Below are positions 1 to 64,000 of a stretch of 64,000 nucleotides of DNA, piece by piece. The notes beneath the pieces are model-generated. The model was not told the DNA's origin. It saw only the letters and a list, made by a program, of their open reading frames with translations, and did no database searches. The position numbers and the translations under genes are program-made. How positions within the stretch are numbered: position 1 is the first letter of the stretch; every line of letters starts with the position of its first letter. Source of the stretch: Paracoccus seriniphilus (GTDB lineage: Bacteria; Pseudomonadota; Alphaproteobacteria; Rhodobacterales; Rhodobacteraceae); NCBI RefSeq assembly GCF_028553745.1, contig NZ_CP067129.1, positions 2,090,501-2,154,500 of the forward strand. The letters are read 5' to 3'.

Positions 1-552
1 CGGCTGGACGCTCCGGCCATCCTGTCGCAATTCTCGCGACTGGTCATCGACCCGAATCGCGGCGAGGACGATCCGACCCTGCTGATGCGCCTGTATGACG
101 GCACGGTCATTCCGGCCAACAAACATGCCGGCATCGCCGAACGCGAAGAACGGCTGCAGCGGCTGCACCGCCCCTATCACAATGCGCTTGAACAGCTGGC
201 GGGCCGCCATCCCGCACGCTGCATCTGCGCGGTGCACAGCTTCACCCCACAATTGCGTGGCCGCCCTCCCCGCCCCTGGCAGGTCGGCATCCTCTATTCA
301 CATCGTGACGCAAGGCTGGGGCCTGTTCTGGTGCAGGCATGCCGGGATCAGGGCTGGGTGACGGGTGAAAACCAGCCCTACAGCGGCCATCTGGATGGCG
401 ATTCGATTGACCGACACGCGTTGCGACAGGGCAGACCCAATGTCCTGATCGAGGTCAGGAACGACCTGATCGCAACACCCGAAGGTCAGGCCGACTGGGC
501 CGCCCGCCTTGCCCCCGTGCTGACACAGGTGCTTGCCGCGACCAATCTGTGA
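1..552 (+). CDS. N-formylglutamate amidohydrolase family protein (5' end missing)
   Basis: The reading frame is open from the first base of the window, so the N-terminal part lies outside it; 183 residues remain. The visible C-terminal two thirds fit the N-formylglutamate amidohydrolase family (FGase), metallohydrolases that release formate from N-formylglutamate, classically at the end of histidine degradation. Supporting segments are RLVIDPNRGEDD near the start, AVHSFTP in the middle, a YSGHLDGDSIDRH stretch and VLIEVRND near the end, which match the zinc-binding and substrate-binding blocks of the family. No hut genes are visible, so the real substrate could be another N-acyl amino acid. 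The family call is firm, the substrate is inferred. Confidence 0.85.
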   Translation, partial: RLDAPAILSQFSRLVIDPNRGEDDPTLLMRLYDGTVIPANKHAGIAEREERLQRLHRPYHNALEQLAGRHPARCICAVHSFTPQLRGRPPRPWQVGILYSHRDARLGPVLVQACRDQGWVTGENQPYSGHLDGDSIDRHALRQGRPNVLIEVRNDLIATPEGQADWAARLAPVLTQVLAATNL

Positions 553-591
553 TCGCGGCAAGGGGGCTGCCGGGGCCGAGGGCGCGCGGGA

Positions 592-1458
592 TCAGACGAC
601 CGCCTTGCGGCTTTCTTCCAGATAGATCTCGCGCAGACGCGTCGCGACCTGTCCGACCTGCCCGGTTCCGACCGGCTGGCCGTCAACTTCCACGACCGGC
701 ATCACGAATGCCGAGGCCGAAGTGACAAAGGCTTCGTCAGCCGATTGCGCCTCTTCGATGGTAAAGCTGCGCTCTTCGACCTGCATCTGCGCCTCGCGCG
801 CAAAGCGCAGGACCGCGGCGCGGGTGATGCCATGCAGGATGTCCTGGCTGAGCTGGCGGGTGATGATCTTGCCGTCCTTGACGATATAGGCGTTGTTCGA
901 GGTGCCCTCGGTCACCTTGCCATCCTCGACCAGCCAGGCATCGTCGACACCCCTGGCCTTGGCCTCCATCTTGGCCATCGAGGGATACAGCAGTTGCACG
1001 GTCTTGATGTCGCGCCGATGCCAGCGCAGATCCTCGACACTGATCACCTTCCAGCCGGTGCGGGCAGCCGGAGCATCGGCCAGACCCGGTTTGGACTGGG
1101 TGAACATCACCACCGTCTGCGGCGTATCCGCCGAAGGATAGGCAAAGTCGCGGTCACCGGGATTGCCACGCGTCACCTGCAGATAGACCAGCCCGTCGGT
1201 GATCTCGTTCCGCGCGACCAGATCACGATGGATCGCCAGATATTCCTCTGCGCTCAGCGGGTTGGGAATCTGCAGTTCCGCAAGCGAACGTTCAAGCCGC
1301 GCCATGTGGCCGGCAAAATCCAGCAATTTGCCATCCAGCACGCTGACCACTTCATAGACGCCGTCGGCCATCAGGAAACCGCGGTCGAAAATCGAAACAT
1401 GGGCCTGATCTTCCGGAAGAAATTCGCCATTCACATAGACTGTCCGCACCGTCGTCAT
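592..1458 (-). CDS. D-amino-acid aminotransferase (PLP fold type IV)
   Basis: A 288-residue branched-chain/D-amino-acid aminotransferase-like enzyme that should interconvert D-alanine and D-glutamate using PLP. The Schiff-base lysine is K152 in HRRDIKTVQLL, and the PLP-contacting glutamate is E184 in KVTEGTSNNAYIV, both in the expected places for D-alanine transaminase. The start chosen is the ATG followed by TTVRTVYVNGEF; a purine-rich AAAAAAGGA lies immediately before it, and extending further upstream adds a poorly conserved leader. It is divergent from mcl1, sharing about 157 bases of upstream DNA. Aminodeoxychorismate lyase and L-branched-chain aminotransferase are relatives, but the D-AAT motif is the best fit. 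Confidence 0.88.
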   Translation of the reverse strand: MTTVRTVYVNGEFLPEDQAHVSIFDRGFLMADGVYEVVSVLDGKLLDFAGHMARLERSLAELQIPNPLSAEEYLAIHRDLVARNEITDGLVYLQVTRGNPGDRDFAYPSADTPQTVVMFTQSKPGLADAPAARTGWKVISVEDLRWHRRDIKTVQLLYPSMAKMEAKARGVDDAWLVEDGKVTEGTSNNAYIVKDGKIITRQLSQDILHGITRAAVLRFAREAQMQVEERSFTIEEAQSADEAFVTSASAFVMPVVEVDGQPVGTGQVGQVATRLREIYLEESRKAVV

Positions 1459-1615
1459 TCCTTTTTTCCGACAATTTGCGATGGTCCTGCGCCGAAAGAC
1501 GGGCTTCGTCAAGCATCGGGGCGGCATGCCATGGTACGCAATCCGTGCTTGAAGCCCCATCGATGCTGCGCTAATGCTTGCGCAACATCATTTCGTCCAG
1601 ACGCAAGGATCAGCA

Positions 1616-2575
1616 ATGAGCTTCCGCACTCAACCTCTGCCGCCCGCCCGCCTGAACCGCTGTCAGCTGTTCGGCCCCGGCTCTCGCGATGGTTTGTTCG
1701 AGAAGATGGCCAGCTCTGCCGCCGATGTCATCAATATCGATCTGGAAGATTCGGTCGCCCCCGATGACAAGGACAAGGCGCGCCGCAATACCATCGCGGC
1801 GATCAATGATGTCGACTGGGGCGACAAGACCCTGTCGGTGCGCATCAACGGTCTGGATACGCCCTTCTGGTATCGCGATGTGGTCGATCTGCTGGAACAG
1901 GCGGGCGAGCGTCTGGACCAGATCATGATCCCCAAGGCCGGCAATGCCAGCGACATTTATGCCGTCGATGCGCTTGTCACCGCGATCGAGGCCGCCAAGG
2001 GCCGCAGCAAGCGGATCAATTTCGAAGCCATCATCGAAACCTCGGCCGGCATCTGCCACGTCGAGGAGATCGCCGCCTCTTCCCCGCGCCTGCAGGCGAT
2101 CAGTCTTGGTGCCGCCGATTTCGCCGCCTCGATGGGCATGGCGACCACCGGCATCGGCGGGACTCAGGAAAACTACTACATGCATCACGAGGGCCAGAAG
2201 TATTGGTCAGATCCCTGGCATTGGGCGCAGGCGAATATCGTTGCCGCCTGCCGGACGCATGGATTGCTGCCGGTTGACGGCCCCTTTGGCGACTTCAAGG
2301 ATGACGAGGGCTTCCGCGCCCAGGCCCGCCGCTCGGCCACATTGGGCATGGTCGGGAAATGGGCCATTCACCCCAGCCAGATCGCGCTGGCCAATGAGGT
2401 GTTCTCGCCTTCCGAGGCCGCCGTCACCGAAGCCCGCGAAATTCTGGCCGCCATGGAAGAGGCCAAACGTTCCGGCGCAGGCGCCACTGTCTACAAGGGC
2501 CGCCTGGTTGACATCGCTTCGATCAAACAGGCCGAAGTGATTGTAAGACAGGCAGAAATGATCCAGAACAAATAG
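1616..2575 (+). CDS. mcl1: L-malyl-CoA/beta-methylmalyl-CoA lyase
   Basis: A 319-residue HpcH/HpaI-CitE superfamily lyase, very close along its full length to Rhodobacter Mcl1, which reversibly cleaves malyl-CoA to acetyl-CoA and glyoxylate and beta-methylmalyl-CoA to propionyl-CoA and glyoxylate (ethylmalonyl-CoA pathway). The conserved VINIDLEDSVAPDDK block (metal-binding E44/D45), FEAIIETSAGI, SLGAADFAASMG and the C-terminal ATVYKGRLVDIASIKQAE are all present. AAGGA precedes the chosen ATG by eight bases. The companion malyl-CoA thioesterase Mcl2 and the other ethylmalonyl pathway genes are not in this window. A 12-bp hairpin follows the gene. Confidence 0.95.
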   Translation: MSFRTQPLPPARLNRCQLFGPGSRDGLFEKMASSAADVINIDLEDSVAPDDKDKARRNTIAAINDVDWGDKTLSVRINGLDTPFWYRDVVDLLEQAGERLDQIMIPKAGNASDIYAVDALVTAIEAAKGRSKRINFEAIIETSAGICHVEEIAASSPRLQAISLGAADFAASMGMATTGIGGTQENYYMHHEGQKYWSDPWHWAQANIVAACRTHGLLPVDGPFGDFKDDEGFRAQARRSATLGMVGKWAIHPSQIALANEVFSPSEAAVTEAREILAAMEEAKRSGAGATVYKGRLVDIASIKQAEVIVRQAEMIQNK

Positions 2576-2629
2576 GAATACACAAGCGGCGGCCGTCTGT
2601 GGAGGGATGGAAGCCGCGCCGTGGAGGGC

Positions 2630-2658
2630 ACAGGCCTCGCGCATGTCGCGAGGCCTGT
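2630..2658. terminator. bidirectional hairpin between convergent genes
   Basis: A perfect 12-bp inverted repeat (ACAGGCCTCGCG, loop CATGT, then the complement) lies between the convergent ends of mcl1 and the TIGR02186 gene. There is no clear T-run on either strand, so the assignment rests on position and stem strength. Confidence 0.6.
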
Positions 2659-2749
2659 CGCGTTAGGGCAGGGTGGATCAGCTTTCTTCGCAGGCAACCG
2701 TACCGGAGCCGATCGATCAGAAATCCATGGCCCGCGCAGCCCGGGCCAA

Positions 2750-3631
2750 TCAGGCCCGGCGCAGTTTCCTGAAGGCCTCGGATGCGCCCCATCCTGCCGC
2801 GACCGCGACGAAAAGCGACATCAGCCCATACATCAGCGGGTCATCGAAAGCGAGACGATAGAGCCAGCGCTCCAGCCCGACCTTGCGCACCTCGATCGGC
2901 GCCAGATACATATCCACGACCTCCCCCCCGCGCAGCAGGAAGATCCGCGTCTTGTAGTTGCCTTCGATCAGATTGGCCGGCAGGCTGATATCGGCGCGAA
3001 ACAGCGTCTGATCCACGACCTTCACGCTGCCTTCGTCCAGACGATACAATCCATCCGCCTTGCGCAGTCGGATCAACGCCTCGGTGTAGGGCACGACATC
3101 ATCGACATCGATCTCTCCGCCAAAGGCGCGCAGTGCCAGCGGCAATGAAATGCGGTAGCGATTGTCAAAGGCGGGATCCAGAATTTCATCCAGCGGCCCG
3201 CTGGTGGCAACGGCATAGAAGCCGGGTGCCGCGCCGACATTGACGCTTTCCGAATTGATCCAGATCCCCAGCTTGCGGTCCTTGCGCCAGATGGTCAGCG
3301 GCTCGGCCGGAGCCTCTATGGTCACGATGACCTGCAGGGGATCGCCTTCGGGGATCGGCGTTTCGCGCTTGACCGCACCATAGATCAGAATCTCCGACCC
3401 ATCGAAACTGGCGGTGATCGCGACCGAATCCCGCGACAGCCCCGCCACGACCTGCTCGGGCGGAACGTGGGGTTCGGGTTCGACCTCGACCCGGGCAAGA
3501 CCGGGATGGGGATACAGCGAATGGCCCTGATCGTCAGGGTGCAGCGGCACGGTCGATCCGCCCCCCTGCTGCGCCAGTGCGGCACCACTGAACAGGCAGA
3601 GCGACATCATCAGGGCGAACAGAGCACGCAT
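2750..3631 (-). CDS. TIGR02186 family membrane-anchored protein
   Basis: A 293-residue protein with an N-terminal signal peptide (cleavage after ALA, about residue 20), a large extracytoplasmic domain and one C-terminal transmembrane helix around residues 258-280 (LMYGLMSLFVAVAAGWG), matching the alphaproteobacterial family TIGR02186 of unknown function. Its ATG overlaps the stop of the upstream TauE gene as TGATG, so the two are translationally coupled; a TTG one codon upstream is less likely. The family repeatedly accompanies TauE/SafE exporters, which suggests a periplasmic partner in sulfite or organosulfonate export. The function is inferred from context only. Confidence 0.85.
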   Translation of the reverse strand: MRALFALMMSLCLFSGAALAQQGGGSTVPLHPDDQGHSLYPHPGLARVEVEPEPHVPPEQVVAGLSRDSVAITASFDGSEILIYGAVKRETPIPEGDPLQVIVTIEAPAEPLTIWRKDRKLGIWINSESVNVGAAPGFYAVATSGPLDEILDPAFDNRYRISLPLALRAFGGEIDVDDVVPYTEALIRLRKADGLYRLDEGSVKVVDQTLFRADISLPANLIEGNYKTRIFLLRGGEVVDMYLAPIEVRKVGLERWLYRLAFDDPLMYGLMSLFVAVAAGWGASEAFRKLRRA

Positions 3632-4545
3632 CAATGTTCTCCTGCACTGATGGAATACAGTTCGTCGGGCTGCAGGAACAGATCCAGCGCCAGCTTGCCG
3701 CAGACCAGCAGCACCAGCAGCGCCAGCAGAATACGCAACTGTTCGGCCCGCAGTTTCGCCCCCAGCGTGGTGCCGATCTGCGCACCGATGACCCCGCCGA
3801 CAATCAGCAGCACCGCCAGCATGATATCCACGGTGTTATAGCTGATGGCATGCATCAGGGTGGTGAAAGCGGTCACGAAGGTGATCTGGAACAGCGAGGT
3901 GCCCACGACGACCTTCGTGGGCATGCCCAGAAGGTAGATCATCGCCGGAACCATGATGAAGCCCCCGCCGACCCCCATGATCGCTGCCAGAATGCCGACC
4001 GCCACCCCGACCAGCAAAGGTGGGAAAACGCTGATATACAGACCCGAGGCCCTGAATTTCATCTTGGCCGGCCAGCGATGCACCCACATGTGCTGGTGCA
4101 GACGCTTGCGATAGGTGGGATTCTTGGACCGGCGCAGCGCACGCAGGCTTTCCTGCAGCATCATCAGGCCGATCAGCCCAAGGAAGACGACATAGCAAAG
4201 CTGCACGACCAGATCGACCTGGCCCAGTTCTTGCAGGATGGTAAAGACATAGACGCCCAGCCACGAGCCAACCAGACCGCCAGCCAGCAGCACCCCGCCC
4301 ATCCGGAAATCGACGGTCTTTCGTTTGACATGGGCCAGCACGCCCGACACCGATGAGGCCACCACCTGATTGGCCCCGGTCGCGACCGCAATCGCCGGCG
4401 GGATACCGATAAAGAACAGCAGCGGCGTAATCAGAAATCCGCCGCCAACCCCGAAAAGACCACTCATCAGCCCGACCAGGCCGCCAAGACCGGTCAGGGT
4501 AAGCGCATTGACCGATACCTCGGCAATGGGAAGGTAGATCTGCAT
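3631..4545 (-). CDS. TauE/SafE family anion (sulfite) exporter
   Basis: A 304-residue polytopic membrane protein with two internally repeated halves, each carrying the glycine-rich signature of the family (GLFGVGGGFLITP near residue 30 and IMGVGGGFIMVP near residue 190), and about eight predicted transmembrane helices. TauE/SafE proteins are proposed to export sulfite, sulfoacetate or related anions. The ATG beginning MQIYLPIAEV is chosen because that N-terminus is conserved in relatives; a TTG ten codons upstream is possible. The stop overlaps the next gene's ATG (TGATG), so the pair should be one operon. No sulfonate-degradation genes are nearby, so the substrate is open. Confidence 0.88.
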   Translation of the reverse strand: MQIYLPIAEVSVNALTLTGLGGLVGLMSGLFGVGGGFLITPLLFFIGIPPAIAVATGANQVVASSVSGVLAHVKRKTVDFRMGGVLLAGGLVGSWLGVYVFTILQELGQVDLVVQLCYVVFLGLIGLMMLQESLRALRRSKNPTYRKRLHQHMWVHRWPAKMKFRASGLYISVFPPLLVGVAVGILAAIMGVGGGFIMVPAMIYLLGMPTKVVVGTSLFQITFVTAFTTLMHAISYNTVDIMLAVLLIVGGVIGAQIGTTLGAKLRAEQLRILLALLVLLVCGKLALDLFLQPDELYSISAGEH

Positions 4546-4715
4546 CGCGCGTGCCACTTTTTGTTTGCGAAACAATGCAACGCACGGGCTGTCGCGTCAA
4601 ACCGGTTTCCCGGAGGCCGGCAACGGGTTGAAGCGCGTCCTGCAGATCGCTAAGCAAGACAGGATGATAGCAGGCAGACCACCTGTCATGCTGCAGATCG
4701 TGCTGCGGGGCTGAC

Positions 4716-5549
4716 ATGCGCATACTCATTACCAATGACGACGGAATCAACGCGCCGGGCCTTCAGGTTCTGGAAGAGATCGCCGCCGAACTGGCCGGCC
4801 CGGGCGGCGAGGTCTGGACCGTCGCACCCGCCTTTGAACAATCGGGCGTTGCCCATTGCATCAGCTATTCGCATCCCACCATGGTGGCACGGCTTGCCGA
4901 GCGCCGCTTTGCCGCCGAGGGCAGCCCGGCCGATTGCGTTCTCGCCGCGATCTCGGACATCATGGTTGATGCCCGCCCCGACCTGGTGCTCTCTGGCGTG
5001 AACCGTGGCAACAACGCCGGTGAAAACGTCATGTATTCCGGCACGGTGGGCGGCGCGATGGAGGCCGCCTTGCAGGGCCTGCCCGCAATTGCCCTGTCGC
5101 AATATCTTGGCCCACGCACCGCGGATCTTCAGGATCCGTTTGAAACCGCCCGCCAACATGGCGCCGGGGTCGTCCGGCGGCTTCTGGATTATGGCGACTG
5201 GGAATCCGATGCGGATTTCCGGCTGTTCTACAATGTGAATTTCCCGCCGGTTCCGGCGTCGGGCGTTCAGGGCATCCGCGTCACCCCCCAGGGACGGCGG
5301 CGCGAAACCAGCTTTGGCGTCGTGCCCTATACCGCACCGAACGGGCGTCGCTTCATGTGGGTGTCTGGCGGATCGCAGCAGACGCCGGCCGCAGAGGGCA
5401 GTGATGTCTCTGCCAATCTGGCCGGTTTCGTATCCGTGACGCCGATGCGCGCAGATCTGACCTGCCACAACTCGCTCGACGGATTGGCCAAAGCGCTGAA
5501 TGGCGATATGCTTGCTTGCAGCCAGCCAACGAATAGCGACGCCGGATGA
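4716..5549 (+). CDS. surE: 5'/3'-nucleotidase SurE
   Basis: A 277-residue SurE: a metal-dependent phosphatase acting on nucleoside monophosphates and, in some species, short polyphosphate. The metal site is seen as the N-terminal [13 protein letters not shown] (D8, D9), the [10 protein letters not shown] loop and [20 protein letters not shown]. The length is normal for the family. It begins an operon with pcm and an NlpD-like lipoprotein, the same order as surE-pcm-nlpD in Escherichia coli; its stop overlaps the pcm start by four bases (ATGA). Confidence 0.95.
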
Positions 5550-6208
5550 GCGAACAGGACGACAACGAGGATAGTGCAGCCGAGCGCAAGATGCGTTTTC
5601 TGTTTCAGCTTCGCTCTCGTGGCGTGACCGATCCACGTGTTCTGGATGCCATGGAGCGCATAGATCGCGGATTGTTCGTGCGTGGCCAGTTTTCCGACCG
5701 CGCCTATGAGGATACGCCGCTTCCCATCCCCTGCGGGCAAACCATCAGCCAGCCCTCGGTGGTCGGGTTGATGACACAGGCCCTGAATGTCGGACCACGC
5801 GACACGGTTCTGGAGGTCGGCACCGGCTCTGGCTATCAGGCCACGGTCCTGTCGGGCTTGTGCCGGCGCGTCTATACCGTGGACCGCCACAGGCGTCTGG
5901 TCCAGGAAGCCGAGGTGATCTTTCGCGAATTGGGCCTGTCCAATATCACCGCACAGGTCGCCGATGGCTCGCGCGGGTTGCCCGATCAGGCGCCATTCGA
6001 TCGGATTCTGGTGACAGCCGCGGCCGAGGATCCGCCCGGCTCGCTGTTGGCACAACTGAAGATCGGCGGTATCATGGTGGTGCCGGTCGGGCAGTCGGAC
6101 GCCGTGCAGACGCTGATCCGCGTTACCCGAACCGAAACGGGATTCGACTATGACGAATTGCGCCAGGTGCGTTTCGTCCCGCTGGTCGAGGGGTTGGGAC
6201 AGACATGA
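5546..6208 (+). CDS. pcm: protein-L-isoaspartate O-methyltransferase
   Basis: A 220-residue SAM-dependent methyltransferase that methylates isoaspartyl residues in aged proteins so that they can be repaired. The substrate-site block [17 protein letters not shown] and the SAM motif [15 protein letters not shown] are both intact, which distinguishes it from the divergent paralogue at 9936-10589. The start overlaps the surE stop. In E. coli this order is followed by rpoS; here the third gene is the NlpD-like lipoprotein and no rpoS follows, as expected for Alphaproteobacteria. Confidence 0.95.
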
Positions 6209-6244
6209 CCCCCTTCCAGAGTATTGCAGGTTGAGGACAGGTAA

Positions 6245-7390
6245 ATGAGCAGGACTTCCTTGCAGATCATGGCGGCAGGCGTGACCCTTGCCGCGCTGGC
6301 GTCATGCGGACCAACGACCGGCTTTGATCCGGATCTGCGCGGCTGGGTGACCGGTAATCTGAACACTTCCGAGGCCGCCGCGAAGGCCGTGCCGCGGCCC
6401 GCCGCGGATTCCCGCGGCATCATCACCTTCCCGAACTATCAGGTGGTGGTCGCACGCAAGGGGGACACCCCCGCGATGATCGCCGCCCGACTGGGACTCG
6501 GCGCATCCGAATTGGCCAAATATAACGCCCTGAGCCCCGACACGCCGCTGGAGGCCGGGGCAACACTGGTCCTGCCAAGAACCGTGGCGGCCGGGACCGC
6601 CGTCTCGGCAGGAACAACGAGCACCACCGGGCTTGTCAGCGACCCCTTTGCGGGCGAACCCGCAAAGCAGACCGAGGCCGAGAAATCCGCGGCACCGCAA
6701 AGCAAGCCGACCACGGTTCAGCCCAAACAGCACGTCGTCGTCGCCGGGGAAACGGCATGGTCGATCTCGCGCAAATACGGCGTCAGCGTGCAGGATCTGG
6801 CCAGTTGGAACGGCCTGCCGGATTCCATGGATGTGCGAATCGGCCAGCGCCTGATGATCCCCGTTGCCGGGCAGGAACCCAAGGATCCCACCGCAATCAC
6901 CACCGCACCGGGCAGTGGCAGCCCCACGCCACGCCCCCCTTCGGCTGCCGAACCGCTGCCCAAGGAAGAGACCGCCCCGGCTGCAGCCCCCGGCCCCAAG
7001 CCTCCTGCAACCGATCTGGGCTCGACCCGCACGGCCGCATCATCGGACGGACGTTTCAAGATGCCGGTCAGCGGGTCCATCATTCGCGTCTATGAGAAAG
7101 GCAAGAATGACGGGATCGATATCGCGGCAGCGGCGGGCGCACCGGTCAAGGCTGCCGGCAGCGGCACCGTTGCGGCAATCACCCGCGACACGGCGGGCGT
7201 TCCCATTGTTGTCGTGCGCCACGATGGCGGCTTGATGACCGTTTATACGGGACTTGAAACGCTTGACGTGGCCAAGGGAGAATCTGTTTCCTCGGGACAG
7301 GACATCGGAGAAGCCGGCAAGACGGGCGTCGTTCATTTCGAAGTGCGCCGCGGCTTTGAAAGTGTTGATCCCGAAGACTATCTGAACTGA
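6245..7390 (+). CDS. NlpD-like lipoprotein: two LysM domains and a degenerate M23 domain
   Basis: A 381-residue lipoprotein with lipobox LASC (C21), LysM domains at about residues 60-115 and 160-207, a proline-rich linker, and a C-terminal LytM/M23 domain from about residue 270. The M23 zinc site is incomplete: the first His is absent in KNDGIDIAAAAG, and the HxH motif reads VVHFEV with only its second His kept. The same losses occur in E. coli NlpD, so it should activate a peptidoglycan amidase instead of cutting peptidoglycan itself. A strong hairpin follows the stop. The role is inferred from architecture and from the surE-pcm-nlpD order. Confidence 0.88.
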   Translation: MSRTSLQIMAAGVTLAALASCGPTTGFDPDLRGWVTGNLNTSEAAAKAVPRPAADSRGIITFPNYQVVVARKGDTPAMIAARLGLGASELAKYNALSPDTPLEAGATLVLPRTVAAGTAVSAGTTSTTGLVSDPFAGEPAKQTEAEKSAAPQSKPTTVQPKQHVVVAGETAWSISRKYGVSVQDLASWNGLPDSMDVRIGQRLMIPVAGQEPKDPTAITTAPGSGSPTPRPPSAAEPLPKEETAPAAAPGPKPPATDLGSTRTAASSDGRFKMPVSGSIIRVYEKGKNDGIDIAAAAGAPVKAAGSGTVAAITRDTAGVPIVVVRHDGGLMTVYTGLETLDVAKGESVSSGQDIGEAGKTGVVHFEVRRGFESVDPEDYLN

Positions 7391-7394
7391 TCCG

Positions 7395-7440
7395 CCGGTC
7401 CTCCCGGTTGTCTGTCTTCTGGGGCAACCGGGAGGACCGG
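7395..7440. terminator. 16-bp perfect hairpin, bidirectional terminator
   Basis: CCGGTCCTCCCGGTTG at 7395-7410 is repeated as its exact complement at 7425-7440 around a 14-base loop. It lies five bases after the nlpD-like stop and about 66 bases beyond the convergent stop at 7507, so it probably ends both operons. It lacks a T-run. Confidence 0.7.
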
Positions 7441-7506
7441 AGCGGAGATCTCGAAGCTGCCGAGTTCCCCCTGCAACCGGACCAGGCCCGCCGGATGTTT
7501 CGCAGT

Positions 7507-8520
7507 TCAGAGCCGATCAAGCTGATCGTCGATTGCCGCTGCGACTTCGCGCCGGATCACCGCGCGCAGATTTTGCGAAAAGCGCTGCCCCAGATCCCCA
7601 TGCATCTCTTCGCGGATCATTTCACGCAGGATCTCGCGAATCCGCTCGTCCTCCTTCGCAGAAACTCCCATGGGAGAGCGATCTGACGGCACATCTGCAC
7701 GACTTTCAGGCAGGTCCTGGCAGTCAACTTCCCGGGGGCTGATCTGCCCTGTCAGACTCGCTTTCCATTCAAACGCCTCGGCAAAGCTTGCATCGTCGTC
7801 TTCAGGTGCAACCTGCACGGTCTGGTGCGTCAGGTGAACGACATTCTCTGCCGCTTCTGCCTCGCCGGGCCCGTCATCCGGGCGGGCAAAGTCGCGCCAA
7901 CGGATCGAGACGTCCTGCACATCGCGAACCACGCGGCGGGTCTGGTCCAACTGCAGCGGACGCTTGCGTTCCGACGGATCCTGCGGCGCACGGTTCTCAG
8001 GCCGCTCAACCTCGCGCTGCGCATCGTGTTGCGGCGACCTGATGATGGGTTCCACGCGGCATCCTGCTTCCGAGGCGGCCGCAGCCTGTGCGGACGTTGC
8101 CCCGTGTCGCAAGACGGGCTCGACCCTGTGTCGCATGGCAACCGACTGGTCGATCGGCCTCAACCAGGGCGGTTCCCTTCGCATTTCCTGCCGGGAAGTC
8201 GAATCCGGATCTGACGGGGCGATATCGTCGGCCGGTTTCCCTTGGCGCCGAGGCTGTGGTGGTGAAATGGTCCAGTCAGAGGCATTGCGGGCCCCGGCCA
8301 GCCGACGTGCCAGACCTGCCTCACCGCCATAGCGTTGCGCCAGATCTTCGGCAGGGTCGGTTTCCGTTTCCTGATGACTGTCTGCTGCGGCCTGCCTCTC
8401 CCAGCGGGGAGAACGACCGGCGGCTTCATCTGCGGCTATCAGCTTTCGTATCGTGCCAAGCACATCGCTGATATCTTCGGTCAGGCGGGCGGCATCCTGC
8501 GATCCATGTGAATCTTTCAT
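7507..8520 (-). CDS. PopZ-like polar organizer candidate (hypothetical protein)
   Basis: A 337-residue soluble protein with no confident catalytic domain. Residues 15-31 (EDISDVLGTIRKLIAAD) form a short amphipathic helix like the PopZ N-terminus (EEILASIRRIISED). Residues about 35-285 are low-complexity, rich in Arg, Asp, Glu, Pro and Gln, with a repeated RVEPVLR/RVEPIIR motif. The last 48 residues are predicted helical (REILREMIREEMHGDL, then RAVIRREVAAAIDDQL), resembling the PopZ oligomerisation helices. It is the third gene after a PIMT-like methyltransferase and tolC; in Caulobacter and Rhizobiales, popZ (DUF2497) lies beside tolC. I saw the architecture and synteny; homology to PopZ is an inference and could be convergent. 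Confidence 0.5.
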   Translation of the reverse strand: MKDSHGSQDAARLTEDISDVLGTIRKLIAADEAAGRSPRWERQAAADSHQETETDPAEDLAQRYGGEAGLARRLAGARNASDWTISPPQPRRQGKPADDIAPSDPDSTSRQEMRREPPWLRPIDQSVAMRHRVEPVLRHGATSAQAAAASEAGCRVEPIIRSPQHDAQREVERPENRAPQDPSERKRPLQLDQTRRVVRDVQDVSIRWRDFARPDDGPGEAEAAENVVHLTHQTVQVAPEDDDASFAEAFEWKASLTGQISPREVDCQDLPESRADVPSDRSPMGVSAKEDERIREILREMIREEMHGDLGQRFSQNLRAVIRREVAAAIDDQLDRL

Positions 8521-8544
8521 GCCGCCCCCCGGTTTTGGAAGGCT

Positions 8545-9939
8545 TCAGTTGCCCTTGCCGATTGCACGCAGAACGCGGTCAAGGCTCTCGCCCTGCTTGC
8601 TGGTGCGCGGCGCGTTGCGCACGGCATTGTAGTATTGCGATGGGTCATAGGTCGGAATCCCCAGTTTCAGGTGTTCTACCGTCAACAAACCCATAGCAGC
8701 CAATAGTTGATAATGTGCTAACTGCAGATTGGCTTCCGCCGTGATCTTGTCGGCGCGGGCCTCCAGCAGCGACTGTTCGGCATCCAGCACGTCCAGAGTC
8801 GTGCGTGCGCCCAGTGAGGCCTCTTCACGCACACCGTCATAGGCCTGCTGTGCAGCCGATATCTGCTGATCGATCGCGCCGATCTGTGCGCGTGCAACCG
8901 AGATATTCGACCATGCGGTGCCCACCTGCTGGCTGACCTGACGCGCAACATTCAGCAGCGATGCACGGGCCTGATCGCGCTGTGCCATCGCCTTGCGATG
9001 CGCGGCAGAGAGACTGCCGCCCGAGTAAATCGTCTGGCTCAGGCTCAACCCGACCGAACCATCGATGGGCTGATCATAGCCGCCGTTCTCGGGGTTGTTC
9101 ATGCCGACGATTTCCGCGCTCAGCGACCCCGACAATGACGGATTGCGTTCCGCCGCTGCTGCCGCCACGGCCAGTTCGGCCGCAGCCGCGGTCCGTTGTG
9201 CCTGAAGGATCGAGGGATGATTCTTCTGAGCGATGGCGCGCGCTGCATCCAGATTCTTTGGCAGTTTGGGCAAGGGCGGCGGTGCCGAAAGCGTACCGGC
9301 CTTCTTGCCCACTGCAGCCAGATAGGTTTCGCGCGCAACCTCCAGGTCACCCTGCGCAGCCGCCAGAGAGGCCTGCCCCTCGGCCAACTGGGCATCGGCC
9401 AGCGCAACATCGGTCACGGTGATCTCGCCAACCTCGAAACGGTCAAGCGCTGCCTGACGCTCCTGGCTGACCAGTTTAACCGAATTCTGTTGCAGCGCGA
9501 CCTGCTCGGTCGCTTCGCGGACCCCGAAAAAGGCCTGCGCGGCGGTCAGCAACACATCCTGTTCGATGGCGACAAGTGCCTGCCGCGTCGCCAGGACCTG
9601 CTCTTTCGCACCGTCGATGGCCAGTTGCGAACGCCCCCAGTCATACAGGACCATTTCCGCGCTGAGACCCAGCGACGTGGTGCGCAGAGTGGTTGCGCCT
9701 TCCTTACGCGAGACCGTGTGGCCGGCGATCCACTGCACCACCGGCCGCAATTGTGCCACGGCGCTGGCGACATCTTCATCCGCCGCGCGCAGGACAGCAC
9801 GATTCTGTTCGATCAGCGCAGAGTTGCGATAGGCCGCGACCAGAGTATCGGCCAACGTCTCGGCACTGGCCTGCCCGATCGTCACGACCGATATCCCGGC
9901 CGCGATCACGACAGCGCGGATCTTGGATAATTTGCTCAC
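8545..9939 (-). CDS. tolC: TolC family outer membrane efflux/secretion channel
   Basis: A 464-residue outer membrane protein with a signal peptide ending at QASA (about residue 26) and two TolC repeats, each with long coiled-coil helices (for example around residues 140-215 and 340-420) and the short beta elements typical of the family, such as [14 protein letters not shown] near residue 290. It should serve type I secretion or multidrug efflux. Its ATG overlaps the upstream methyltransferase stop (ATGA). No inner membrane ABC or RND partner is encoded nearby, so it probably serves systems located elsewhere. Confidence 0.92.
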
Positions 9940-10589
9940 AGGCAGAATCCTCTTTCGCGCTCGAAACCTTGCAGCAAGGGAGCATGCGCATGGAATGCGT
10001 AGCGCCAGTTGACGCGTCCGTTCAGGCGGTGTCCGATACGGACAACGCCCAGTGACCCCTCCACGAACAGGGCAGCGATCTTGCCACCCTCTTTCAATTG
10101 GTCAATGATCGCAGCGGGAACCTCTTCGACGCCGCCCTCGATGAGAATGGCATCATAGGGGCCCTGCTTGGCATTGCCTTCGGCAAGGGCTCCGGCAAGA
10201 ACTGCGACATTATAGACGCCGGCATCGGCCAGTCGCGTCTGTGCCTCGGCGGCCATGTCCTCGTCATCCTCAATGGCGACGACGGCTTCCGCCATGCGCG
10301 CGATCACCGCGGCCGAATAGCCAAGGCCACAAGCGATATCCAGGACTAGGTGATCCGGCTCGATATCCAGCGCATCCAGCATCTTGGCCAGAGTGCGCGC
10401 CTCGAGCATGACACGCTTGTCGCTCAAGGGCAGATTTTCTCCGGAATAGGCGACGGCACGACGGGATGCGGGGACAAAATCCTCGCGCGGAATCGTCAGC
10501 ATAGCTTCGATAATCGGAAACTTTGTTACATCGTTCGGACGAACCTGAGTATCCACCATCATGGTGCGGCGCGCGGCGAAATCGGTCAT
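9936..10589 (-). CDS. divergent protein-L-isoaspartate O-methyltransferase-like protein
   Basis: A 217-residue Rossmann methyltransferase of the PCMT family with a recognisable SAM motif I ([17 protein letters not shown]). The isoaspartyl substrate loop is changed: the canonical GQTISQP-type stretch is replaced by [12 protein letters not shown], so true isoaspartate repair is doubtful. It leads an operon with tolC (four-base overlap) and the PopZ-like gene. The same PIMT-like/TolC pairing is widespread in Alphaproteobacteria. A canonical pcm is also in this window at 5546-6208, supporting a different role for this copy. Confidence 0.85.
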
Positions 10590-10727
10590 GTCGGAAACCT
10601 CTGCTCGACCTGCTTTGCGCGCTTATTGCCACGATTCACGAGGCTGGGCAACGCCGCTTGGGCCATCTTGATCCTGCATTTTACAAAGATCTGCACTGAT
10701 TTGAACCAAATTTCACGCCTGCAGCGC

Positions 10728-10772
10728 CACCCTGCACCCCGATTTGGCAGGGTGCCGCCGCGAAATTCGCGG
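10728..10772. repeat. two adjacent small hairpins between lepA and the PIMT-like gene
   Basis: An 8-bp stem (CACCCTGC/GCAGGGTG, 10728-10754) is followed by a 6-bp stem with a 3-base loop (CCGCGA-AAT-TCGCGG, 10758-10772). They lie just past the lepA stop on the minus strand and may act as its terminator; no T-run follows. The rest of the 262-base gap shows nothing I can name and should hold the promoter of the PIMT-tolC operon. Confidence 0.4.
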
Positions 10773-10851
10773 ATCGCTGACAGATCTCTGGCTTCATCGC
10801 TTACCATGTCGCGCCGAATCCCGAAAGGTCCGGCGCGCTTGGAAAGCGTGG

Positions 10852-12651
10852 TCAGTTGTCCATCTTCAGCGCCTGAATGAAGGCCGCCTGAGGGATTTCG
10901 ACCTTGCCGAACTGGCGCATCTTCTTCTTGCCGGCCTTCTGCTTTTCCAACAGCTTCTTCTTGCGCGTTGCGTCGCCGCCATAGCATTTGGCGGTCACAT
11001 CCTTGCGCATGGCCGACAGCGTCTCGCGTGCGATGACGCGGCTGCCGATGGCAGCCTGGATCGGAATCTTGAACATATGCCGCGGGATCAGCTCTTTCAG
11101 CTTTTCGACCATGACGCGGCCACGCGACTCGGCGCGGTCGCGATGCACCATGATCGACAGCGCATCCACAGGTTCGTCGTTCACCAGGATCGACATCTTG
11201 ACCAGATGATCCTCGCGGTATTCGCTGATCTGATAGTCAAAGCTGGCATAACCCTTGGTCACCGATTTCAGCCGGTCATAGAAATCGAAAACGACTTCGG
11301 CCAGCGGCAGGTCATAGACCGCCATCGCGCGGCTGCCCGCATAGGTCAGATCCATCTGGATGCCGCGCCGGTCCTGACACAGCTTCAGCACATCGCCCAG
11401 ATATTCGTCGGGCACCATGATCGTGGCCTTGATGCGCGGCTCGGTGATATGGTCGATCAGCGTCGGATCGGGCATATCTGCGGGATTGTGCAACTCGCGC
11501 ACCTCGCCATCACGCATATGCAGCTTGAACACCACCGAAGGGGCGGTGGTGATCAGATCCAGATCATATTCGCGTTCCAGCCGGTCGCGGATCACCTCAA
11601 GGTGCAGCAATCCGAGAAAGCCGCAGCGGAAACCGAAGCCAAGCGCCGCCGAGGTTTCCATCTCGTAGCTGAAACTGGCATCGTTCAGCGCCAGCTTTTC
11701 AATCGCGTCGCGCAGCGCCTCGAAATCATTGGCATCAACCGGGAACAACCCGCAGAACACCACCGGCTGCGCGGGCTTGAAGCCCGCAAGTGGCGTCGCA
11801 CAGGGCTTTTTCTCATGCGTGATCGTATCGCCGACCCGCGTATCGCGCACCTGCTTGATCGAGGCGGTGAACACGCCGATCTCGCCCGGTCCAAGTTCGG
11901 GAATATCCTTCATCGCCGGGGTCAGCACGGCCAGCTTGTCCAGACGGTAGGTCGCGCCGGTCTGCATCATCTTGACCTGATCGCCCTTGCGGATCATCCC
12001 ATCCATGACGCGGATCATGACCACGACGCCAAGATAGGGATCATACCAGCTGTCGACCAGCATCGCCTTCAACGGCGCATCACGATCCCCGGTCGGAGCG
12101 GGCAGACGCGTAACGATGGCCTCCAGCACATCGGGAATGCCGATGCCGGTCTTGGCGCTGATCGGAACTGCCTCCGAAGCGTCGATCCCGATCACGTCTT
12201 CGATCTGTTCCTTGACGCGGTCGGGCTCGGCGGCCGGCAAGTCGATCTTGTTCAGGACCGGGACGATCTCGTGATCGGCATCAATGGCCTGATAGACATT
12301 CGCCAGGGTCTGCGCTTCGACCCCCTGCGTGGCGTCAACCACCAGCAATGATCCCTCGACCGCGCGCATCGAGCGGCTGACCTCATAGGCGAAATCGACA
12401 TGGCCCGGCGTGTCGATCAGATTGAGCACATAGGTCTCGCCATCCTTTGCCGGATAGACGATGCGAACGGTGTTGGCCTTGATGGTGATGCCACGCTCGC
12501 GCTCGATATCCATGGCGTCCAGCATCTGGGCCTTCATGTCGCGTTCAGCGACAGTGCCCGTCAGCTGAATCAGCCGATCAGCCAGCGTGGATTTTCCGTG
12601 GTCGATATGCGCCACGATCGAGAAATTGCGTATATGGGACAGCTCGGTCAT
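10852..12651 (-). CDS. lepA: elongation factor 4 (LepA) GTPase
   Basis: A 599-residue translational GTPase that back-translocates stalled ribosomes. The G1 motif AHIDHGKST, the DTPGHVDF switch II motif and NKIDLP are present, followed by the EF-G-like domains and the LepA-specific C-terminal domain with the conserved [21 protein letters not shown] stretch (split here: YGGDATRKK, then [12 protein letters not shown]). The chosen ATG gives [17 protein letters not shown], the conserved family N-terminus; the ten-residue extension upstream is not conserved. It appears to be transcribed alone. Confidence 0.96.
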
Positions 12652-12719
12652 TGGGCGGCTATACAAGGCCCGGGACGCCACGAAAAGAGGCTTTCGCGCC
12701 TCGGGTGCCGCTTCTTGCC

Positions 12720-12769
12720 CGAGGCATTGCCTCGGAGCCGCGCCGGCCCTTCGTTGGGGCGGCGCGGCT
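12720..12769. repeat. pair of strong hairpins between the EamA gene and lepA
   Basis: A 7-bp hairpin (CGAGGCATTGCCTCG, 12720-12734) touches a second one with a perfect 10-bp stem (AGCCGCGCCG at 12736-12745, complement at 12760-12769) plus an inner CCC/GGG. They lie downstream of the EamA stop and upstream of the lepA start, both on the minus strand. They could terminate the EamA transcript or fold in the lepA leader. No T-run is seen. Confidence 0.5.
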
Positions 12770-12819
12770 GCCCCCGGACCCGGGCCGGCAAAGCGCGCAA
12801 ACCCTGCCTTCGCCCCCTT

Positions 12820-13728
12820 CTAGCCGGGCCGGGCCATGCCGGACGCCGATTCGCTTGCGCCGGTCTGGCGCAACCGGGTTTCGCGCCACATGGCATAGCC
12901 ACCGGCGACAGCGATGATCGCGGCTCCGGTCAAGGTCAGCGCATCCGGGCGTTCGCGAAAGACGATCATCGCCAAGGCTATCGCGAAAACCAGCCGTGAA
13001 TAGCGAAACGGAGCAATCGCACCGATCTCCCCCACCCGGATCGCGATGACCATGGTGACATAGCCCCCCAAGCCGAACGCCAGCGAGGCCGTCATGGTCG
13101 CAATCTCGCCTCCCGAAGGCATGACCGGCCTCTGTTGCGCAACCAGCATCAGAAACAGACCGGCCACCGCCATCGACCCGAATGCCGAGGCTGTCAGAAA
13201 GCCCGAACCGATATTTGCCGGCAGCTGGCGCGTCAGCAGATCGCGCGCGGCCAGCGCAATGACCGCAATCACCGCCAGGATCGAGGCCGGCTGAAAGGCA
13301 TCCGAGCCCGGCCTGACGATCAGCAGCACCCCGACAAAGCCGATAATGATCGAGGACCAGCGCCGCCAGCCCACCGGTTCTTTCAGGAACAGCGCCGCCC
13401 CCAGGGTCATCAGCAGTGGCGATGCCTGAAGAATCGCCGAGGCAATGCTGAGATCGCCGATCGACAGCGCGGTCAGAAATGCGATCCCGGCCACCGCCTC
13501 GGCCAGATTGCGCAACAGGACCTTGGGCACATAGAGAAAACGCCATTCCAGCCCTTCGGGACTGAAGGCCAGCCACAGGCCAAACAGCAACATGCCCGCC
13601 AGGCCGACCAGCAGCAGCAGTTGCCCGGTCGGAATGTCGCGTGACAGCAATTTCAACAGGGTATCTTCGCAAGAGAAGCTGGCCATGCTCAATGTCATCA
13701 GCAGGGCAGCCCGCGCATTGGGGGTCAT
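12820..13728 (-). CDS. EamA/DMT superfamily transporter
   Basis: A 302-residue inner membrane protein with ten predicted transmembrane helices in two EamA repeats (roughly residues 10-140 and 150-285), the drug/metabolite transporter fold. Members export or import amino acids, nucleobase derivatives or metabolites; nothing here fixes the substrate. The ATG at 13728 overlaps the HAD-hydrolase stop as ATGA, which is preferred to a GTG nine bases upstream. It is probably co-transcribed with that hydrolase. Confidence 0.85.
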   Translation of the reverse strand: MTPNARAALLMTLSMASFSCEDTLLKLLSRDIPTGQLLLLVGLAGMLLFGLWLAFSPEGLEWRFLYVPKVLLRNLAEAVAGIAFLTALSIGDLSIASAILQASPLLMTLGAALFLKEPVGWRRWSSIIIGFVGVLLIVRPGSDAFQPASILAVIAVIALAARDLLTRQLPANIGSGFLTASAFGSMAVAGLFLMLVAQQRPVMPSGGEIATMTASLAFGLGGYVTMVIAIRVGEIGAIAPFRYSRLVFAIALAMIVFRERPDALTLTGAAIIAVAGGYAMWRETRLRQTGASESASGMARPG

Positions 13729-14423
13729 GTCCTGCACTCCAGCATCTCGATCAGCCCCGGAAGCTCCGTGATCCTTGCCAACTCGTGCAGGCGGGGATGC
13801 CTTTCGGGCTCGGCATGTTCCACTGACCAGGTCATGTCATGGGGAATGAACACCCCGATTCCGCCAAGCTCGACCGGCGGAAGCACATCGCTTTTCATCG
13901 AGTTTCCCGCCATCAGGAAACGTTCGGGCGCAACGCCGTGCCGTTTCAGAACCCGCGCATATTGGCCCGGCGTCTTGTCGGCCAGAATCTCTATCGCGGC
14001 GAATCGTTCCGCCAGACCCGAGGCTGCGATCTTGCGCTCCTGATCCATCAGGTCGCCCTTGGTGATCAGGAACAGACGGCGATTCTCCAATGCGGCCAGG
14101 GCATCCTCGACCCCCTCCAGCAGATGCACGGGATGGGCCAGCATATCCCGCCCCATCTCCAGGATTCTGCCGATGGTATGGCCATCCACGCGCCCCTCGG
14201 TCAGTTCGACCGCCGTCTGGACCATCGACAACATGAAGCCCTTGATGCCGAAACCATAGCGCGACAGGTTGCGCTTTTCGGTCTCGACCAGCCGTTCGGT
14301 CACCGCATCACGTTCCGCATGGTCCGCCAGCATATCCGCGAAAGCCGCTTCCGTGCTGCGGAAGAAGGTCTCGTTTTCCCAAAGGGTATCATCTGCATCC
14401 AGACCTATGGCGTCGAACATCAT
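13725..14423 (-). CDS. HAD-superfamily hydrolase
   Basis: A 232-residue haloacid dehalogenase-like phosphatase. Motif I is DADDTLW (nucleophile D9, acid/base D11), motif II is LITKGD, motif III Lys lies in DKTPGQY, and motif IV is GNSMKSDVLPP. The helical cap between residues 15 and 95 is of the type seen in small-molecule phosphatases. The first of two adjacent ATGs is chosen because AGAGG stands four bases before it. It is the first gene of a two-gene operon with the EamA transporter. The substrate is unknown. Confidence 0.85.
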   Translation of the reverse strand: MMFDAIGLDADDTLWENETFFRSTEAAFADMLADHAERDAVTERLVETEKRNLSRYGFGIKGFMLSMVQTAVELTEGRVDGHTIGRILEMGRDMLAHPVHLLEGVEDALAALENRRLFLITKGDLMDQERKIAASGLAERFAAIEILADKTPGQYARVLKRHGVAPERFLMAGNSMKSDVLPPVELGGIGVFIPHDMTWSVEHAEPERHPRLHELARITELPGLIEMLECRT

Positions 14424-14776
14424 GACCTCTCGCGGCGCGTTGTCGCAGTCAGGCAGCGAAATCACGGCTCTGCCGCTTTGTCAAACCCGGTGCTCGACCG
14501 CGCCGGAGAGGCCTGCCCGGCCCCTGAAATGGCACGTTTTTCCGCGCCACGCGCCATCTGCCAGCGGTGAAATGCCCTTTGCACGCATCGCCGGGCCGCC
14601 TCTCTCTTGCCGCTTCCACGCCGCGCGACCGCCACAGTCCGGACCGGGAAATCATCTGGAAGATTGAGCGGCATCGCCGATTTTGCTACCTTTGCCTCCT
14701 AAGAAGGGAATCCAGACCGGGTCAACCGGCGCACCCTCACCTGAGGACAAGACCAGGAAACCGAGGAGACAGCCCC
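14424..14776. other. 353-base intergenic region between divergent genes
   Basis: It separates the HAD/EamA operon from the small secreted protein gene, so it should hold two promoters. A weak candidate on the plus strand is TTGAGC (14664-14669), 17 bases, TACCTT (14687-14692). Short open frames here have neither a convincing start nor recognisable content. Nothing else is seen. Confidence 0.4.
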
Positions 14777-15079
14777 ATGCTGAACCGTATCGTGATTGCG
14801 GCGGCCGCCATCGTTCTGACGGCACCGCTGGCCATGGCCGGCCCCATCGACAGCGCCTGCGTGCGTTCCGACCGCGCACAAGGAAACAGACATCTGTGCA
14901 GTTGCATTCAGCGTGTCGCGAACAAGACCCTGTCGCGCTCGGATCAGCGCCGCGCCGCGGCCTTCTTCAGGGACCCCCATCAGGCGCAGGTCGTGCGCAT
15001 GTCGAAATCGAACGCGGACAATGCCTTCTGGGCGCGCTACAAGCGCTTTGCCTCGTCGGCCGAAGCCTATTGCCGTTGA
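14777..15079 (+). CDS. small secreted four-cysteine protein of unknown function
   Basis: A 100-residue protein with a signal peptide (cleavage after AMA, about residue 21) and a basic mature part containing four cysteines, one at C28, a CSC pair in HLCSCIQRVANKTL, and one at the C-terminus (AYCR). Rhodobacterales carry a conserved family like this that is sometimes labelled arginine transporter, a name its size and soluble nature do not support. GAGGAG stands eight bases before the ATG. The stop TGA lies four bases before the probable TTG start of the sirtuin gene, so the two look translationally coupled. Confidence 0.75.
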   Translation: MLNRIVIAAAAIVLTAPLAMAGPIDSACVRSDRAQGNRHLCSCIQRVANKTLSRSDQRRAAAFFRDPHQAQVVRMSKSNADNAFWARYKRFASSAEAYCR

Positions 15080-15083
15080 TCCC

Positions 15084-15761
15084 TTGCGCATTACCGTTCT
15101 GACAGGTGCCGGCATATCAGCCGAAAGCGGATTGGCGACATTTCGCGCCAGCGACGGGCTGTGGGAAGAGCATCGCATCGAGGATGTGGCCAGCCCCGAA
15201 GGCTTTGTCCGCGACCCCGATCTGGTTCACCGGTTCTATAACGACCGCCGCAAGGGCGCGGCAGCGGCACAGCCCAACGCGGCCCATCGCGCGCTGGCGG
15301 AACTGGCAGGACGACATGATCTGACGCTGATCACCCAGAATGTCGATGACCTGCATGAACGCGCGGGAAGCCCGGATGTCATCCATATGCATGGTTCCCT
15401 GAGCACCGCGCTTTGCGCCAGTTGCGGGCATCGCTGGCCTGCCCCGGCGGAAATGTCCCCGCAAACGCCATGCCCGTCCTGCGCGGCGCTTGCGGCACGG
15501 CCGGATATCGTCTGGTTCGGAGAAATGCCCTATCATATGGAGCGGATCTGGGCGGCGCTGGAGGATTGCGATCTTTTCGCCGCCATCGGCACCTCTGGCA
15601 ATGTCTATCCTGCGGCCGGATTTGCCCAGCATGCCGGGCGCATGGGGGCCAATTGCATCGAGCTGAACCTGCAGAACAGTGCCACCTCGCGCGATTTCGA
15701 CCACCATATCCGCGGCCCGGCCTCGGAGACGGTGCCCGGCTGGGTGGCGTCGCTTTCATGA
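15084..15761 (+). CDS. cobB: NAD-dependent protein deacylase, CobB-type sirtuin
   Basis: A 225-residue sirtuin that removes acyl groups from lysine using NAD. It shows GAGISAESGLATFR, TQNVDDLHERAG, the catalytic His in IHMHGSL, and a four-cysteine zinc site (CASC and CPSC). FYNDRRKG keeps the Tyr and Arg of class III enzymes such as E. coli CobB, predicting desuccinylase/demalonylase activity as well as deacetylation. No ATG is available: the frame begins best at a TTG that gives MRITVLTGAG, matching homologues; it has no clear ribosome-binding site and probably depends on translation of the preceding gene. The start is the least certain part. Confidence 0.88.
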   Translation: MRITVLTGAGISAESGLATFRASDGLWEEHRIEDVASPEGFVRDPDLVHRFYNDRRKGAAAAQPNAAHRALAELAGRHDLTLITQNVDDLHERAGSPDVIHMHGSLSTALCASCGHRWPAPAEMSPQTPCPSCAALAARPDIVWFGEMPYHMERIWAALEDCDLFAAIGTSGNVYPAAGFAQHAGRMGANCIELNLQNSATSRDFDHHIRGPASETVPGWVASLS

Positions 15762-15840
15762 CACAGATGCCCTGCCCTTCTTCTGGCGGTGGGGCAATTG
15801 TCCTTGCGCGAATCCGGACGCTGGTCTAGCTCCGCCCTGC

Positions 15841-16002
15841 CTCGGTTCCGGGATTTCCCGGTGAAAAGGGAATGCGGTGAAATTCCGCGACTGCCCCCGC
15901 AACTGTCAGCGGTGAGCGAGGCCGGAACATGCCACTGTCCGCCAGATACGGATGGGAAGGCCCGGCCGACCAGTGACCCGTGAAGTCAGGAGACCTGCCG
16001 AA
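15841..16002 (+). ncRNA. cobalamin riboswitch
   Basis: The leader of btuB contains the conserved elements of the adenosylcobalamin aptamer: GGTGAAAAGGGAATGCGGTGA, split as GGTGAAAAGGGAA and TGCGGTGAAATTCCGCGAC, then GCCCCCGCAACTGT, the GGATGGGAAGGCC element, and the B12 box GAAGTCAGGAGACCTGCC at 15982-15999. It should switch off expression of the downstream btuB-F-C-D genes when cobalamin is plentiful. Boundaries are approximate. Confidence 0.95.
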
Positions 16003-16017
16003 GCCCTATCACCCTGA

Positions 16018-16090
16018 GTGCATGCGTGGGGCATGCACGAAACGGATGTTCCGATGTGGTGGTAACCGCCGTCCGGCACCGCCGCCGGAC
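16018..16090 (+). promoter_or_regulatory. hairpins downstream of the B12 aptamer, candidate expression platform
   Basis: Right after the B12 box is a perfect 8-bp hairpin (GTGCATGC, loop GTGGG, GCATGCAC; 16018-16038), then a 7-bp one (GTCCGGC at 16071-16077 with GCCGGAC at 16084-16090). No T-run follows, so translational control of the btuB GTG start at 16135 or Rho-dependent termination is more likely than an intrinsic terminator. Confidence 0.45.
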
Positions 16091-16134
16091 AGACCGCAGA
16101 CCGCCCGCTTTGGGCGCCTGAAAGGGACCACGAC

Positions 16135-17991
16135 GTGAAACGCCTTTCCATTCTCGCGACTTCGGTCGCAGCATTTGCCTCTCCCGCACTGGCGCAGGAC
16201 AACACGGTCCTGCCGACCATCACTCTGACCGCCAACCGCGAAGCGACCGAACTTTCGCATTCGGGCAGTTCGGTTTCGATCCTTCAACGTGAGGACCTGC
16301 AGGATCAGGTCGGGCAGCCGATCGCAGAGACATTGTCGCGCCTGCCCGGGGTCAACTGGCGTCAATCCGGCCCCCTGGGCACCACGGGTTCGATCCAGTT
16401 GCGCGGTGCGCCCAGCCAGTATCTGCCCGTGCTGATCGATGGCATCGACGTTTCCGACGCCGCTGCCGGGCAGCCCTATTTCGACATTGGCGGCCTGACC
16501 GGCAGCAGCATAGACCGGGCGGAATTGCTGCGCGGCGCGCAATCCGCGCTCTATGGGTCGCGGGCCATGGCCGGAGTGCTCAGCCTGCAATCCCTGCGTC
16601 CCACCCAGGATGGGCTGCATCAGGAATTCGCCATCGAGGCCGGCAGCTATCGCAGCCTGCAGGCCAGCTATGGCGTGACCCTGCGCCGCGACGACACCGA
16701 TCTGGCATTCCAGGCCAGCCGGATCATTACCGACGGCTACTCCGCCAGCGATGAGAACGACGGCAATACCGAAAATGACGGCTATGAAGCCACGCGGTTG
16801 ACATTCTACGCCGCACATCACCTGCAGTCAGGCGTGACCATCGGCGTGAACGGTTTCTGGGAAGAGAGCCGTGCCGATTTCGATGATGGCTTTTACGATT
16901 TCGCCACCGGAAACTATTATTTCGGAGACACCTATGGCACGCCGGGGGACGACTATACCGACAAGGAATCCTATGGCCTGCGCGCCTTCGCCGAGTTCTC
17001 GACCGGATCGATCGATCACGAAATCGCCCTGACGCGCTATCAACTGGACCGCAGCAGCTGGACGAACGGCTATGAATCTCCCTTCAAGGGCACGCGCACC
17101 AAACTGTCCTGGCATGGGGCGACCGATCTGGGCAGCAATGGCACGCGGGTGATCTTTGGTGCCGACACGGAAAAGGAAAAGGCCGAGGGCAATGGCGACG
17201 CTCGGCTATCAGGTGTCTTTGGCGAAATCGCCATGCCCGTGGGTGACAGCATCGATCTCAACGCATCGCTGCGCCGCGATGAGCATGCCCAGTTCGGCGG
17301 TTTCACTTCGGGGCGGGTGGCAGCCGTCTATCGTGCCAGCGACGACCTGCTGTTCCGCGCGGCCTTTGGCAACGGGTTCCGCGCACCGTCGCTCTATGAA
17401 CTCTACAGTGCCTATGGAGACGACGACCTCCAGCGCGAGGAAAGCCGCACGGCGGAAATCGGGGTCGAAAAGCTTTGGGGCAACGACAGCCATCTGCGCG
17501 CCACCGCCTTCTGGATGGAAGCGGATGACCTGATCGGCTGGGATCCCGACAGCATCTCCTGCGCTGCCGCATCCGGTCCCTATGCCATGCCGGGCTGCTA
17601 TGCCCAGGTCGATGGCAAGGCGCGGCGTTCGGGGCTGGAGCTTGATGCGCGTCACAGCTTTGGCAACCACAGGCTGACGGCAGCCTATACCTATACCGAC
17701 AGCGGCCCGACTTCGGAATGGGCCAAGGTTCCCCGGCATGTCCTGAATCTGGGTTTCGAGACCACATTCTCGACCGACACGACGGCAGGGATCCAGCTGC
17801 AGCATGTCGCGGACCGTCCCGATGACCTGGATGACTTCACGACCGTGGACCTGATCCTGCGCCAATCCCTGCCCCGCGATGTCGAGGCCTATCTGCGGCT
17901 CGAGAATATCTTTGACGAGCAATACCAGTTGAATGATGGCTATGGCACCTCGGATCGAGCGGCCTATGTGGGCATCCGTGCGTCTTTCTAG
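16135..17991 (+). CDS. btuB: TonB-dependent vitamin B12 receptor BtuB
   Basis: A 618-residue outer membrane receptor. A signal peptide ends at PALAQD (about residue 20), a TonB-box-like stretch and plug domain follow (IAETLSRLPGVNW, IDGIDVSDAA, RAELLRGAQSALYGSRAMAG), and a 22-stranded barrel ends in phenylalanine (GIRASF). The start is a GTG giving VKRLSILATS. The cobalamin riboswitch upstream and the ABC transporter downstream fix the substrate as B12 or a corrinoid. The next gene overlaps its 3' end by 26 bases. Confidence 0.95.
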   Translation: MKRLSILATSVAAFASPALAQDNTVLPTITLTANREATELSHSGSSVSILQREDLQDQVGQPIAETLSRLPGVNWRQSGPLGTTGSIQLRGAPSQYLPVLIDGIDVSDAAAGQPYFDIGGLTGSSIDRAELLRGAQSALYGSRAMAGVLSLQSLRPTQDGLHQEFAIEAGSYRSLQASYGVTLRRDDTDLAFQASRIITDGYSASDENDGNTENDGYEATRLTFYAAHHLQSGVTIGVNGFWEESRADFDDGFYDFATGNYYFGDTYGTPGDDYTDKESYGLRAFAEFSTGSIDHEIALTRYQLDRSSWTNGYESPFKGTRTKLSWHGATDLGSNGTRVIFGADTEKEKAEGNGDARLSGVFGEIAMPVGDSIDLNASLRRDEHAQFGGFTSGRVAAVYRASDDLLFRAAFGNGFRAPSLYELYSAYGDDDLQREESRTAEIGVEKLWGNDSHLRATAFWMEADDLIGWDPDSISCAAASGPYAMPGCYAQVDGKARRSGLELDARHSFGNHRLTAAYTYTDSGPTSEWAKVPRHVLNLGFETTFSTDTTAGIQLQHVADRPDDLDDFTTVDLILRQSLPRDVEAYLRLENIFDEQYQLNDGYGTSDRAAYVGIRASF

Positions 17992-18778
17992 AACCCTTGT
18001 CGCGCTGGTGTCAGCCTGGCTGATGGCGGCAGCGCTGCCGGGCCATGCTGCCCCGCGGCGTGTGGTGTCGATGAACCTGTGCACGGATCAGATCGCCATG
18101 ATGTTGGCGGCGCCGGGGCAACTGATCTCGGTCAGTGATCTGGCGCAGGATCCGCGCATGTCGCCCATGGCGGCCCAAGCTGCTGCCTATCCGATCAATT
18201 ATGGCCGCGCCGAGGAAATCTATCTGATGCGCCCCGATCTGGTGCTGGCGGGTCAGTTTGCCTCGGGGCCGACGGTCGCAATGCTGCGCCGGCTTGGCCT
18301 GCAGGTCGAGGTTCTGCCCCCTGCCGAAAGCATCGCCGCGATTCGCAACGAGATCACCCATGTCGGTGCATTGTTGGGACAGGATGCGCAGGCACGTGAT
18401 CTGCTGGCGCAATTCGATCAGGGGCTGGCGCGGCTGGCATCCGGCAGGGATCGGGGCCGGGCGGCGCTCTATTATGCCAATGGCGTGACCTCGGGGCCGG
18501 ATACGCTGGCCGGCACCATTCTGGCACAGGCCGGCTTTCGCAATATCGCCGCGGAAATGGGGATCCGCCATACCGGCAGCCTGCCGATGGAGATGCTGGT
18601 CATGTCGCGGCCCGACCGGCTGATCACCGGAGCGAAATGGCCCGGACAATCGCGCAGCGAAGCCATTCTGGACCACCCGGCGCTGGCCCGCATTGCCCCC
18701 GCGGCACAAAAGGTCACCGATCAGGACTGGATCTGCGGCACGCCCTTTATCCTGCGCGCCATCGAGAGTCTTGAATGA
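17966..18778 (+). CDS. btuF: cobalamin ABC transporter periplasmic binding protein
   Basis: A class III (helical-backbone) periplasmic binding protein of 270 residues with a signal peptide ending at GHAA and the RVVSMNLCTDQIAMML block typical of BtuF-like proteins, where the Cys and Asp sit in the ligand-binding N-lobe. It should carry B12 from BtuB to the BtuCD transporter. The ATG used lies inside the btuB end; a GTG at 17978 is an alternative, and neither has a strong ribosome-binding site, so coupled translation is likely. Its stop overlaps the permease ATG (ATGA). Confidence 0.88.
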   Translation: MWASVRLSRTLVALVSAWLMAAALPGHAAPRRVVSMNLCTDQIAMMLAAPGQLISVSDLAQDPRMSPMAAQAAAYPINYGRAEEIYLMRPDLVLAGQFASGPTVAMLRRLGLQVEVLPPAESIAAIRNEITHVGALLGQDAQARDLLAQFDQGLARLASGRDRGRAALYYANGVTSGPDTLAGTILAQAGFRNIAAEMGIRHTGSLPMEMLVMSRPDRLITGAKWPGQSRSEAILDHPALARIAPAAQKVTDQDWICGTPFILRAIESLE

Positions 18779-19761
18779 AAGCGCTGGTTCTGTCCCTGAC
18801 CGCGATTGCCGCACTTCTTTTTGCGCTGTCGCTGCTGACCGGCCCGGCAGGCATCGGTGCCTGGCAGGGATTGGCCGCGCTGTTCAACGGCGGTGACGGT
18901 CCGGTTCCGATAGTCATGCGTGAGATCCGCCTGCCGCGCGCGGTTCTGGGCTGCGCCATTGGCGCGGGTCTTGGTCTGACCGGTGCTGCAATGCAGGGCT
19001 ATCTGCGCAACCCGTTGGCCGAGCCGGGGCTGATCGGCGTTTCCGGCATGGCAGCGCTGGGGGCCGTTCTGGCGATTCAATCCGGGCTTTCTCTGGCCTC
19101 GCCCCTTGCCCTGCCTGTATCCGCGCTGATCGGCGCGGCCATCGGCATCGCGCTGCTGTTCATGCTGGCAGGTCCGCAGGGCGGCTCGGTAACGCTGATC
19201 CTGGCCGGGGTGGCGATTTCCGCGCTGGCAGGTTCTGGCACGGCATTGGTGCTGAACCTTTCCCCCAATCCCTATGCCGCCAATGAAATCGTGTTCTGGC
19301 TGATGGGATCGCTTGCCGATCGCTCGATGGTTCATGTCTGGCTTGCGCTGCCGCCAATGATGCTGGGCGCTGTGCTGATCTGGACGACCCGGCGCGCGCT
19401 GGACGCGCTGACACTGGGGGAATCTGCGGCGGCGGCGATGGGAGTCTCACCCGCCGCGCTGCGCCTGCGGCTGGTCATCGGGGTCGCGCTGATCGTCGGC
19501 CCCGCCACCGCCGTTGCGGGAGCCATCGGATTCGTCGGTCTGGTCGTGCCACATATCCTGCGTCCCTGGGTGGGTGCCCGGCCCTCGGCACTGTTGCTGA
19601 CATCGGCTTTGGGCGGAGCGGTTCTGCTGTTGTCGGCCGATATTGCCGTGCGCCTGATCCTGCCCGAACGCGATCTGAAGCTGGGGGTCATCACCGCATT
19701 GGTGGGGGCGCCACTGTTCCTGCATCTGATCTGGAAAACGCGCAGCGGAGGGCGGATGTGA
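18775..19761 (+). CDS. btuC: cobalamin ABC transporter permease (FecCD family)
   Basis: A 328-residue FecCD-type permease with about ten transmembrane helices. The segment MREIRLPRAVLGCAIGAGLG near residue 45 and FVGLVVPHILRPWVGA near residue 255 are hallmark loops, the second contacting the ATPase. It pairs with the preceding binding protein and the following ATPase; start and stop overlap both neighbours (ATGA and TGATG). B12 specificity is inferred from the riboswitch and btuB, since iron-siderophore permeases look alike. Confidence 0.9.
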   Translation: MKALVLSLTAIAALLFALSLLTGPAGIGAWQGLAALFNGGDGPVPIVMREIRLPRAVLGCAIGAGLGLTGAAMQGYLRNPLAEPGLIGVSGMAALGAVLAIQSGLSLASPLALPVSALIGAAIGIALLFMLAGPQGGSVTLILAGVAISALAGSGTALVLNLSPNPYAANEIVFWLMGSLADRSMVHVWLALPPMMLGAVLIWTTRRALDALTLGESAAAAMGVSPAALRLRLVIGVALIVGPATAVAGAIGFVGLVVPHILRPWVGARPSALLLTSALGGAVLLLSADIAVRLILPERDLKLGVITALVGAPLFLHLIWKTRSGGRM

Positions 19762-20501
19762 TGCTGCTGGAACTTCAGGGCCTTTCGGTCACCCGCCGCA
19801 ACAGACCGGTGCTGAGCGATATCAATCTGACGCTGGACCGACATGAGTTGGTCGGCCTGATCGGCGCGAATGGCGCGGGAAAGTCCACTCTGATGGAAAC
19901 CGCGCTGGGGCTGCTGCCGGTGACCGCGGGTCACAGCAATCTGGCCGGGATGAGCGCGGCGGATCGTGCTCGCAAAGCCGCCTATCTGCCCCAGTCACGC
20001 GAAATCGCATGGCCGGTCAGCGTCGAGGACTTGATCGCACTTGGCCGTATTCCCTGGCCCGGTAGCGGGCGTGCCGCCGTGGACCGGGCGGCCATAGACG
20101 CCGCCATCGCCCGCATGCATCTGGAGCCCTTTCGCAAGCGCACCGCCATGCGCCTGTCTGGTGGCGAACAAAGCCGGGTTCTGATCGCCCGCGCGCTGGC
20201 GCAGGAAACGCCCCTGATGCTGGCCGATGAACCTATCGCCGGGCTGGACCCCGCCCAGCAACTGGCCTGCATGCGGCTGTTTCGCGAATTGGCCTGCGAG
20301 GGACATGGACTGCTGGTCTCGATCCACGACCTGGGCCTGGCCGCGCGGTTTTGCACCCGCCTCGTCCTGCTGGCCGAAGGACGCATCATCGCCGATGGCG
20401 CACCACAGGATGTTCTGGGCGACGAACTGATGCAACGTGCCTTCCAGATTCGCACCCAGCGGATCGAAACCGAGCACGGGCCATTGATTCTGCCGCTGTG
20501 A
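19761..20501 (+). CDS. btuD: cobalamin ABC transporter ATP-binding protein
   Basis: A 246-residue ATPase with Walker A GANGAGKST (residues 35-43), signature LSGGEQSRV, Walker B LMLADEPIAGLDP and a switch His in SIHDLGLAARF. It energises the BtuC permease. The ATG chosen shares its first base with the permease stop; a GTG one codon earlier is possible. It is the last gene of the riboswitch-controlled operon and faces the convergent parA gene across 16 bases. Confidence 0.92.
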   Translation: MLLELQGLSVTRRNRPVLSDINLTLDRHELVGLIGANGAGKSTLMETALGLLPVTAGHSNLAGMSAADRARKAAYLPQSREIAWPVSVEDLIALGRIPWPGSGRAAVDRAAIDAAIARMHLEPFRKRTAMRLSGGEQSRVLIARALAQETPLMLADEPIAGLDPAQQLACMRLFRELACEGHGLLVSIHDLGLAARFCTRLVLLAEGRIIADGAPQDVLGDELMQRAFQIRTQRIETEHGPLILPL

Positions 20502-20517
20502 TCGCCGCGAGCCGGTT

Positions 20518-21153
20518 TCAGCCCATGCTGCCCAGAATGTCTTCGGTGATTGCGGCGACTTCCTCGCGCGCCACCGCATTGCGGGACTGTTCGACTACGC
20601 CCAGCCCCAGACCCAGGGTCTCGGCATAGGCGACACGGTTGGCGATTTGTGTCGGCGCCACGATTGCGCCCAGTTCCACCGCCTTTTCGCTGACATCCAG
20701 CGACAACCGGGTATTGGGCCGCACCCGGTTCAGCACGACCAGCACCGGCGCCTTTTCCCGCCGTGCCAGATCCAGCACACCTTCGGTCGCCCACAGATCG
20801 ACATGGCTGGCCGAGACCGGCACCAGCACCAGATCCGCAACCCGCAGCGAGGGTCGCAGATCGCTGTCGATCTTGGGCGGCGTGTCGATGATCACATAGT
20901 CAAAGCGCCTTTTCAGCTTTTCGGATTCATAGCTGGCCCCCCAGGCGGACGAAGTCGAAAAATCAAGTGCCTCATCCTCGCCATAGCTTTCGATCCGCTC
21001 CAGAAACCATCGGCCCAGGCTGCCCTGCGGGTCGGTATCGACCAGCGCAACGCTATGCCCCCGCTGCCACAGGGACACGGCCAGATTGACGGCCAATGTC
21101 GTCTTGCCCGATCCGCCCTTTTGCTGGGCCACAGTGATGATCTTGCCTGCCAT
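20518..21153 (-). CDS. ParA/MinD family ATPase
   Basis: A 211-residue deviant-Walker ATPase with KGGSGKTT at residues 12-19 (signature lysine K12), switch I DTDPQGSL, and Walker B-like DYVIIDTPPK. Such short ParA-like proteins position chromosomal loci, plasmids, chemoreceptor clusters or septa. No parB lies beside it, so it is an orphan; PpfA, which positions cytoplasmic chemoreceptor clusters in Rhodobacter, is one plausible relative. The cargo cannot be read from the sequence. Confidence 0.85.
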   Translation of the reverse strand: MAGKIITVAQQKGGSGKTTLAVNLAVSLWQRGHSVALVDTDPQGSLGRWFLERIESYGEDEALDFSTSSAWGASYESEKLKRRFDYVIIDTPPKIDSDLRPSLRVADLVLVPVSASHVDLWATEGVLDLARREKAPVLVVLNRVRPNTRLSLDVSEKAVELGAIVAPTQIANRVAYAETLGLGLGVVEQSRNAVAREEVAAITEDILGSMG

Positions 21154-21238
21154 CCCGATCCCTCTGTTCTTCTTGTTTTCGTCAGCAGACTAGCGGCCGG
21201 CATTTGTCTTTGCACGGGATTTCTGGTGCAGCCGCAAC

Positions 21239-21559
21239 CTAGTCGAAAACCGACTGCACTTCATACATGACCGGCTCAAAACTTTTGCACATGGCATGAA
21301 TCTCGCGGTTGCGCCTGCGCATCTCATCGCTGCGCAGCATGGCCTGGTAATCCTTGCGGTCGCGCCATTGCGAATAGGTCGCGATGCGCGTCTGCGCATC
21401 GTTCAGATGGATCGCCCCCGCAATGAAGCCGCTTTGCTTGCGAATGACCTGATCCCAGGCCTCGTTCAGCATATCAAGCACATCATGGGCGGTTCCGGGG
21501 CTGACCTCGAAGGTGCAGATGACGGTCTGACCGTCGAAATCCGGGGTGATATCGGGCAT
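21239..21559 (-). CDS. antibiotic biosynthesis monooxygenase-domain (ABM) protein
   Basis: A 106-residue single-domain protein of the dimeric alpha+beta barrel ABM fold (TVICTFEVSPGTAHDVLDML, then ATYSQWRDRKDYQAM). Members include small cofactor-free monooxygenases and haem-degrading enzymes, but many are uncharacterised. GGAGG precedes the ATG by six bases. It lies between parA and a dipeptidase with no obvious functional link. The name describes the fold, not a demonstrated reaction. Confidence 0.75.
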   Translation of the reverse strand: MPDITPDFDGQTVICTFEVSPGTAHDVLDMLNEAWDQVIRKQSGFIAGAIHLNDAQTRIATYSQWRDRKDYQAMLRSDEMRRRNREIHAMCKSFEPVMYEVQSVFD

Positions 21560-21695
21560 GGCTGGCCTCCTCACTGGCGATGCGTCGTGATCAGCCTAGG
21601 CGGGAATCGCCGCGCAGCAAAGCGTGAAGCTGACAAGGATTGCCCGCGGGCATGCAACTGTGCATGGTCGCAACGAACTCAGGAAGGAGACCGCG

Positions 21696-22745
21696 ATGAT
21701 CCCGGTATTCGATGGCCATAATGATTTTATCCAGCGTGTCGTGTCCGCAGGCAACAAGGGCACCGAGGTCTGGCTGAAGGGTGATGGAACCGGGCATATG
21801 GATCTGCCCCGTGTGCGCGAAGGTGGCATGATCGGCGGATTTTTCGCGATCTGGGTTCCCTCGCCCGCCGGTCCAAATGACGATGTGGCCGTGGCGATCA
21901 TGCAGAACCCTCCCTTTGCGCTGCCGCTGCCCGAAGAAATCCCCCATGACAGCGCCCTGCCCCTGGCATTCCGCCAGGCCGCCGCGCTGCGTGCGCTGGA
22001 GCGGACCGGCACATTGGAGGTCGTGACCAGTGCCGCGCAGATCGACTCCGCCGCGCAACAGGGCCGCATCGCCGCCGTCATGCATATGGAGGGCGCCGAG
22101 GCGATCCGCGACATGGATGCGCTGCACCTGTGGCACAGCGCCGGGTTGCGGTCTCTGGGGCCGGTGTGGTCGCGCCCGACGGCCTATGGCAATGGTGTTC
22201 CCTTCGCGTTTCCATCCTCGCCCGATACCGGAGAGGGGCTGACCGCTGCGGGCCGCGATCTGGTGCGCGAATGCAATGAACTGCGAATCATGCTGGATCT
22301 GTCGCATCTGAACGAGGCCGGTTTCAACGACATCGCATCACTGTCCGACGCCCCGCTGGTCGCCAGCCACAGTTGCGCCCATGCCATCTGCCCCAGCGCG
22401 CGCAATCTGACCGACCGCCAGCTGGACCAGATCGCCGAAAGCAAGGGGCTGGTCGGATTGAACTATGCCTCCAGCTTTCTGCGTCCCGACGGCAAGCGGC
22501 TGCCGCTGGAGGGATTTGACGTCATGCTGCGCCATCTGGACCACCTGCTCGAGCATCTGGGCGAGGATGGCGTTGCGCTGGGTTCGGACTTCGACGGGGC
22601 GTTGATGCCCGCCGATCTGAGTGACGCTGCGGCACTGCCGAACCTGATCCGGGCGATGCAGGACCACGGCTATGGAAAGGACCTTGTCTCGAAGATCACC
22701 AGCCGCAACTGGATCGAGCTTCTGCGCCGGACCTGGGGCGCCTGA
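21696..22745 (+). CDS. membrane dipeptidase (peptidase family M19)
   Basis: A 349-residue zinc dipeptidase of the renal dipeptidase family. Metal ligands are visible as FDGHND (H8, D10), the bridging Glu in MHMEGAEAI, SHSCAHAICP and the Asp in GSDFDGALMP. Bacterial members cleave diverse dipeptides, some with D-amino acids. A strong AGGAAGGAG stands six bases before the ATG. No signal peptide is seen, so it acts in the cytoplasm. A 10-bp terminator hairpin follows the stop. Confidence 0.92.
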   Translation: MIPVFDGHNDFIQRVVSAGNKGTEVWLKGDGTGHMDLPRVREGGMIGGFFAIWVPSPAGPNDDVAVAIMQNPPFALPLPEEIPHDSALPLAFRQAAALRALERTGTLEVVTSAAQIDSAAQQGRIAAVMHMEGAEAIRDMDALHLWHSAGLRSLGPVWSRPTAYGNGVPFAFPSSPDTGEGLTAAGRDLVRECNELRIMLDLSHLNEAGFNDIASLSDAPLVASHSCAHAICPSARNLTDRQLDQIAESKGLVGLNYASSFLRPDGKRLPLEGFDVMLRHLDHLLEHLGEDGVALGSDFDGALMPADLSDAAALPNLIRAMQDHGYGKDLVSKITSRNWIELLRRTWGA

Positions 22746-22755
22746 CCTGCCGTTG

Positions 22756-22780
22756 CGGGGCAAGGGACAACCTTGCCCCG
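22756..22780. terminator. 10-bp hairpin between convergent genes
   Basis: CGGGGCAAGG, loop GACAA, then CCTTGCCCCG, between the convergent stops of the M19 dipeptidase and the RodZ-like gene. It is perfect but has no T-run; it probably works for both strands. Confidence 0.65.
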
Positions 22781-22799
22781 TCACATATCGATCAGTCGG

Positions 22800-24065
22800 T
22801 CAGTCGGTCAGTTTGCCGGTCGCACCCGTATCCGCCTGCGCCACCGCCATCATCTGCGCCAGCTCGGGATCTGCATTCAGATCCGCCAAAGCATAGTTTG
22901 CCGTCAGGCTGTCGGGTGACAATTCGACGTTCTTGACCACCTGCGGACCCGGTGCCGCCGGGCCATAGGTTTGCCCCGCCACCGCGAAATAGACCGCACC
23001 GGAATTGCCCGTGCGCAGCAGGGGCGGCTGTTCCAGCTTGGGCAGGGTGAAACGTTCCCCCGCATCCATGATTTTTTCCAGCAGCACGGTCCCATCAGCG
23101 GTCGTCACGCGAACCCATGCAGGCCGAACGGCCAGAAGTTCAAGCTCGGGCGCATCGGCGGCAACAGTACGTACGACGGCCGGTGCTTCTGTCGCGGTTG
23201 CCGCGGATCCTGCCTGCGCAACATCGGCCGCGGACGCTTGATCCGCCCCCGATATGGCATCCGGCGTCATGGCGGCATCGGCAATGTCGAACTCGGAGAA
23301 ATAACCCAGACCGGGATCGATCGCCGCAATCGGGCCATCACGGGCCGTCAGGACCGGCGCTTCCAGGATCTGGGGCCGATAGAGCCGGTCCAGCGCCTCG
23401 GGCTGAGGCAGATTGCGCACGATGTCACCGGTATCCGCCAGTTCCAGCGCAGGTTCGCTCATGCCGACCCCTTGAGCGGGATCAAGCGCGGTCACGACAC
23501 CCGGCGTATCTTCCCCTGGCGTCAGGGTGACGCGCTGAACCTCTTGCAGGACAGTCCAGCCACCATACCCAAGACCGAAGACCACCAAGGCCAGCACAAG
23601 CACGGAGCCGATGGCACGCGGTTCTACGCTGGACCAGAAACTTTCCTGCTGGGGAATGAACAAGGCGCGCGGATTGGCCAGCGCCTCGGCGGGGTCCGAA
23701 GGTCTCCGCGCCGGCTTGGGCCCCGAGGCCGAAGGGGCCATGCCATGTGTGGGTTGAAATCCGGATTCGGCACAGAACCTGCGGAAGGTCCAGTCCGAGT
23801 CCATGTTCAGGTAGCGTGCGTAGGAACGCACATATCCTGCAATGAAACTGGGGGTATCGAATGCAGTGATGTCGCAATTTTCAATGGCTGCGACATAAGA
23901 GGCCCGGATGCGCAATTCACGCTGAACATCCAGTAGCGATTTTCCCAAAGTCGCACGTTCGCCTCGCATAATATCGCCAAGACGCGTGTCATCTTCGAGG
24001 AAATCGCACTCTTCCTCCACCTGCACATACTCCCCTGCCGGGTGCTCAGCCCGCAGTTTGCCCAT
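22800..24065 (-). CDS. RodZ-like helix-turn-helix membrane protein (DUF4115)
   Basis: A 421-residue protein with a cytoplasmic Xre-type helix-turn-helix at about residues 28-100 (GKSLLDVQRELRIRASYVAA), one transmembrane helix at about 151-173, and a C-terminal periplasmic DUF4115-type domain around residues 305-385 (AWVRVTTADGTVLLEKIM). This is the layout of RodZ, which links MreB to the elongation machinery. The spacer is rich in Ala and Asp. An AT-rich promoter-like stretch lies 45-75 bases upstream. The RodZ role is inferred from architecture. Confidence 0.82.
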   Translation of the reverse strand: MGKLRAEHPAGEYVQVEEECDFLEDDTRLGDIMRGERATLGKSLLDVQRELRIRASYVAAIENCDITAFDTPSFIAGYVRSYARYLNMDSDWTFRRFCAESGFQPTHGMAPSASGPKPARRPSDPAEALANPRALFIPQQESFWSSVEPRAIGSVLVLALVVFGLGYGGWTVLQEVQRVTLTPGEDTPGVVTALDPAQGVGMSEPALELADTGDIVRNLPQPEALDRLYRPQILEAPVLTARDGPIAAIDPGLGYFSEFDIADAAMTPDAISGADQASAADVAQAGSAATATEAPAVVRTVAADAPELELLAVRPAWVRVTTADGTVLLEKIMDAGERFTLPKLEQPPLLRTGNSGAVYFAVAGQTYGPAAPGPQVVKNVELSPDSLTANYALADLNADPELAQMMAVAQADTGATGKLTD

Positions 24066-24109
24066 GTTTATTTGCCCTGCCCGCCTGACAGATCGCCCGA
24101 ATCGGACGA

Positions 24110-24138
24110 TACTTTAAAATTATTAACTAAATACTATC
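24110..24138 (-). promoter_or_regulatory. AT-rich promoter region of the RodZ-like gene
   Basis: A sharply AT-rich block in otherwise GC-rich DNA lies just upstream of the RodZ-like start. On the minus strand it contains TTAATAATTTTAA. The two TTAA units are five bases apart, not seven, so it does not meet the CtrA consensus. It is most simply the -10 region; no exact hexamers are claimed. Confidence 0.4.
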
Positions 24139-24172
24139 ACGCGACTGCGAGCAGTTCACCAGTGGAATTGCG

Positions 24173-25402
24173 TCACGCGCTCATTTCAGCGCGATTCAGC
24201 GCGCACTGCGACCAGAGCGAATCCATCGCGCGCACGACGCGGTCGATCTCCTTGGGATCATGGACAGGAGAGGGTGTGAAGCGCAGCCGTTCGGTGCCAC
24301 GCGGCACGGTCGGGAAGTTGATCGGCTGCACGTAGACGCCATGATCGCGCAAAAGCATGTCGGAAAGCGACTTGCAATGCACCGGATGTCCCACATGCAC
24401 GGGCACGATATGGCTGCCGTGATCAATGATCGGCATCCCCAGCGATTTCAGCCGCATCTTCAGAATGCGCGCATGCAGTTGCTGGGCATCGCGCAATTCC
24501 TGTCCGCCAGCCCCTTTCAGGAAGCGGATCGAGGCGACTGCGCCGGCAGCCACCGCAGGCGGCAGCGACGTGGTAAAGATGAAGCCCGGCGCATAAGAGC
24601 GGATCGCGTCACACATCTTGGCCGTGGCGGCAATATAGCCACCAAACACGCCAAACGCCTTGCCGAGCGTGCCGTTGAAAATATCGATACGATCCACCAG
24701 ACCGTCGCGCTCGGCCACACCGCCACCGCGGGGACCATAGAGGCCGACGGCGTGAACTTCGTCCAGATAGGTCAGCGCGCCGAATTCATCTGCCAGATCG
24801 CAGATTTCCTCGATTACGCCAAAATCACCATCCATCGAATAGATCGATTCGAAGGCGATCAGTTTCGGCGCCGCGGGATCATCGGCCTCAAGCAATTCGC
24901 GCAGATGTGCGACATCATTGTGCCGGAAAATGCGCTTTGCCCCGCCATTGCGCTTGATCCCTTCGATCATCGAAGCATGGTTGAGCGCATCCGAATAGAT
25001 GATCAGCCCCGGGAACAGCTTGGGCAGCGTCGAAAGCGTCGCGTCATTGGCGATATAGGCACTGGAGAAGACCAGAGCGGCTTCCTGCCCATGCAGATCG
25101 GCCAGTTCGGCTTCAAGCTGCTTGTGATAGATCGTCGTGCCCGAGATATTGCGCGTGCCGCCCGAGCCTGCGCCTACCGCATCCAGAGCTTCATGCATTG
25201 CGGCCAGCACGACCGGATGTTGCCCCATGCCCAGATAGTCATTGCCGCACCAGACGGTGATATCCTGCTTTTCGCCGTCAGGACGGGTCCAGACGGCCTT
25301 GGGAAACTGGCCCTTGGCGCGTTCAATGTCGATGAAGGTCCGATAGCGACCTTCTTCATGCAATCGTCCAATGGCCTGGTCCAAAGCGGCATCATAGTTC
25401 AT
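24173..25402 (-). CDS. hemA: 5-aminolevulinate synthase
   Basis: A 409-residue PLP enzyme condensing glycine with succinyl-CoA to give 5-aminolevulinate, the first step of alphaproteobacterial tetrapyrrole synthesis. [41 protein letters not shown] and the PLP lysine in [14 protein letters not shown] are all typical. The chosen ATG gives [18 protein letters not shown] lies upstream. A perfect FNR-type site is centred about 70 bases before the start, as for the oxygen-regulated hemA of Rhodobacter. Confidence 0.96.
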
Positions 25403-25465
25403 CGCGGGCTTTCCCTTGCAAGGCTGGCTAGGTGCGATCATTGTCCGATCACGCGAGGCCCGTCG

Positions 25466-25479
25466 TTGATACATATCAA
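25466..25479. promoter_or_regulatory. FnrL/FNR binding site between hemA and a dipeptidase gene
   Basis: TTGATACATATCAA has both FNR half-sites exact (TTGAT-N4-ATCAA). It lies in the divergent region, 64 bases before the hemA ATG and 75 before the M20 peptidase ATG. On the hemA strand a GACAAT hexamer (25445-25440) is about 30 bases from the site centre, close to the spacing for FNR activation. It should make hemA respond to low oxygen, as known for Rhodobacter FnrL. Confidence 0.85.
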
Positions 25480-25554
25480 TTTTCAAAAAAGACAGGACCA
25501 AATTGTCGCAACCGGACCAAAGTCGTTACATCGCAATATCAAGGTCAATACAAG

Positions 25555-26952
25555 ATGAAGGCTGACATGCAGGAACCCGCACAACTGGACGATATCCTGG
25601 CGACACTGGATGCAGATCGCGATGGCGCCATCGCGCGCCTGCTGGACTTTCTGCGCATTCCGTCGATCTCGACGGATCCCGCCCATGGCGAAGATGTCCG
25701 CCGCGCGGCCCGGTGGCTGCGCGATGAGCTGGCCGAACTGGGATTTGATGCAAAGATCCACGACACGACCGGACACCCCATGGTGGTGGCGCGCTCGCAG
25801 CCCGGATCTGGCCGGTCAGTGCTGTTCTATGGCCATTACGATGTCCAGCCTGTCGATCCACTGGAACTGTGGAACCGCCCGCCCTTTGAACCCGCCATCG
25901 AAGATACCGAAGACGGGCCCGTCATTCGCGGACGTGGTGCCTCGGACGACAAGGGGCAATTGATGACCTTTCTCGAGGCCTGCCGGGCATGGAAGGCCGT
26001 TCATGGTGCCCTGCCCTCGGACCTGATCCTGCTGTTCGAAGGCGAAGAGGAATCGGGCTCGCCCTCGCTGCGACCATTTCTGGAATCCCATGCCGACGAC
26101 TTGCGCGCCTCGATCGCCCTGATCTGCGACACCGCGCTCTATGCCGATGGCCGACCCGCCATCACGACGCAGCTGCGCGGTTTGGTGGGCGAAGAGGTCA
26201 TCGTGACCGGCGCGGATCGCGACCTGCATTCGGGCAGTTTCGGTGGCCTGGCGGCCAATCCGGTCATGGTTCTGGCGCAGGCCCTGGGATCGCTGAAGGA
26301 TGAAACCGGGCGGGTCACCCTGCCGGGCTTTTATGACGGCGTCGAGGAACCTGATGAGGCGCTGCGGCGCGACTGGGAAGCGCTTGGCTTTGACGCAGGT
26401 GAATTCCTTGGCCGCGTCGGCCTGTCGAAACCGATCGGGGAACAGGGACGAACCCCGCTGGAAATGCTGTGGAACCGCCCCACGGCGGAAATCAACGGCA
26501 TCGAGGGCGGCTACACCGGCGATGGCTTCAAGACCGTCCTGCCAGCAACCGCACACGCCAAGGTCAGCTTTCGCCTGACCGGCAAGCAGGACCCGATCAA
26601 GATCCGCGAGGCATTCCGGGCCCATATCCGCAGCCACCTTCCCAAGGACTGCAAGGTCGAATTCCATGATCACGGCGCCAGCCCCGCCAGCGTCATGGAT
26701 ACATCCGATCCCGCCTTTTCGGCTGCAAGACAGGCACTTGGCGATGAATGGGCGCGCGACGCCGCCTTTATCGGCGCGGGCGGCTCGATTCCCATTGCCG
26801 GAGATTTCAAACAGATCCTGGGCATGGATTCGATGCTGATCGGTTTCGGGCGCGATGACGATCGTATCCATTCTCCGAATGAGAAATACAATCTGGAGAG
26901 CTTTACCAAGGGCGCGCGGTCATGGGCGCGCATTCTTGCTGCCCTGCGCTGA
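25555..26952 (+). CDS. M20 family metallodipeptidase
   Basis: A 465-residue zinc peptidase of the M20/ArgE/DapE family resembling cytosolic non-specific dipeptidases. Zinc ligands appear in YGHYDVQP, GRGASDDKG, the catalytic EGEEESGSP and the C-terminal IHSPNEKY; a dimerisation domain lies between about residues 200 and 360 (DLHSGSFGG begins it). The ATG giving MKADMQEP is used; an ATG four codons later (25567) has a closer AAGG. It is divergent from hemA and shares the region with the FNR site. Confidence 0.9.
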   Translation: MKADMQEPAQLDDILATLDADRDGAIARLLDFLRIPSISTDPAHGEDVRRAARWLRDELAELGFDAKIHDTTGHPMVVARSQPGSGRSVLFYGHYDVQPVDPLELWNRPPFEPAIEDTEDGPVIRGRGASDDKGQLMTFLEACRAWKAVHGALPSDLILLFEGEEESGSPSLRPFLESHADDLRASIALICDTALYADGRPAITTQLRGLVGEEVIVTGADRDLHSGSFGGLAANPVMVLAQALGSLKDETGRVTLPGFYDGVEEPDEALRRDWEALGFDAGEFLGRVGLSKPIGEQGRTPLEMLWNRPTAEINGIEGGYTGDGFKTVLPATAHAKVSFRLTGKQDPIKIREAFRAHIRSHLPKDCKVEFHDHGASPASVMDTSDPAFSAARQALGDEWARDAAFIGAGGSIPIAGDFKQILGMDSMLIGFGRDDDRIHSPNEKYNLESFTKGARSWARILAALR

Positions 26953-26985
26953 TTCCACCGCGCAAGGCCATTCAAGAAACGGACA

Positions 26986-27001
26986 GGGCGAGTTTTCGCC
27001 C
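26986..27001. terminator. small hairpin between convergent genes
   Basis: GGGCGA-GTTT-TCGCCC, a 6-bp stem with a 4-base loop, sits at the convergent ends of the M20 peptidase and the transglycosylase gene, overlapping the last base of the latter's stop. It is a weak candidate. Confidence 0.35.
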
Positions 27002-27627
27002 TATCCTTCCTGCGAACAATACCTGCGCGAGCTTGTCCACGAGGCAATATCCGCGCGTTTCCTGGGGTTGCGCATCGGCGCCCAGTCGCGCGCCACGCCA
27101 CGCCAGCCGCCCGTTTCATCGCGCACCACGGCATTGTCGCGCGCGACCTGACGCGACATGATCCTGACCGCACAGCTCATGTTGTCGGCACCATTGGTGA
27201 TATTGCCCGTGCAGCCATAGCTGCGCCAGGTCGCAGGCGCGATCTGCATCAGGCCCAGCCATTTCCCGCCACCGCCACTGGCCTTGGGGTTATAGGTGCT
27301 TTCATGTTTGGCCAGCGCCGACAGCAGCCCCGCCCAGAATGCCTTGCGCCCGGTCTTTGTCAGTTCGGCATAATTGGGGCAGAAGTCATCAATGTCATCG
27401 GGAACCCTGGACAGGATTGCCACCCCTTCGCGGTCCAGCGCCGCCAGCGTGGCCTTGGTCCAGGCATCAGAGCCCTTGCGGTCCTGCCAGCGCATCGGTG
27501 GATTGGTGGCCAAGGACATCCGCCTGGCCTCGGCCTGCGCCGCCTCATTCTCGGCCTGCTGATCGGTGGCGGGCTGGCATGCTGCCAGAAAGGCCAGAAA
27601 GGCGAATGGAAGCAAAGCGGCGCGCAT
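27001..27627 (-). CDS. lytic transglycosylase lipoprotein (SLT family)
   Basis: A 208-residue lipoprotein: lipobox LAAC with C17, then a goose-lysozyme-like SLT domain with the catalytic Glu in ALAKHESTYNPKASG, followed by GLMQIAPATWRSYGC. It should cleave peptidoglycan glycan strands from the periplasmic face of a membrane. The ATG chosen gives MRAALLPFAFLAFLAAC; the open frame runs on upstream, but that part reads as non-coding. It carries several additional cysteines (DDFCPNY, YGCTG, MSCAV, RYCSQ), which may form disulphides. Confidence 0.85.
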   Translation of the reverse strand: MRAALLPFAFLAFLAACQPATDQQAENEAAQAEARRMSLATNPPMRWQDRKGSDAWTKATLAALDREGVAILSRVPDDIDDFCPNYAELTKTGRKAFWAGLLSALAKHESTYNPKASGGGGKWLGLMQIAPATWRSYGCTGNITNGADNMSCAVRIMSRQVARDNAVVRDETGGWRGVARDWAPMRNPRKRADIASWTSSRRYCSQEG

Positions 27628-27947
27628 GAATATCTCGGCTTCTCCAGTTTCTCTGCCATCAGCGATGCGCCGCAAGTCCCTGTCGCGCAAGCCGGGGTGA
27701 AGGTGATCGGCAGGATCACGCCAGCGCCCCCGAGACCAGGCGACGGTTTTCCGCCGAAAATCGGCTTGCATGGAGTCTTGCCGCGCCGGTTCACGAAGTC
27801 TTAACCAGTTCCGCCCTCGGTCGCCGGCATCTTCGACGAATGAAATTCTCCGCTTTCCCCTTTCGGATCGCCCGCAAGGCCGTGACAACCCGCGCGCTCT
27901 GACCTAAAACACCCGCCAGAACGCCAACCCGCATGCGAGGCCCGCTG
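27628..27947. other. 320-base divergent intergenic region
   Basis: It separates the transglycosylase gene from gatB and should hold both promoters. On the gatB side a good sigma-70-like promoter is seen (27882-27910). A single TTAACC at 27801-27806 is a CtrA half-site without a partner. Nothing else is recognised. Confidence 0.45.
27882..27910 (+). promoter_or_regulatory. candidate housekeeping promoter of gatB
   Basis: GTGACA (27882-27887), a 17-base spacer and TAAAAC (27905-27910) match the -35 and -10 consensus at five and four of six positions. Transcription would begin about 30 bases before the gatB ATG. Confidence 0.45.
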
Positions 27948-29462
27948 ATGCTTGATCATCTTTCATTCACTGAACCCCAACCAAAGGTGATTGCCGGGGC
28001 CAAAGGCGACTGGGAACTGGTGATCGGGCTGGAGGTTCACGCCCAGGTGTCCTCGAACGCAAAGCTGTTCTCGGGTGCCTCGACGGCCTTTGGGTCCGAA
28101 CCCAACAGCAATGTGGCCTTCGTCGATGCGGCCATGCCGGGGATGCTGCCGGTCATCAACGAATATTGCGTGGAACAGGCCGTGCGCACCGGACTGGGCC
28201 TGAAAGCCGCCATCAACCTGGTCAGTGCCTTTGACCGCAAGAACTATTTCTATCCCGACCTGCCTCAGGGCTATCAGATCAGCCAGCTCTATCACCCGAT
28301 CGTCGGTGAGGGCGAGGTGATCGTCGACATGGGACCGGGCGTCGCGCGCCGTGTCCGGATCGAGCGGATCCATATCGAACAGGATGCCGGGAAATCCATT
28401 CACGACATGGACCCCAACATGTCCTTCGTGGACCTGAACCGCACCGGCGTCGCGCTGATGGAAATCGTCAGCCGTCCCGACATCCGCGGCCCCGAAGAGG
28501 CCGCCGCCTATGTCGTCAAGCTGCGCCAGATCATGCGCTATCTGGGGACCTGCGACGGCAACATGCAGAACGGCAATCTGCGCGCCGACGTCAATGTCAG
28601 CGTCTGCCCTCCCGGTGCCTATGAGAAATACCAGGAAACGCAGGATTTCAGCCATCTTGGCACGCGGTGCGAGATCAAGAACATGAACTCGATGCGTTTC
28701 ATCCAGGCGGCAATCGAATATGAGGCCCGCCGCCAGATCGCCATTCTGGAAGATGGCGGAGAGGTGATTCAGGAAACCCGCCTCTATGATGCCGACAAGG
28801 GCGAAACCCGGTCGATGCGCTCGAAGGAAGAAGCGCATGACTACCGCTATTTTCCCGATCCCGACCTGCTGCCGCTGGAAATCGAGCAGGAATGGGTCGA
28901 CGCCATCGCCGCCAGGATGCCTGAACTCCCTGACGAGAAAAAAGCCCGCTTCGTCAAGGACATGGGCCTGTCGGAATATGACGCTGGCGTTCTGACCGCC
29001 GATGTCGACAATGCCAATTTCTTCGAAGCCGTGGCGCAGGGGCGCGATGGCAAGATGGCTGCCAATTGGGTCATCAACGAATTGTTTGGCCGTCTCAACA
29101 AGGAAGGGCTGACCATTCAGACCTCTCCGATCACGGCTGCTCAGCTGGGCGGCATCGTCGATCTGATCGCCAAGGGTGACATCTCGGGCAAGATCGCCAA
29201 GGATCTGTTCGAAATTCTGTGGACCGAAGGCGGCGATCCGGCGAAGATCGTCGAAGAACGCGGCATGAAGCAGGTCACCGATCTGGGCGCCATCGAAAAA
29301 GCCGTGGATGAGATCATCGCCGCCAACCCTGCGCAGGTCGAAAAAGCCAAGCAGAACCCGAAACTGGCCGGCTGGTTCGTCGGTCAGGTGCTGAAAGCAA
29401 CGGGTGGCAAGGCCAATCCGGCAGCGGTGAATGAAATGGTTGCCAAGAAACTGGGCGGTTAA
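27948..29462 (+). CDS. gatB: Asp-tRNA(Asn)/Glu-tRNA(Gln) amidotransferase subunit B
   Basis: A 504-residue GatB, the tRNA-binding and kinase subunit of GatCAB, which converts Glu-tRNA(Gln) and Asp-tRNA(Asn) to the amidated forms. [40 protein letters not shown] and [12 protein letters not shown] are characteristic, with the helical YqeY-like tail over the last 150 residues. The ATG giving MLDHLSF is preceded by GCGAGG. gatA and gatC are not adjacent, as is usual in Rhodobacterales. Confidence 0.96.
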
Positions 29463-29514
29463 CCCGCCCTCTTTTTCCTTGCGCAGATCGGCTGCGCCGA
29501 AGCAGGATCAGAAT

Positions 29515-29862
29515 ATGGCATTTGAATATACCGTTATTGCCGCGCCGACGCGCGGCGAAAAAGCCAAGGACGCCAAGTCCCCGACCGATCGCTATGCGCT
29601 GGCCCTGACCGCCGAACTGAACCGCATGGCAGCGGATGGCTGGGAGTATCTGCGCGCCGATGTTCTTCCCAGTGAAGAGCGCAGCGGACTGACCGGCCGC
29701 ACGACCGTCTATCACAATGTGCTGGTCTTCCGACGCCCGATCACCACGTCAGGCATGACAGCGGAACTACCGGCCGTCAGCCAGTCAGCGCCCGAACCGG
29801 CCGCCCCCCCTTCTGCGAATATTCAGGATCAGCCCGCCGGCACACAAGACAAGGCCGAGTGA
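29515..29862 (+). CDS. DUF4177 domain protein
   Basis: A 115-residue protein. Residues 1-75 match the small DUF4177 fold (FEYTVIAAPTRGEK, then LNRMAADGWEYLRADVLP), whose function is unknown; the last 40 residues are a Pro/Ala/Gln-rich tail. AGGA lies seven bases before the ATG. It follows gatB by 52 bases and is probably on the same transcript. Confidence 0.75.
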   Translation: MAFEYTVIAAPTRGEKAKDAKSPTDRYALALTAELNRMAADGWEYLRADVLPSEERSGLTGRTTVYHNVLVFRRPITTSGMTAELPAVSQSAPEPAAPPSANIQDQPAGTQDKAE

Positions 29863-29874
29863 TCCGACAAGAGA

Positions 29875-29908
29875 TGGCCGCCGCCGCGGTTCCCCGCTGC
29901 GACGGCCA
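29875..29908. terminator. imperfect 15-bp hairpin between convergent genes
   Basis: A 15-base arm from 29875 pairs with 29894-29908 with two mismatches around a TTCC loop. It lies between the convergent DUF4177 and DUF1330 genes and probably ends both transcripts. Confidence 0.6.
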
Positions 29909-29944
29909 CATTTCGATCAGATCTTTGCCAGTCGAAACCGCAGC

Positions 29945-30244
29945 CTATTGCGGGGCGACCGGCGTTTCCTCGACAATCACCAGATCACGTTCGGACGCGC
30001 CTTTGGCATGGGCCAGCGCAGCCTGATACTCTGCGCTTTCATAGCAGGCGACTGCCGCCTCGAAGCTGGGGAAGCGGGCCACGACATTGCGAGCCCGGTC
30101 ATTTCCCTCCATCTGCCGATAGCGACCGCCACGGGCAAGGAATTCACCGCCATGGGCGGCAATCGCCGGACCGGCTGCCTTGGCATAGCGGCCATAGGCG
30201 TCGGCATCTGTCACATGGACATGGGCAATCCACAGTGCGCTCAT
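29945..30244 (-). CDS. DUF1330 domain protein
   Basis: A 99-residue protein of the DUF1330 family (dimeric alpha-beta barrel fold) with the usual [20 protein letters not shown] and [20 protein letters not shown] blocks. Its function is unknown; it is not an enzyme with visible catalytic residues. Its ATG overlaps the alaS stop (ATGA), so it is translated from the alaS transcript. Confidence 0.85.
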
Positions 30245-32898
30245 GCTGTTTCTCCGATCAGTTTTTCAACTTCTGCCAGGGCAGCATCGGCCGCATCAAG
30301 GCTGGGTGCGCCACCCTGTGCCCGATCAGGCCGGCCACCGCCGCCCTTGCCACCCAAGGCCGCCGTCGCGGTTTGCACCAGCGTCACGGCACTGACACGA
30401 TCGGTCAGATCAGGCGTCACGCCCGCGGCCACGGTGGCCTTGCCATCGGCCTGCGCCAGAACAAGAATCGCGCCGCTGCCAAGCTGCTGTTTCATCTCAT
30501 CCACCAGCGGACCAAGTTCCTTGCCCGACACGCCGTCGACAACGCGCCCGATGAACTTGATCCCGCCGATATCCTTGGCTTCCGCAGCACCGCCACCGCC
30601 CATGGCAAGCTGCCGCTTGAGCTGTGCGACCTCATTGGCCAAGGCCTTGCGCTCATCTGCCAATGCGCGCACGCGATTGACAACATCGCCGGCCTGCGCC
30701 TTGAGGATCGTCGCGATCTCGCCAAGCTGGGTATCGCAGGCGCGCAGGTGATCCAACGCCGCCTGCCCGGTCAACGCCTCGATCCGGCGCACGCCAGCGG
30801 CCGAGGCACTGTCGCTCAGCAAGGCAAAGGCACCGATGTCACCGGTGCGTGCGACATGGGTGCCGCCGCAGAGTTCCAGCGAATAGGTCTGCCCATCCGG
30901 CCCCTTGCCGGAATTGCCCTGATGGCCCATCGCGACCACGCGAACCTCGTCACCATATTTTTCGCCAAACAGCGCCTGCGCCCCGATGGCACGCGCGTCA
31001 TCGGGCGTCATGATGCGGGTTTCGACGGGTGTATTCTGGCGGATATACTCGTTGACCTCGGCTTCGATGCGCGACATTTCCTCGGCGGTCATGGCGTGAT
31101 TATGGCTGAAGTCGAAACGCAGACGCTCGGGCGCATTCAGGCTGCCCCGCTGCGCGACATGTTCGCCCAGGGTCCGGCGCAGCGCTTCATGCAGCAAATG
31201 CGTCGCCGAGTGATTGGCACGAATCTGGCTGCGACGGTCATGATCGACCGAGAGCTGGGCTCCTTGTCCGCGCTGGATCGTACCGAGGGTGACCTCGGCC
31301 ATATGCACAAAGACGCCGGCGACCTTCTTGGTATCGGTGACACGGGCAGCGCCGGTCTCGGTCTTGATCAGGCCGGTATCCCCGACCTGCCCGCCCGATT
31401 CGGCATAGAAAGGCGATTGGTTCACCACGATCTGGACCTGCTCACCCAAGGCAGCCTCGGGGCGTTCGGCACCATCGGCCACCAGGGCCAGGATCTGGCC
31501 CTCGGCCTCTTCGGTGTCATAGCCCAGGAACTCGGTCACGCCATGCTGTTCGGCAATGTCAAACCAGATCGCGGCATCCTTGGTTTCGCCGCTGCCCGCC
31601 CAGGCCGCGCGGGCCTTGGCCTTTTGTTCGGCCATGGCGCTGTCGAAACCTTCGATATCGACGGCACGACCCTTTTCACGCAGGGCATCCTGCGTCAGAT
31701 CCAGCGGGAAGCCATAGGTATCATACAGCTTGAAAGCCGTTTCACCGGGCAGATTGCCGCCCTCGGGCAGGCGCGACAATTCGTCGTCCAGCAGACGCAA
31801 TCCGCGATCAAGAGTCTGACGGAATCGGGTTTCCTCGCTGCGCAGGGTCTCTTGAATCAGCGGCTGAGCGCGGCTCAGCTCGGGATAGGCTGCGCCCATC
31901 TGACTGACCAGTTCGGGCACCAGTCGGTGCATCATCGGATCCTGCACGCCCAGCATGTGCACGTGGCGCATTGCGCGACGCATGATCCGGCGCAGCACAT
32001 AGCCGCGACCTTCGTTCGAGGGCATGACGCCATCGGCAATCAGGAAACTGGTCGAGCGCAGATGGTCGGCGATCACCCGGTGATGGACCTTGCCGGGGCC
32101 GTCCGGATCATTGCTGGACAGGTTTGCGCTGGCCTCGATCAGATCGCGCATCAGGTCGGTGTCGTAATTGTCATGCTTGCCCTGCAGCAGGGCACCGATG
32201 CGCTCCAGCCCCATGCCCGTATCGATGGACTGCATGTCCAGGGCACGCATCGAGCCATCCTCGAACTGCTCGTTCTGCATGAACACGATGTTCCAGATCT
32301 CGATAAAGCGGTCGCCATCCTCATCCGCGCTGCCCGGAGGGCCGCCCCAGATGTCTTCGCCATGATCGAAAAAGATCTCGGTGCAGGGACCGCAGGGACC
32401 GGTCGGGCCCATCTGCCAGAAATTGTCATTGGTGGCGATGCGGATGATCCGGTCATCGCTGAGCCCCGCGACCTTCTTCCAGGTCTCGGCTGCATCGTCA
32501 TCGGTATGATAGACCGTGACCAGCAACTTCTCCTTGGGAATGCCGAACTCCTTGGTCAGCAGGTTCCAGGCATAGGGGATCGCCTCGGACTTGAAATAAT
32601 CGCCGAAGCTGAAATTCCCCAGCATCTCGAAAAAGGTGTGATGGCGTGCGGTATAGCCGACATTGTCCAGATCGTTGTGCTTGCCACCTGCCCGCACACA
32701 TTTCTGCGCCGTCGTTGCGCGGTTGTAGTCGCGCGTTTCCAGCCCGGTAAAGGCATTCTTGAACTGGACCATCCCCGAATTGGTGAACATCAGGGTGGGA
32801 TCGTTGCGCGGAACTAGCGGGCTGCTCTCGACGACGCGGTGGCCGTTCTTTTCGAAGAAGCCAAGAAAGGTGGAACGGATCTCGTTCAGACTGGGCAT
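30241..32898 (-). CDS. alaS: alanyl-tRNA synthetase
   Basis: An 885-residue class II synthetase of normal length. The N-terminal activation domain starts with [15 protein letters not shown], motif 2 is around [16 protein letters not shown], and the editing domain carries the zinc ligands [11 protein letters not shown] and CGGTHVART. The C-Ala domain with a glycine-rich [15 protein letters not shown] ends the protein. The stop overlaps the DUF1330 gene. Upstream lies recA, but with 210 bases and a terminator between. Confidence 0.97.
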
Positions 32899-33063
32899 AG
32901 GGGGCCTTCATCGCAATGCGGTGGCATCATATTCCGGACAGAGCCGGGCTGGCGTTCGGTCTAGCCCCGGCAAGGCCGGCTGTCCAGCGACCAGCACGGA
33001 CTCTTTGCGGTTTCCGCCGTGCCAGGCCTACGCATTTGCGGCCTTTTTCTGGTCATCACGTGG

Positions 33064-33089
33064 AAAACGCGGGAACCGGGTTCCCGCGT
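33064..33089 (-). terminator. intrinsic terminator of recA
   Basis: A perfect 9-bp stem (ACGCGGGAA/TTCCCGCGT) with a 5-base loop, followed on the minus strand by TTTTCC. It begins 20 bases after the recA stop and is a standard Rho-independent terminator. Confidence 0.8.
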
Positions 33090-33108
33090 CCTCTGCCTGA
33101 TGATCCGC

Positions 33109-34179
33109 TCAGACTTCGGTCAGAGCGTCATCATCATCCCCATAGGGCAGGAACTCCAACCCGTGACTGGCCCTGATCTTGTCCTCGATGGCCAGTGCGA
33201 CATCGGGGCGATCGCGAAGGAATTTCTTGGCGTTTTCCCGACCCTGACCGATCCGTTCATCCCCATAGGAATACCAGGCCCCCGACTTCTCGACGACGCC
33301 GGCCTTGACGCCCAGATCGATCAATTCGCCGACCTTGCTGATGCCCTCGCCATACATGATGTCGAATTCGACCTGCCGGAACGGCGGTGCGACCTTGTTC
33401 TTGACCACCTTCACCTTGGTCGAATTGCCGATCACCTCGTCGCGGTCCTTGATCGAACCGGTGCGGCGGATGTCCAGCCGGACCGAAGCATAGAATTTCA
33501 GCGCGTTGCCCCCCGAAGTCGTTTCCGGACTGCCGAACATGACGCCGATCTTCATGCGGATCTGGTTGATGAAGATGACCATACAGTTCGAGCGCCCGAT
33601 ATTCGCAGTCAGCTTGCGCATCGCCTGGCTCATCAGGCGCGCCTGCGCACCGACCTGATGGTCGCCCATGTCGCCCTCGATCTCGGCCTTGGGTGTCAGG
33701 GCGGCGACGGAATCGACGACAACCATGTTGACCGCCCCCGAGCGGACCAGCGTATCGACGATTTCCAGCGCCTGTTCACCCGTATCGGGCTGGGAAATCA
33801 GCAGTTCGTCCAGATTGACGCCCAGCTTCTTGGCATATTGCGGGTCCAGCGCATGTTCGGCGTCGACAAAGGCGCATACGCCGCCCTTCTTCTGCTCCTC
33901 GGCAACCGCATGCAGCGTCAGCGTGGTCTTGCCCGAGCTTTCCGGGCCATAGATCTCGATGATCCGTCCCTTGGGCAGGCCGCCAATCCCCAGCGCGATG
34001 TCCAGCCCCAGCGAACCGGTCGAGGTGGCCTCGATATCGGCAACCGGGCTGTCCTTGCCCAGCTTCATGATCGACCCCTTGCCGAACTGACGTTCGATCT
34101 GTGCCAAAGCACTGTCCAGGGCCTTTTGCTTGTCCGCACTGCGTTTGTCGGTCATGTCGAATATGCTCGCCTGTGCCAT
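33109..34179 (-). CDS. recA: recombinase RecA
   Basis: A 356-residue RecA of ordinary length: Walker [10 protein letters not shown], Walker [10 protein letters not shown], the L2 loop region around [19 protein letters not shown] and an acidic C-terminus (DDDDALTE). It catalyses homologous strand exchange and stimulates LexA self-cleavage. An alphaproteobacterial SOS box lies 63-77 bases upstream of the ATG, and an intrinsic terminator follows. Confidence 0.98.
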
Positions 34180-34241
34180 GTGATTTCCATCCTTATTTCA
34201 CAGCCCCCGAAGCAGAGCAATCTGCCTGGTCAGCGCTTGAT

Positions 34242-34256
34242 GTTCTACCGTTGTTC
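34242..34256 (-). promoter_or_regulatory. LexA (SOS) box of recA
   Basis: GTTCTACCGTTGTTC matches the alphaproteobacterial LexA consensus GTTC-N7-GTTC exactly. It lies 63 bases upstream of recA, the expected place for damage-inducible repression. Confidence 0.88.
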
Positions 34257-34430
34257 TCATCCATGGATGCGCGAAACTGCGGGTCGATGCAAGTTGTTTG
34301 TCCCTCACTGCTGCGCGTTCCATGCGATTATCCGTGATGTTCCGTTAACAAAGCGTTTACTTCGCGGGATGCGGCCGATATTCGCCAGCCGATCCATCCT
34401 TTGACGTCAGATCACACAGGTCGTCGCAAC

Positions 34431-35015
34431 ATGCTGATATTCTGGAAACATCGCCTGGTCTTTCTGGCAACACCCAAAACGGGATCGACAGCAATCGAGG
34501 TGGCGCTGGAATCGCTGGCCTCCGGCTCGCTGCAAAGGCCCGCGCCACTGAAACATTCCGACTTTCACGCCTATCATCATTTCATCGGCCCATGGCTGAA
34601 ACGCCAGTCCGGTGTCGAATTCGATACCGTAGCCTTGATGCGTGAGCCGGTCGAATGGCTGCGCAGCTGGTATCGCTTCAAGCTGCGTGACGATCTTGAA
34701 GACCCTCAGGAAGGCATCACCGGCATCAGCTTTGACGATTTCGTCGGCCAATATGTTGCAGGCAGCGGGGCCGCAGCCCGCGGAATCGGATCCCAGTCCG
34801 ATTTCCTGACCTGCGCCCAAGGTCGGGTCGACCGGATATTCAGATACGAACAGATCGACGATTTCGTCCATTTTCTGGAAGACAGGATGGACTGTCGCAT
34901 CGAGTTGCCACGCGTCAACGTGCCCCCTGCGGTCGAAACGGATCTGCCGCCATCGCGCGAACAGGAGTTGCGCGCCATGCTCTCAAGGGATTTGACGCTT
35001 TACGCCTCGCTCTAG
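34431..35015 (+). CDS. sulfotransferase-like P-loop protein
   Basis: A 194-residue protein with an N-terminal phosphate-binding loop of the PAPS-dependent sulfotransferase type (FLATPKTGSTAIEVALE) and the 3'-phosphate-like segment LMREPVEWLRSWYRF. Rhodobacterales carry it widely, often mislabelled as gamma-glutamyl kinase. It is shorter than classic sulfotransferases. A plausible role is sulfation of a glycan or lipid, but the acceptor is unknown. It is divergent from recA, and its stop is 20 bases from the cckA stop. A near CtrA site (TTAA-N7-TTTA, 34345-34359) lies upstream. Confidence 0.65.
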   Translation: MLIFWKHRLVFLATPKTGSTAIEVALESLASGSLQRPAPLKHSDFHAYHHFIGPWLKRQSGVEFDTVALMREPVEWLRSWYRFKLRDDLEDPQEGITGISFDDFVGQYVAGSGAAARGIGSQSDFLTCAQGRVDRIFRYEQIDDFVHFLEDRMDCRIELPRVNVPPAVETDLPPSREQELRAMLSRDLTLYASL

Positions 35016-35035
35016 CAACTTCAGGCGGCAAGCCA

Positions 35036-37165
35036 TCACTGCTGTCGGGACGGTTCCGCGGGTTTCGAAAGTTGCTGCTGCACGATTTCGGCAAGCTGCA
35101 TCAACGTGAAGGGCTTGACCAGGAATGCCGAATTCTCGACCGGTGCGTGGTCATCGCCGAAAATTTCCTCGGTGTAGCCGGACATGAAGACCACAGCGGT
35201 GTGCGGCCTGTCCCTCCGCGCCTGGCGTACCCAGGTCGGGCCATCCATACCCGGCATGACCACATCCGTCACGAAGACATCTACCTGCAGCGCCCCATCC
35301 TGCAATATCTGCAAAGCCTGCTCGGCGCTGCCGGCCTCGAGCACATGGAAGCCCTTCAATCCGAGCGCACGAGAGGCAAATGCGCGAACGGGCGCCTCAT
35401 CCTCGACCAGAAGCACGGTGGGTTTCTGCGCCCCTTTCACCGGCACATCAGCCGGAACTGGCGCCTCTTCAATCCGGGGCGGGCAATGTTCCGTGGGCAT
35501 CTGCGCGGAAAAATACAGGGTGAAACTGGTTCCGCTGCCCAGCTTGCTGTCGCAGAAGATATATCCTCCGCTCTGCTTGACGATGCCATATACCGTTGAC
35601 AGCCCCAGCCCGGTTCCCTCTCCGGTTCGCTTGGTCGTGAAGAATGGTTCAAAGATCTTCTGCAGATGCGCCGGCGCGATGCCGCAGCCCTCGTCGCGCA
35701 CGCTTATTCGCACGTATTCACCGGCGGGGAGTTCGACACGCTCATATGTCACGGGTCGGGTGATCTGGACGAAATCGGTGTCAATCGTCACGTCACCTCC
35801 GTCCGGCATGGCATCTCTGGCGTTGACGACAAGATTCATGATGACCTGCTCCAACTGACGCTTGTCGGCACGGATGGGGCGCAGAGCCGGATCATGGTTG
35901 ATGGTCAACCGGATCCGTTCTCCGACAAGGCGGTTCAGCAAATGCGTCAGATCGGCAAGCGTGTCGCGCACATCCAGCGTTTCCATGTGCAGCGCCTGCT
36001 TGCGCGAAAATGCCAGCAACTGCCCCACCAATGCAGCGGCCCGATTGGCATTCTGGTTGATCTGGTCAAGATCCGCATAATCGGGATGATCCTTGTCATG
36101 GCGCAGCATCAGCAGATCGCAATGTCCGCTGATCGCGGTCAGAAGATTGTTGAAGTCATGGGCTACGCCTCCGGCCAGCTGGCCAATGGCCTGCATCTTC
36201 TGGCTTTGAACGAATTGCGCTTCCAGCCTCTTCAAGGCGCTGGCGTCATTCAACACGGCGATCAGGCGCGCGCGTTCTCCGGGATAGACCGCCAGTGACA
36301 CCTGGAAATACCTGTCCTGCGATGCGGCACTCCCATCGGCAGGCCCCTTGCCCCGCTGGCGCAGAACCTCGGGGCGGCCCTCGATCCGTCCGGCGCTGAC
36401 ATCAGCAATCCAATCCGCCAGTGGCCGGCCTGGCCCTTCCAGCAGATTGCCAAGATTTACATCCACAAGCTGCCCGGCATGGGCCTTGCCCAGAAGACGG
36501 CAGGCCGCTTCATTCGCATAGGAAACCCGCCCGTCACGCCATATCTGCAACAGCGCCACCGGCAGGGCGGCCAGCACCCCCAGATCGCCCGGATCCGTTT
36601 CGTCAGCACTCATCGCGACATCCATCGGCGTGATGGCGTCATCCGGCCGGTTATAGGACCAGACCCGCAATGGCGCATCCACGGCGCAACTCAAGGCAAG
36701 CACATTGCCATTGCCCAACGGCAATTCGGCATTCCCGCCAGCCATGGCCCGTTTCATGAGGTTGTTCACATCTGCCCTGGCATCGGCGCGAAGGCGCTGA
36801 AGCAATGCCAGAATATTCTGCCCCACGATATCGCCAAACTGATCCCGGGATGGCGCATTCTGAAAGATCACCAGTCCGTCACCGTCGCAGATCCAGACCG
36901 GCTCGGGTGCCGCAGATACCTCGCCCCGGATCGCCTTGAGCGCACGATGGACCGCCAGACCCTTCATGCCATGTGACAGCGACAATGCGCCACCCAGAAG
37001 ATACCAGGCCACGGCCAGGGTCGAAAAGGCGATTGCCGTCCTGCCGACCTCAAGCGATGGCATGACCAGCAATCCGATTGAACCGATCATCGCCGGCGAC
37101 AGCAGAACCGGCAAGAACGCAAGAGCCGCCCCGGAAAGTCCCAACCGTTCGTTCAGCTTCACCAT
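35036..37165 (-). CDS. cckA: hybrid histidine kinase CckA
   Basis: A 709-residue hybrid kinase: two N-terminal transmembrane helices (about residues 10-35 and 42-62), two PAS-like regions (about 85-180 and 195-310), a HisKA domain with H336 in [14 protein letters not shown], a HATPase domain ([29 protein letters not shown]), and a C-terminal receiver with D634 in [11 protein letters not shown] and K684 in VKPF. CckA phosphorylates ChpT and thereby CtrA. The ATG is chosen for GAGGGAC eight bases before it. A full CtrA box lies upstream, suggesting feedback control. Confidence 0.92.
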
Positions 37166-37215
37166 CTGGATCGTCCCTCTGCGCACCTGCCGCTGAAAAA
37201 CTTGCGGCAGAGAGC

Positions 37216-37230
37216 TTAACATCGGGTTAA
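37216..37230. promoter_or_regulatory. CtrA box upstream of cckA
   Basis: TTAACATCGGGTTAA matches TTAA-N7-TTAA exactly. It lies 51 bases before the cckA ATG, and 20 bases before the stop of the upstream co-directional RsmB-type gene. It implies that phosphorylated CtrA acts on the gene for its own upstream kinase. Confidence 0.75.
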
Positions 37231-37249
37231 TCCATTGCAGCCCGGAAAA

Positions 37250-38401
37250 TCACGGATTTCTCTGCAAGAGCGCCAGGAAAAATCCGTCGCTGGCCGTCAC
37301 CGGGGTCCAGAGCTGACGTGAAATCAGGGAAAACCGGTCGTTTCTCGACAGGAAGGCCGCGATCTGCCGGTCATTCTCTTCGTCAAGCAACGAACAGGTC
37401 ATATAGGCCAGATGCCCGGCCGGGGCGACGAATTTCGAACAGGAATCCAGTATCTGCGACTGGGTCGCGGTCAGATTGTCCAGATTCTTCTCGTCCAGAC
37501 GCCATTTCGCATCCGGGCTGCGCCGCCACGTGCCCGAGCCCGAACATGGCACATCGGCCACCACCAGCTGATATTTTCCCGCGACCCTGTCAGTCAACCT
37601 GATCGAGACGCCCGCACGCGCCGCACGCGCCGGAATATCCTGCATCCGTCCGGGATCTGCGTCATGGGCGTCAATTTTCAGGCCACCCTGCCGGCACGCC
37701 AGCGCCAGCGCCTTGCCGCCCCCACCTGCGCAGTAATCCAGAACCCGGTCACCCGATTTCAGCGGCAACGCGGCACAGGCCATCTGCGGCGACAGGTCTT
37801 GCAGTTCGACCAGGCCTTCCAGATAGGCCCCACTTCGCGCAATCCGCCTCTCGCCCGAAGTCACCTGCAAGGCGCCCTCCAGCCGATCATCGGCCTTGGC
37901 CTCAACGCCATCATCGGCCAGCGCGGCCAGTGCCTGCTCGACACTGGACTTGCGCCCGTTCACGCGCAGCCAGACCGGAGCGCGCTGTCCCATGAGGGCG
38001 GCAATCCTGTCCGCTTCCTCCCCCAGGGATTCGCGCCAGAACGGCAGGATCCATTCAGGAAGGTCGATCACCGGGGGTGAATCCACACCCTGATGACGCT
38101 CGGCATCGCTCAGTGCCGCGGGGGCATGGCCCATGCCGGTGAAGACCGTGTCGGGATCGGTATCACCATCCCGCAGCATTCCGATCATCAGACGGCGCCC
38201 GTCACAACCGCCGCCAAGCGCGGCAAGGCTGTTGCGCCGACGCAGCGCCTCGAAGACCAGGTCACGCACGGCCGCACGATCACCCGACCCGGCAAAGCGG
38301 CTGGCGCGGGACCAACGCAGAAGCGATTGCTCGGCCGGATGTCCCGCCAGCACGCGATCAAGAATCTCGATAGCGGATGCGATACGCGCTGCCGGAGTCA
38401 T
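37250..38401 (-). CDS. RsmB/NOP2 family rRNA cytosine-C5 methyltransferase
   Basis: A 383-residue SAM-dependent RNA methyltransferase. The N-terminal 70 residues resemble the NusB-like RNA-binding region; the SAM site is LDYCAGGGGKALALA, and the two catalytic cysteines lie in ADVPCSGSGTWRR and MTCSLLDEEN. It probably makes 5-methylcytosine in 16S rRNA. It is shorter than E. coli RsmB (429 residues), so the exact target is uncertain. It follows guaB by about 150 bases with a terminator between. Confidence 0.88.
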   Translation of the reverse strand: MTPAARIASAIEILDRVLAGHPAEQSLLRWSRASRFAGSGDRAAVRDLVFEALRRRNSLAALGGGCDGRRLMIGMLRDGDTDPDTVFTGMGHAPAALSDAERHQGVDSPPVIDLPEWILPFWRESLGEEADRIAALMGQRAPVWLRVNGRKSSVEQALAALADDGVEAKADDRLEGALQVTSGERRIARSGAYLEGLVELQDLSPQMACAALPLKSGDRVLDYCAGGGGKALALACRQGGLKIDAHDADPGRMQDIPARAARAGVSIRLTDRVAGKYQLVVADVPCSGSGTWRRSPDAKWRLDEKNLDNLTATQSQILDSCSKFVAPAGHLAYMTCSLLDEENDRQIAAFLSRNDRFSLISRQLWTPVTASDGFFLALLQRNP

Positions 38402-38490
38402 GCGCGACCTCGGCGATCCCGGTCAGGACAAGACCATCTCGACTGCGCATCAGGAATCATGAACCCATCCTTCCAGCTTTGCCCGCCCCC

Positions 38491-38542
38491 AAAAAAAAGA
38501 GGCCCCGACATTGCGCGGTCCGCCCGAACAGACGGGCCGCGC
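38491..38542 (-). terminator. intrinsic terminator of guaB
   Basis: On the minus strand, a stem GCGCGG/CCGCGC with an inner CCCG/CGGG and a 4-base bulge is followed about 12 bases later by a run of eight T (38498-38491). It starts ten bases after the guaB stop. Confidence 0.65.
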
Positions 38543-38551
38543 ATGCGAGGA

Positions 38552-40042
<1,491 letters not shown>

Positions 40043-40199
40043 TCACGCGGCGGCGGGATTGTCCAGCCCGCGGATGCATTTTTCACAGGACGCAGATTCA
40101 GGCATGGGTGCGGCAATCGGCCATCACGAACACGTTGCGACAATGTCACTGTGTCGCAAGGTCACATTAACCAAGAAGCCTATTTCCCGGGGACGCAGA

Positions 40200-40227
40200 T
40201 TGATTCGCCGTTTACTCTGTTTACTCT
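40200..40227 (+). promoter_or_regulatory. candidate promoter with a 9-bp tandem repeat before the porin gene
   Basis: TTGATT (40200-40205), 16 bases and TACTCT (40222-40227) form a plausible promoter. The -10 region coincides with a direct repeat, GTTTACTCT at 40210-40218 and 40219-40227. The rest of the 269-base gap contains one lone TTAACC and nothing else recognised. Confidence 0.35.
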
Positions 40228-40269
40228 GCACCCAAGGGTCATCTGATCCGACAAAGGGAGGTAACAATC

Positions 40270-41403
40270 ATGAAGTTTGCATATTCGGGTCTCGCGGCGC
40301 TGCTGGTAAGCACTGCACCCGCCTTTGCCGGTGGTATCGAACGGGCACCCCAGTCACTGAGTGCCCTGTTCGAGGACGGGAATTACGTGGAACTCGGCTT
40401 TGGCGCCGTCACCCCAAGCGTCGAGGGCACGGATTCACTTGGCTATTCCACCGGCGATGTCGCCAATGGATACGGTTTCTTCAGCCTGGCCTACAAGCAT
40501 CAGTTCAACCAGAACCTGTCGGGCGCCCTGATCATCGAACAGCCCTTCGGTGCCGATCTCAGCTATGCCTCGGCCCTGAATGGCGGTTCGGTCCTGCTGG
40601 GCGGCACCGCAGTCGAGGTGAATTCCACCACATATACCGCCCTGCTGCGCTATAAGTTCGACAACAACATCTCGTTTCACGGCGGTATCCGCGGATCATA
40701 TGCCGATGGCGATGTGACGCTGGACGGCGCAGCCTACAGCTCGGTGGCGGGATATAACGTCAATCTCGACGGGGCGTGGGGCGTGGGCTATGTCGTCGGC
40801 GCAGCCTATGAAATTCCCGAATATGCGGCACGGGTCTCACTGACCTACAACTCGAAGATCGACCATGATTTCGACACCGTCGAAACCGGGCCGCTGATCT
40901 CGACGCCTTTCGGTGATCTGCCCTTGCTGAACGGGGAATCGACCACCACCGTCTCGACCCCCGAAGCCGTCAACCTGGAATTCCAGACCGGCATCGCCGC
41001 CGATACCCTGCTTTTCGGATCGGTTCGCTGGGTCAACTGGAGCGAATTCCTGGTCGATCCCCAGAATTTCACATCCGTGACCGGGGCCGGGCTTGTCGAA
41101 CTGGAAGACACCACGACCTATACGATCGGCATCGGGCGCAAATTCTCGGAAACATGGTCGGGTTCGGCCGCCTTCACCTATGAGCCGGATGGCGATGATC
41201 TGGTGTCGCCGCTGGCCCCGACGAACGGCCGCATGGGCATCACGCTTGCCGCGATCTACACCATGGACAACATGAAGATCACCACCGGCATCAACTATAC
41301 GAAACTGGGCGATGCCAAGCCGGAAACCAACGACACGGCGCGCGCCTCGATGGAGGACAACGACCTCTGGGGCGTGGGTATCCGTATCGGCTACAGCTTC
41401 TGA
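40270..41403 (+). CDS. OmpP1/FadL family outer membrane transport protein
   Basis: A 377-residue outer membrane beta-barrel with a signal peptide ending at AFAGG (about residue 19) and a C-terminal phenylalanine (GIRIGYSF). The barrel and GGIERAPQSLSALFEDGNYVE, split here as GGIERAPQSL and ALFEDGNYVELGFG, fit the Rhodobacterales branch of the FadL family, channels for hydrophobic compounds. A perfect AGGGAGGT ribosome-binding site suggests high expression. It is followed by a strong terminator and stands as a single gene. Confidence 0.88.
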   Translation: MKFAYSGLAALLVSTAPAFAGGIERAPQSLSALFEDGNYVELGFGAVTPSVEGTDSLGYSTGDVANGYGFFSLAYKHQFNQNLSGALIIEQPFGADLSYASALNGGSVLLGGTAVEVNSTTYTALLRYKFDNNISFHGGIRGSYADGDVTLDGAAYSSVAGYNVNLDGAWGVGYVVGAAYEIPEYAARVSLTYNSKIDHDFDTVETGPLISTPFGDLPLLNGESTTTVSTPEAVNLEFQTGIAADTLLFGSVRWVNWSEFLVDPQNFTSVTGAGLVELEDTTTYTIGIGRKFSETWSGSAAFTYEPDGDDLVSPLAPTNGRMGITLAAIYTMDNMKITTGINYTKLGDAKPETNDTARASMEDNDLWGVGIRIGYSF

Positions 41404-41423
41404 TCGCCTTGACACCACGACCG

Positions 41424-41451
41424 AAGGCGGCCCTGTTCGGGCCGCCTTTTT
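41424..41451 (+). terminator. intrinsic terminator of the FadL-family porin gene
   Basis: AAGGCGGCCC, loop TGTTC, GGGCCGCCTT, running into TTTTT at 41447-41451. A textbook Rho-independent terminator 20 bases after the stop. Confidence 0.9.
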
Positions 41452-41569
41452 CATGCCGGTGCCGCCCCGTGCCGTGACCGACCTGCGCGGCGGAAAGCAT
41501 GACCGCTCCCTGCCCTTCCCTATGGCGCGTCGAGCCACTAGTTATGGCGCCAGCAGCAAGGGGTGCGTG

Positions 41570-42430
41570 ATGATCTATGGCAGTGGCCGCGAGTGGCTGG
41601 AATCCGCAAACAAACGGGTCGTCCTGTTCGGCATGTCCGGCCTGGGCAAAACCTATCTGTCCAACATGCTGCGCGACGCGGGAAACTGGTTCCACTATTC
41701 GATCGATTACCGTATCGGCACCCGCTACATGGGCGAATTCATCGCCGACAACTTCAAGCGCGAGGCGATGAAGGTCCCGTTTCTGCGCGAACTGCTGATG
41801 TCGGACAGCGTCTATATCGCCAGCAATATCACCTTTGAAAACCTTGCGCCGCTGTCGACCTATCTGGGCAAACCGGGCAGCGCCAGCCGCGGCGGCCTGG
41901 ACTTCACCGAATATTGCCTGCGTCAGAACCAGCATCGTCATGCCGAAATCTCGGCCCTGCTGGACACCCGCCATTTCCTGGACCGGGCGATAGATATCTA
42001 CAACATTCCGCATTTCGTCTGCGATTCCGGCGGCTCGATCTGCGAGGTGGTTGATCCGCAGGATCCGCAGGACCCGGTTCTGACGGCGATGGAGCGGGAT
42101 CTGTTGATGGTATGGATCAAGGGAACCGAGGCCCATACCGCTGAACTGGTCCGCCGGTTCGACCGCGCGCCCAAGCCGATGTATTACCAGCCACAGTTTC
42201 TGGAAGATGCCTGGATTTCCTATCGCGTGGAAAAGGGCCTGCAGGAAGATGAGGTCAACCCCGACGACTTCATCCGCTGGACCTATGCGCGGGCGTTGGC
42301 CCATCGCCAGCCTCGCTATGAGGCCATGGCACAACGCGGCGTGACCATCACCGCAGAAGAAGTGTCACAGATCCGCAGCCCCGAGGACTTCAACGCCCTG
42401 ATCGCCCGCGCCATCGACCGCAAGGATTGA
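41570..42430 (+). CDS. P-loop ATPase of unknown function next to metA
   Basis: A 286-residue protein with a Walker A motif GMSGLGKT near residue 20 and no other recognised domain; [20 protein letters not shown] and [15 protein letters not shown] are conserved-looking. Rhodobacterales often carry it directly before metA and label it ATPase. The ATG follows AAGGGG; a GTG one codon upstream is possible. Only four bases separate it from metA, so it is the first gene of an ATPase-metA-ppk2 operon. A kinase-like role is conceivable but unproven. Confidence 0.7.
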
Positions 42431-42434
42431 TTTC

Positions 42435-43373
42435 ATGCCCATTACCCTGAACGAGAACCTGCCCGCATATCGCATCCTGTCGAATGAAGGCGTGATGGTG
42501 ATGTCGCCGGGACGGGCCGCAACCCAGGACATCCGGCCCCTGCGGATCGGGCTGCTGAACCTGATGCCCAAGAAGATCCAGACGGAAAACCAGTTTGCCC
42601 GTCTGATCGGTGCCACGCCGCTGCAGATCGATTTCCAGCTGATCCGCATGTCCGATCACGAAAGCCGCAATACCGCCGCCGATCACATGGAGAGCTTTTA
42701 TCGCCCCTTTCGCGACGTCGAGGCCACGGGCGAGAAATTCGACGGGCTGATCATCACCGGCGCCCCGATCGAGCATCTGCCCTTCGATCAGGTCACCTAT
42801 TGGGATGAACTGACCCGCGTCTTTGCATGGACCCAAAGTCACGTCCATTCCACCTTTGGGGTCTGCTGGGGCGGCATGGCCATGGCATGGCATTTCCACG
42901 GCCTGCAAAAGCATATGTTGAAGCAGAAGGCCTTCGGTTGTTTCCGCCATCGAAATCTTGACCAGACCTCGCCCTATCTGCGCGGCTTTTCCGATGACGT
43001 GCTGGTTCCGGTCAGCCGCTGGACCGAGATCAATCAGGCCGAGGTCGATCAATGCCCCGATCTGACCACGCTGCTGGCCAGCGATGAGGTCGGCCCCTGC
43101 CTGCTGGAGGACAAATCGCGGCGGGCGCTGTATATTTTCAACCATCTGGAATATGACAGCACCACGCTGAAGGAAGAATACGACCGCGATGTCGAGGCCG
43201 GAAAGCCGGTCAATATCCCCCGGAACTATTATCCCGATGACGATCCGACGCAGCCGCCGTTGAACCGCTGGCGCAGCCACGCCCATCTGCTCTACGGTAA
43301 CTGGATCAACGAAATCTACCAGACGACATCCTATGACATGTCGCGCATCGGAGAGGGACAAGACCATGGCTGA
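42435..43373 (+). CDS. metA: homoserine O-acyltransferase MetA, probably acetyl-CoA dependent
   Basis: A 312-residue MetA/HTS enzyme that acylates homoserine at the start of methionine synthesis. The catalytic cysteine is C144 in [15 protein letters not shown], and the His-Glu of the triad lies in FNHLEYD. The residue aligning with position 111 of E. coli MetA is Glu (E113 in [10 protein letters not shown]), which in the Bacillus cereus enzyme marks acetyl-CoA instead of succinyl-CoA use. Homoserine O-acetyltransferase (EC 2.3.1.31) is therefore the likelier activity. Its last eight bases overlap ppk2. Confidence 0.92.
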
Positions 43374-44247
43374 TACGATGAGCATGCCTCTGGTGGGCCA
43401 GATCAGCGACTATCTGCAGAACGGTGCGCCCAAGGAGATCCGCGAAACCATCGAGAAGGCCGGCAAGAACGAGATCCTGGATCGGAGCTACCCCTATCGG
43501 CAGCAGATGGACAAGGACGAATATCAGTCCCGGATGGAGAACCTGCAGCTTCAGCTGGTCCGCATGACACATGGTGTGAAAACCACCGGGCGACGTGTCG
43601 TGGTTCTGTTCGAAGGCCGCGATGCCGCCGGCAAGGGCGGCACGATCGAACGTGTGCGCCAGAACCTCAACCCCCGGTCATGCTATATCGTCGCCCTGCC
43701 CAAACCGACCGAACGCGAGACGACCCAGTGGTATTTCCAGCGCTATGTTGCCCGCCTGCCTGCCGGCGGAGAGATCGCCCTGTTCGACCGCAGCTGGTAC
43801 AACCGCGGCGTCGTCGAACGGGTCTTCGGTTTCTCAAGCGGTCCGCAGCGCAGCGCCTTTTTCCGGCAACTGCCGAATTTTGAACAGACATTGGTTGATG
43901 ACAACATCACGCTGGTCAAGCTGTGGCTGAATGTCGGTCGGGCCGAACAACTGATCCGCTTTCTGGCGCGCGAAAAGGACCCGCTGAAACAATGGAAGCT
44001 GTCGAATGTCGATGTCGAAGGGCTGGCCAAATGGGATGAATACAGCGAGGCCATCCACGACACGCTGCATCTGTCGCATTCGCCGATTTCACCCTGGACG
44101 GTGATCCGTTCCGACGACAAGCGCCGCGCCCGGATCGCCGCGATTCAGACCATCCTGCATGCGGTCGATTTTCCCGGCAAGGACAGCGCCATGATCGGGA
44201 CCGTCGACAAGATGATTGCCGGCGGCCCGGAAATGCTGGACGCCTGA
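43366..44247 (+). CDS. ppk2: polyphosphate kinase 2
   Basis: A 293-residue single-domain PPK2 that transfers phosphate between polyphosphate and nucleotides. The Walker A is [16 protein letters not shown], the Walker B/lid motif is [16 protein letters not shown], and the C-terminal [14 protein letters not shown] is typical. The ATG lies within the last codons of metA, after GGAGAGGGA, so translation is coupled. Direction (ADP or GDP phosphorylation) cannot be told from sequence. It is an unusual partner for methionine synthesis. Confidence 0.95.
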
Positions 44248-44374
44248 GCACACGCCCCTTGGCAGATGGCTTGCCGGCCCCGACGACGCATGCGCGGCAG
44301 GGCACGCAAGGCTCTTGCTTGGTCCATGGGCTGGGGCTAGCGTCTTGGAGAGTCTCCAACAGGAAAGCCATCTC

Positions 44375-45415
44375 ATGCGTTTGATGACGACAACATTTCT
44401 TGCCGCCGGTCTGGCGCTGCCCGCATTCGCTGCAGATCCGGAACTGACAGTTTTTGACTGGGCAGGTTTCGAGGAGCCCGAGATCTTTCAGGGCTATATC
44501 GACAAACATGGCGACAGCCCGACCTTCGCCTTTTACGGCGACGATGATGAAGCATTCCAGAAGCTTGCCTCGGGCTTCAAGGCGGATGTGGTTCACCCCT
44601 GCAGCCAGATGGTCGGCAAATATCGCGACGCCGGCCTGATAGAACCATGGGATGTGTCGAGGATCCCGGCCTTTGACACGCTGGATCCGAAATTCCTGGC
44701 ATCCGAAGTGTTCAAGGATGATGACGGCGTCTGGTATATTCCCACAGACTGGGGCGCAACGGCCATCGCCTATAACACCGAGACCGTGCCGCAGGAGGAC
44801 GTTTCAACCCTGCAGGTCTTCGTCGATCCCAAATATCAGGGCCGCACTTCTTTGCCCGACAGTTCTGATGATGTCTGGGCGCTGGCCTATCTGGCGACCG
44901 GCACCACGGATTGGACCGCAGTCACCGACGAGCAATTCGATGCGGCCGCCGAATGGCTGCGCCAGGCCCATCAGAATGTCGCGGCCTATTGGGCAGATCC
45001 GTCGGAACAAGCGCAGCTGATGGCTTCGGGTGCCGTGGATATCGCCTGGTCCTGGAATGACGGCGTGGTCTATCTGCAAGAGGACAACTATCCGGTCGGC
45101 TTTGAACGGGCCCCGAAAGAGGGTTCCTCGACCTTCTTCTGCGGTTTCGTCAATCTGAAGGACGCCCCTGGCAGCGAAGACAAGGCCTATGACTTCATCA
45201 ATGCCTGGTTGGAGCCCTCGGCAGGCAAGGCGCTGCTTGATGCCATCGGCTATGGCCACACATCGACCGAAGCCATGGCGACGGTGGCAGACGAGCAGGC
45301 GGTGAAGGACGGGTTGTCGGAAACCAATGCGCCAATCCTGTCGCAGACACCGAATTCACCCGAACAGCGCGAAAGACAGCTGGCCGAGTTCGAAAAGATC
45401 AAGGCTGGTTTCTGA
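44375..45415 (+). CDS. polyamine-type ABC transporter substrate-binding protein (orphan)
   Basis: A 346-residue periplasmic protein with a signal peptide ending at AFAAD (about residue 20), of the PotD/PotF class (ELTVFDWAGFEEPEIFQGYI; PTDWGATAIAYNTETVP; the SGAVDIAWSWNDG stretch). It should bind a spermidine- or putrescine-like ligand. AGGAAAG stands nine bases before the ATG. No permease or ATPase gene is adjacent on either side, so it either serves a transporter elsewhere or has been separated from its operon. A strong hairpin follows. Confidence 0.85.
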   Translation: MRLMTTTFLAAGLALPAFAADPELTVFDWAGFEEPEIFQGYIDKHGDSPTFAFYGDDDEAFQKLASGFKADVVHPCSQMVGKYRDAGLIEPWDVSRIPAFDTLDPKFLASEVFKDDDGVWYIPTDWGATAIAYNTETVPQEDVSTLQVFVDPKYQGRTSLPDSSDDVWALAYLATGTTDWTAVTDEQFDAAAEWLRQAHQNVAAYWADPSEQAQLMASGAVDIAWSWNDGVVYLQEDNYPVGFERAPKEGSSTFFCGFVNLKDAPGSEDKAYDFINAWLEPSAGKALLDAIGYGHTSTEAMATVADEQAVKDGLSETNAPILSQTPNSPEQRERQLAEFEKIKAGF

Positions 45416-45444
45416 TCACGCCTTTCAAAGGATGAAAATGTTGC

Positions 45445-45475
45445 GGGGCCGGGATGCGATATGCAGCCCGGCCCC
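45445..45475. terminator. 9-bp GC hairpin between convergent genes
   Basis: GGGGCCGGG (45445-45453) and CCCGGCCCC (45467-45475) around a 13-base loop, between the convergent binding-protein and Rieske genes. No clear T-run. Confidence 0.6.
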
Positions 45476-45507
45476 TTGCCGTTTCACCCAAAGGCAGGCC
45501 TCCACTG

Positions 45508-45873
45508 TCAGGCCGCGTCATCACGGGCAATATGGATCGCGCCATCGACCACTTCGATCGGCACCGGCTCCAAGCCGCAATCCGCCCCTTCGACGACCGC
45601 GCCGGTGTCGATGTCGAACCGCGCGCCATGGGCAGTGCAAAGCAACTTCGTGCCATCCGCCGACAGGATCCGGTCGCCGCGATAATTCAGCGGCAGGAAC
45701 TGATGGGGGCAGGCATTCACATAAGCCCGAAAGCCGTCACCGCGCCGCATGATCAACAGGGGAAAGCTGCCCTTTTCCGTTTCCACGGTCAGGGCTGCCG
45801 GTTCGTTGACCTCTTCGGCCAGGCAAAGCCGGGTGCCCGGCGCAGGCGCCGAGGAATAATCGGTCCAACTCAT
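45508..45873 (-). CDS. Rieske [2Fe-2S] domain protein
   Basis: A 121-residue single Rieske domain. The cluster ligands are CPHQF and CTAHGARFD, 17 residues apart. It has no oxygenase or membrane segment, so it resembles ferredoxin-type Rieske proteins or NirD-like subunits. The ATG giving MSWTDYSSAP is preferred because the frame upstream runs into hppD coding sequence. It follows hppD by 40 bases and is probably co-transcribed; a role in aromatic amino acid degradation is inferred only from that. Confidence 0.8.
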   Translation of the reverse strand: MSWTDYSSAPAPGTRLCLAEEVNEPAALTVETEKGSFPLLIMRRGDGFRAYVNACPHQFLPLNYRGDRILSADGTKLLCTAHGARFDIDTGAVVEGADCGLEPVPIEVVDGAIHIARDDAA

Positions 45874-45913
45874 TGCTGCCAATGCGGCCCCGCCAACGGC
45901 AGGGCCTTCTCCA

Positions 45914-47026
45914 TCATTCGGCCGGGGTGGCGTCAAGAACGCCACGGCGGATCTGGTCTTCCTCGATCGATTCGAACAGGGCGCGGAAATTACCCTCGCC
46001 AAAGCCGTCGTCCCCCTTGCGCTGGATGAATTCGAAGAAGATCGGCCCGATCACGGTTTTCGAGAAGATCTGCAGCAGGATTCGGGTCTCTCCGCCGCCG
46101 ACGACGCCTTCGCCATCGATCAGGATGCCTCGCCGCTTCATGCGGTCGATCGGCTCTTGATGTCCTTTGACGCGCTTGTGCGACATTTCGTAATAGGTGT
46201 CGGGCGGTCCGGGCATGAATTCCATACCGGCATCGGCAATCCTGTCCGTGCCCGCATAGATATCTTCCGACGCAATGGCGATATGCTGGATTCCCTCGCC
46301 CTTGTATTCACGCAGATATTCCTCGATCTGGCTGTGATCATCGGTGGATTCATTGATCGGAATCCGGATCTTGCCATCGGGCGAGGTCAAGGCACGACTG
46401 ACCAGGCCGGTCTGTTTGCCCTTGATGTCGAAATACTTGATTTCGCGGAAATTGAACGTGTCGTGGTAGAATTTGTACCAGGTGTCCATATTGCCGCGGA
46501 TCACGTTGTGGGTCAGGTGATCGAGGTAATAGAAACCGAAACCCTCGGGGCGCGGATTGACCTCGCCCAGCCAGTCGAAATTGGCTTCATAGGCGCTGCC
46601 GTCCTCGCCGTAGGTATCGACGAAATACAGCAGCGAGCCACCGATGCCATAGACCGCCGGCACATCCAGGGATTTGCCGCTGCCGGTATATTCGGTCGCG
46701 CCCAGATCCAGCGCGCGCTTCAGCGCGGCCTGTGCATCAACGACCCGCCATGCCATCGAAGGCGCACAGGGGCCGTGATCGCGGACGAATTCCGCCGCGT
46801 GGCTGTCGGCTTCGGCGTTCAGCAGATAGTTGATGTCTCCCTGGCGATACAGGGTGATGTTCTTGGTCCTGTGTCTGGCAACGGGGGTGAACCCCATCTG
46901 CCGAAAGATCCTGTCCAGAATCTCGGGCTGGGGATGGGCAAATTCCACGAATTCGAAACCATCGGTGCCCGCCGGGTTGGATGCGCTGATAGTCGCCTTG
47001 GGGGCGTCATGAGGAAATGGTCCCAT
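45914..47026 (-). CDS. hppD: 4-hydroxyphenylpyruvate dioxygenase
   Basis: A 370-residue Fe(II) dioxygenase converting 4-hydroxyphenylpyruvate to homogentisate in tyrosine degradation. The C-terminal domain carries the iron ligands in YLDHLTHNV (first His), GIQHIAIASEDI (second His) and the Glu near the end, in GPIFFEFIQRKG. AGGAG precedes the ATG by eight bases. Divergent to it is an Lrp-type regulator, the usual arrangement for control of hppD. The downstream homogentisate genes are not in this window. Confidence 0.96.
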   Translation of the reverse strand: MGPFPHDAPKATISASNPAGTDGFEFVEFAHPQPEILDRIFRQMGFTPVARHRTKNITLYRQGDINYLLNAEADSHAAEFVRDHGPCAPSMAWRVVDAQAALKRALDLGATEYTGSGKSLDVPAVYGIGGSLLYFVDTYGEDGSAYEANFDWLGEVNPRPEGFGFYYLDHLTHNVIRGNMDTWYKFYHDTFNFREIKYFDIKGKQTGLVSRALTSPDGKIRIPINESTDDHSQIEEYLREYKGEGIQHIAIASEDIYAGTDRIADAGMEFMPGPPDTYYEMSHKRVKGHQEPIDRMKRRGILIDGEGVVGGGETRILLQIFSKTVIGPIFFEFIQRKGDDGFGEGNFRALFESIEEDQIRRGVLDATPAE

Positions 47027-47162
47027 GGCATGCTCCTGTTCGTTGTGTCATGTCGCTCTGTCTTCATGATGCCATCACCACGCTGCAAAAACCTTGCGAA
47101 GGAACGCGCTCTTCGCGCATTATCGCACGAAACATGCATGCAGTCGGAAAGATGCGCACAAA

Positions 47163-47624
47163 ATGGAACTGGACAGCTATGATATCGCGTTGCTTGCCGC
47201 ATTGCAGAAAGACGGATCCATGACCAATGCGGCGCTGGCCGAGATCGTCAATCTCTCGCCATCGCAATGCTCTCGCCGTCGCGGCGCGCTGGAACAGGCG
47301 GGCGTGATCGAAGGGTATTCGGCCCGCCTCAGCGCTGCCAAACTGGGCTATGGGCTGCGGGCGGTGATCCGGGTGAACCTGTCCAGCCATGGACAGGGCA
47401 AGGAAAGCGATTTCGCGCGATTTGTCACCGCACAGCCGCTGATCCGTTCGGCCTTTTCAGTTTCGGGCGATGCGGATTATGTGCTGGATGTGCGTGCACG
47501 CGATCTGGATGCCTTTGCCGATTTCGTGCATCGCCATCTGCTGCCCCATCCGCAGGTGTCGCAGGTTCGCTCGGAAATCGTGCTCAAGACGCTCAAGGAT
47601 GAAAGGGGCGTCTCGCTCGGCTAG
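47163..47624 (+). CDS. Lrp/AsnC family transcriptional regulator
   Basis: A 153-residue regulator with an N-terminal helix-turn-helix (residues 5-50, NAALAEIVNLSPSQCSRRRG) and a C-terminal RAM ligand domain (SGDADYVLDVRARDLDAFADF). It is divergent from hppD with 136 bases between, so it probably controls tyrosine degradation in response to an amino acid. A TGCATGCA palindrome at 47135-47142 in that gap could be part of an operator. Confidence 0.9.
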   Translation: MELDSYDIALLAALQKDGSMTNAALAEIVNLSPSQCSRRRGALEQAGVIEGYSARLSAAKLGYGLRAVIRVNLSSHGQGKESDFARFVTAQPLIRSAFSVSGDADYVLDVRARDLDAFADFVHRHLLPHPQVSQVRSEIVLKTLKDERGVSLG

Positions 47625-47719
47625 ATTATCGAATCCGCTCATCATCTTCTGGAATATTATGAATTTGCCGTCGCCGAGAAGCGCGCCTATGTTGCCTGCT
47701 TCCTGACAAAGGCGCGAAC

Positions 47720-48763
47720 ATGACCGGCAAGCTTCCACTCTCACCCGCTTTCGCAGCGCTGAACCGCGCTGCCTCTGAACGCATTCTGATTCTGGATGGG
47801 GCGATGGGCACCCAGATCCAGCAGCTTGGGCTGGATGAGGATGACTATACCGGTCACGCCTCGGGCCATGTCTGCCGCCATCACACGGATCATCCGCAAA
47901 AGGGCAACAACGACCTGTTGATCCTGACCCAGCCCGAGGCGGTCGAGGATATCCATTATCGCTATGCCATGGCTGGCGCGGATATCGTGGAAACCAACAC
48001 CTTTTCCTCGACCACGATCGCACAGGCGGATTACGCGCTGGAAAATGCCGTGCATGATCTGAATGTCGAGGGTGCGCGCATCGTGCGCCGGGCGCTGGAC
48101 CGTGCCACCGCCAAGGACGGGCGCCCACGCTGGGTTGCCGGCGCCCTGGGACCGACCAACCGCACCGCATCGATCAGCCCGGACGTGAACAATCCGGGCT
48201 ATCGTGCCGTGACCTTTGACGATTTGCGTCAGGCCTATCTGCAGCAGGCCAACGGTTTGATCGAAGGTGGTGCCGATATCCTGCTGATCGAGACAATCTT
48301 CGACACGCTGAATGCCAAGGCCGCGATCTTTGCCTGCATGCAGGCGATGGAGACGCATGGCCAACGCCTGCCGCTGATGATTTCGGGCACGATCACCGAT
48401 GCTTCTGGGCGCACCCTGTCGGGGCAGACGCCGACGGCCTTCTGGCATTCCGTGCGGCATGCCCAGCCCTGGACGGTCGGGCTGAATTGCGCCCTTGGGG
48501 CCGAGGCGATGCGCCCGCATCTGGCGGAACTCTCCGGCGTGGCCGATACGCTGATCTGCGCCTATCCCAATGCCGGCCTGCCCAATGCCTTTGGCCAATA
48601 TGACGAAGGACCCGATGACACTGCGCGCCAGATCGCCGGTTTCGCCCGCGACGGATTGGTCAATGTGGTCGGCGGCTGCTGCGGCACCACCCCCGAACAT
48701 ATCAGCGCCATTGCCGAGGCGGTGGCCGAATTTTCTCCGAGAAAGGTCCCCGAATATGCCTGA
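47720..48763 (+). CDS. methionine synthase, homocysteine-binding subunit (split MetH N-terminal part)
   Basis: A 347-residue homocysteine S-methyltransferase domain corresponding to the first module of cobalamin-dependent Met[20 protein letters not shown] begins it, and the zinc-binding cysteines are the one in [11 protein letters not shown] and the pair in [11 protein letters not shown]. In E. coli this is fused to the other modules; here a stop codon ends it and the rest follows as a separate gene, whose ATG overlaps the last eight bases. Together the two polypeptides total 1253 residues, about the size of intact MetH. Confidence 0.92.
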
Positions 48764-51476
48764 CCGCCAGTTGCGCCTATCCGGCCTGGAGCCCTTTGTC
48801 CTGACGCCCGACATCCCTTTCGTGAATGTCGGGGAACGCACCAATGTCACCGGCAGCGCCCGCTTTCGCAAGTTGATCAAGAATCGTGACTATGCCACCG
48901 CATTAGAGGTCGCCCGCGATCAGGTGGAAAACGGCGCCCAGATCATCGACATCAACATGGATGAAGGGCTGATCGATTCCAAAGCCGCCATGGTCGAATT
49001 CCTGAACCTGCTGGCGGCCGAGCCGGATATCGCCCGCGTGCCGATCATGCTCGACAGCTCGAAATGGGAAGTGATCGAGGCCGGTCTGCAATGCGTTCAG
49101 GGCAAGCCGGTCGTCAATTCGATCAGCATGAAAGAAGGCGAAGAGCAGTTCCGCCATCACGCCCGGCTTTGCCTGGCCTATGGCGCGGCGGTTGTGGTCA
49201 TGGCCTTTGACGAACAGGGTCAGGCCGACACATGCGCACGCAAGATCGAAATCTGCGCCCGCGCCTATCGCATTCTGGTCGATGAGGTCGGCTTCCCGCC
49301 CGAAGACATCATCTTTGATCCCAATATCTTCGCCGTGGCGACGGGAATCGAGGAGCATGACAATTACGGCGTCGATTTCATCGAGGCCACCCGCTGGATC
49401 CGCCAGAACCTGCCCCATGCCCATGTCTCGGGTGGCGTGTCGAACCTGTCTTTCAGCTTTCGCGGCAATGAACCCGTGCGCGAGGCGATGCATGCGGTGT
49501 TCCTGTATCACGCCATTCAGGCGGGCATGGATATGGGCATCGTCAATGCCGGTCAGTTGGCTGTCTACGACCAGATTGATCCCGATCTGCGCGACGCCTG
49601 CGAGGATGTGGTTCTGAACCGCCAGCCCGAATCGGGCGGCACCGCAACCGAACGCCTGCTGGAGATCGCCGAACGTTTCCGTGGCGATGGCGGGGCACAA
49701 CGGCGCGAGAAGGATCTGACATGGCGTGAATGGCCGATCGAAAAACGGCTGGAACATGCGCTGGTCAATGGCATCACCGAATATATCGATGCCGATACCG
49801 AGGAAGCCCGCCTTTCAGCCGAGCGCCCTCTGCATGTGATCGAAGGCCCGTTGATGGCGGGAATGAATGTCGTGGGCGATCTGTTCGGCGCGGGCAAGAT
49901 GTTCCTGCCGCAGGTGGTGAAATCGGCACGGGTGATGAAACAGGCCGTGGCAGTTCTTCTTCCCTATATGGAAGAAGAGAAACGCCTGAATGGCGGGACC
50001 GAACGTGAGACCGCGGGCAAGGTTCTGATGGCAACGGTCAAGGGCGATGTGCATGACATCGGCAAGAATATCGTCGGCGTCGTTCTGGCCTGCAACAACT
50101 ACGAGGTGATCGACCTTGGCGTGATGGTGCCGCCCCAGAAAATCCTGGAAGTCGCCCGGGCCGAGAAGGTCGATGTGATAGGTCTGTCGGGTCTGATCAC
50201 GCCATCACTGGATGAAATGGTCCATCTGGCCAACGAGATGGAGCGCGAGGGCTTCGAGATCCCGCTGCTGATTGGCGGCGCCACGACCTCGAAGATCCAC
50301 ACTGCCGTCAAGATCGCGCCGCGCTATTCCAAGGGACCGGCGGTCTATGTCACCGACGCCAGCCGTGCGGTCGGCGTTGTCTCTGCCCTGCTCAGCCCGG
50401 CGCAGCAGCAAAGCTATGTCGCCGGCATCCGCGATGACTATGCGCAGGTCGCCGAAAGGCACGAACGGTCAGAGGCCGCCAAGACCCGCCTCTCGCTTCA
50501 GGCAGCACGCGACAACGCGCTGAAGCTGGACTGGACCGGTTTCGAAGCCAGAACCCCCGGCTTTACCGGAACCCATGTCGTGGACGATTGGGATCTGGCC
50601 GAGATCGCGCGCTATATCGACTGGACCCCGTTCTTCCAGACATGGGAGCTGAAGGGCGTCTATCCGCGCATCCTTGAGGATGAAAAGCAGGGCGAAGCGG
50701 CGCGCAGCCTGTATCACGATGCCCAGCAGATGCTGGCGCGCATCATCGCCGAAAAATGGTTCCAACCGCGCGCGGTGGTCGGATTCTGGCCAGCCAATTC
50801 GGCGGGCGATGACATCCGCCTGTTCACCGGCGAGGACCGCCAGCAGGAACTGGCCACGCTGCACACCCTGCGCCAACAGGTCAGCAAGCGCGGCGGACGC
50901 CCCAATGTGGCCCTGTCCGATTTCGTCGCGCCCGAAGGTCATCGCGACTATGTCGGCGGCTTCGTCGTGACCTCGGGGCCGGAAGAACAGGAGATTGCCG
51001 CCCGCTATGAACGCGCCAATGACGATTACGGCGCGATCATGGTCAAGGCGCTGTCCGACCGCATTGCCGAAGCCATGGCGGAAATGCTGCATGAACGGGT
51101 GCGCAAGGAATACTGGGGCTATGGCGCGGATGAAACCTATGCCCCGGATGAATTGATCAAGGAACCCTATGCCGGTATCCGCCCCGCGCCCGGCTATCCG
51201 GCACAGCCCGATCATACCGAGAAGCTGACCCTGTTCCGCCTGCTGGAGGCCGAGAAACACACCGGCGTCGAACTGACCGAAAGCATGGCGATGTGGCCGG
51301 GAAGTTCGGTCTCGGGGCTCTATATCGGCCATCCCGAGTCCTATTACTTCGGTGTTGCCAAGATCGAGGAAGATCAGGCCCGCGACTATGCTGCACGCAA
51401 GGGCATGGATCTGGCCGAGGTCGAACGCTGGCTGGCACCCGTGCTCAACTATGTGCGCAAGGAAAATGCCGCCTGA
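48756..51476 (+). CDS. metH: methionine synthase, folate/B12/activation subunit (split MetH C-terminal part)
   Basis: A 906-residue protein with the remaining MetH modules in order: pterin-binding domain (about 20-280, [16 protein letters not shown]), cap and B12-binding domain (about 330-570, with the cobalt-ligand motif DVHDIGKNI), and the SAM-binding reactivation domain (about 590-900, [12 protein letters not shown]). It transfers the methyl group of 5-methyltetrahydrofolate through cobalamin to homocysteine held on the partner subunit. GAGAAAGG precedes its ATG. Its cofactor is what the btu operon at 16-20.5 kb imports. Confidence 0.95.
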
Positions 51477-51491
51477 GTGGCACAATGGACA

Positions 51492-51519
51492 AGGGGGCGA
51501 CCGTCATGGATCGCCCCCT
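51492..51519. terminator. 9-bp hairpin between convergent metH and manC
   Basis: AGGGGGCGA, a 10-base loop, and TCGCCCCCT, placed 16 bases after the metH stop and 27 beyond the convergent manC stop. It likely ends both transcripts. Confidence 0.65.
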
Positions 51520-51545
51520 GCCCGTCTTGTCACCTGTCTTGTGGC

Positions 51546-52979
51546 CTAGTCGTCGCTGTCGCGCGCATAGACATCTTCGTAACGAATGATGTCGTCTTCC
51601 CCCAGATAAGAGCCGGTCTGCACCTCGATCAGGACCATCGGAACCTTGCCCGGGTTCTCCATCCGGTGCACCGCGCCCAGGGGCACGTAGATCGACTGGT
51701 TTTCGGTCACCAGGGTCACGGTTTCATCCACGGTCACCTTGGCTGTGCCTGAAACGACGATCCAATGTTCCGACCGGTGAACATGGCTTTGCAGCGAGAG
51801 AGCCGCCCCCGGTTTGACAACAATGCGCTTGACCTGAAAGCGGTCGGCCAGCGCCAGTGTTTCGAACCAGCCCCAGGGCCGGTGATCGCGCGGAAACGCC
51901 ACCGCCTGCTTGCGGTTCTTCTTGCGCAGCGCGGTCACCGCCTGTTTCACGTCCTGCGCGCGGTCCTTGTCAGCCACCAGAACCGCATCGCTGGTTGCCA
52001 CGACCATCACGTCTTTCAGGCCAATGCCGACGACTTCCAGGTCATCGCTGTCCGAACGCAGCAGCACGTCATGACAATCGATCGCCGTCGCATGCCCGGT
52101 CAGCGCCACGCCATCCTCGGAGGGGCTGCGCTCCAGTGTTTCCCGCCAGATGGCATCCCAACCGCCCAGATCGGACCAGCGGTCCGAAAAGCGGACCACG
52201 GTCAGGTTATCGGCCTTTTCCATCACCGCATAATCGATGGATTCATCCCCCAGCCCGTCCCAGGGTTTGGCTGCAAGGCGCAGGAAACCGATATCCGTCT
52301 TGGCCCCGTCGATCGCCGCCTGAACCGGTTCGACAAAGGCGGGGGCATGCTGGCGGAAAGCTTCGATCATGGTGCGGGCACTGAACAGGAAGATACCTGC
52401 GTTCCACAGGAAATTCCCGGCTTCCAGCATTTGCGCCGCGCGCGCGGCTTCGGGCTTTTCGACAAAGCGCGTCAGGGGCTGCGGCCCCTCACCCTGCCCG
52501 GCAAGCTCCAGATAGCCATACCCCGTTTCGGGACGATCCGGCGTGATGCCAAAGGTCACGATGCGCCCCTCTTTCGCCGGTTCGATCCCCTGTTCGACGG
52601 CGCGGGTAAATGCCTCGGCATCGGGAATCACATGGTCAGAGGGCGCAACCAGCAGCAGCCGGTCGGGATCCTGTGCCGCGACCATCAAGGCGGCGGCCAG
52701 AATGGCGGGCGCGGTATTGCGTCCTGCCGGCTCGATCACGATCGCCTCGGGCGAAATGCCGATCTGCTCCAGCTGTTCGGCGACAATGAAGCGGAAATCC
52801 GCATTCGTCATCACCATCGGCTCGCCATAGAAGGCCCCGGACAGACGGCGAGCGGATGCCTGGAACAGCGTTTCCTCACCGATGAGCGGCGCGAATTGCT
52901 TGGGAAAGCTTTTGCGCGACACGGGCCAAAGACGCGTTCCCGACCCGCCTGCCATCAACACTGGTGTAATCATACCCAT
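51546..52979 (-). CDS. manC: mannose-1-phosphate guanylyltransferase/mannose-6-phosphate isomerase
   Basis: A 477-residue bifunctional type II enzyme (ManC/AlgA/XanB class). The N-terminal nucleotidyltransferase has PVLMAGGSGTRLWPVSR and FVEKPEAARA; the C-terminal cupin from about residue 360 has RPWGWFETL and the metal-binding HVHRSEHWIVVSG. It makes GDP-mannose for polysaccharides or glycans. The ATG giving MGMITPV is chosen for GGAG six bases upstream; the second ATG is two codons on. No polysaccharide cluster surrounds it. Confidence 0.92.
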   Translation of the reverse strand: MGMITPVLMAGGSGTRLWPVSRKSFPKQFAPLIGEETLFQASARRLSGAFYGEPMVMTNADFRFIVAEQLEQIGISPEAIVIEPAGRNTAPAILAAALMVAAQDPDRLLLVAPSDHVIPDAEAFTRAVEQGIEPAKEGRIVTFGITPDRPETGYGYLELAGQGEGPQPLTRFVEKPEAARAAQMLEAGNFLWNAGIFLFSARTMIEAFRQHAPAFVEPVQAAIDGAKTDIGFLRLAAKPWDGLGDESIDYAVMEKADNLTVVRFSDRWSDLGGWDAIWRETLERSPSEDGVALTGHATAIDCHDVLLRSDSDDLEVVGIGLKDVMVVATSDAVLVADKDRAQDVKQAVTALRKKNRKQAVAFPRDHRPWGWFETLALADRFQVKRIVVKPGAALSLQSHVHRSEHWIVVSGTAKVTVDETVTLVTENQSIYVPLGAVHRMENPGKVPMVLIEVQTGSYLGEDDIIRYEDVYARDSDD

Positions 52980-53206
52980 CCAATACTCCCGCGTGCGCGG
53001 ATGCGCCGCACCTTCAAACTGCATCGCCCGACGGGGCGCTTCGTGACGACCTGCCTGCGGCGGTCATGACGGCTTTCGGCAAAAAGCCGTTGTAAAACGG
53101 ATAGCTCATGCGCAACTCTGCGCCAAGGCATGGCTTTGCCCGAATTTGAATTTCTGCGCCGCCTGAAGGTCGCGCTGCCCGTGCGAACAAGGTCATGCCC
53201 CCTGCC

Positions 53207-54505
53207 TCACCCTGAAGCCGGAGATCGACCCGCCTTCATGGGGCGGCCGGAAACATAGGTCTGGGCGACGGATCGGTCGTCCCCCATGATCTGCAGGATG
53301 AACAGTTCTTCGGACAGGGTCTCGGCACGCTCCATCCGCATCGCCATGGCCGGGGTCGCACGGGCATCCAGCACAACAAGATCAGCAGCCGAACCCGGCG
53401 CCAGCGTGCCGATGCTGTCCTGCATTCCCAGCGCCAACGCGTTCCCCCGCGTGGCCCAGTGGAAGGCCTGAAGAGGGTGCAGCATTTGGCCACGCAACTG
53501 AAGGATCTTGTAGCCTTCGTTCAGGGTTTGCAGCATGGAATAGCTGCTTCCCCCGCCCACATCCGTGGCGACGGCCGTGGTGACCCCCGCCTTGCGCAGC
53601 CCGTCGCGATCGAACAGTCCCGACCCCAGGAACAGGTTTGATGTCGGGCAGAACACCGCGCGACTGCCACTTTCGGCCAGGCGCATGATTTCGCGTTCGC
53701 GCAGGTGAATGCAATGACCCAACAGCAGTCGCTCCGAAAGAAGGCCGTGGCTTTCATAGACATCCAGATAATCCCGCGCTTGGGGATAGAGGCTGAGGGT
53801 GAAGTCGATTTCCTCCAGGTTTTCGCTCATATGGGTCTGGACATGACATTGCGGATATTCGCGGGCCAGCGCTCCCGTGGCCTCCATCTGTTCGGGGCTG
53901 GAGGTGATCGCGAAGCGCGGCGTGATGGCATAGCGCTGCCGCCCCCGGCCATGCCATTTTTCCAGCAGACGCTTGCTGTCGTCATAGCCCTGTTGCGGCG
54001 TATCCTGAACGGCGGGCAGCGCATTGCGGTCCATCATAACCTTGCCTGCGATCATCGCCATGTCACGAGCCTCGGCAGCAGTGAACAAAGCTTCGGCGCT
54101 GGTGGCATGAACCGAACAGAAGGCTGCGGCCGAAGTGGTGCCATGGGCGATCAGCTGATCGAGGAAAAAGCCTGCCATGCGCGTGGCGTGATCGCTGTCG
54201 GCAAAGCGTGCCTCCTCGGGGAAGGTATAGGTGTGCAGCCAGTCCAGCAATTGCGCGCCCCAGCTGGCGATCACCTGCACCTGAGGGAAATGGATATGCG
54301 GGTCGATGAAGCCCGGCAGGATCAGCCAGGGCCGGTGGTCGGTCTCGGGCAGATCGGGGCGGGCCAGATTGGCGTAATCATCCACCGCGACGATCTTGCC
54401 ACCTTCGGTCAGAATGGCACCGTCGGGCAGATAGCGGTGATTGTCATCACTGTCGGCCGGATCCGCGTGAAAATCGAGAACACGTCCTCGGATCAGATGT
54501 TGCAT
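53207..54505 (-). CDS. guaD: guanine deaminase
   Basis: A 432-residue amidohydrolase converting guanine to xanthine. Zinc ligands are in PGFIDPHIHFPQ, the QTHMSE stretch and the ATDVGGG motif; LLGHCIHL supplies a further His. The ATG giving MQHLIRGRVLDFH overlaps the xdhC stop by 13 bases, so it is the last gene of an xdhA-xdhB-xdhC-guaD operon. Together they feed guanine and hypoxanthine to urate. Confidence 0.94.
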   Translation of the reverse strand: MQHLIRGRVLDFHADPADSDDNHRYLPDGAILTEGGKIVAVDDYANLARPDLPETDHRPWLILPGFIDPHIHFPQVQVIASWGAQLLDWLHTYTFPEEARFADSDHATRMAGFFLDQLIAHGTTSAAAFCSVHATSAEALFTAAEARDMAMIAGKVMMDRNALPAVQDTPQQGYDDSKRLLEKWHGRGRQRYAITPRFAITSSPEQMEATGALAREYPQCHVQTHMSENLEEIDFTLSLYPQARDYLDVYESHGLLSERLLLGHCIHLREREIMRLAESGSRAVFCPTSNLFLGSGLFDRDGLRKAGVTTAVATDVGGGSSYSMLQTLNEGYKILQLRGQMLHPLQAFHWATRGNALALGMQDSIGTLAPGSAADLVVLDARATPAMAMRMERAETLSEELFILQIMGDDRSVAQTYVSGRPMKAGRSPASG

Positions 54506-55230
54506 GGGTATTTTCTCGAAGAAGAAGCTGTCAGGCGCGCCATCAATTCGGCGGCAGTGAATGCGGCGATGACTTCGGGGCGCTTGTCGGAGCTGAAGCC
54601 CGTGCCGATCGGACATGTGAGGGGCGTGGGATCAATGCCTTTCGAGCGTGCGAAGCGATTGAAACGGGCGCGTTTGGTGGCGCTGCCGATCATGCCGACA
54701 TAGACCATATCACCGCGCGCCAATGCTTCGGTGGCAAGCAGGAAGTCCAGCGCGTGGTCATGGGTCAGAATGGCCGCCGCACTGCCTGCAGGAGCTGTGC
54801 GCAGCAGTTCTTCGGGAAGTGGCGTCAGCCGTGTCCTGATGCCGGCTGCGGCCCGCGACAGTTCATGCGGACGTTCATCTATCAGTTCCGCCTGAACCGG
54901 CAGGGGAAGCAATGCCAGGGCCAGTGCGCGGCCCACATGGCCGGCGCCGAAGATCAGCACCCTTGGCTCATGGCGCGGCGTTGCCGGTTTGCGATCCAGC
55001 GTCAGGACCACCCGACCGCCACAACATTGCCCGATTTCGGGACCAAGTGGGATCTCGATGCTTGCGCTGGCCTGATCCTGCGCCAGCATCTGTCTTGCCC
55101 GGTCGATGGCCATATATTCCAGTTGCCCGCCGCCGATCGTGCCGGTGACGCTGTCGGGGCCGACAAACATCTCGGCCCCGGCCTCGCGCGGGGTCGAGCC
55201 GAAGGTCTGTGCAACACGAACCCGGATCAT
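54493..55230 (-). CDS. xdhC: xanthine dehydrogenase accessory protein XdhC
   Basis: A 245-residue XdhC that binds and helps sulfurate the molybdenum cofactor before insertion in xanthine dehydrogenase. The N-terminal VAQTFGSTPREAGAEM block and the Rossmann motif LIFGAGHVGRALALAL are characteristic. It is about 50 residues shorter at the N-terminus than many XdhC proteins, starting at an ATG that overlaps the xdhB stop (ATGA). The core domains are complete, so it is probably functional. Confidence 0.9.
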   Translation of the reverse strand: MIRVRVAQTFGSTPREAGAEMFVGPDSVTGTIGGGQLEYMAIDRARQMLAQDQASASIEIPLGPEIGQCCGGRVVLTLDRKPATPRHEPRVLIFGAGHVGRALALALLPLPVQAELIDERPHELSRAAAGIRTRLTPLPEELLRTAPAGSAAAILTHDHALDFLLATEALARGDMVYVGMIGSATKRARFNRFARSKGIDPTPLTCPIGTGFSSDKRPEVIAAFTAAELMARLTASSSRKYPCNI

Positions 55231-57533
55231 GAGGTCAGCCTCTGGATGGCCATCAGCACGCGTTCGGGCGTTGCGGGCGCATCAAGCCGAGCAGGTTCGC
55301 GATAGCCGCCAACCGAGGCGACCGCCATATTGATGGCCTCGAAGACCGAAATGCCCAGCATGAAGGGCGGCTCTCCCACGGCTTTGGAGCGTTTGATGCT
55401 GCGCTCGGCATTTTCCGACCAATCGGCCAGTTGCACATTGAAGATGCGTGGACGGTCCGAGGCCAGCGGGATCTTGTAGGTCGAGGGCGCATGGGTGCGC
55501 AGCCGTCCCTGGTCATCCCACCAGAGTTCCTCGCAGGTCAGCCAGCCCGCGCCCTGAACGAAGCCGCCTTCGATCTGCCCCTTGTCCAGGGCCGGGTTCA
55601 GGCTGCGGCCCACGTCATGCAGGATATCCGTGCGGTCGATGACATATTCGCCGGTGAGCGTATCGACGGAAACCTCGGAGACCGCAGCGCCATAGGCGAA
55701 ATAGTAGAAGGGCCGACCTCGTCCGGTCGCGCGATCCCAATGGATCTTGGGGGTCTTGTAGAAACCCGCCGCCGACAGTTGTACCCGCGCCATATAGGCG
55801 GCAGAGATGACCTCATTGAAGGGAATATCGCGATCTCCGGCGCGGATATGGCCGGGGATGAACTGCACGTCCTCCTGGCGGACCTGCCATCTTTCCGCAA
55901 CAAATTCGACCAGTCGTGACTTGATCTGTTCGGCCGCATCCAGTGCTGCCATGCCATTCAGGTCGGTTCCCGAAGAGGCCGCCGTGGCAGAGGTGTTTGG
56001 GACTTTCTCGGTTGTGGTCCGGGTAATCTTGATGCGTGAGAGATCGCATTGGAAGGCCTCGGCCACGATCTGGGCGACCTTGGTGTTCAGCCCCTGCCCC
56101 ATTTCCGTGCCACCATGGTTCAGCGCGATCGAGCCATCGGCATAAATGTGGATCAACGCCCCGGCCTGATTGAACCATGTGGCGGTAAAGCTGATTCCGA
56201 ATTTCACCGGGGTAAGCGCGATCCCCTTGCGAATCACGCCGCCGCGCGCATTCCAGTCCAATACTGCCTGCCGACGTTTCTGATAGTCGCTACTGCGTTC
56301 CAGTTCATCGAAGATACGCGGCAGGATCTGGTCCGAGACCTCTTGATGATAGGGAGTCAACTGCCCGTTGCGATAGAGGTTGCGTTGGCGGATCTCATAG
56401 GGGTCGCGGCCCAGTGCATAGGCGATTTCCTCGATCATCCGTTCGGCCACGATCACCCCCTGAGGGCCGCCAAAGCCGCGAAAGGCGGTATTGCTGACCG
56501 TATTGGTCCGCATCGGGTGGCTGCGCAATTCGACATCGGGGTAGAAATAGGCGTTGTCGGCATGAAACAGCGCCCGGTCCGTCACCGGCCCCGACAGATC
56601 GGCCGAGAACCCGCAGCGGGCATACCAGTCGCCCTGAACGGCGAGGATGCGTCCCTGATCATCGAACCCGACCTCGTAATCGACAACGAAATCATGGCGC
56701 TTGCCGGTGGCGATCATGTCATCGTCACGGTCGGGGCGTATCTTGACTGCGCGGTTCCAGCGCCTTGCGGCCACGGCGGCCACGCAGGCGAAGAGGTTCA
56801 TCTGGGTTTCCTTGCCGCCGAAACCGCCGCCCATCCGCCGGACATTCACCACGACGGAATGGCTGGGAACACCCAGAACATGTGCCACCATATGCTGCAC
56901 TTCGGAGGGGTGCTGGGTCGAGACATTGACGGTCATCTCGTCATCCTCGCCGGGCACGGCGATGGCGATCTGTCCTTCTAGATAGAAATGATCCTGCCCC
57001 CCGATCCGGAAACTTCCGCGGATCCGATGCGGCGCGCTTTTCATGCCGGCCGAGACATCGCCGCGGCGCAGGGTCATCGGCGCGGTGACATAGCCCATGT
57101 CGGCCTCACGGGCGGCAATGGGATCAATGGCATGGGGCAAGGGCTGATAGCTGATGCGGGCCTTTTGCGCCGCGCGCCTTGCCTGATCGCGGGTCAGGGC
57201 GACCACGGCAAAGACCGGCTGCCCCCAGAACATCACATGCCCATCGGCAAGGATCGGATCGTCATTCAGGCCATTGGGTGAAACATCGTTCACTCCTGCC
57301 AGATCGCTGGCTGTCAGCACCCCCAACACCCCTTCCGATGCCAGCACGTCGGAAAAATCCATATCGGCGATCTTTCCATGCGCGCAGTCGGACAGACCAA
57401 GACAGGCATGGACCAGACCTGAAGGTTCGTTCATGTCATCGGTATATTCGGCGCGTCCGGTGACATGCTTGATGGCGCTGTCATGCACGGTATCGCTATG
57501 TGCGCCGCCCTTGATGCCGGTCGGTTCACTCAT
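55227..57533 (-). CDS. xdhB: xanthine dehydrogenase molybdopterin-binding subunit
   Basis: A 768-residue molybdenum subunit of xanthine dehydrogenase, hydroxylating hypoxanthine and xanthine to urate. It shows GGGFGGKETQMNLFA, FRGFGGPQGV, the NHGGTEMGQGLNTKV segment around the cofactor, and the catalytic Glu in SKAVGEPPFMLG. It overlaps both xdhA and xdhC by four bases, giving tight coupling. The length is that of the Rhodobacter capsulatus enzyme. Confidence 0.96.
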   Translation of the reverse strand: MSEPTGIKGGAHSDTVHDSAIKHVTGRAEYTDDMNEPSGLVHACLGLSDCAHGKIADMDFSDVLASEGVLGVLTASDLAGVNDVSPNGLNDDPILADGHVMFWGQPVFAVVALTRDQARRAAQKARISYQPLPHAIDPIAAREADMGYVTAPMTLRRGDVSAGMKSAPHRIRGSFRIGGQDHFYLEGQIAIAVPGEDDEMTVNVSTQHPSEVQHMVAHVLGVPSHSVVVNVRRMGGGFGGKETQMNLFACVAAVAARRWNRAVKIRPDRDDDMIATGKRHDFVVDYEVGFDDQGRILAVQGDWYARCGFSADLSGPVTDRALFHADNAYFYPDVELRSHPMRTNTVSNTAFRGFGGPQGVIVAERMIEEIAYALGRDPYEIRQRNLYRNGQLTPYHQEVSDQILPRIFDELERSSDYQKRRQAVLDWNARGGVIRKGIALTPVKFGISFTATWFNQAGALIHIYADGSIALNHGGTEMGQGLNTKVAQIVAEAFQCDLSRIKITRTTTEKVPNTSATAASSGTDLNGMAALDAAEQIKSRLVEFVAERWQVRQEDVQFIPGHIRAGDRDIPFNEVISAAYMARVQLSAAGFYKTPKIHWDRATGRGRPFYYFAYGAAVSEVSVDTLTGEYVIDRTDILHDVGRSLNPALDKGQIEGGFVQGAGWLTCEELWWDDQGRLRTHAPSTYKIPLASDRPRIFNVQLADWSENAERSIKRSKAVGEPPFMLGISVFEAINMAVASVGGYREPARLDAPATPERVLMAIQRLTS

Positions 57534-58987
57534 GCGCGCTCCTCCATGGCAAGGGGCAAGCGGACCGGTTGATCCGTGCCGGATTGCTCCAGCCAGAACC
57601 GGCGGAACAGATTGGTCGCGACGGTCAGGCGGTATTCGGCGCTGGCGCGCCAGTCGGTCAGGGGCTGAAAATCATCTGCCAGCGCATCGGCCGCGGCAGC
57701 AAAGCTGTCGGCGCTGAAGGGCTGACCGGTCAGCGCGGCCTCGGCATGGCTGGCCCGTTTCGGCGTTGCTGCCATGCCCCCGAAGGCGATCCGGGCATCA
57801 GCGATCCGGCCATCTTCAAGCGCAATGCAAAACCCTGCCGCCACGGCGGAAATATCGCTGTCGCTGCGCTTGCTGATCTTGTAGGCGGCGATGCGCGCCT
57901 GCGGGCAGGTCGGGATCACGACCTGTTCGACGAATTCACCCGTCCGAAGATCCTGTTTTCCGTAGTCGATGAAGAAATCATGCAGGGCGATCTCGCGCCG
58001 CGTCATGCCATGCCGCAGAATCAGCCGCGCCCCCAGCGCGATCAGCAGCGGCGGCGTATCGCCAATGGGCGAGCCATTGGCGATATTTGCCCCGATGGTC
58101 CCCATATTGCGCACCTGCCAGCCACCGATGCGGTTCCAGTATTCTCGCGCGGCGGGGAAATGGCTGGAAATGACCGGCGCTGCTTCGCTATAGGTCACCC
58201 CCGCACCCAGTCGGATTTCGGTCTCTGTTTCGCTGATTTCCTTCATCAGATGGCCGATGAAAACCGCCGGAGAAATGTTCCGCATCTGCTTGGTGACCCA
58301 AAGCCCGACATCGGTCGCCCCCGCAACCAGCCTTGCATCGGGGGTTTGCGCCAGTATTTCGGCCAGATCATCCGTGTCGGCGGGAATGATCGCGCGCTGA
58401 CCATCGCGGTTCAGCTCGATCCGCCGACCCTGCATGTCACGCAAAAGCCCTGTGACCCGGTCGCGTTCACCTTGCAACAGATCGTCAGATTGCCCCCCCT
58501 CGCGCCCAACGGCCTGCGCCGCGCGAATGATGGGCGCATAGCCGGTGCAGCGGCACAGATTGCCCTGCAATGCCTGCTCGATCTGCGCGTCAGAGGCATC
58601 CGGCTGTGTCATCCACAGCCCGCAAAGCGACATGACGATACCCGGCGTGCAAAAGCCGCATTGGCTGGCGTGATGGTCCACCATGGCCCGCTGCACCGGA
58701 TGCAGCCCTCCATCCGGGGCTTTCAGGTATTCGATGGTGACGACATGCTGGCCATGCAGCGATGCCAGAAAACGGATGCAGGCATTGACCGGCTCATAAA
58801 TCAGGCCGTCGCGCCCCAGACGCCCGACCAGCACCGTGCAGGCCCCACAATCGCCCTCGGCGCAGCCTTCCTTGGTTCCGGTCAGACGCCGTTCCTCGCG
58901 CAGATAACCCAGCAGCGTGTCCGACGCGCGAACGGCGGACAGGCGGACCTCCTGATCGTTCAGCAGAAAGCGCAGCTCGGTTGTCAT
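57530..58987 (-). CDS. xdhA: xanthine dehydrogenase small subunit (2Fe-2S/FAD)
   Basis: A 485-residue subunit with two [2Fe-2S] clusters (GCAEGDCGACTVLV; CGFCTPGIVMS and CRCTGYAPI) over residues 1-170, and an FAD domain from about 185 (LVAGATDVGLWVTKQM; GANIANGSPIGDTPP). It passes electrons from XdhB to NAD. AGGAGGG stands before the ATG; the upstream extension of the frame is not conserved. It begins the xdhA-B-C-guaD operon. Confidence 0.96.
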   Translation of the reverse strand: MTTELRFLLNDQEVRLSAVRASDTLLGYLREERRLTGTKEGCAEGDCGACTVLVGRLGRDGLIYEPVNACIRFLASLHGQHVVTIEYLKAPDGGLHPVQRAMVDHHASQCGFCTPGIVMSLCGLWMTQPDASDAQIEQALQGNLCRCTGYAPIIRAAQAVGREGGQSDDLLQGERDRVTGLLRDMQGRRIELNRDGQRAIIPADTDDLAEILAQTPDARLVAGATDVGLWVTKQMRNISPAVFIGHLMKEISETETEIRLGAGVTYSEAAPVISSHFPAAREYWNRIGGWQVRNMGTIGANIANGSPIGDTPPLLIALGARLILRHGMTRREIALHDFFIDYGKQDLRTGEFVEQVVIPTCPQARIAAYKISKRSDSDISAVAAGFCIALEDGRIADARIAFGGMAATPKRASHAEAALTGQPFSADSFAAAADALADDFQPLTDWRASAEYRLTVATNLFRRFWLEQSGTDQPVRLPLAMEERA

Positions 58988-59288
58988 GTCGTCCCTCCTG
59001 GCTTTGCCTCTGTCCCGACCGATGCCGGAACAGGAAACGGTCTGTTTTGTCTCGAATGGAAGACCTTGCACGAGACAGGGAAAGCCTAGCGCCACCATGC
59101 CCCACCTGAAAAGACTGCGCGTAATTCCCTGCCCCGTCCAGCCCGCAAAGAACCACCCCCGGAACGGCGGGGCTGCGGGGACGAACGAGATCGGTTGTCA
59201 GGGAAAAGGCCAGCCAGGCTGCACAAGGCGCGGGCAAAGCCGAATCAGCAGGAGATGCGGCCGGGATCACGCCCCGGCCGCATCCCGT
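58988..59288. other. 301-base region between the PepSY gene and xdhA
   Basis: It should hold the xdh promoter and, at its far end, the hairpin that follows the PepSY gene (59254-59284). No operator, repeat or small gene is recognised in the rest. Confidence 0.4.
59254..59284 (-). terminator. 12-bp hairpin after the PepSY gene
   Basis: GATGCGGCCGGG (59254-59265) and its exact complement (59273-59284) around a 7-base loop, starting five bases after the PepSY gene stop on the minus strand. No T-run follows, but it should separate that gene from the xdh operon. Confidence 0.6.
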
Positions 59289-60692
59289 TCAGCCAAGCAC
59301 CCGTTTCAGCGCCGGCAGGCGCGATAGGACCAGCCAGTCAAACAGCAGCACGGTGGCGATGGTCAATCCGGCCATCGGGAAGGCCAACGAGACGACCAGC
59401 CCCACCAGCACGGCACCCTGCCACAGCGGCATATCCGCAGGCAGCGGCGGGGCGGCCAGACGGAACTGGCCAGCGGGACGACGCTTCCACCACATGATGA
59501 CACCGGACAGGCAGAGAAAGATCACCGACAGGCAGAACAGCGTATTGGCCAGCACGCTCCACAGACCCAAGGTGCCCATATGCAAGGCAATGCCCACCGC
59601 CATCGCCTTGCCCATCAGCGAGTAGTCCTCGAAGCGGATATCGGCCAGGATCTTGCCGCTATACTGGTCGATATGCACGACGCGGTCGCTGGTCGGATCG
59701 ACGCTGTCGTTGTTCATGGAATCGCGGCTCAGCGTCCAGACGCCTTCGGCGCCCGAGGGCAGGTTCATCTGGTAGCGGCCCTCATAGCCGATCTTGCGCG
59801 CCATGGCATCGATGCTGTCGATATCCACCGGTCCGTCAATGCCATCGCTGCCCTTGTCGGACCCCGAGGCGGGCATCGGCGTTTGTTCCAGCGCCCATGG
59901 CACCTCTTTCGGGCCATGGTTCATGCTGGCATGAATGTCCTCGGACAGGGGGATATCCCCGTATTTTCCGGCCGGAAAACTGGACCAGGCCTGAACCAGC
60001 TTGCCGCCCCAGACGCCAGCCCAGGACAGGCCGGAAATCAGAAAGAAGAACAGGAAGATCGCGATCCACGCCCCGATGGAGGCATGCAGGCTCTTGAACA
60101 GTTGCCGCCCGCGTGCGCGCAGGTCGGGGATGAAGGCCCGGGCCATGCCACCGTCGCGGGGCCAGGCCAGAAACAGGCCCGTCGCCAGCAAGACGATTCC
60201 CAGCGAAGCGGCAATCTCGATCATGCGGTCGCCGGTGACGCCGATGCGCAATTCCCCATGCATGCTGTCGGCCCAGTCGTACCATCCGCTGCGCCGGTTG
60301 AACTGTTCCAGAACCTCGCCACGATAGGGATCGACGACGACCATTTGCGCGCCGTCCGCGTTGTCGACCCGAAAGATCGCGGCCAGTTCGTCATTTCGCG
60401 GCGCGACATATTGCACCAGCTTGCCATCGGGGACCGCTGCAAGGGCGGCATCGGCCTGAACCGAAACGGCCAGCGGTGCGCCATCGGGCACCACTGCAGT
60501 CTTTTCGCCGTCGCGACCGTCTATCCAGGCGATCCACAGCATCATCATGCCGGTGACCGCAAGGATCAGGAAGAAGGGGATCACGAAGACACCGGCATAG
60601 AAGTGCCAGCGCCATGCGGCACGATAAAGACGCGTGCTGCGCCCCTGATCGGAGGCTTTCAGGGTGGAAAACTGGCTGTCAGTGATCGCCAT
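59289..60692 (-). CDS. PepSY-associated transmembrane protein (possible ferric reductase)
   Basis: A 467-residue inner membrane protein with four main transmembrane helices (about residues 35-60, 155-175, 205-230 and 365-390) and a further hydrophobic C-terminal pair, with two periplasmic PepSY-type domains between. Relatives include FoxB and FpvG, which help reduce siderophore iron. Histidines that could bind haem lie in helix 1 (WRWHFYAG), before helix 3 (LHASIG) and in helix 4 (ALHMGTLG). GGGGGG stands before the ATG. It sits inside purine genes with the DUF2946 gene just upstream; the link is unexplained. Confidence 0.78.
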   Translation of the reverse strand: MAITDSQFSTLKASDQGRSTRLYRAAWRWHFYAGVFVIPFFLILAVTGMMMLWIAWIDGRDGEKTAVVPDGAPLAVSVQADAALAAVPDGKLVQYVAPRNDELAAIFRVDNADGAQMVVVDPYRGEVLEQFNRRSGWYDWADSMHGELRIGVTGDRMIEIAASLGIVLLATGLFLAWPRDGGMARAFIPDLRARGRQLFKSLHASIGAWIAIFLFFFLISGLSWAGVWGGKLVQAWSSFPAGKYGDIPLSEDIHASMNHGPKEVPWALEQTPMPASGSDKGSDGIDGPVDIDSIDAMARKIGYEGRYQMNLPSGAEGVWTLSRDSMNNDSVDPTSDRVVHIDQYSGKILADIRFEDYSLMGKAMAVGIALHMGTLGLWSVLANTLFCLSVIFLCLSGVIMWWKRRPAGQFRLAAPPLPADMPLWQGAVLVGLVVSLAFPMAGLTIATVLLFDWLVLSRLPALKRVLG

Positions 60693-60834
60693 GGCACCCC
60701 CCGGCCGGGCCATGGGCCCGCGTGGAAAACAGATGTTTCATTGTGATATCTCCGGCTGCGATCTGCGCGCCCGTCTGGGCCGGCAGACCGGTATTTCGCT
60801 TGTTCTGATGTGGTCGGGCGGAACTGCCGCCTGA

Positions 60835-61194
60835 TCAGACGCGCGGTGGTGCGCGGGCGAAATGCGTGGCCGCTATGCGGGTTTCATGCCAGAGATGTCC
60901 CTGACGCGCAGGCTGCAAGGCTCCAGCCAGCGCAATCCAGACCGGCGTTTCGGGCTGAACCCAGCGGTCAAGGGCATGAACCAGAAGGCAGGGAGCCTCG
61001 TGATGTGCCTCGCTTTGGGGGGCGGGCTGTCCATTGTCGGTCAGGGTGATCTCTTTCAACCCGGTACCGGTGCAGATGACCACCGTCCGGCTGCCGATCA
61101 GCCCAAGGTCGGACAGGGCCGCCGAAGTCTTCGGCAGCAACAAGCCCAGCATGACCCCGACGATCAGGGTGATTTGAACGATTCGGCGTGACAT
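60835..61194 (-). CDS. DUF2946-like small exported protein
   Basis: A 119-residue protein with an N-terminal hydrophobic segment (residues 7-25) and a CTGTG motif followed by LKEITLTDNGQPAP, then a PCLLVH segment, as in DUF2946 proteins, which often accompany copper or iron uptake genes. The start has only a weak ribosome-binding site (GGTCGGTG). It precedes the PepSY gene by 142 bases on the same strand, and the two are probably a metal-related pair. The function is unknown. Confidence 0.6.
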   Translation of the reverse strand: MSRRIVQITLIVGVMLGLLLPKTSAALSDLGLIGSRTVVICTGTGLKEITLTDNGQPAPQSEAHHEAPCLLVHALDRWVQPETPVWIALAGALQPARQGHLWHETRIAATHFARAPPRV

Positions 61195-61273
61195 CACCGA
61201 CCAAATAGCCTGAAATCGCGATGCCGATAAGTTGAATTCTCGTGTTCGGCGGATTCCCCTTGCAGGCAGCGGA

Positions 61274-62530
61274 TTACATCCCGGCCAGTTCCATCCCGTC
61301 CGCATTGCGGAACCAGCCTCTGATCCGCGCGCGTTCCTCGGGCTCCATGAAGCTGACATTGGCCGGGGGCATGGCATCGGTCAGCCCGGCCTGCACATAG
61401 ATTGCGCGGGCGGCACGGGCGATGTCGGCCGGCGTTTCCAGCATCAGTGATTTCGGCGCGTGATGGATGCCGTCATAGACCGGTTCGCGCGCATGACACA
61501 TCGAACAGCGCCCCATGACGATATCGTTCACCTCTTCGAAACCGGCGGCATCGGCATAACGCTGTTCGACGGGCGACAGCAGGCGGGCCTCGGAATCGCC
61601 GAGGCTGTCCTGGTTGAGCCCCGCCGAGCTGATCCACATCACCATGATGAACAACACCGCCGTCACCAGCCATGTCCACCACAGTCGCCCCTTGCGCGCA
61701 TGCATGCTGTTGAAGAAATGCCGGATGCTGACCCCCATCAGGAATATCAGCGCCGCGATGATCCAGTTATAGCGGCTGGCGAAGGCCAGCGGATAGTGGT
61801 TCGACAGCATCAGGAAGACGACTGGCAAGGTCAGATAGTTGTTGTGAGTCGAGCGCAGCTTGGCGATCTTGCCATACTTCGGATCCGGTGCCCGCCCGGC
61901 CTTCAGATCCGCCACCACGATGCGCTGATTGGGCATGATGACCAGAAACACATTCGCGGTCATGATCGTCGCCGTGAAGGCCCCCAGGTGCAGCAGCGCC
62001 GCACGGCCCGTGAAGACCTGGTCATAGCCCCAGCCCATTACCACCAGCGCCACGAACAGCAGCAGCATCAACGCGGTCGGCCGGTTCCCCAGCCCGGATC
62101 GGCAAAGGCCGTCATAGATCAGCCAGCCGATCGCCAAGGAGCCGGCAGAGATCATGATCGCCTGCCATGTCGCCAGATCGGCCTTGGCCGGATCGATCAG
62201 GAACAGATGTGCCCCGGCCCAATAGGTGACCATCAGCAGCGCCGCCCCTGAAAGCCAGGTCGAATAGCTTTCCCATTTGAACCAGGTCAGATGCTCGGGC
62301 ATGCGATCGGGCGCGACCAGATATTTGCGGATATGGTAAAAGCCGCCGCCATGAACCTGCCATTCCTCGCCATGCACGCCTCTGGGTATGTCGGGCGCGC
62401 GCTGCAACCCCAGATCCAGCGCGATGAAATAAAAGGAACTGCCGATCCATGCGATGGCGGTGATGACATGGGTCCAGCGGATGGCAAAGCTCAGCCATTC
62501 CCAGATGATGACCTGATCCGGAATCATCAT
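61274..62530 (-). CDS. puuD: urate hydroxylase/dehydrogenase PuuD with cytochrome c domain
   Basis: A 418-residue membrane protein. Residues 10-310 contain about eight transmembrane helices of the PuuD family (WEWLSFAIRWTHVITAIAWI; GGGFYHIRKY), and the C-terminal 90 residues form a cytochrome c domain with CSMCH as haem site and Met in MPPANVSFM. It oxidises urate to 5-hydroxyisourate and should pass electrons to the respiratory chain, without the peroxide made by uricase. The first of two adjacent ATGs lies one base after the uraH stop. Its product is the substrate of the preceding gene. Confidence 0.92.
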   Translation of the reverse strand: MMIPDQVIIWEWLSFAIRWTHVITAIAWIGSSFYFIALDLGLQRAPDIPRGVHGEEWQVHGGGFYHIRKYLVAPDRMPEHLTWFKWESYSTWLSGAALLMVTYWAGAHLFLIDPAKADLATWQAIMISAGSLAIGWLIYDGLCRSGLGNRPTALMLLLFVALVVMGWGYDQVFTGRAALLHLGAFTATIMTANVFLVIMPNQRIVVADLKAGRAPDPKYGKIAKLRSTHNNYLTLPVVFLMLSNHYPLAFASRYNWIIAALIFLMGVSIRHFFNSMHARKGRLWWTWLVTAVLFIMVMWISSAGLNQDSLGDSEARLLSPVEQRYADAAGFEEVNDIVMGRCSMCHAREPVYDGIHHAPKSLMLETPADIARAARAIYVQAGLTDAMPPANVSFMEPEERARIRGWFRNADGMELAGM

Positions 62531-62531
62531 T

Positions 62532-62885
62532 TCAGCTGCCCCGATAGGTCGAATAGCCAAAGGGCGAAATCAGCAGCGGCACATGATAGTGATCCGGCTG
62601 CGACATTCCAAAGCGGATCGGGACGACATCCAGAAAGCGCGGGCTTTCTGCAGCCACTCCGGTCGCGTCCATCCAGGCGCCTGCGTGGAACTCCAGTTCA
62701 TAGATGCCCGGCCGGAACTGCTCGACCGGCAGGATCGGGCGATCGGTGCGCCCATCGGCATTGGTGCGCAGCCGGATCAGTTCGGTCCGGCCTTCCTCTT
62801 CGATCCGATACAGCACGACCTCCATGCCGCTGGCGGGTTGGCCGCGGGCGGTGTCCAGAACATGGGTTGTCAGATATCCCGACAT
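62532..62885 (-). CDS. uraH: 5-hydroxyisourate hydrolase
   Basis: A 117-residue transthyretin-like enzyme hydrolysing 5-hydroxyisourate to OHCU. The active-site blocks are LTTHVLDTARGQPA at the N-terminus, an Arg in PIRFGMSQPDHYHVPLL, and the C-terminal YRGS signature. GGAGG precedes the ATG by five bases. It is the first gene of a two-gene uraH-puuD operon. OHCU decarboxylase, which should follow in the pathway, is not in this window. Confidence 0.95.
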   Translation of the reverse strand: MSGYLTTHVLDTARGQPASGMEVVLYRIEEEGRTELIRLRTNADGRTDRPILPVEQFRPGIYELEFHAGAWMDATGVAAESPRFLDVVPIRFGMSQPDHYHVPLLISPFGYSTYRGS

Positions 62886-63008
62886 TGATGCCTCCGCTGC
62901 TTGTCCGGCGACAGTGTTACCCGATTTTGCCTGCTTGACGAGATCGCGATCACGCGAAAGCGATCCATTTGTTCTCTCATGTCTTTTGAAGCCAGTTTTC
63001 AGCAGCCG

Positions 63009-63040
63009 ATGCCGATATCGGTGCAACCTCTGATCGGCAT
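63009..63040. promoter_or_regulatory. inverted repeat between uraH and iclR, candidate operator
   Basis: ATGCCGAT (63009-63016) recurs inverted as ATCGGCAT (63033-63040), 16 bases apart. The divergent gap also has two short palindromes, GATCGCGATC (62942-62951) and CCGATATCGG overlapping the first arm. The 24-base centre-to-centre spacing (about two helical turns) would suit a dimeric regulator such as the adjacent IclR protein. This is a pattern only. Confidence 0.4.
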
Positions 63041-63106
63041 ATTGCCTTTTTCACTTGCTGGCGGGCATTGTTCGCGCCGAGCAAGATGCAAATCGGGGAT
63101 AGACAT

Positions 63107-63907
63107 ATGGCCGAACCGACCCGTCGTCGCGGACGTCCGCGCAGCGCAAGTGAAGCCTCGGGAACGATTCAGGCATTGGATCGCGCTTTGGACATTCTGG
63201 ACCTGCTGGCCGCGAACCCGGGGCTGACCCTGTCGGAGGTGGCCGAAGAGATGGGGCAGTCGCCCTCGACCGTGCATCGCGTGCTGCATACGCTGGCAGC
63301 GCGCCGGGTCGCCGAAAGCGATCCGGCCACGCAGACCTGGCATATCGGCCCTGCGACATTCCGGTTGGGCGCGGCCTTCATGCGCCGCTCGGGCCTTGGA
63401 GAGCGCGCGCGCCCCTTCCTGCGCACCCTGATGGAACATACTGGCGAAACGGCCAATCTGGGCATTCCCGAAGAGAATTCCGTGCTGTCCCTGGCACAGG
63501 TCGAAACACATGAATCCATTCGCGCCTGCTTTGCCCCGGGAACGCGCCTGCCCCTGCATGCCTCGGCAATGGGCAAGGTATTGCTGACCTTTGGCCGCCC
63601 CGAGCGCCTGCAACAGCTGATCGACACCACCGGATTGGCGCGCTGTACCGACAAGACGCTGATCACGCGTGACGCGCTGCTCGAAGACATGCAGCGCATC
63701 CGCACACGCGGCTTTGCCTTTGACGACGAGGAAAGGACCCGTGGCATGCGCTGTATCGCCGCCCCGGTCCTTGATCACGACGGCAAGCTGGTCGCCGCCA
63801 TCTCGATCAGTGGCCCGACCCAGCGCATCGGCCATGAACATGTCAAGACGCTGGGGGCCGTGGTCGTGGCGACGGCGGGCGATCTGACACAGGCCCTGGG
63901 GGGCTAG
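63107..63907 (+). CDS. IclR family transcriptional regulator
   Basis: A 266-residue regulator with a basic leader (TRRRGRPRSAS), a winged helix-turn-helix at about residues 20-80 (LTLSEVAEEMGQSPSTVHRVLHTL) and an IclR effector domain from about 90 (LPLHASAMGKVLL; GFAFDDEERTRGMRCIAAPV). It is divergent from uraH-puuD with 221 bases between and likely controls urate catabolism. Its stop overlaps the stop of the convergent CBS-domain gene by three bases. Confidence 0.9.
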   Translation: MAEPTRRRGRPRSASEASGTIQALDRALDILDLLAANPGLTLSEVAEEMGQSPSTVHRVLHTLAARRVAESDPATQTWHIGPATFRLGAAFMRRSGLGERARPFLRTLMEHTGETANLGIPEENSVLSLAQVETHESIRACFAPGTRLPLHASAMGKVLLTFGRPERLQQLIDTTGLARCTDKTLITRDALLEDMQRIRTRGFAFDDEERTRGMRCIAAPVLDHDGKLVAAISISGPTQRIGHEHVKTLGAVVVATAGDLTQALGG

Positions 63908-64000
63908 GCCTCTTCTTTGGACGCGATATTCAGGCTTTGGCGCGCAAGGGCCGCAATCAGGTCGGTGCGCGTCACGATACCGACGATGCGCTCTCCGTCC
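63904..64000 (-). CDS. CBS-domain protein (C-terminal end only)
   Basis: The last 31 residues of a minus-strand gene are visible before the window ends. GERIVGIVTRTDLIAALAR is the closing half of a CBS domain, an adenine-nucleotide sensor. In Rhodobacterales such a tail often belongs to an HPP-family membrane protein with CBS domains, but the rest is missing here. It ends convergent to iclR. Confidence 0.7.
   Translation of the reverse strand, partial: DGERIVGIVTRTDLIAALARQSLNIASKEEA

Follow-up and report, generated by a model that had tools for sequence, protein, structure and literature searches.

A candidate diverged PopZ next to tolC in Rhodobacterales and its eroded copy in Paracoccus seriniphilus

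Which gene, if any, takes the place of popZ in Rhodobacterales? According to the available sections of the literature, a conspicuous PopZ is missing from many Rhodobacterales (PMC5182065), and R. sphaeroides has none (PMC6414705). The DNA studied here, called the window, is a stretch of 64,000 nucleotides of Paracoccus seriniphilus (contig NZ_CP067129.1, positions 2,090,501 to 2,154,500). Its preliminary description, which in agreement with these papers knew of no established PopZ in the order, proposed that the gene behind tolC could be a diverged PopZ counterpart missed by ordinary searches. The analysis supported this proposal and extended it to the whole order, with a function suggested by analogy with PopZ.

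The gene is an intact open reading frame (ORF) of 337 aa starting with ATG; it lies at the coordinates first described (7507..8520), on the minus strand. Its place as third gene was also confirmed: on the minus strand, a PIMT-like methyltransferase gene (9936..10589; PCMT 6e-32) is followed by tolC (8545..9939) and, after a gap of 24 bp, by the gene under study. The tolC gene, which served as the syntenic anchor, encodes a type I secretion outer membrane channel (TIGR01844 250.9 bits, cut-off 225; OEP 4.5e-56). A convergent LysM/M23 peptidase gene was annotated downstream on the plus strand (6245..7390; Pfam scan); it adjoins the gene in many congeners and in 0/79 of the loci from named records described below. 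The 337-aa protein showed no Pfam match above the cut-off and no NCBIfam match, and no curated family names it. Judged by its sequence, it is a member of a family that we call X (match to the X profile A1, E 1.7e-6). A search for a separate PopZ elsewhere in the window genome gave no DUF2497 (PF10691) match at E ≤ 10. The valS gene of this genome is located about 415 kb from the X gene, and inspection by eye of the region upstream of valS showed no second PopZ-like ORF. The PIMT-like protein encoded at 9936-10589 scores under the NCBIfam PIMT cut-offs, and a second PIMT-family methyltransferase gene is located at 5546-6208, about 4 kb from this copy.

AlphaFold2 reproduced the three-part layout that had been claimed for the window protein. 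It predicted an N-terminal helix at residues 7–33 (pLDDT about 90), a middle of mostly low confidence with some helices (e.g., residues 187–211, pLDDT 73–81), and helices at residues 288–307 and 309–336 (pLDDT 92–97), which form a helical end of about 49 residues. The motif ISDVLGTIRKLIAAD in the first helix (residues 17–31; 8428..8472, minus strand), of which DVLGTIRKLIAAD is residues 19–31, is the putative counterpart of the client-binding helix of PopZ, according to hhalign and AlphaFold2. By the same methods, the C-terminal helix pair (residues 288–336; 7513..7659, minus strand) is the putative counterpart of the PopZ oligomerisation domain. The AlphaFold2 model of one X protein from a named record has three C-terminal helices, and the PopZ C-terminus was published as three helices (available part of PMC9926476).

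The predicted disordered linker of the window protein comprises 247 aa (residues 41–287; 7660..8400, minus strand), mostly with pLDDT below 60, and contains 12.1% Arg, 7.3% Gln, 18.6% Asp + Glu, and 9.7% Pro. It had been described as dominated by Arg and Gln rather than mainly by Pro, Glu, and Asp; the direction of this shift is right, but its extent was overstated because acidic residues are still the larger class. The net charge per residue is −0.05 in the window linker, and the median is −0.07 in its genus, −0.20 in PopZ (n = 29), and −0.22 in X (n = 20). Median Pro content is 19.9% in PopZ and 7.3% in X, and the linker is longer in X (medians of 296 and 272 aa in two sets) than in PopZ (125 aa). 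X linkers are thus similar to PopZ linkers in charge density with less Pro, and the window linker is barely acidic.

Profile A1 was built from the 20 X loci with the best DUF2497 scores (L031-L050), in all of which tolC lies upstream of X. The consensus of these 20 is MSDPVTNxEIEDVLSSIRRLVSE... linker ...ETLRELVxEIVREELQGALGERITRNVRKLVRREIHRAL. X could be recognised in 149/149 genomes of the order: 143 by A1 at E ≤ 0.01, with some weak matches, and six directly after tolC (G059, G136, G140, G150, G153, and G182). The gene after tolC has both X signatures in G136 and G140, and by the models the C-terminal signature alone in G150, G153, and G182, with the N-terminal motif visible in G150. In G059 the N-terminal signature follows tolC, and the locus ends before the C-terminus. 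A positional check of the eight weakest or unlisted A1 matches showed an X signature after tolC in 8/8; these eight exclude the window genome and G046 (checked by the tolC route), and the other A1 matches rest on the profile score.

Among the genera with a named X record are Leisingera, Phaeobacter, Sulfitobacter, Roseovarius, Tateyamaria, Shimia, and Thalassovita. The tolC gene lies upstream of X in 76 of the 79 named loci; among the other three, L113 and L153 start less than 300 bases from X, and L157 has a PIMT-like gene directly before X. A PIMT-like match is present in 73/79. One record titled Nocardioides marinus (JAHVJD010000002.1, L081) is mislabelled or contaminated, given that its X gene is 100% identical to that of G183, a genome of the window's family. 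A search of the plasmid collection with a named X protein yielded nothing at E ≤ 1e-3.

The window protein was also used as a query against 41 genomes. It was found in 22, and each of these is one of the 25 genomes of its own genus; the matches lie mainly at the two ends. Conservation among congeners is concentrated there, and short blocks in the middle are common to one subclade; the preliminary description had named a lack of conservation of the two helical segments as a refutation. As an independent route, the gene following tolC was read in 60 of 61 congeneric genomes with a located tolC, the window's own being excluded; the HMMs used for this reading include the 17 window-clade sequences of alignment A3. 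An N- and/or C-terminal X signature was present in 59/60, and at E < 0.01 the C-terminal signature was detected in 57/60 and the N-terminal signature in 54/60. The C-terminal signature alone is missing in two loci, L240, where the gene is cut short by the end of the contig, and L279, where the ORF ends without it; four of the 60 congeners have no recognisable N-terminal helix. In L263 (G013), the C-terminal end is out of frame with the N-terminal motif, which points to a frameshift or a sequencing error. L268 (G325) is the sole congener locus in which no X signature follows tolC; by eye, the ORF that comes next resembles a VOC-type protein, and loss, rearrangement, or misassembly are possible readings.

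Comparison of X with PopZ by hhalign gave 97.6% at the N-terminus and 93.5% at the C-terminus (ungapped, 39 columns), and 0/200 column shuffles reached either value. Whole alignments gave 92.9% for the C-terminus, and the reversed-profile controls reached a probability of 3.6% and 0.4%. Profile similarity to PopZ at both ends, which had been proposed as a check, was therefore found for the family. The PopZ alignment (A2) consists of 12 of 30 PopZ loci chosen, like A1, by best scores; the PopZ HMM tests used 29 of the 30, L063 being dropped since it is cut by a contig end. None of the 342 shuffled controls scored as high as any of the 97 X proteins on either PopZ model. These 97 comprise 20 + 77 proteins with at least one identical pair, and two of the 79 named loci without a full X protein were left out.

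Genome-wide searches were run in both directions. When 142 genomes sampled from the class were scanned, PF10691 exceeded its gathering cut-off in 113, all outside the window's family; within the order it did so in 0/149 genomes (best 26.4 bits vs. 27). The distribution of X is complementary to that of recognisable PopZ. At E ≤ 1, PF10691 matched in 118/149 order genomes, and the best match was the X gene in 112 of these 118; the best match lies elsewhere in G101, G052, and G091, and the X coordinates are unlisted in G059, G088, and G136. Control genomes gave such a match in 3/14, one of which is Caulobacter. The reverse search covered 140 genomes outside the window's family; the X profile matched at E ≤ 1 in 35, and in 30 of these 35 the match fell on the gene marked by PF10691 as PopZ, always via the N-terminal part. 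The match fell off that gene in G235, G306, G035, G302, and G264; in G264 the X and PF10691 matches lie near the ends of two separate contigs and may represent the two parts of a single popZ that was split. With 105/140 genomes outside the family giving no match, the reverse search is specific and not sensitive. Against 177,635 PDB sequences, the X profile had a single match at E ≤ 1, PopZ 6xry (E 0.071; profile positions 1–32). This entry is an NMR fragment of Caulobacter PopZ (residues 1–133) without the C-terminal oligomerisation domain, comparable with X at the N-terminal end only.

The N-terminal helix has the same spacing in X and PopZ, with the consensus MEEILASIRRIISED in X and IEDVLSSIRRLVSED in PopZ. 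In Caulobacter PopZ, triple mutation of E12, R19, and S22 (numbering of 6xry) inactivates the client sites, according to the available part of PMC5182065. The residues at these positions are D/R/S in X, D/R/A in the window's genus, and D/K/A in the window protein. An LxLT element follows the helix in 23/29 PopZ and 90/97 X proteins. The Trp of the PopZ C-terminus is invariant (12/12 in A2), but it is not conserved in X. The tolC gene is located upstream in 27/30 PopZ loci and in 42/42 loci found by X or DUF2497 similarity. Of the synteny expected with popZ, tolC adjacency was thus borne out, and the valS linkage was seen in two order genomes: valS lies downstream of popZ in 24/30 loci of the class, no valS match was detected in the 79 named X loci with flanks of up to 8 kb, and the order tolC-X-valS is kept in G150 and G181. 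A PIMT-like match was also observed directly before popZ in locus L057.

The window protein is joined to PopZ through its family. On the X models, it scored 31.4 bits at the C-terminus and 8.3 bits at the N-terminus (maxima of 342 shuffled controls, 4.3 and 4.4). On the PopZ models, the protein alone scored 2.6 bits (N) and 0.7 bits (C), with shuffled maxima of 4.7 and 3.7. Because this signal is within noise, we argue relatedness at the level of family X; the claimed similarity to PopZ holds through the family and is weak for the single protein. The window clade aligned with X at 98.96% (C-terminus) and 97.7% (N-terminus) by hhalign, and with PopZ at 95.5% (N-terminus) and 65.6% (C-terminus), with 0/200 column shuffles reaching either PopZ value. 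The underlying alignment A3 contains the window locus and 16 of 21 congener loci, and since L012-L015 and L021 were left out for want of a readable N-terminal helix, these figures speak for helix-bearing members. On the PopZ C-model, the clade had a median of 1.8 bits, which is not separated from the shuffled controls.

Two order genomes of the window's family, G181 (L306) and G150 (L298), have the PIMT-like gene, tolC, X, and valS in a row. The valS match has E 1e-96 in G181 and E 2.4e-14 in G150, where only the first 53 valS residues lie within the locus. The X protein of G181 has 175 residues and begins MPAEDEAMTEGKTGDERSMSEILASIRKIVTEEE. Its segment RSMSEILASIRKIVTEEE scored 31.8 bits on the PopZ N-model and 13.8 bits on the X N-model, and its C-terminus scored 30.4 bits on the X C-model; 0/200 shuffles reached either the PopZ-N or the X-C score. 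On the PopZ C-model, its C-terminus scored 1.7 bits, a value reached by 2/200 shuffles. The element VLVLTDAMRV of G181 is intermediate between VLELTDVV of PopZ and LVLTPALRV of X. The G150 protein scored 16.7 bits on PopZ-N, 7.3 on X-N, 29.2 on X-C, and 12.1 on PopZ-C. A Pfam scan of both proteins gave no match above the cut-off. These genes look as popZ changing into X would, with the helix and the gene order kept longest.

Taken at family level, the evidence indicates that X almost certainly descends from popZ. Convergence, in which a disordered protein unrelated to PopZ came to sit in the slot beside tolC and acquired similar short end helices by itself, is very improbable. Only about 60 residues can be compared, and short helices are weak evidence; the 65.6% of the window-clade C-terminus and the G181 C-terminus, which does not rise above its shuffles on the PopZ C-model, would fit such an origin. 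Against it, both ends match in the right order beside the same neighbour gene, the genome-wide searches point to each other, and G181 and G150 join the order tolC-X-valS with sequences between PopZ and X. These bridging loci halved the probability we assign to convergence and slightly raised our confidence in a PopZ-like X. The position directly after tolC in nearly all loci examined could also suggest that X assists TolC-dependent secretion as an accessory factor. PopZ occupies the same position and has a known function, and neither AlphaFold2 model (the window protein and the named X protein) has a confident fold beyond the helices; we consider a secretion role extremely improbable.

It is a different matter whether X still works as PopZ does. 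X may have come from popZ and been repurposed, so that, at least in the genus of the window, it still self-assembles and has lost the role of a polar hub that binds ParB. The near-neutral, Arg-rich linker of the window protein, its Ala and Lys at the S22 and R19 positions, and the five genomes with a lost or degenerate helix, four of them with a basic extension, are consistent with such a change, as is the lack of a normal interaction between Caulobacter PopZ and the ZitP and ParB1 of R. sphaeroides (PMC5182065 and PMC9298525, available in part). The helix is near-invariant in the rest of X, however, positions 12, 19, and 22 included, and the behaviour of oriC1 in R. sphaeroides suggests transient attachment to a polar factor (available part of PMC6315104). 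Repurposing is unlikely in our view. We consider it likely that X is the diverged PopZ of Rhodobacterales, derived from the same tolC-linked gene and most likely acting as PopZ does.

By analogy with PopZ, X is probably a pole-organising hub. As described for PopZ in the available part of PMC9926476, the C-terminal helices would self-associate into trimers or larger assemblies. The long disordered linker would act as a spacer between these helices and maintain the fluidity of the assembly. Clients, for example ParB attached to the chromosome origin, would be captured by the N-terminal helix. The resulting polar hub would then anchor the origin. Self-assembly, client binding, and polar localisation of X are what we infer from this likeness.

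The window copy represents an eroded branch of X, with a near-neutral linker and a weakened client helix, and its function is less certain than that of the family. Because the drift in the genus of the window affects both the linker charge and the client helix, a change of clients or of material state is probable there. The N-terminal helix is lost or degenerate in G001, G005, G016, G018, and G153. In G001, G005, G016, and G153 (L237, L234, L233, and L293), an N-terminal extension rich in Lys, Arg, Ala, and Pro, with 19–26 Lys + Arg in the first 100 residues, precedes a degenerate internal helix (IRxMID). The protein of G094 (L300) starts like those with the basic extension, and that of G018 (L220) has no visible helix. 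The basic extension resembles a linker-histone tail, and direct DNA binding is possible from this composition. From the loss of most of the repulsive negative linker charge, the decaying client helix, and the basic extensions, we speculate that a PopZ-type hub is being rebuilt in this genus, from ParB-mediated DNA contact to direct DNA binding, although we regard this as quite unlikely. Paracoccus cells are often coccoid; if the hub is being rebuilt, coccoid bacteria may have little use for fixed poles.

In a search of the open-access literature on PopZ/DUF2497, which takes in neither subscription journals nor preprints, no description of X was found in the available parts of PMC5182065, PMC8116508, PMC6414705, PMC9512792, PMC6275241, PMC9298525, PMC7174722, PMC9926476, and PMC6315104. 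The PopZ survey in PMC9512792 collected homologues by BLAST with the C-terminal region, according to its available sections, and such a survey is expected to miss X. In R. sphaeroides, oriC1/ParB1 takes a subpolar position and is tightly polar during a transient phase, which was ascribed to a polar factor (PMC6315104), ParB1 showed no binding to Caulobacter PopZ in a two-hybrid assay (PMC9298525), and ZitP was largely diffuse unless it carried Q27R (PMC5182065), as far as the available parts of these papers report. The behaviour of ZitP and ParB1 would be expected if both had co-diverged with X, and the non-binding of ParB1 equally fits loss of the mechanism. R. sphaeroides is not among the 79 named loci, and we expect an X gene there. 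The presence of X at the popZ position in 149/149 order genomes makes it a concrete candidate for the polar factor of this species. If this is true, X would also provide a partner for its ZitP and ParB1. Linker charge and length set the mobility of PopZ condensates (PMC9512792, available in part), and X would then provide a large set of naturally occurring PopZ-type condensate proteins in which these two linker properties vary. The G181 and G150 loci will be useful for dating the divergence of PopZ and X. The reported absence of PopZ from the order thereby turns into a testable candidate, which is of interest to cell-polarity specialists.

DivIVA and HubP are polar anchors with a role like that proposed for X, tethering the chromosome origin at the pole. 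Neither was listed when the window protein was scanned against Pfam and NCBIfam. Unlike PopZ, X stays under the DUF2497 cut-off, its linker is longer and poorer in Pro, and in the window genome valS is unlinked. Like PopZ, X has the three-part layout, related C-terminal helices, and tolC upstream.
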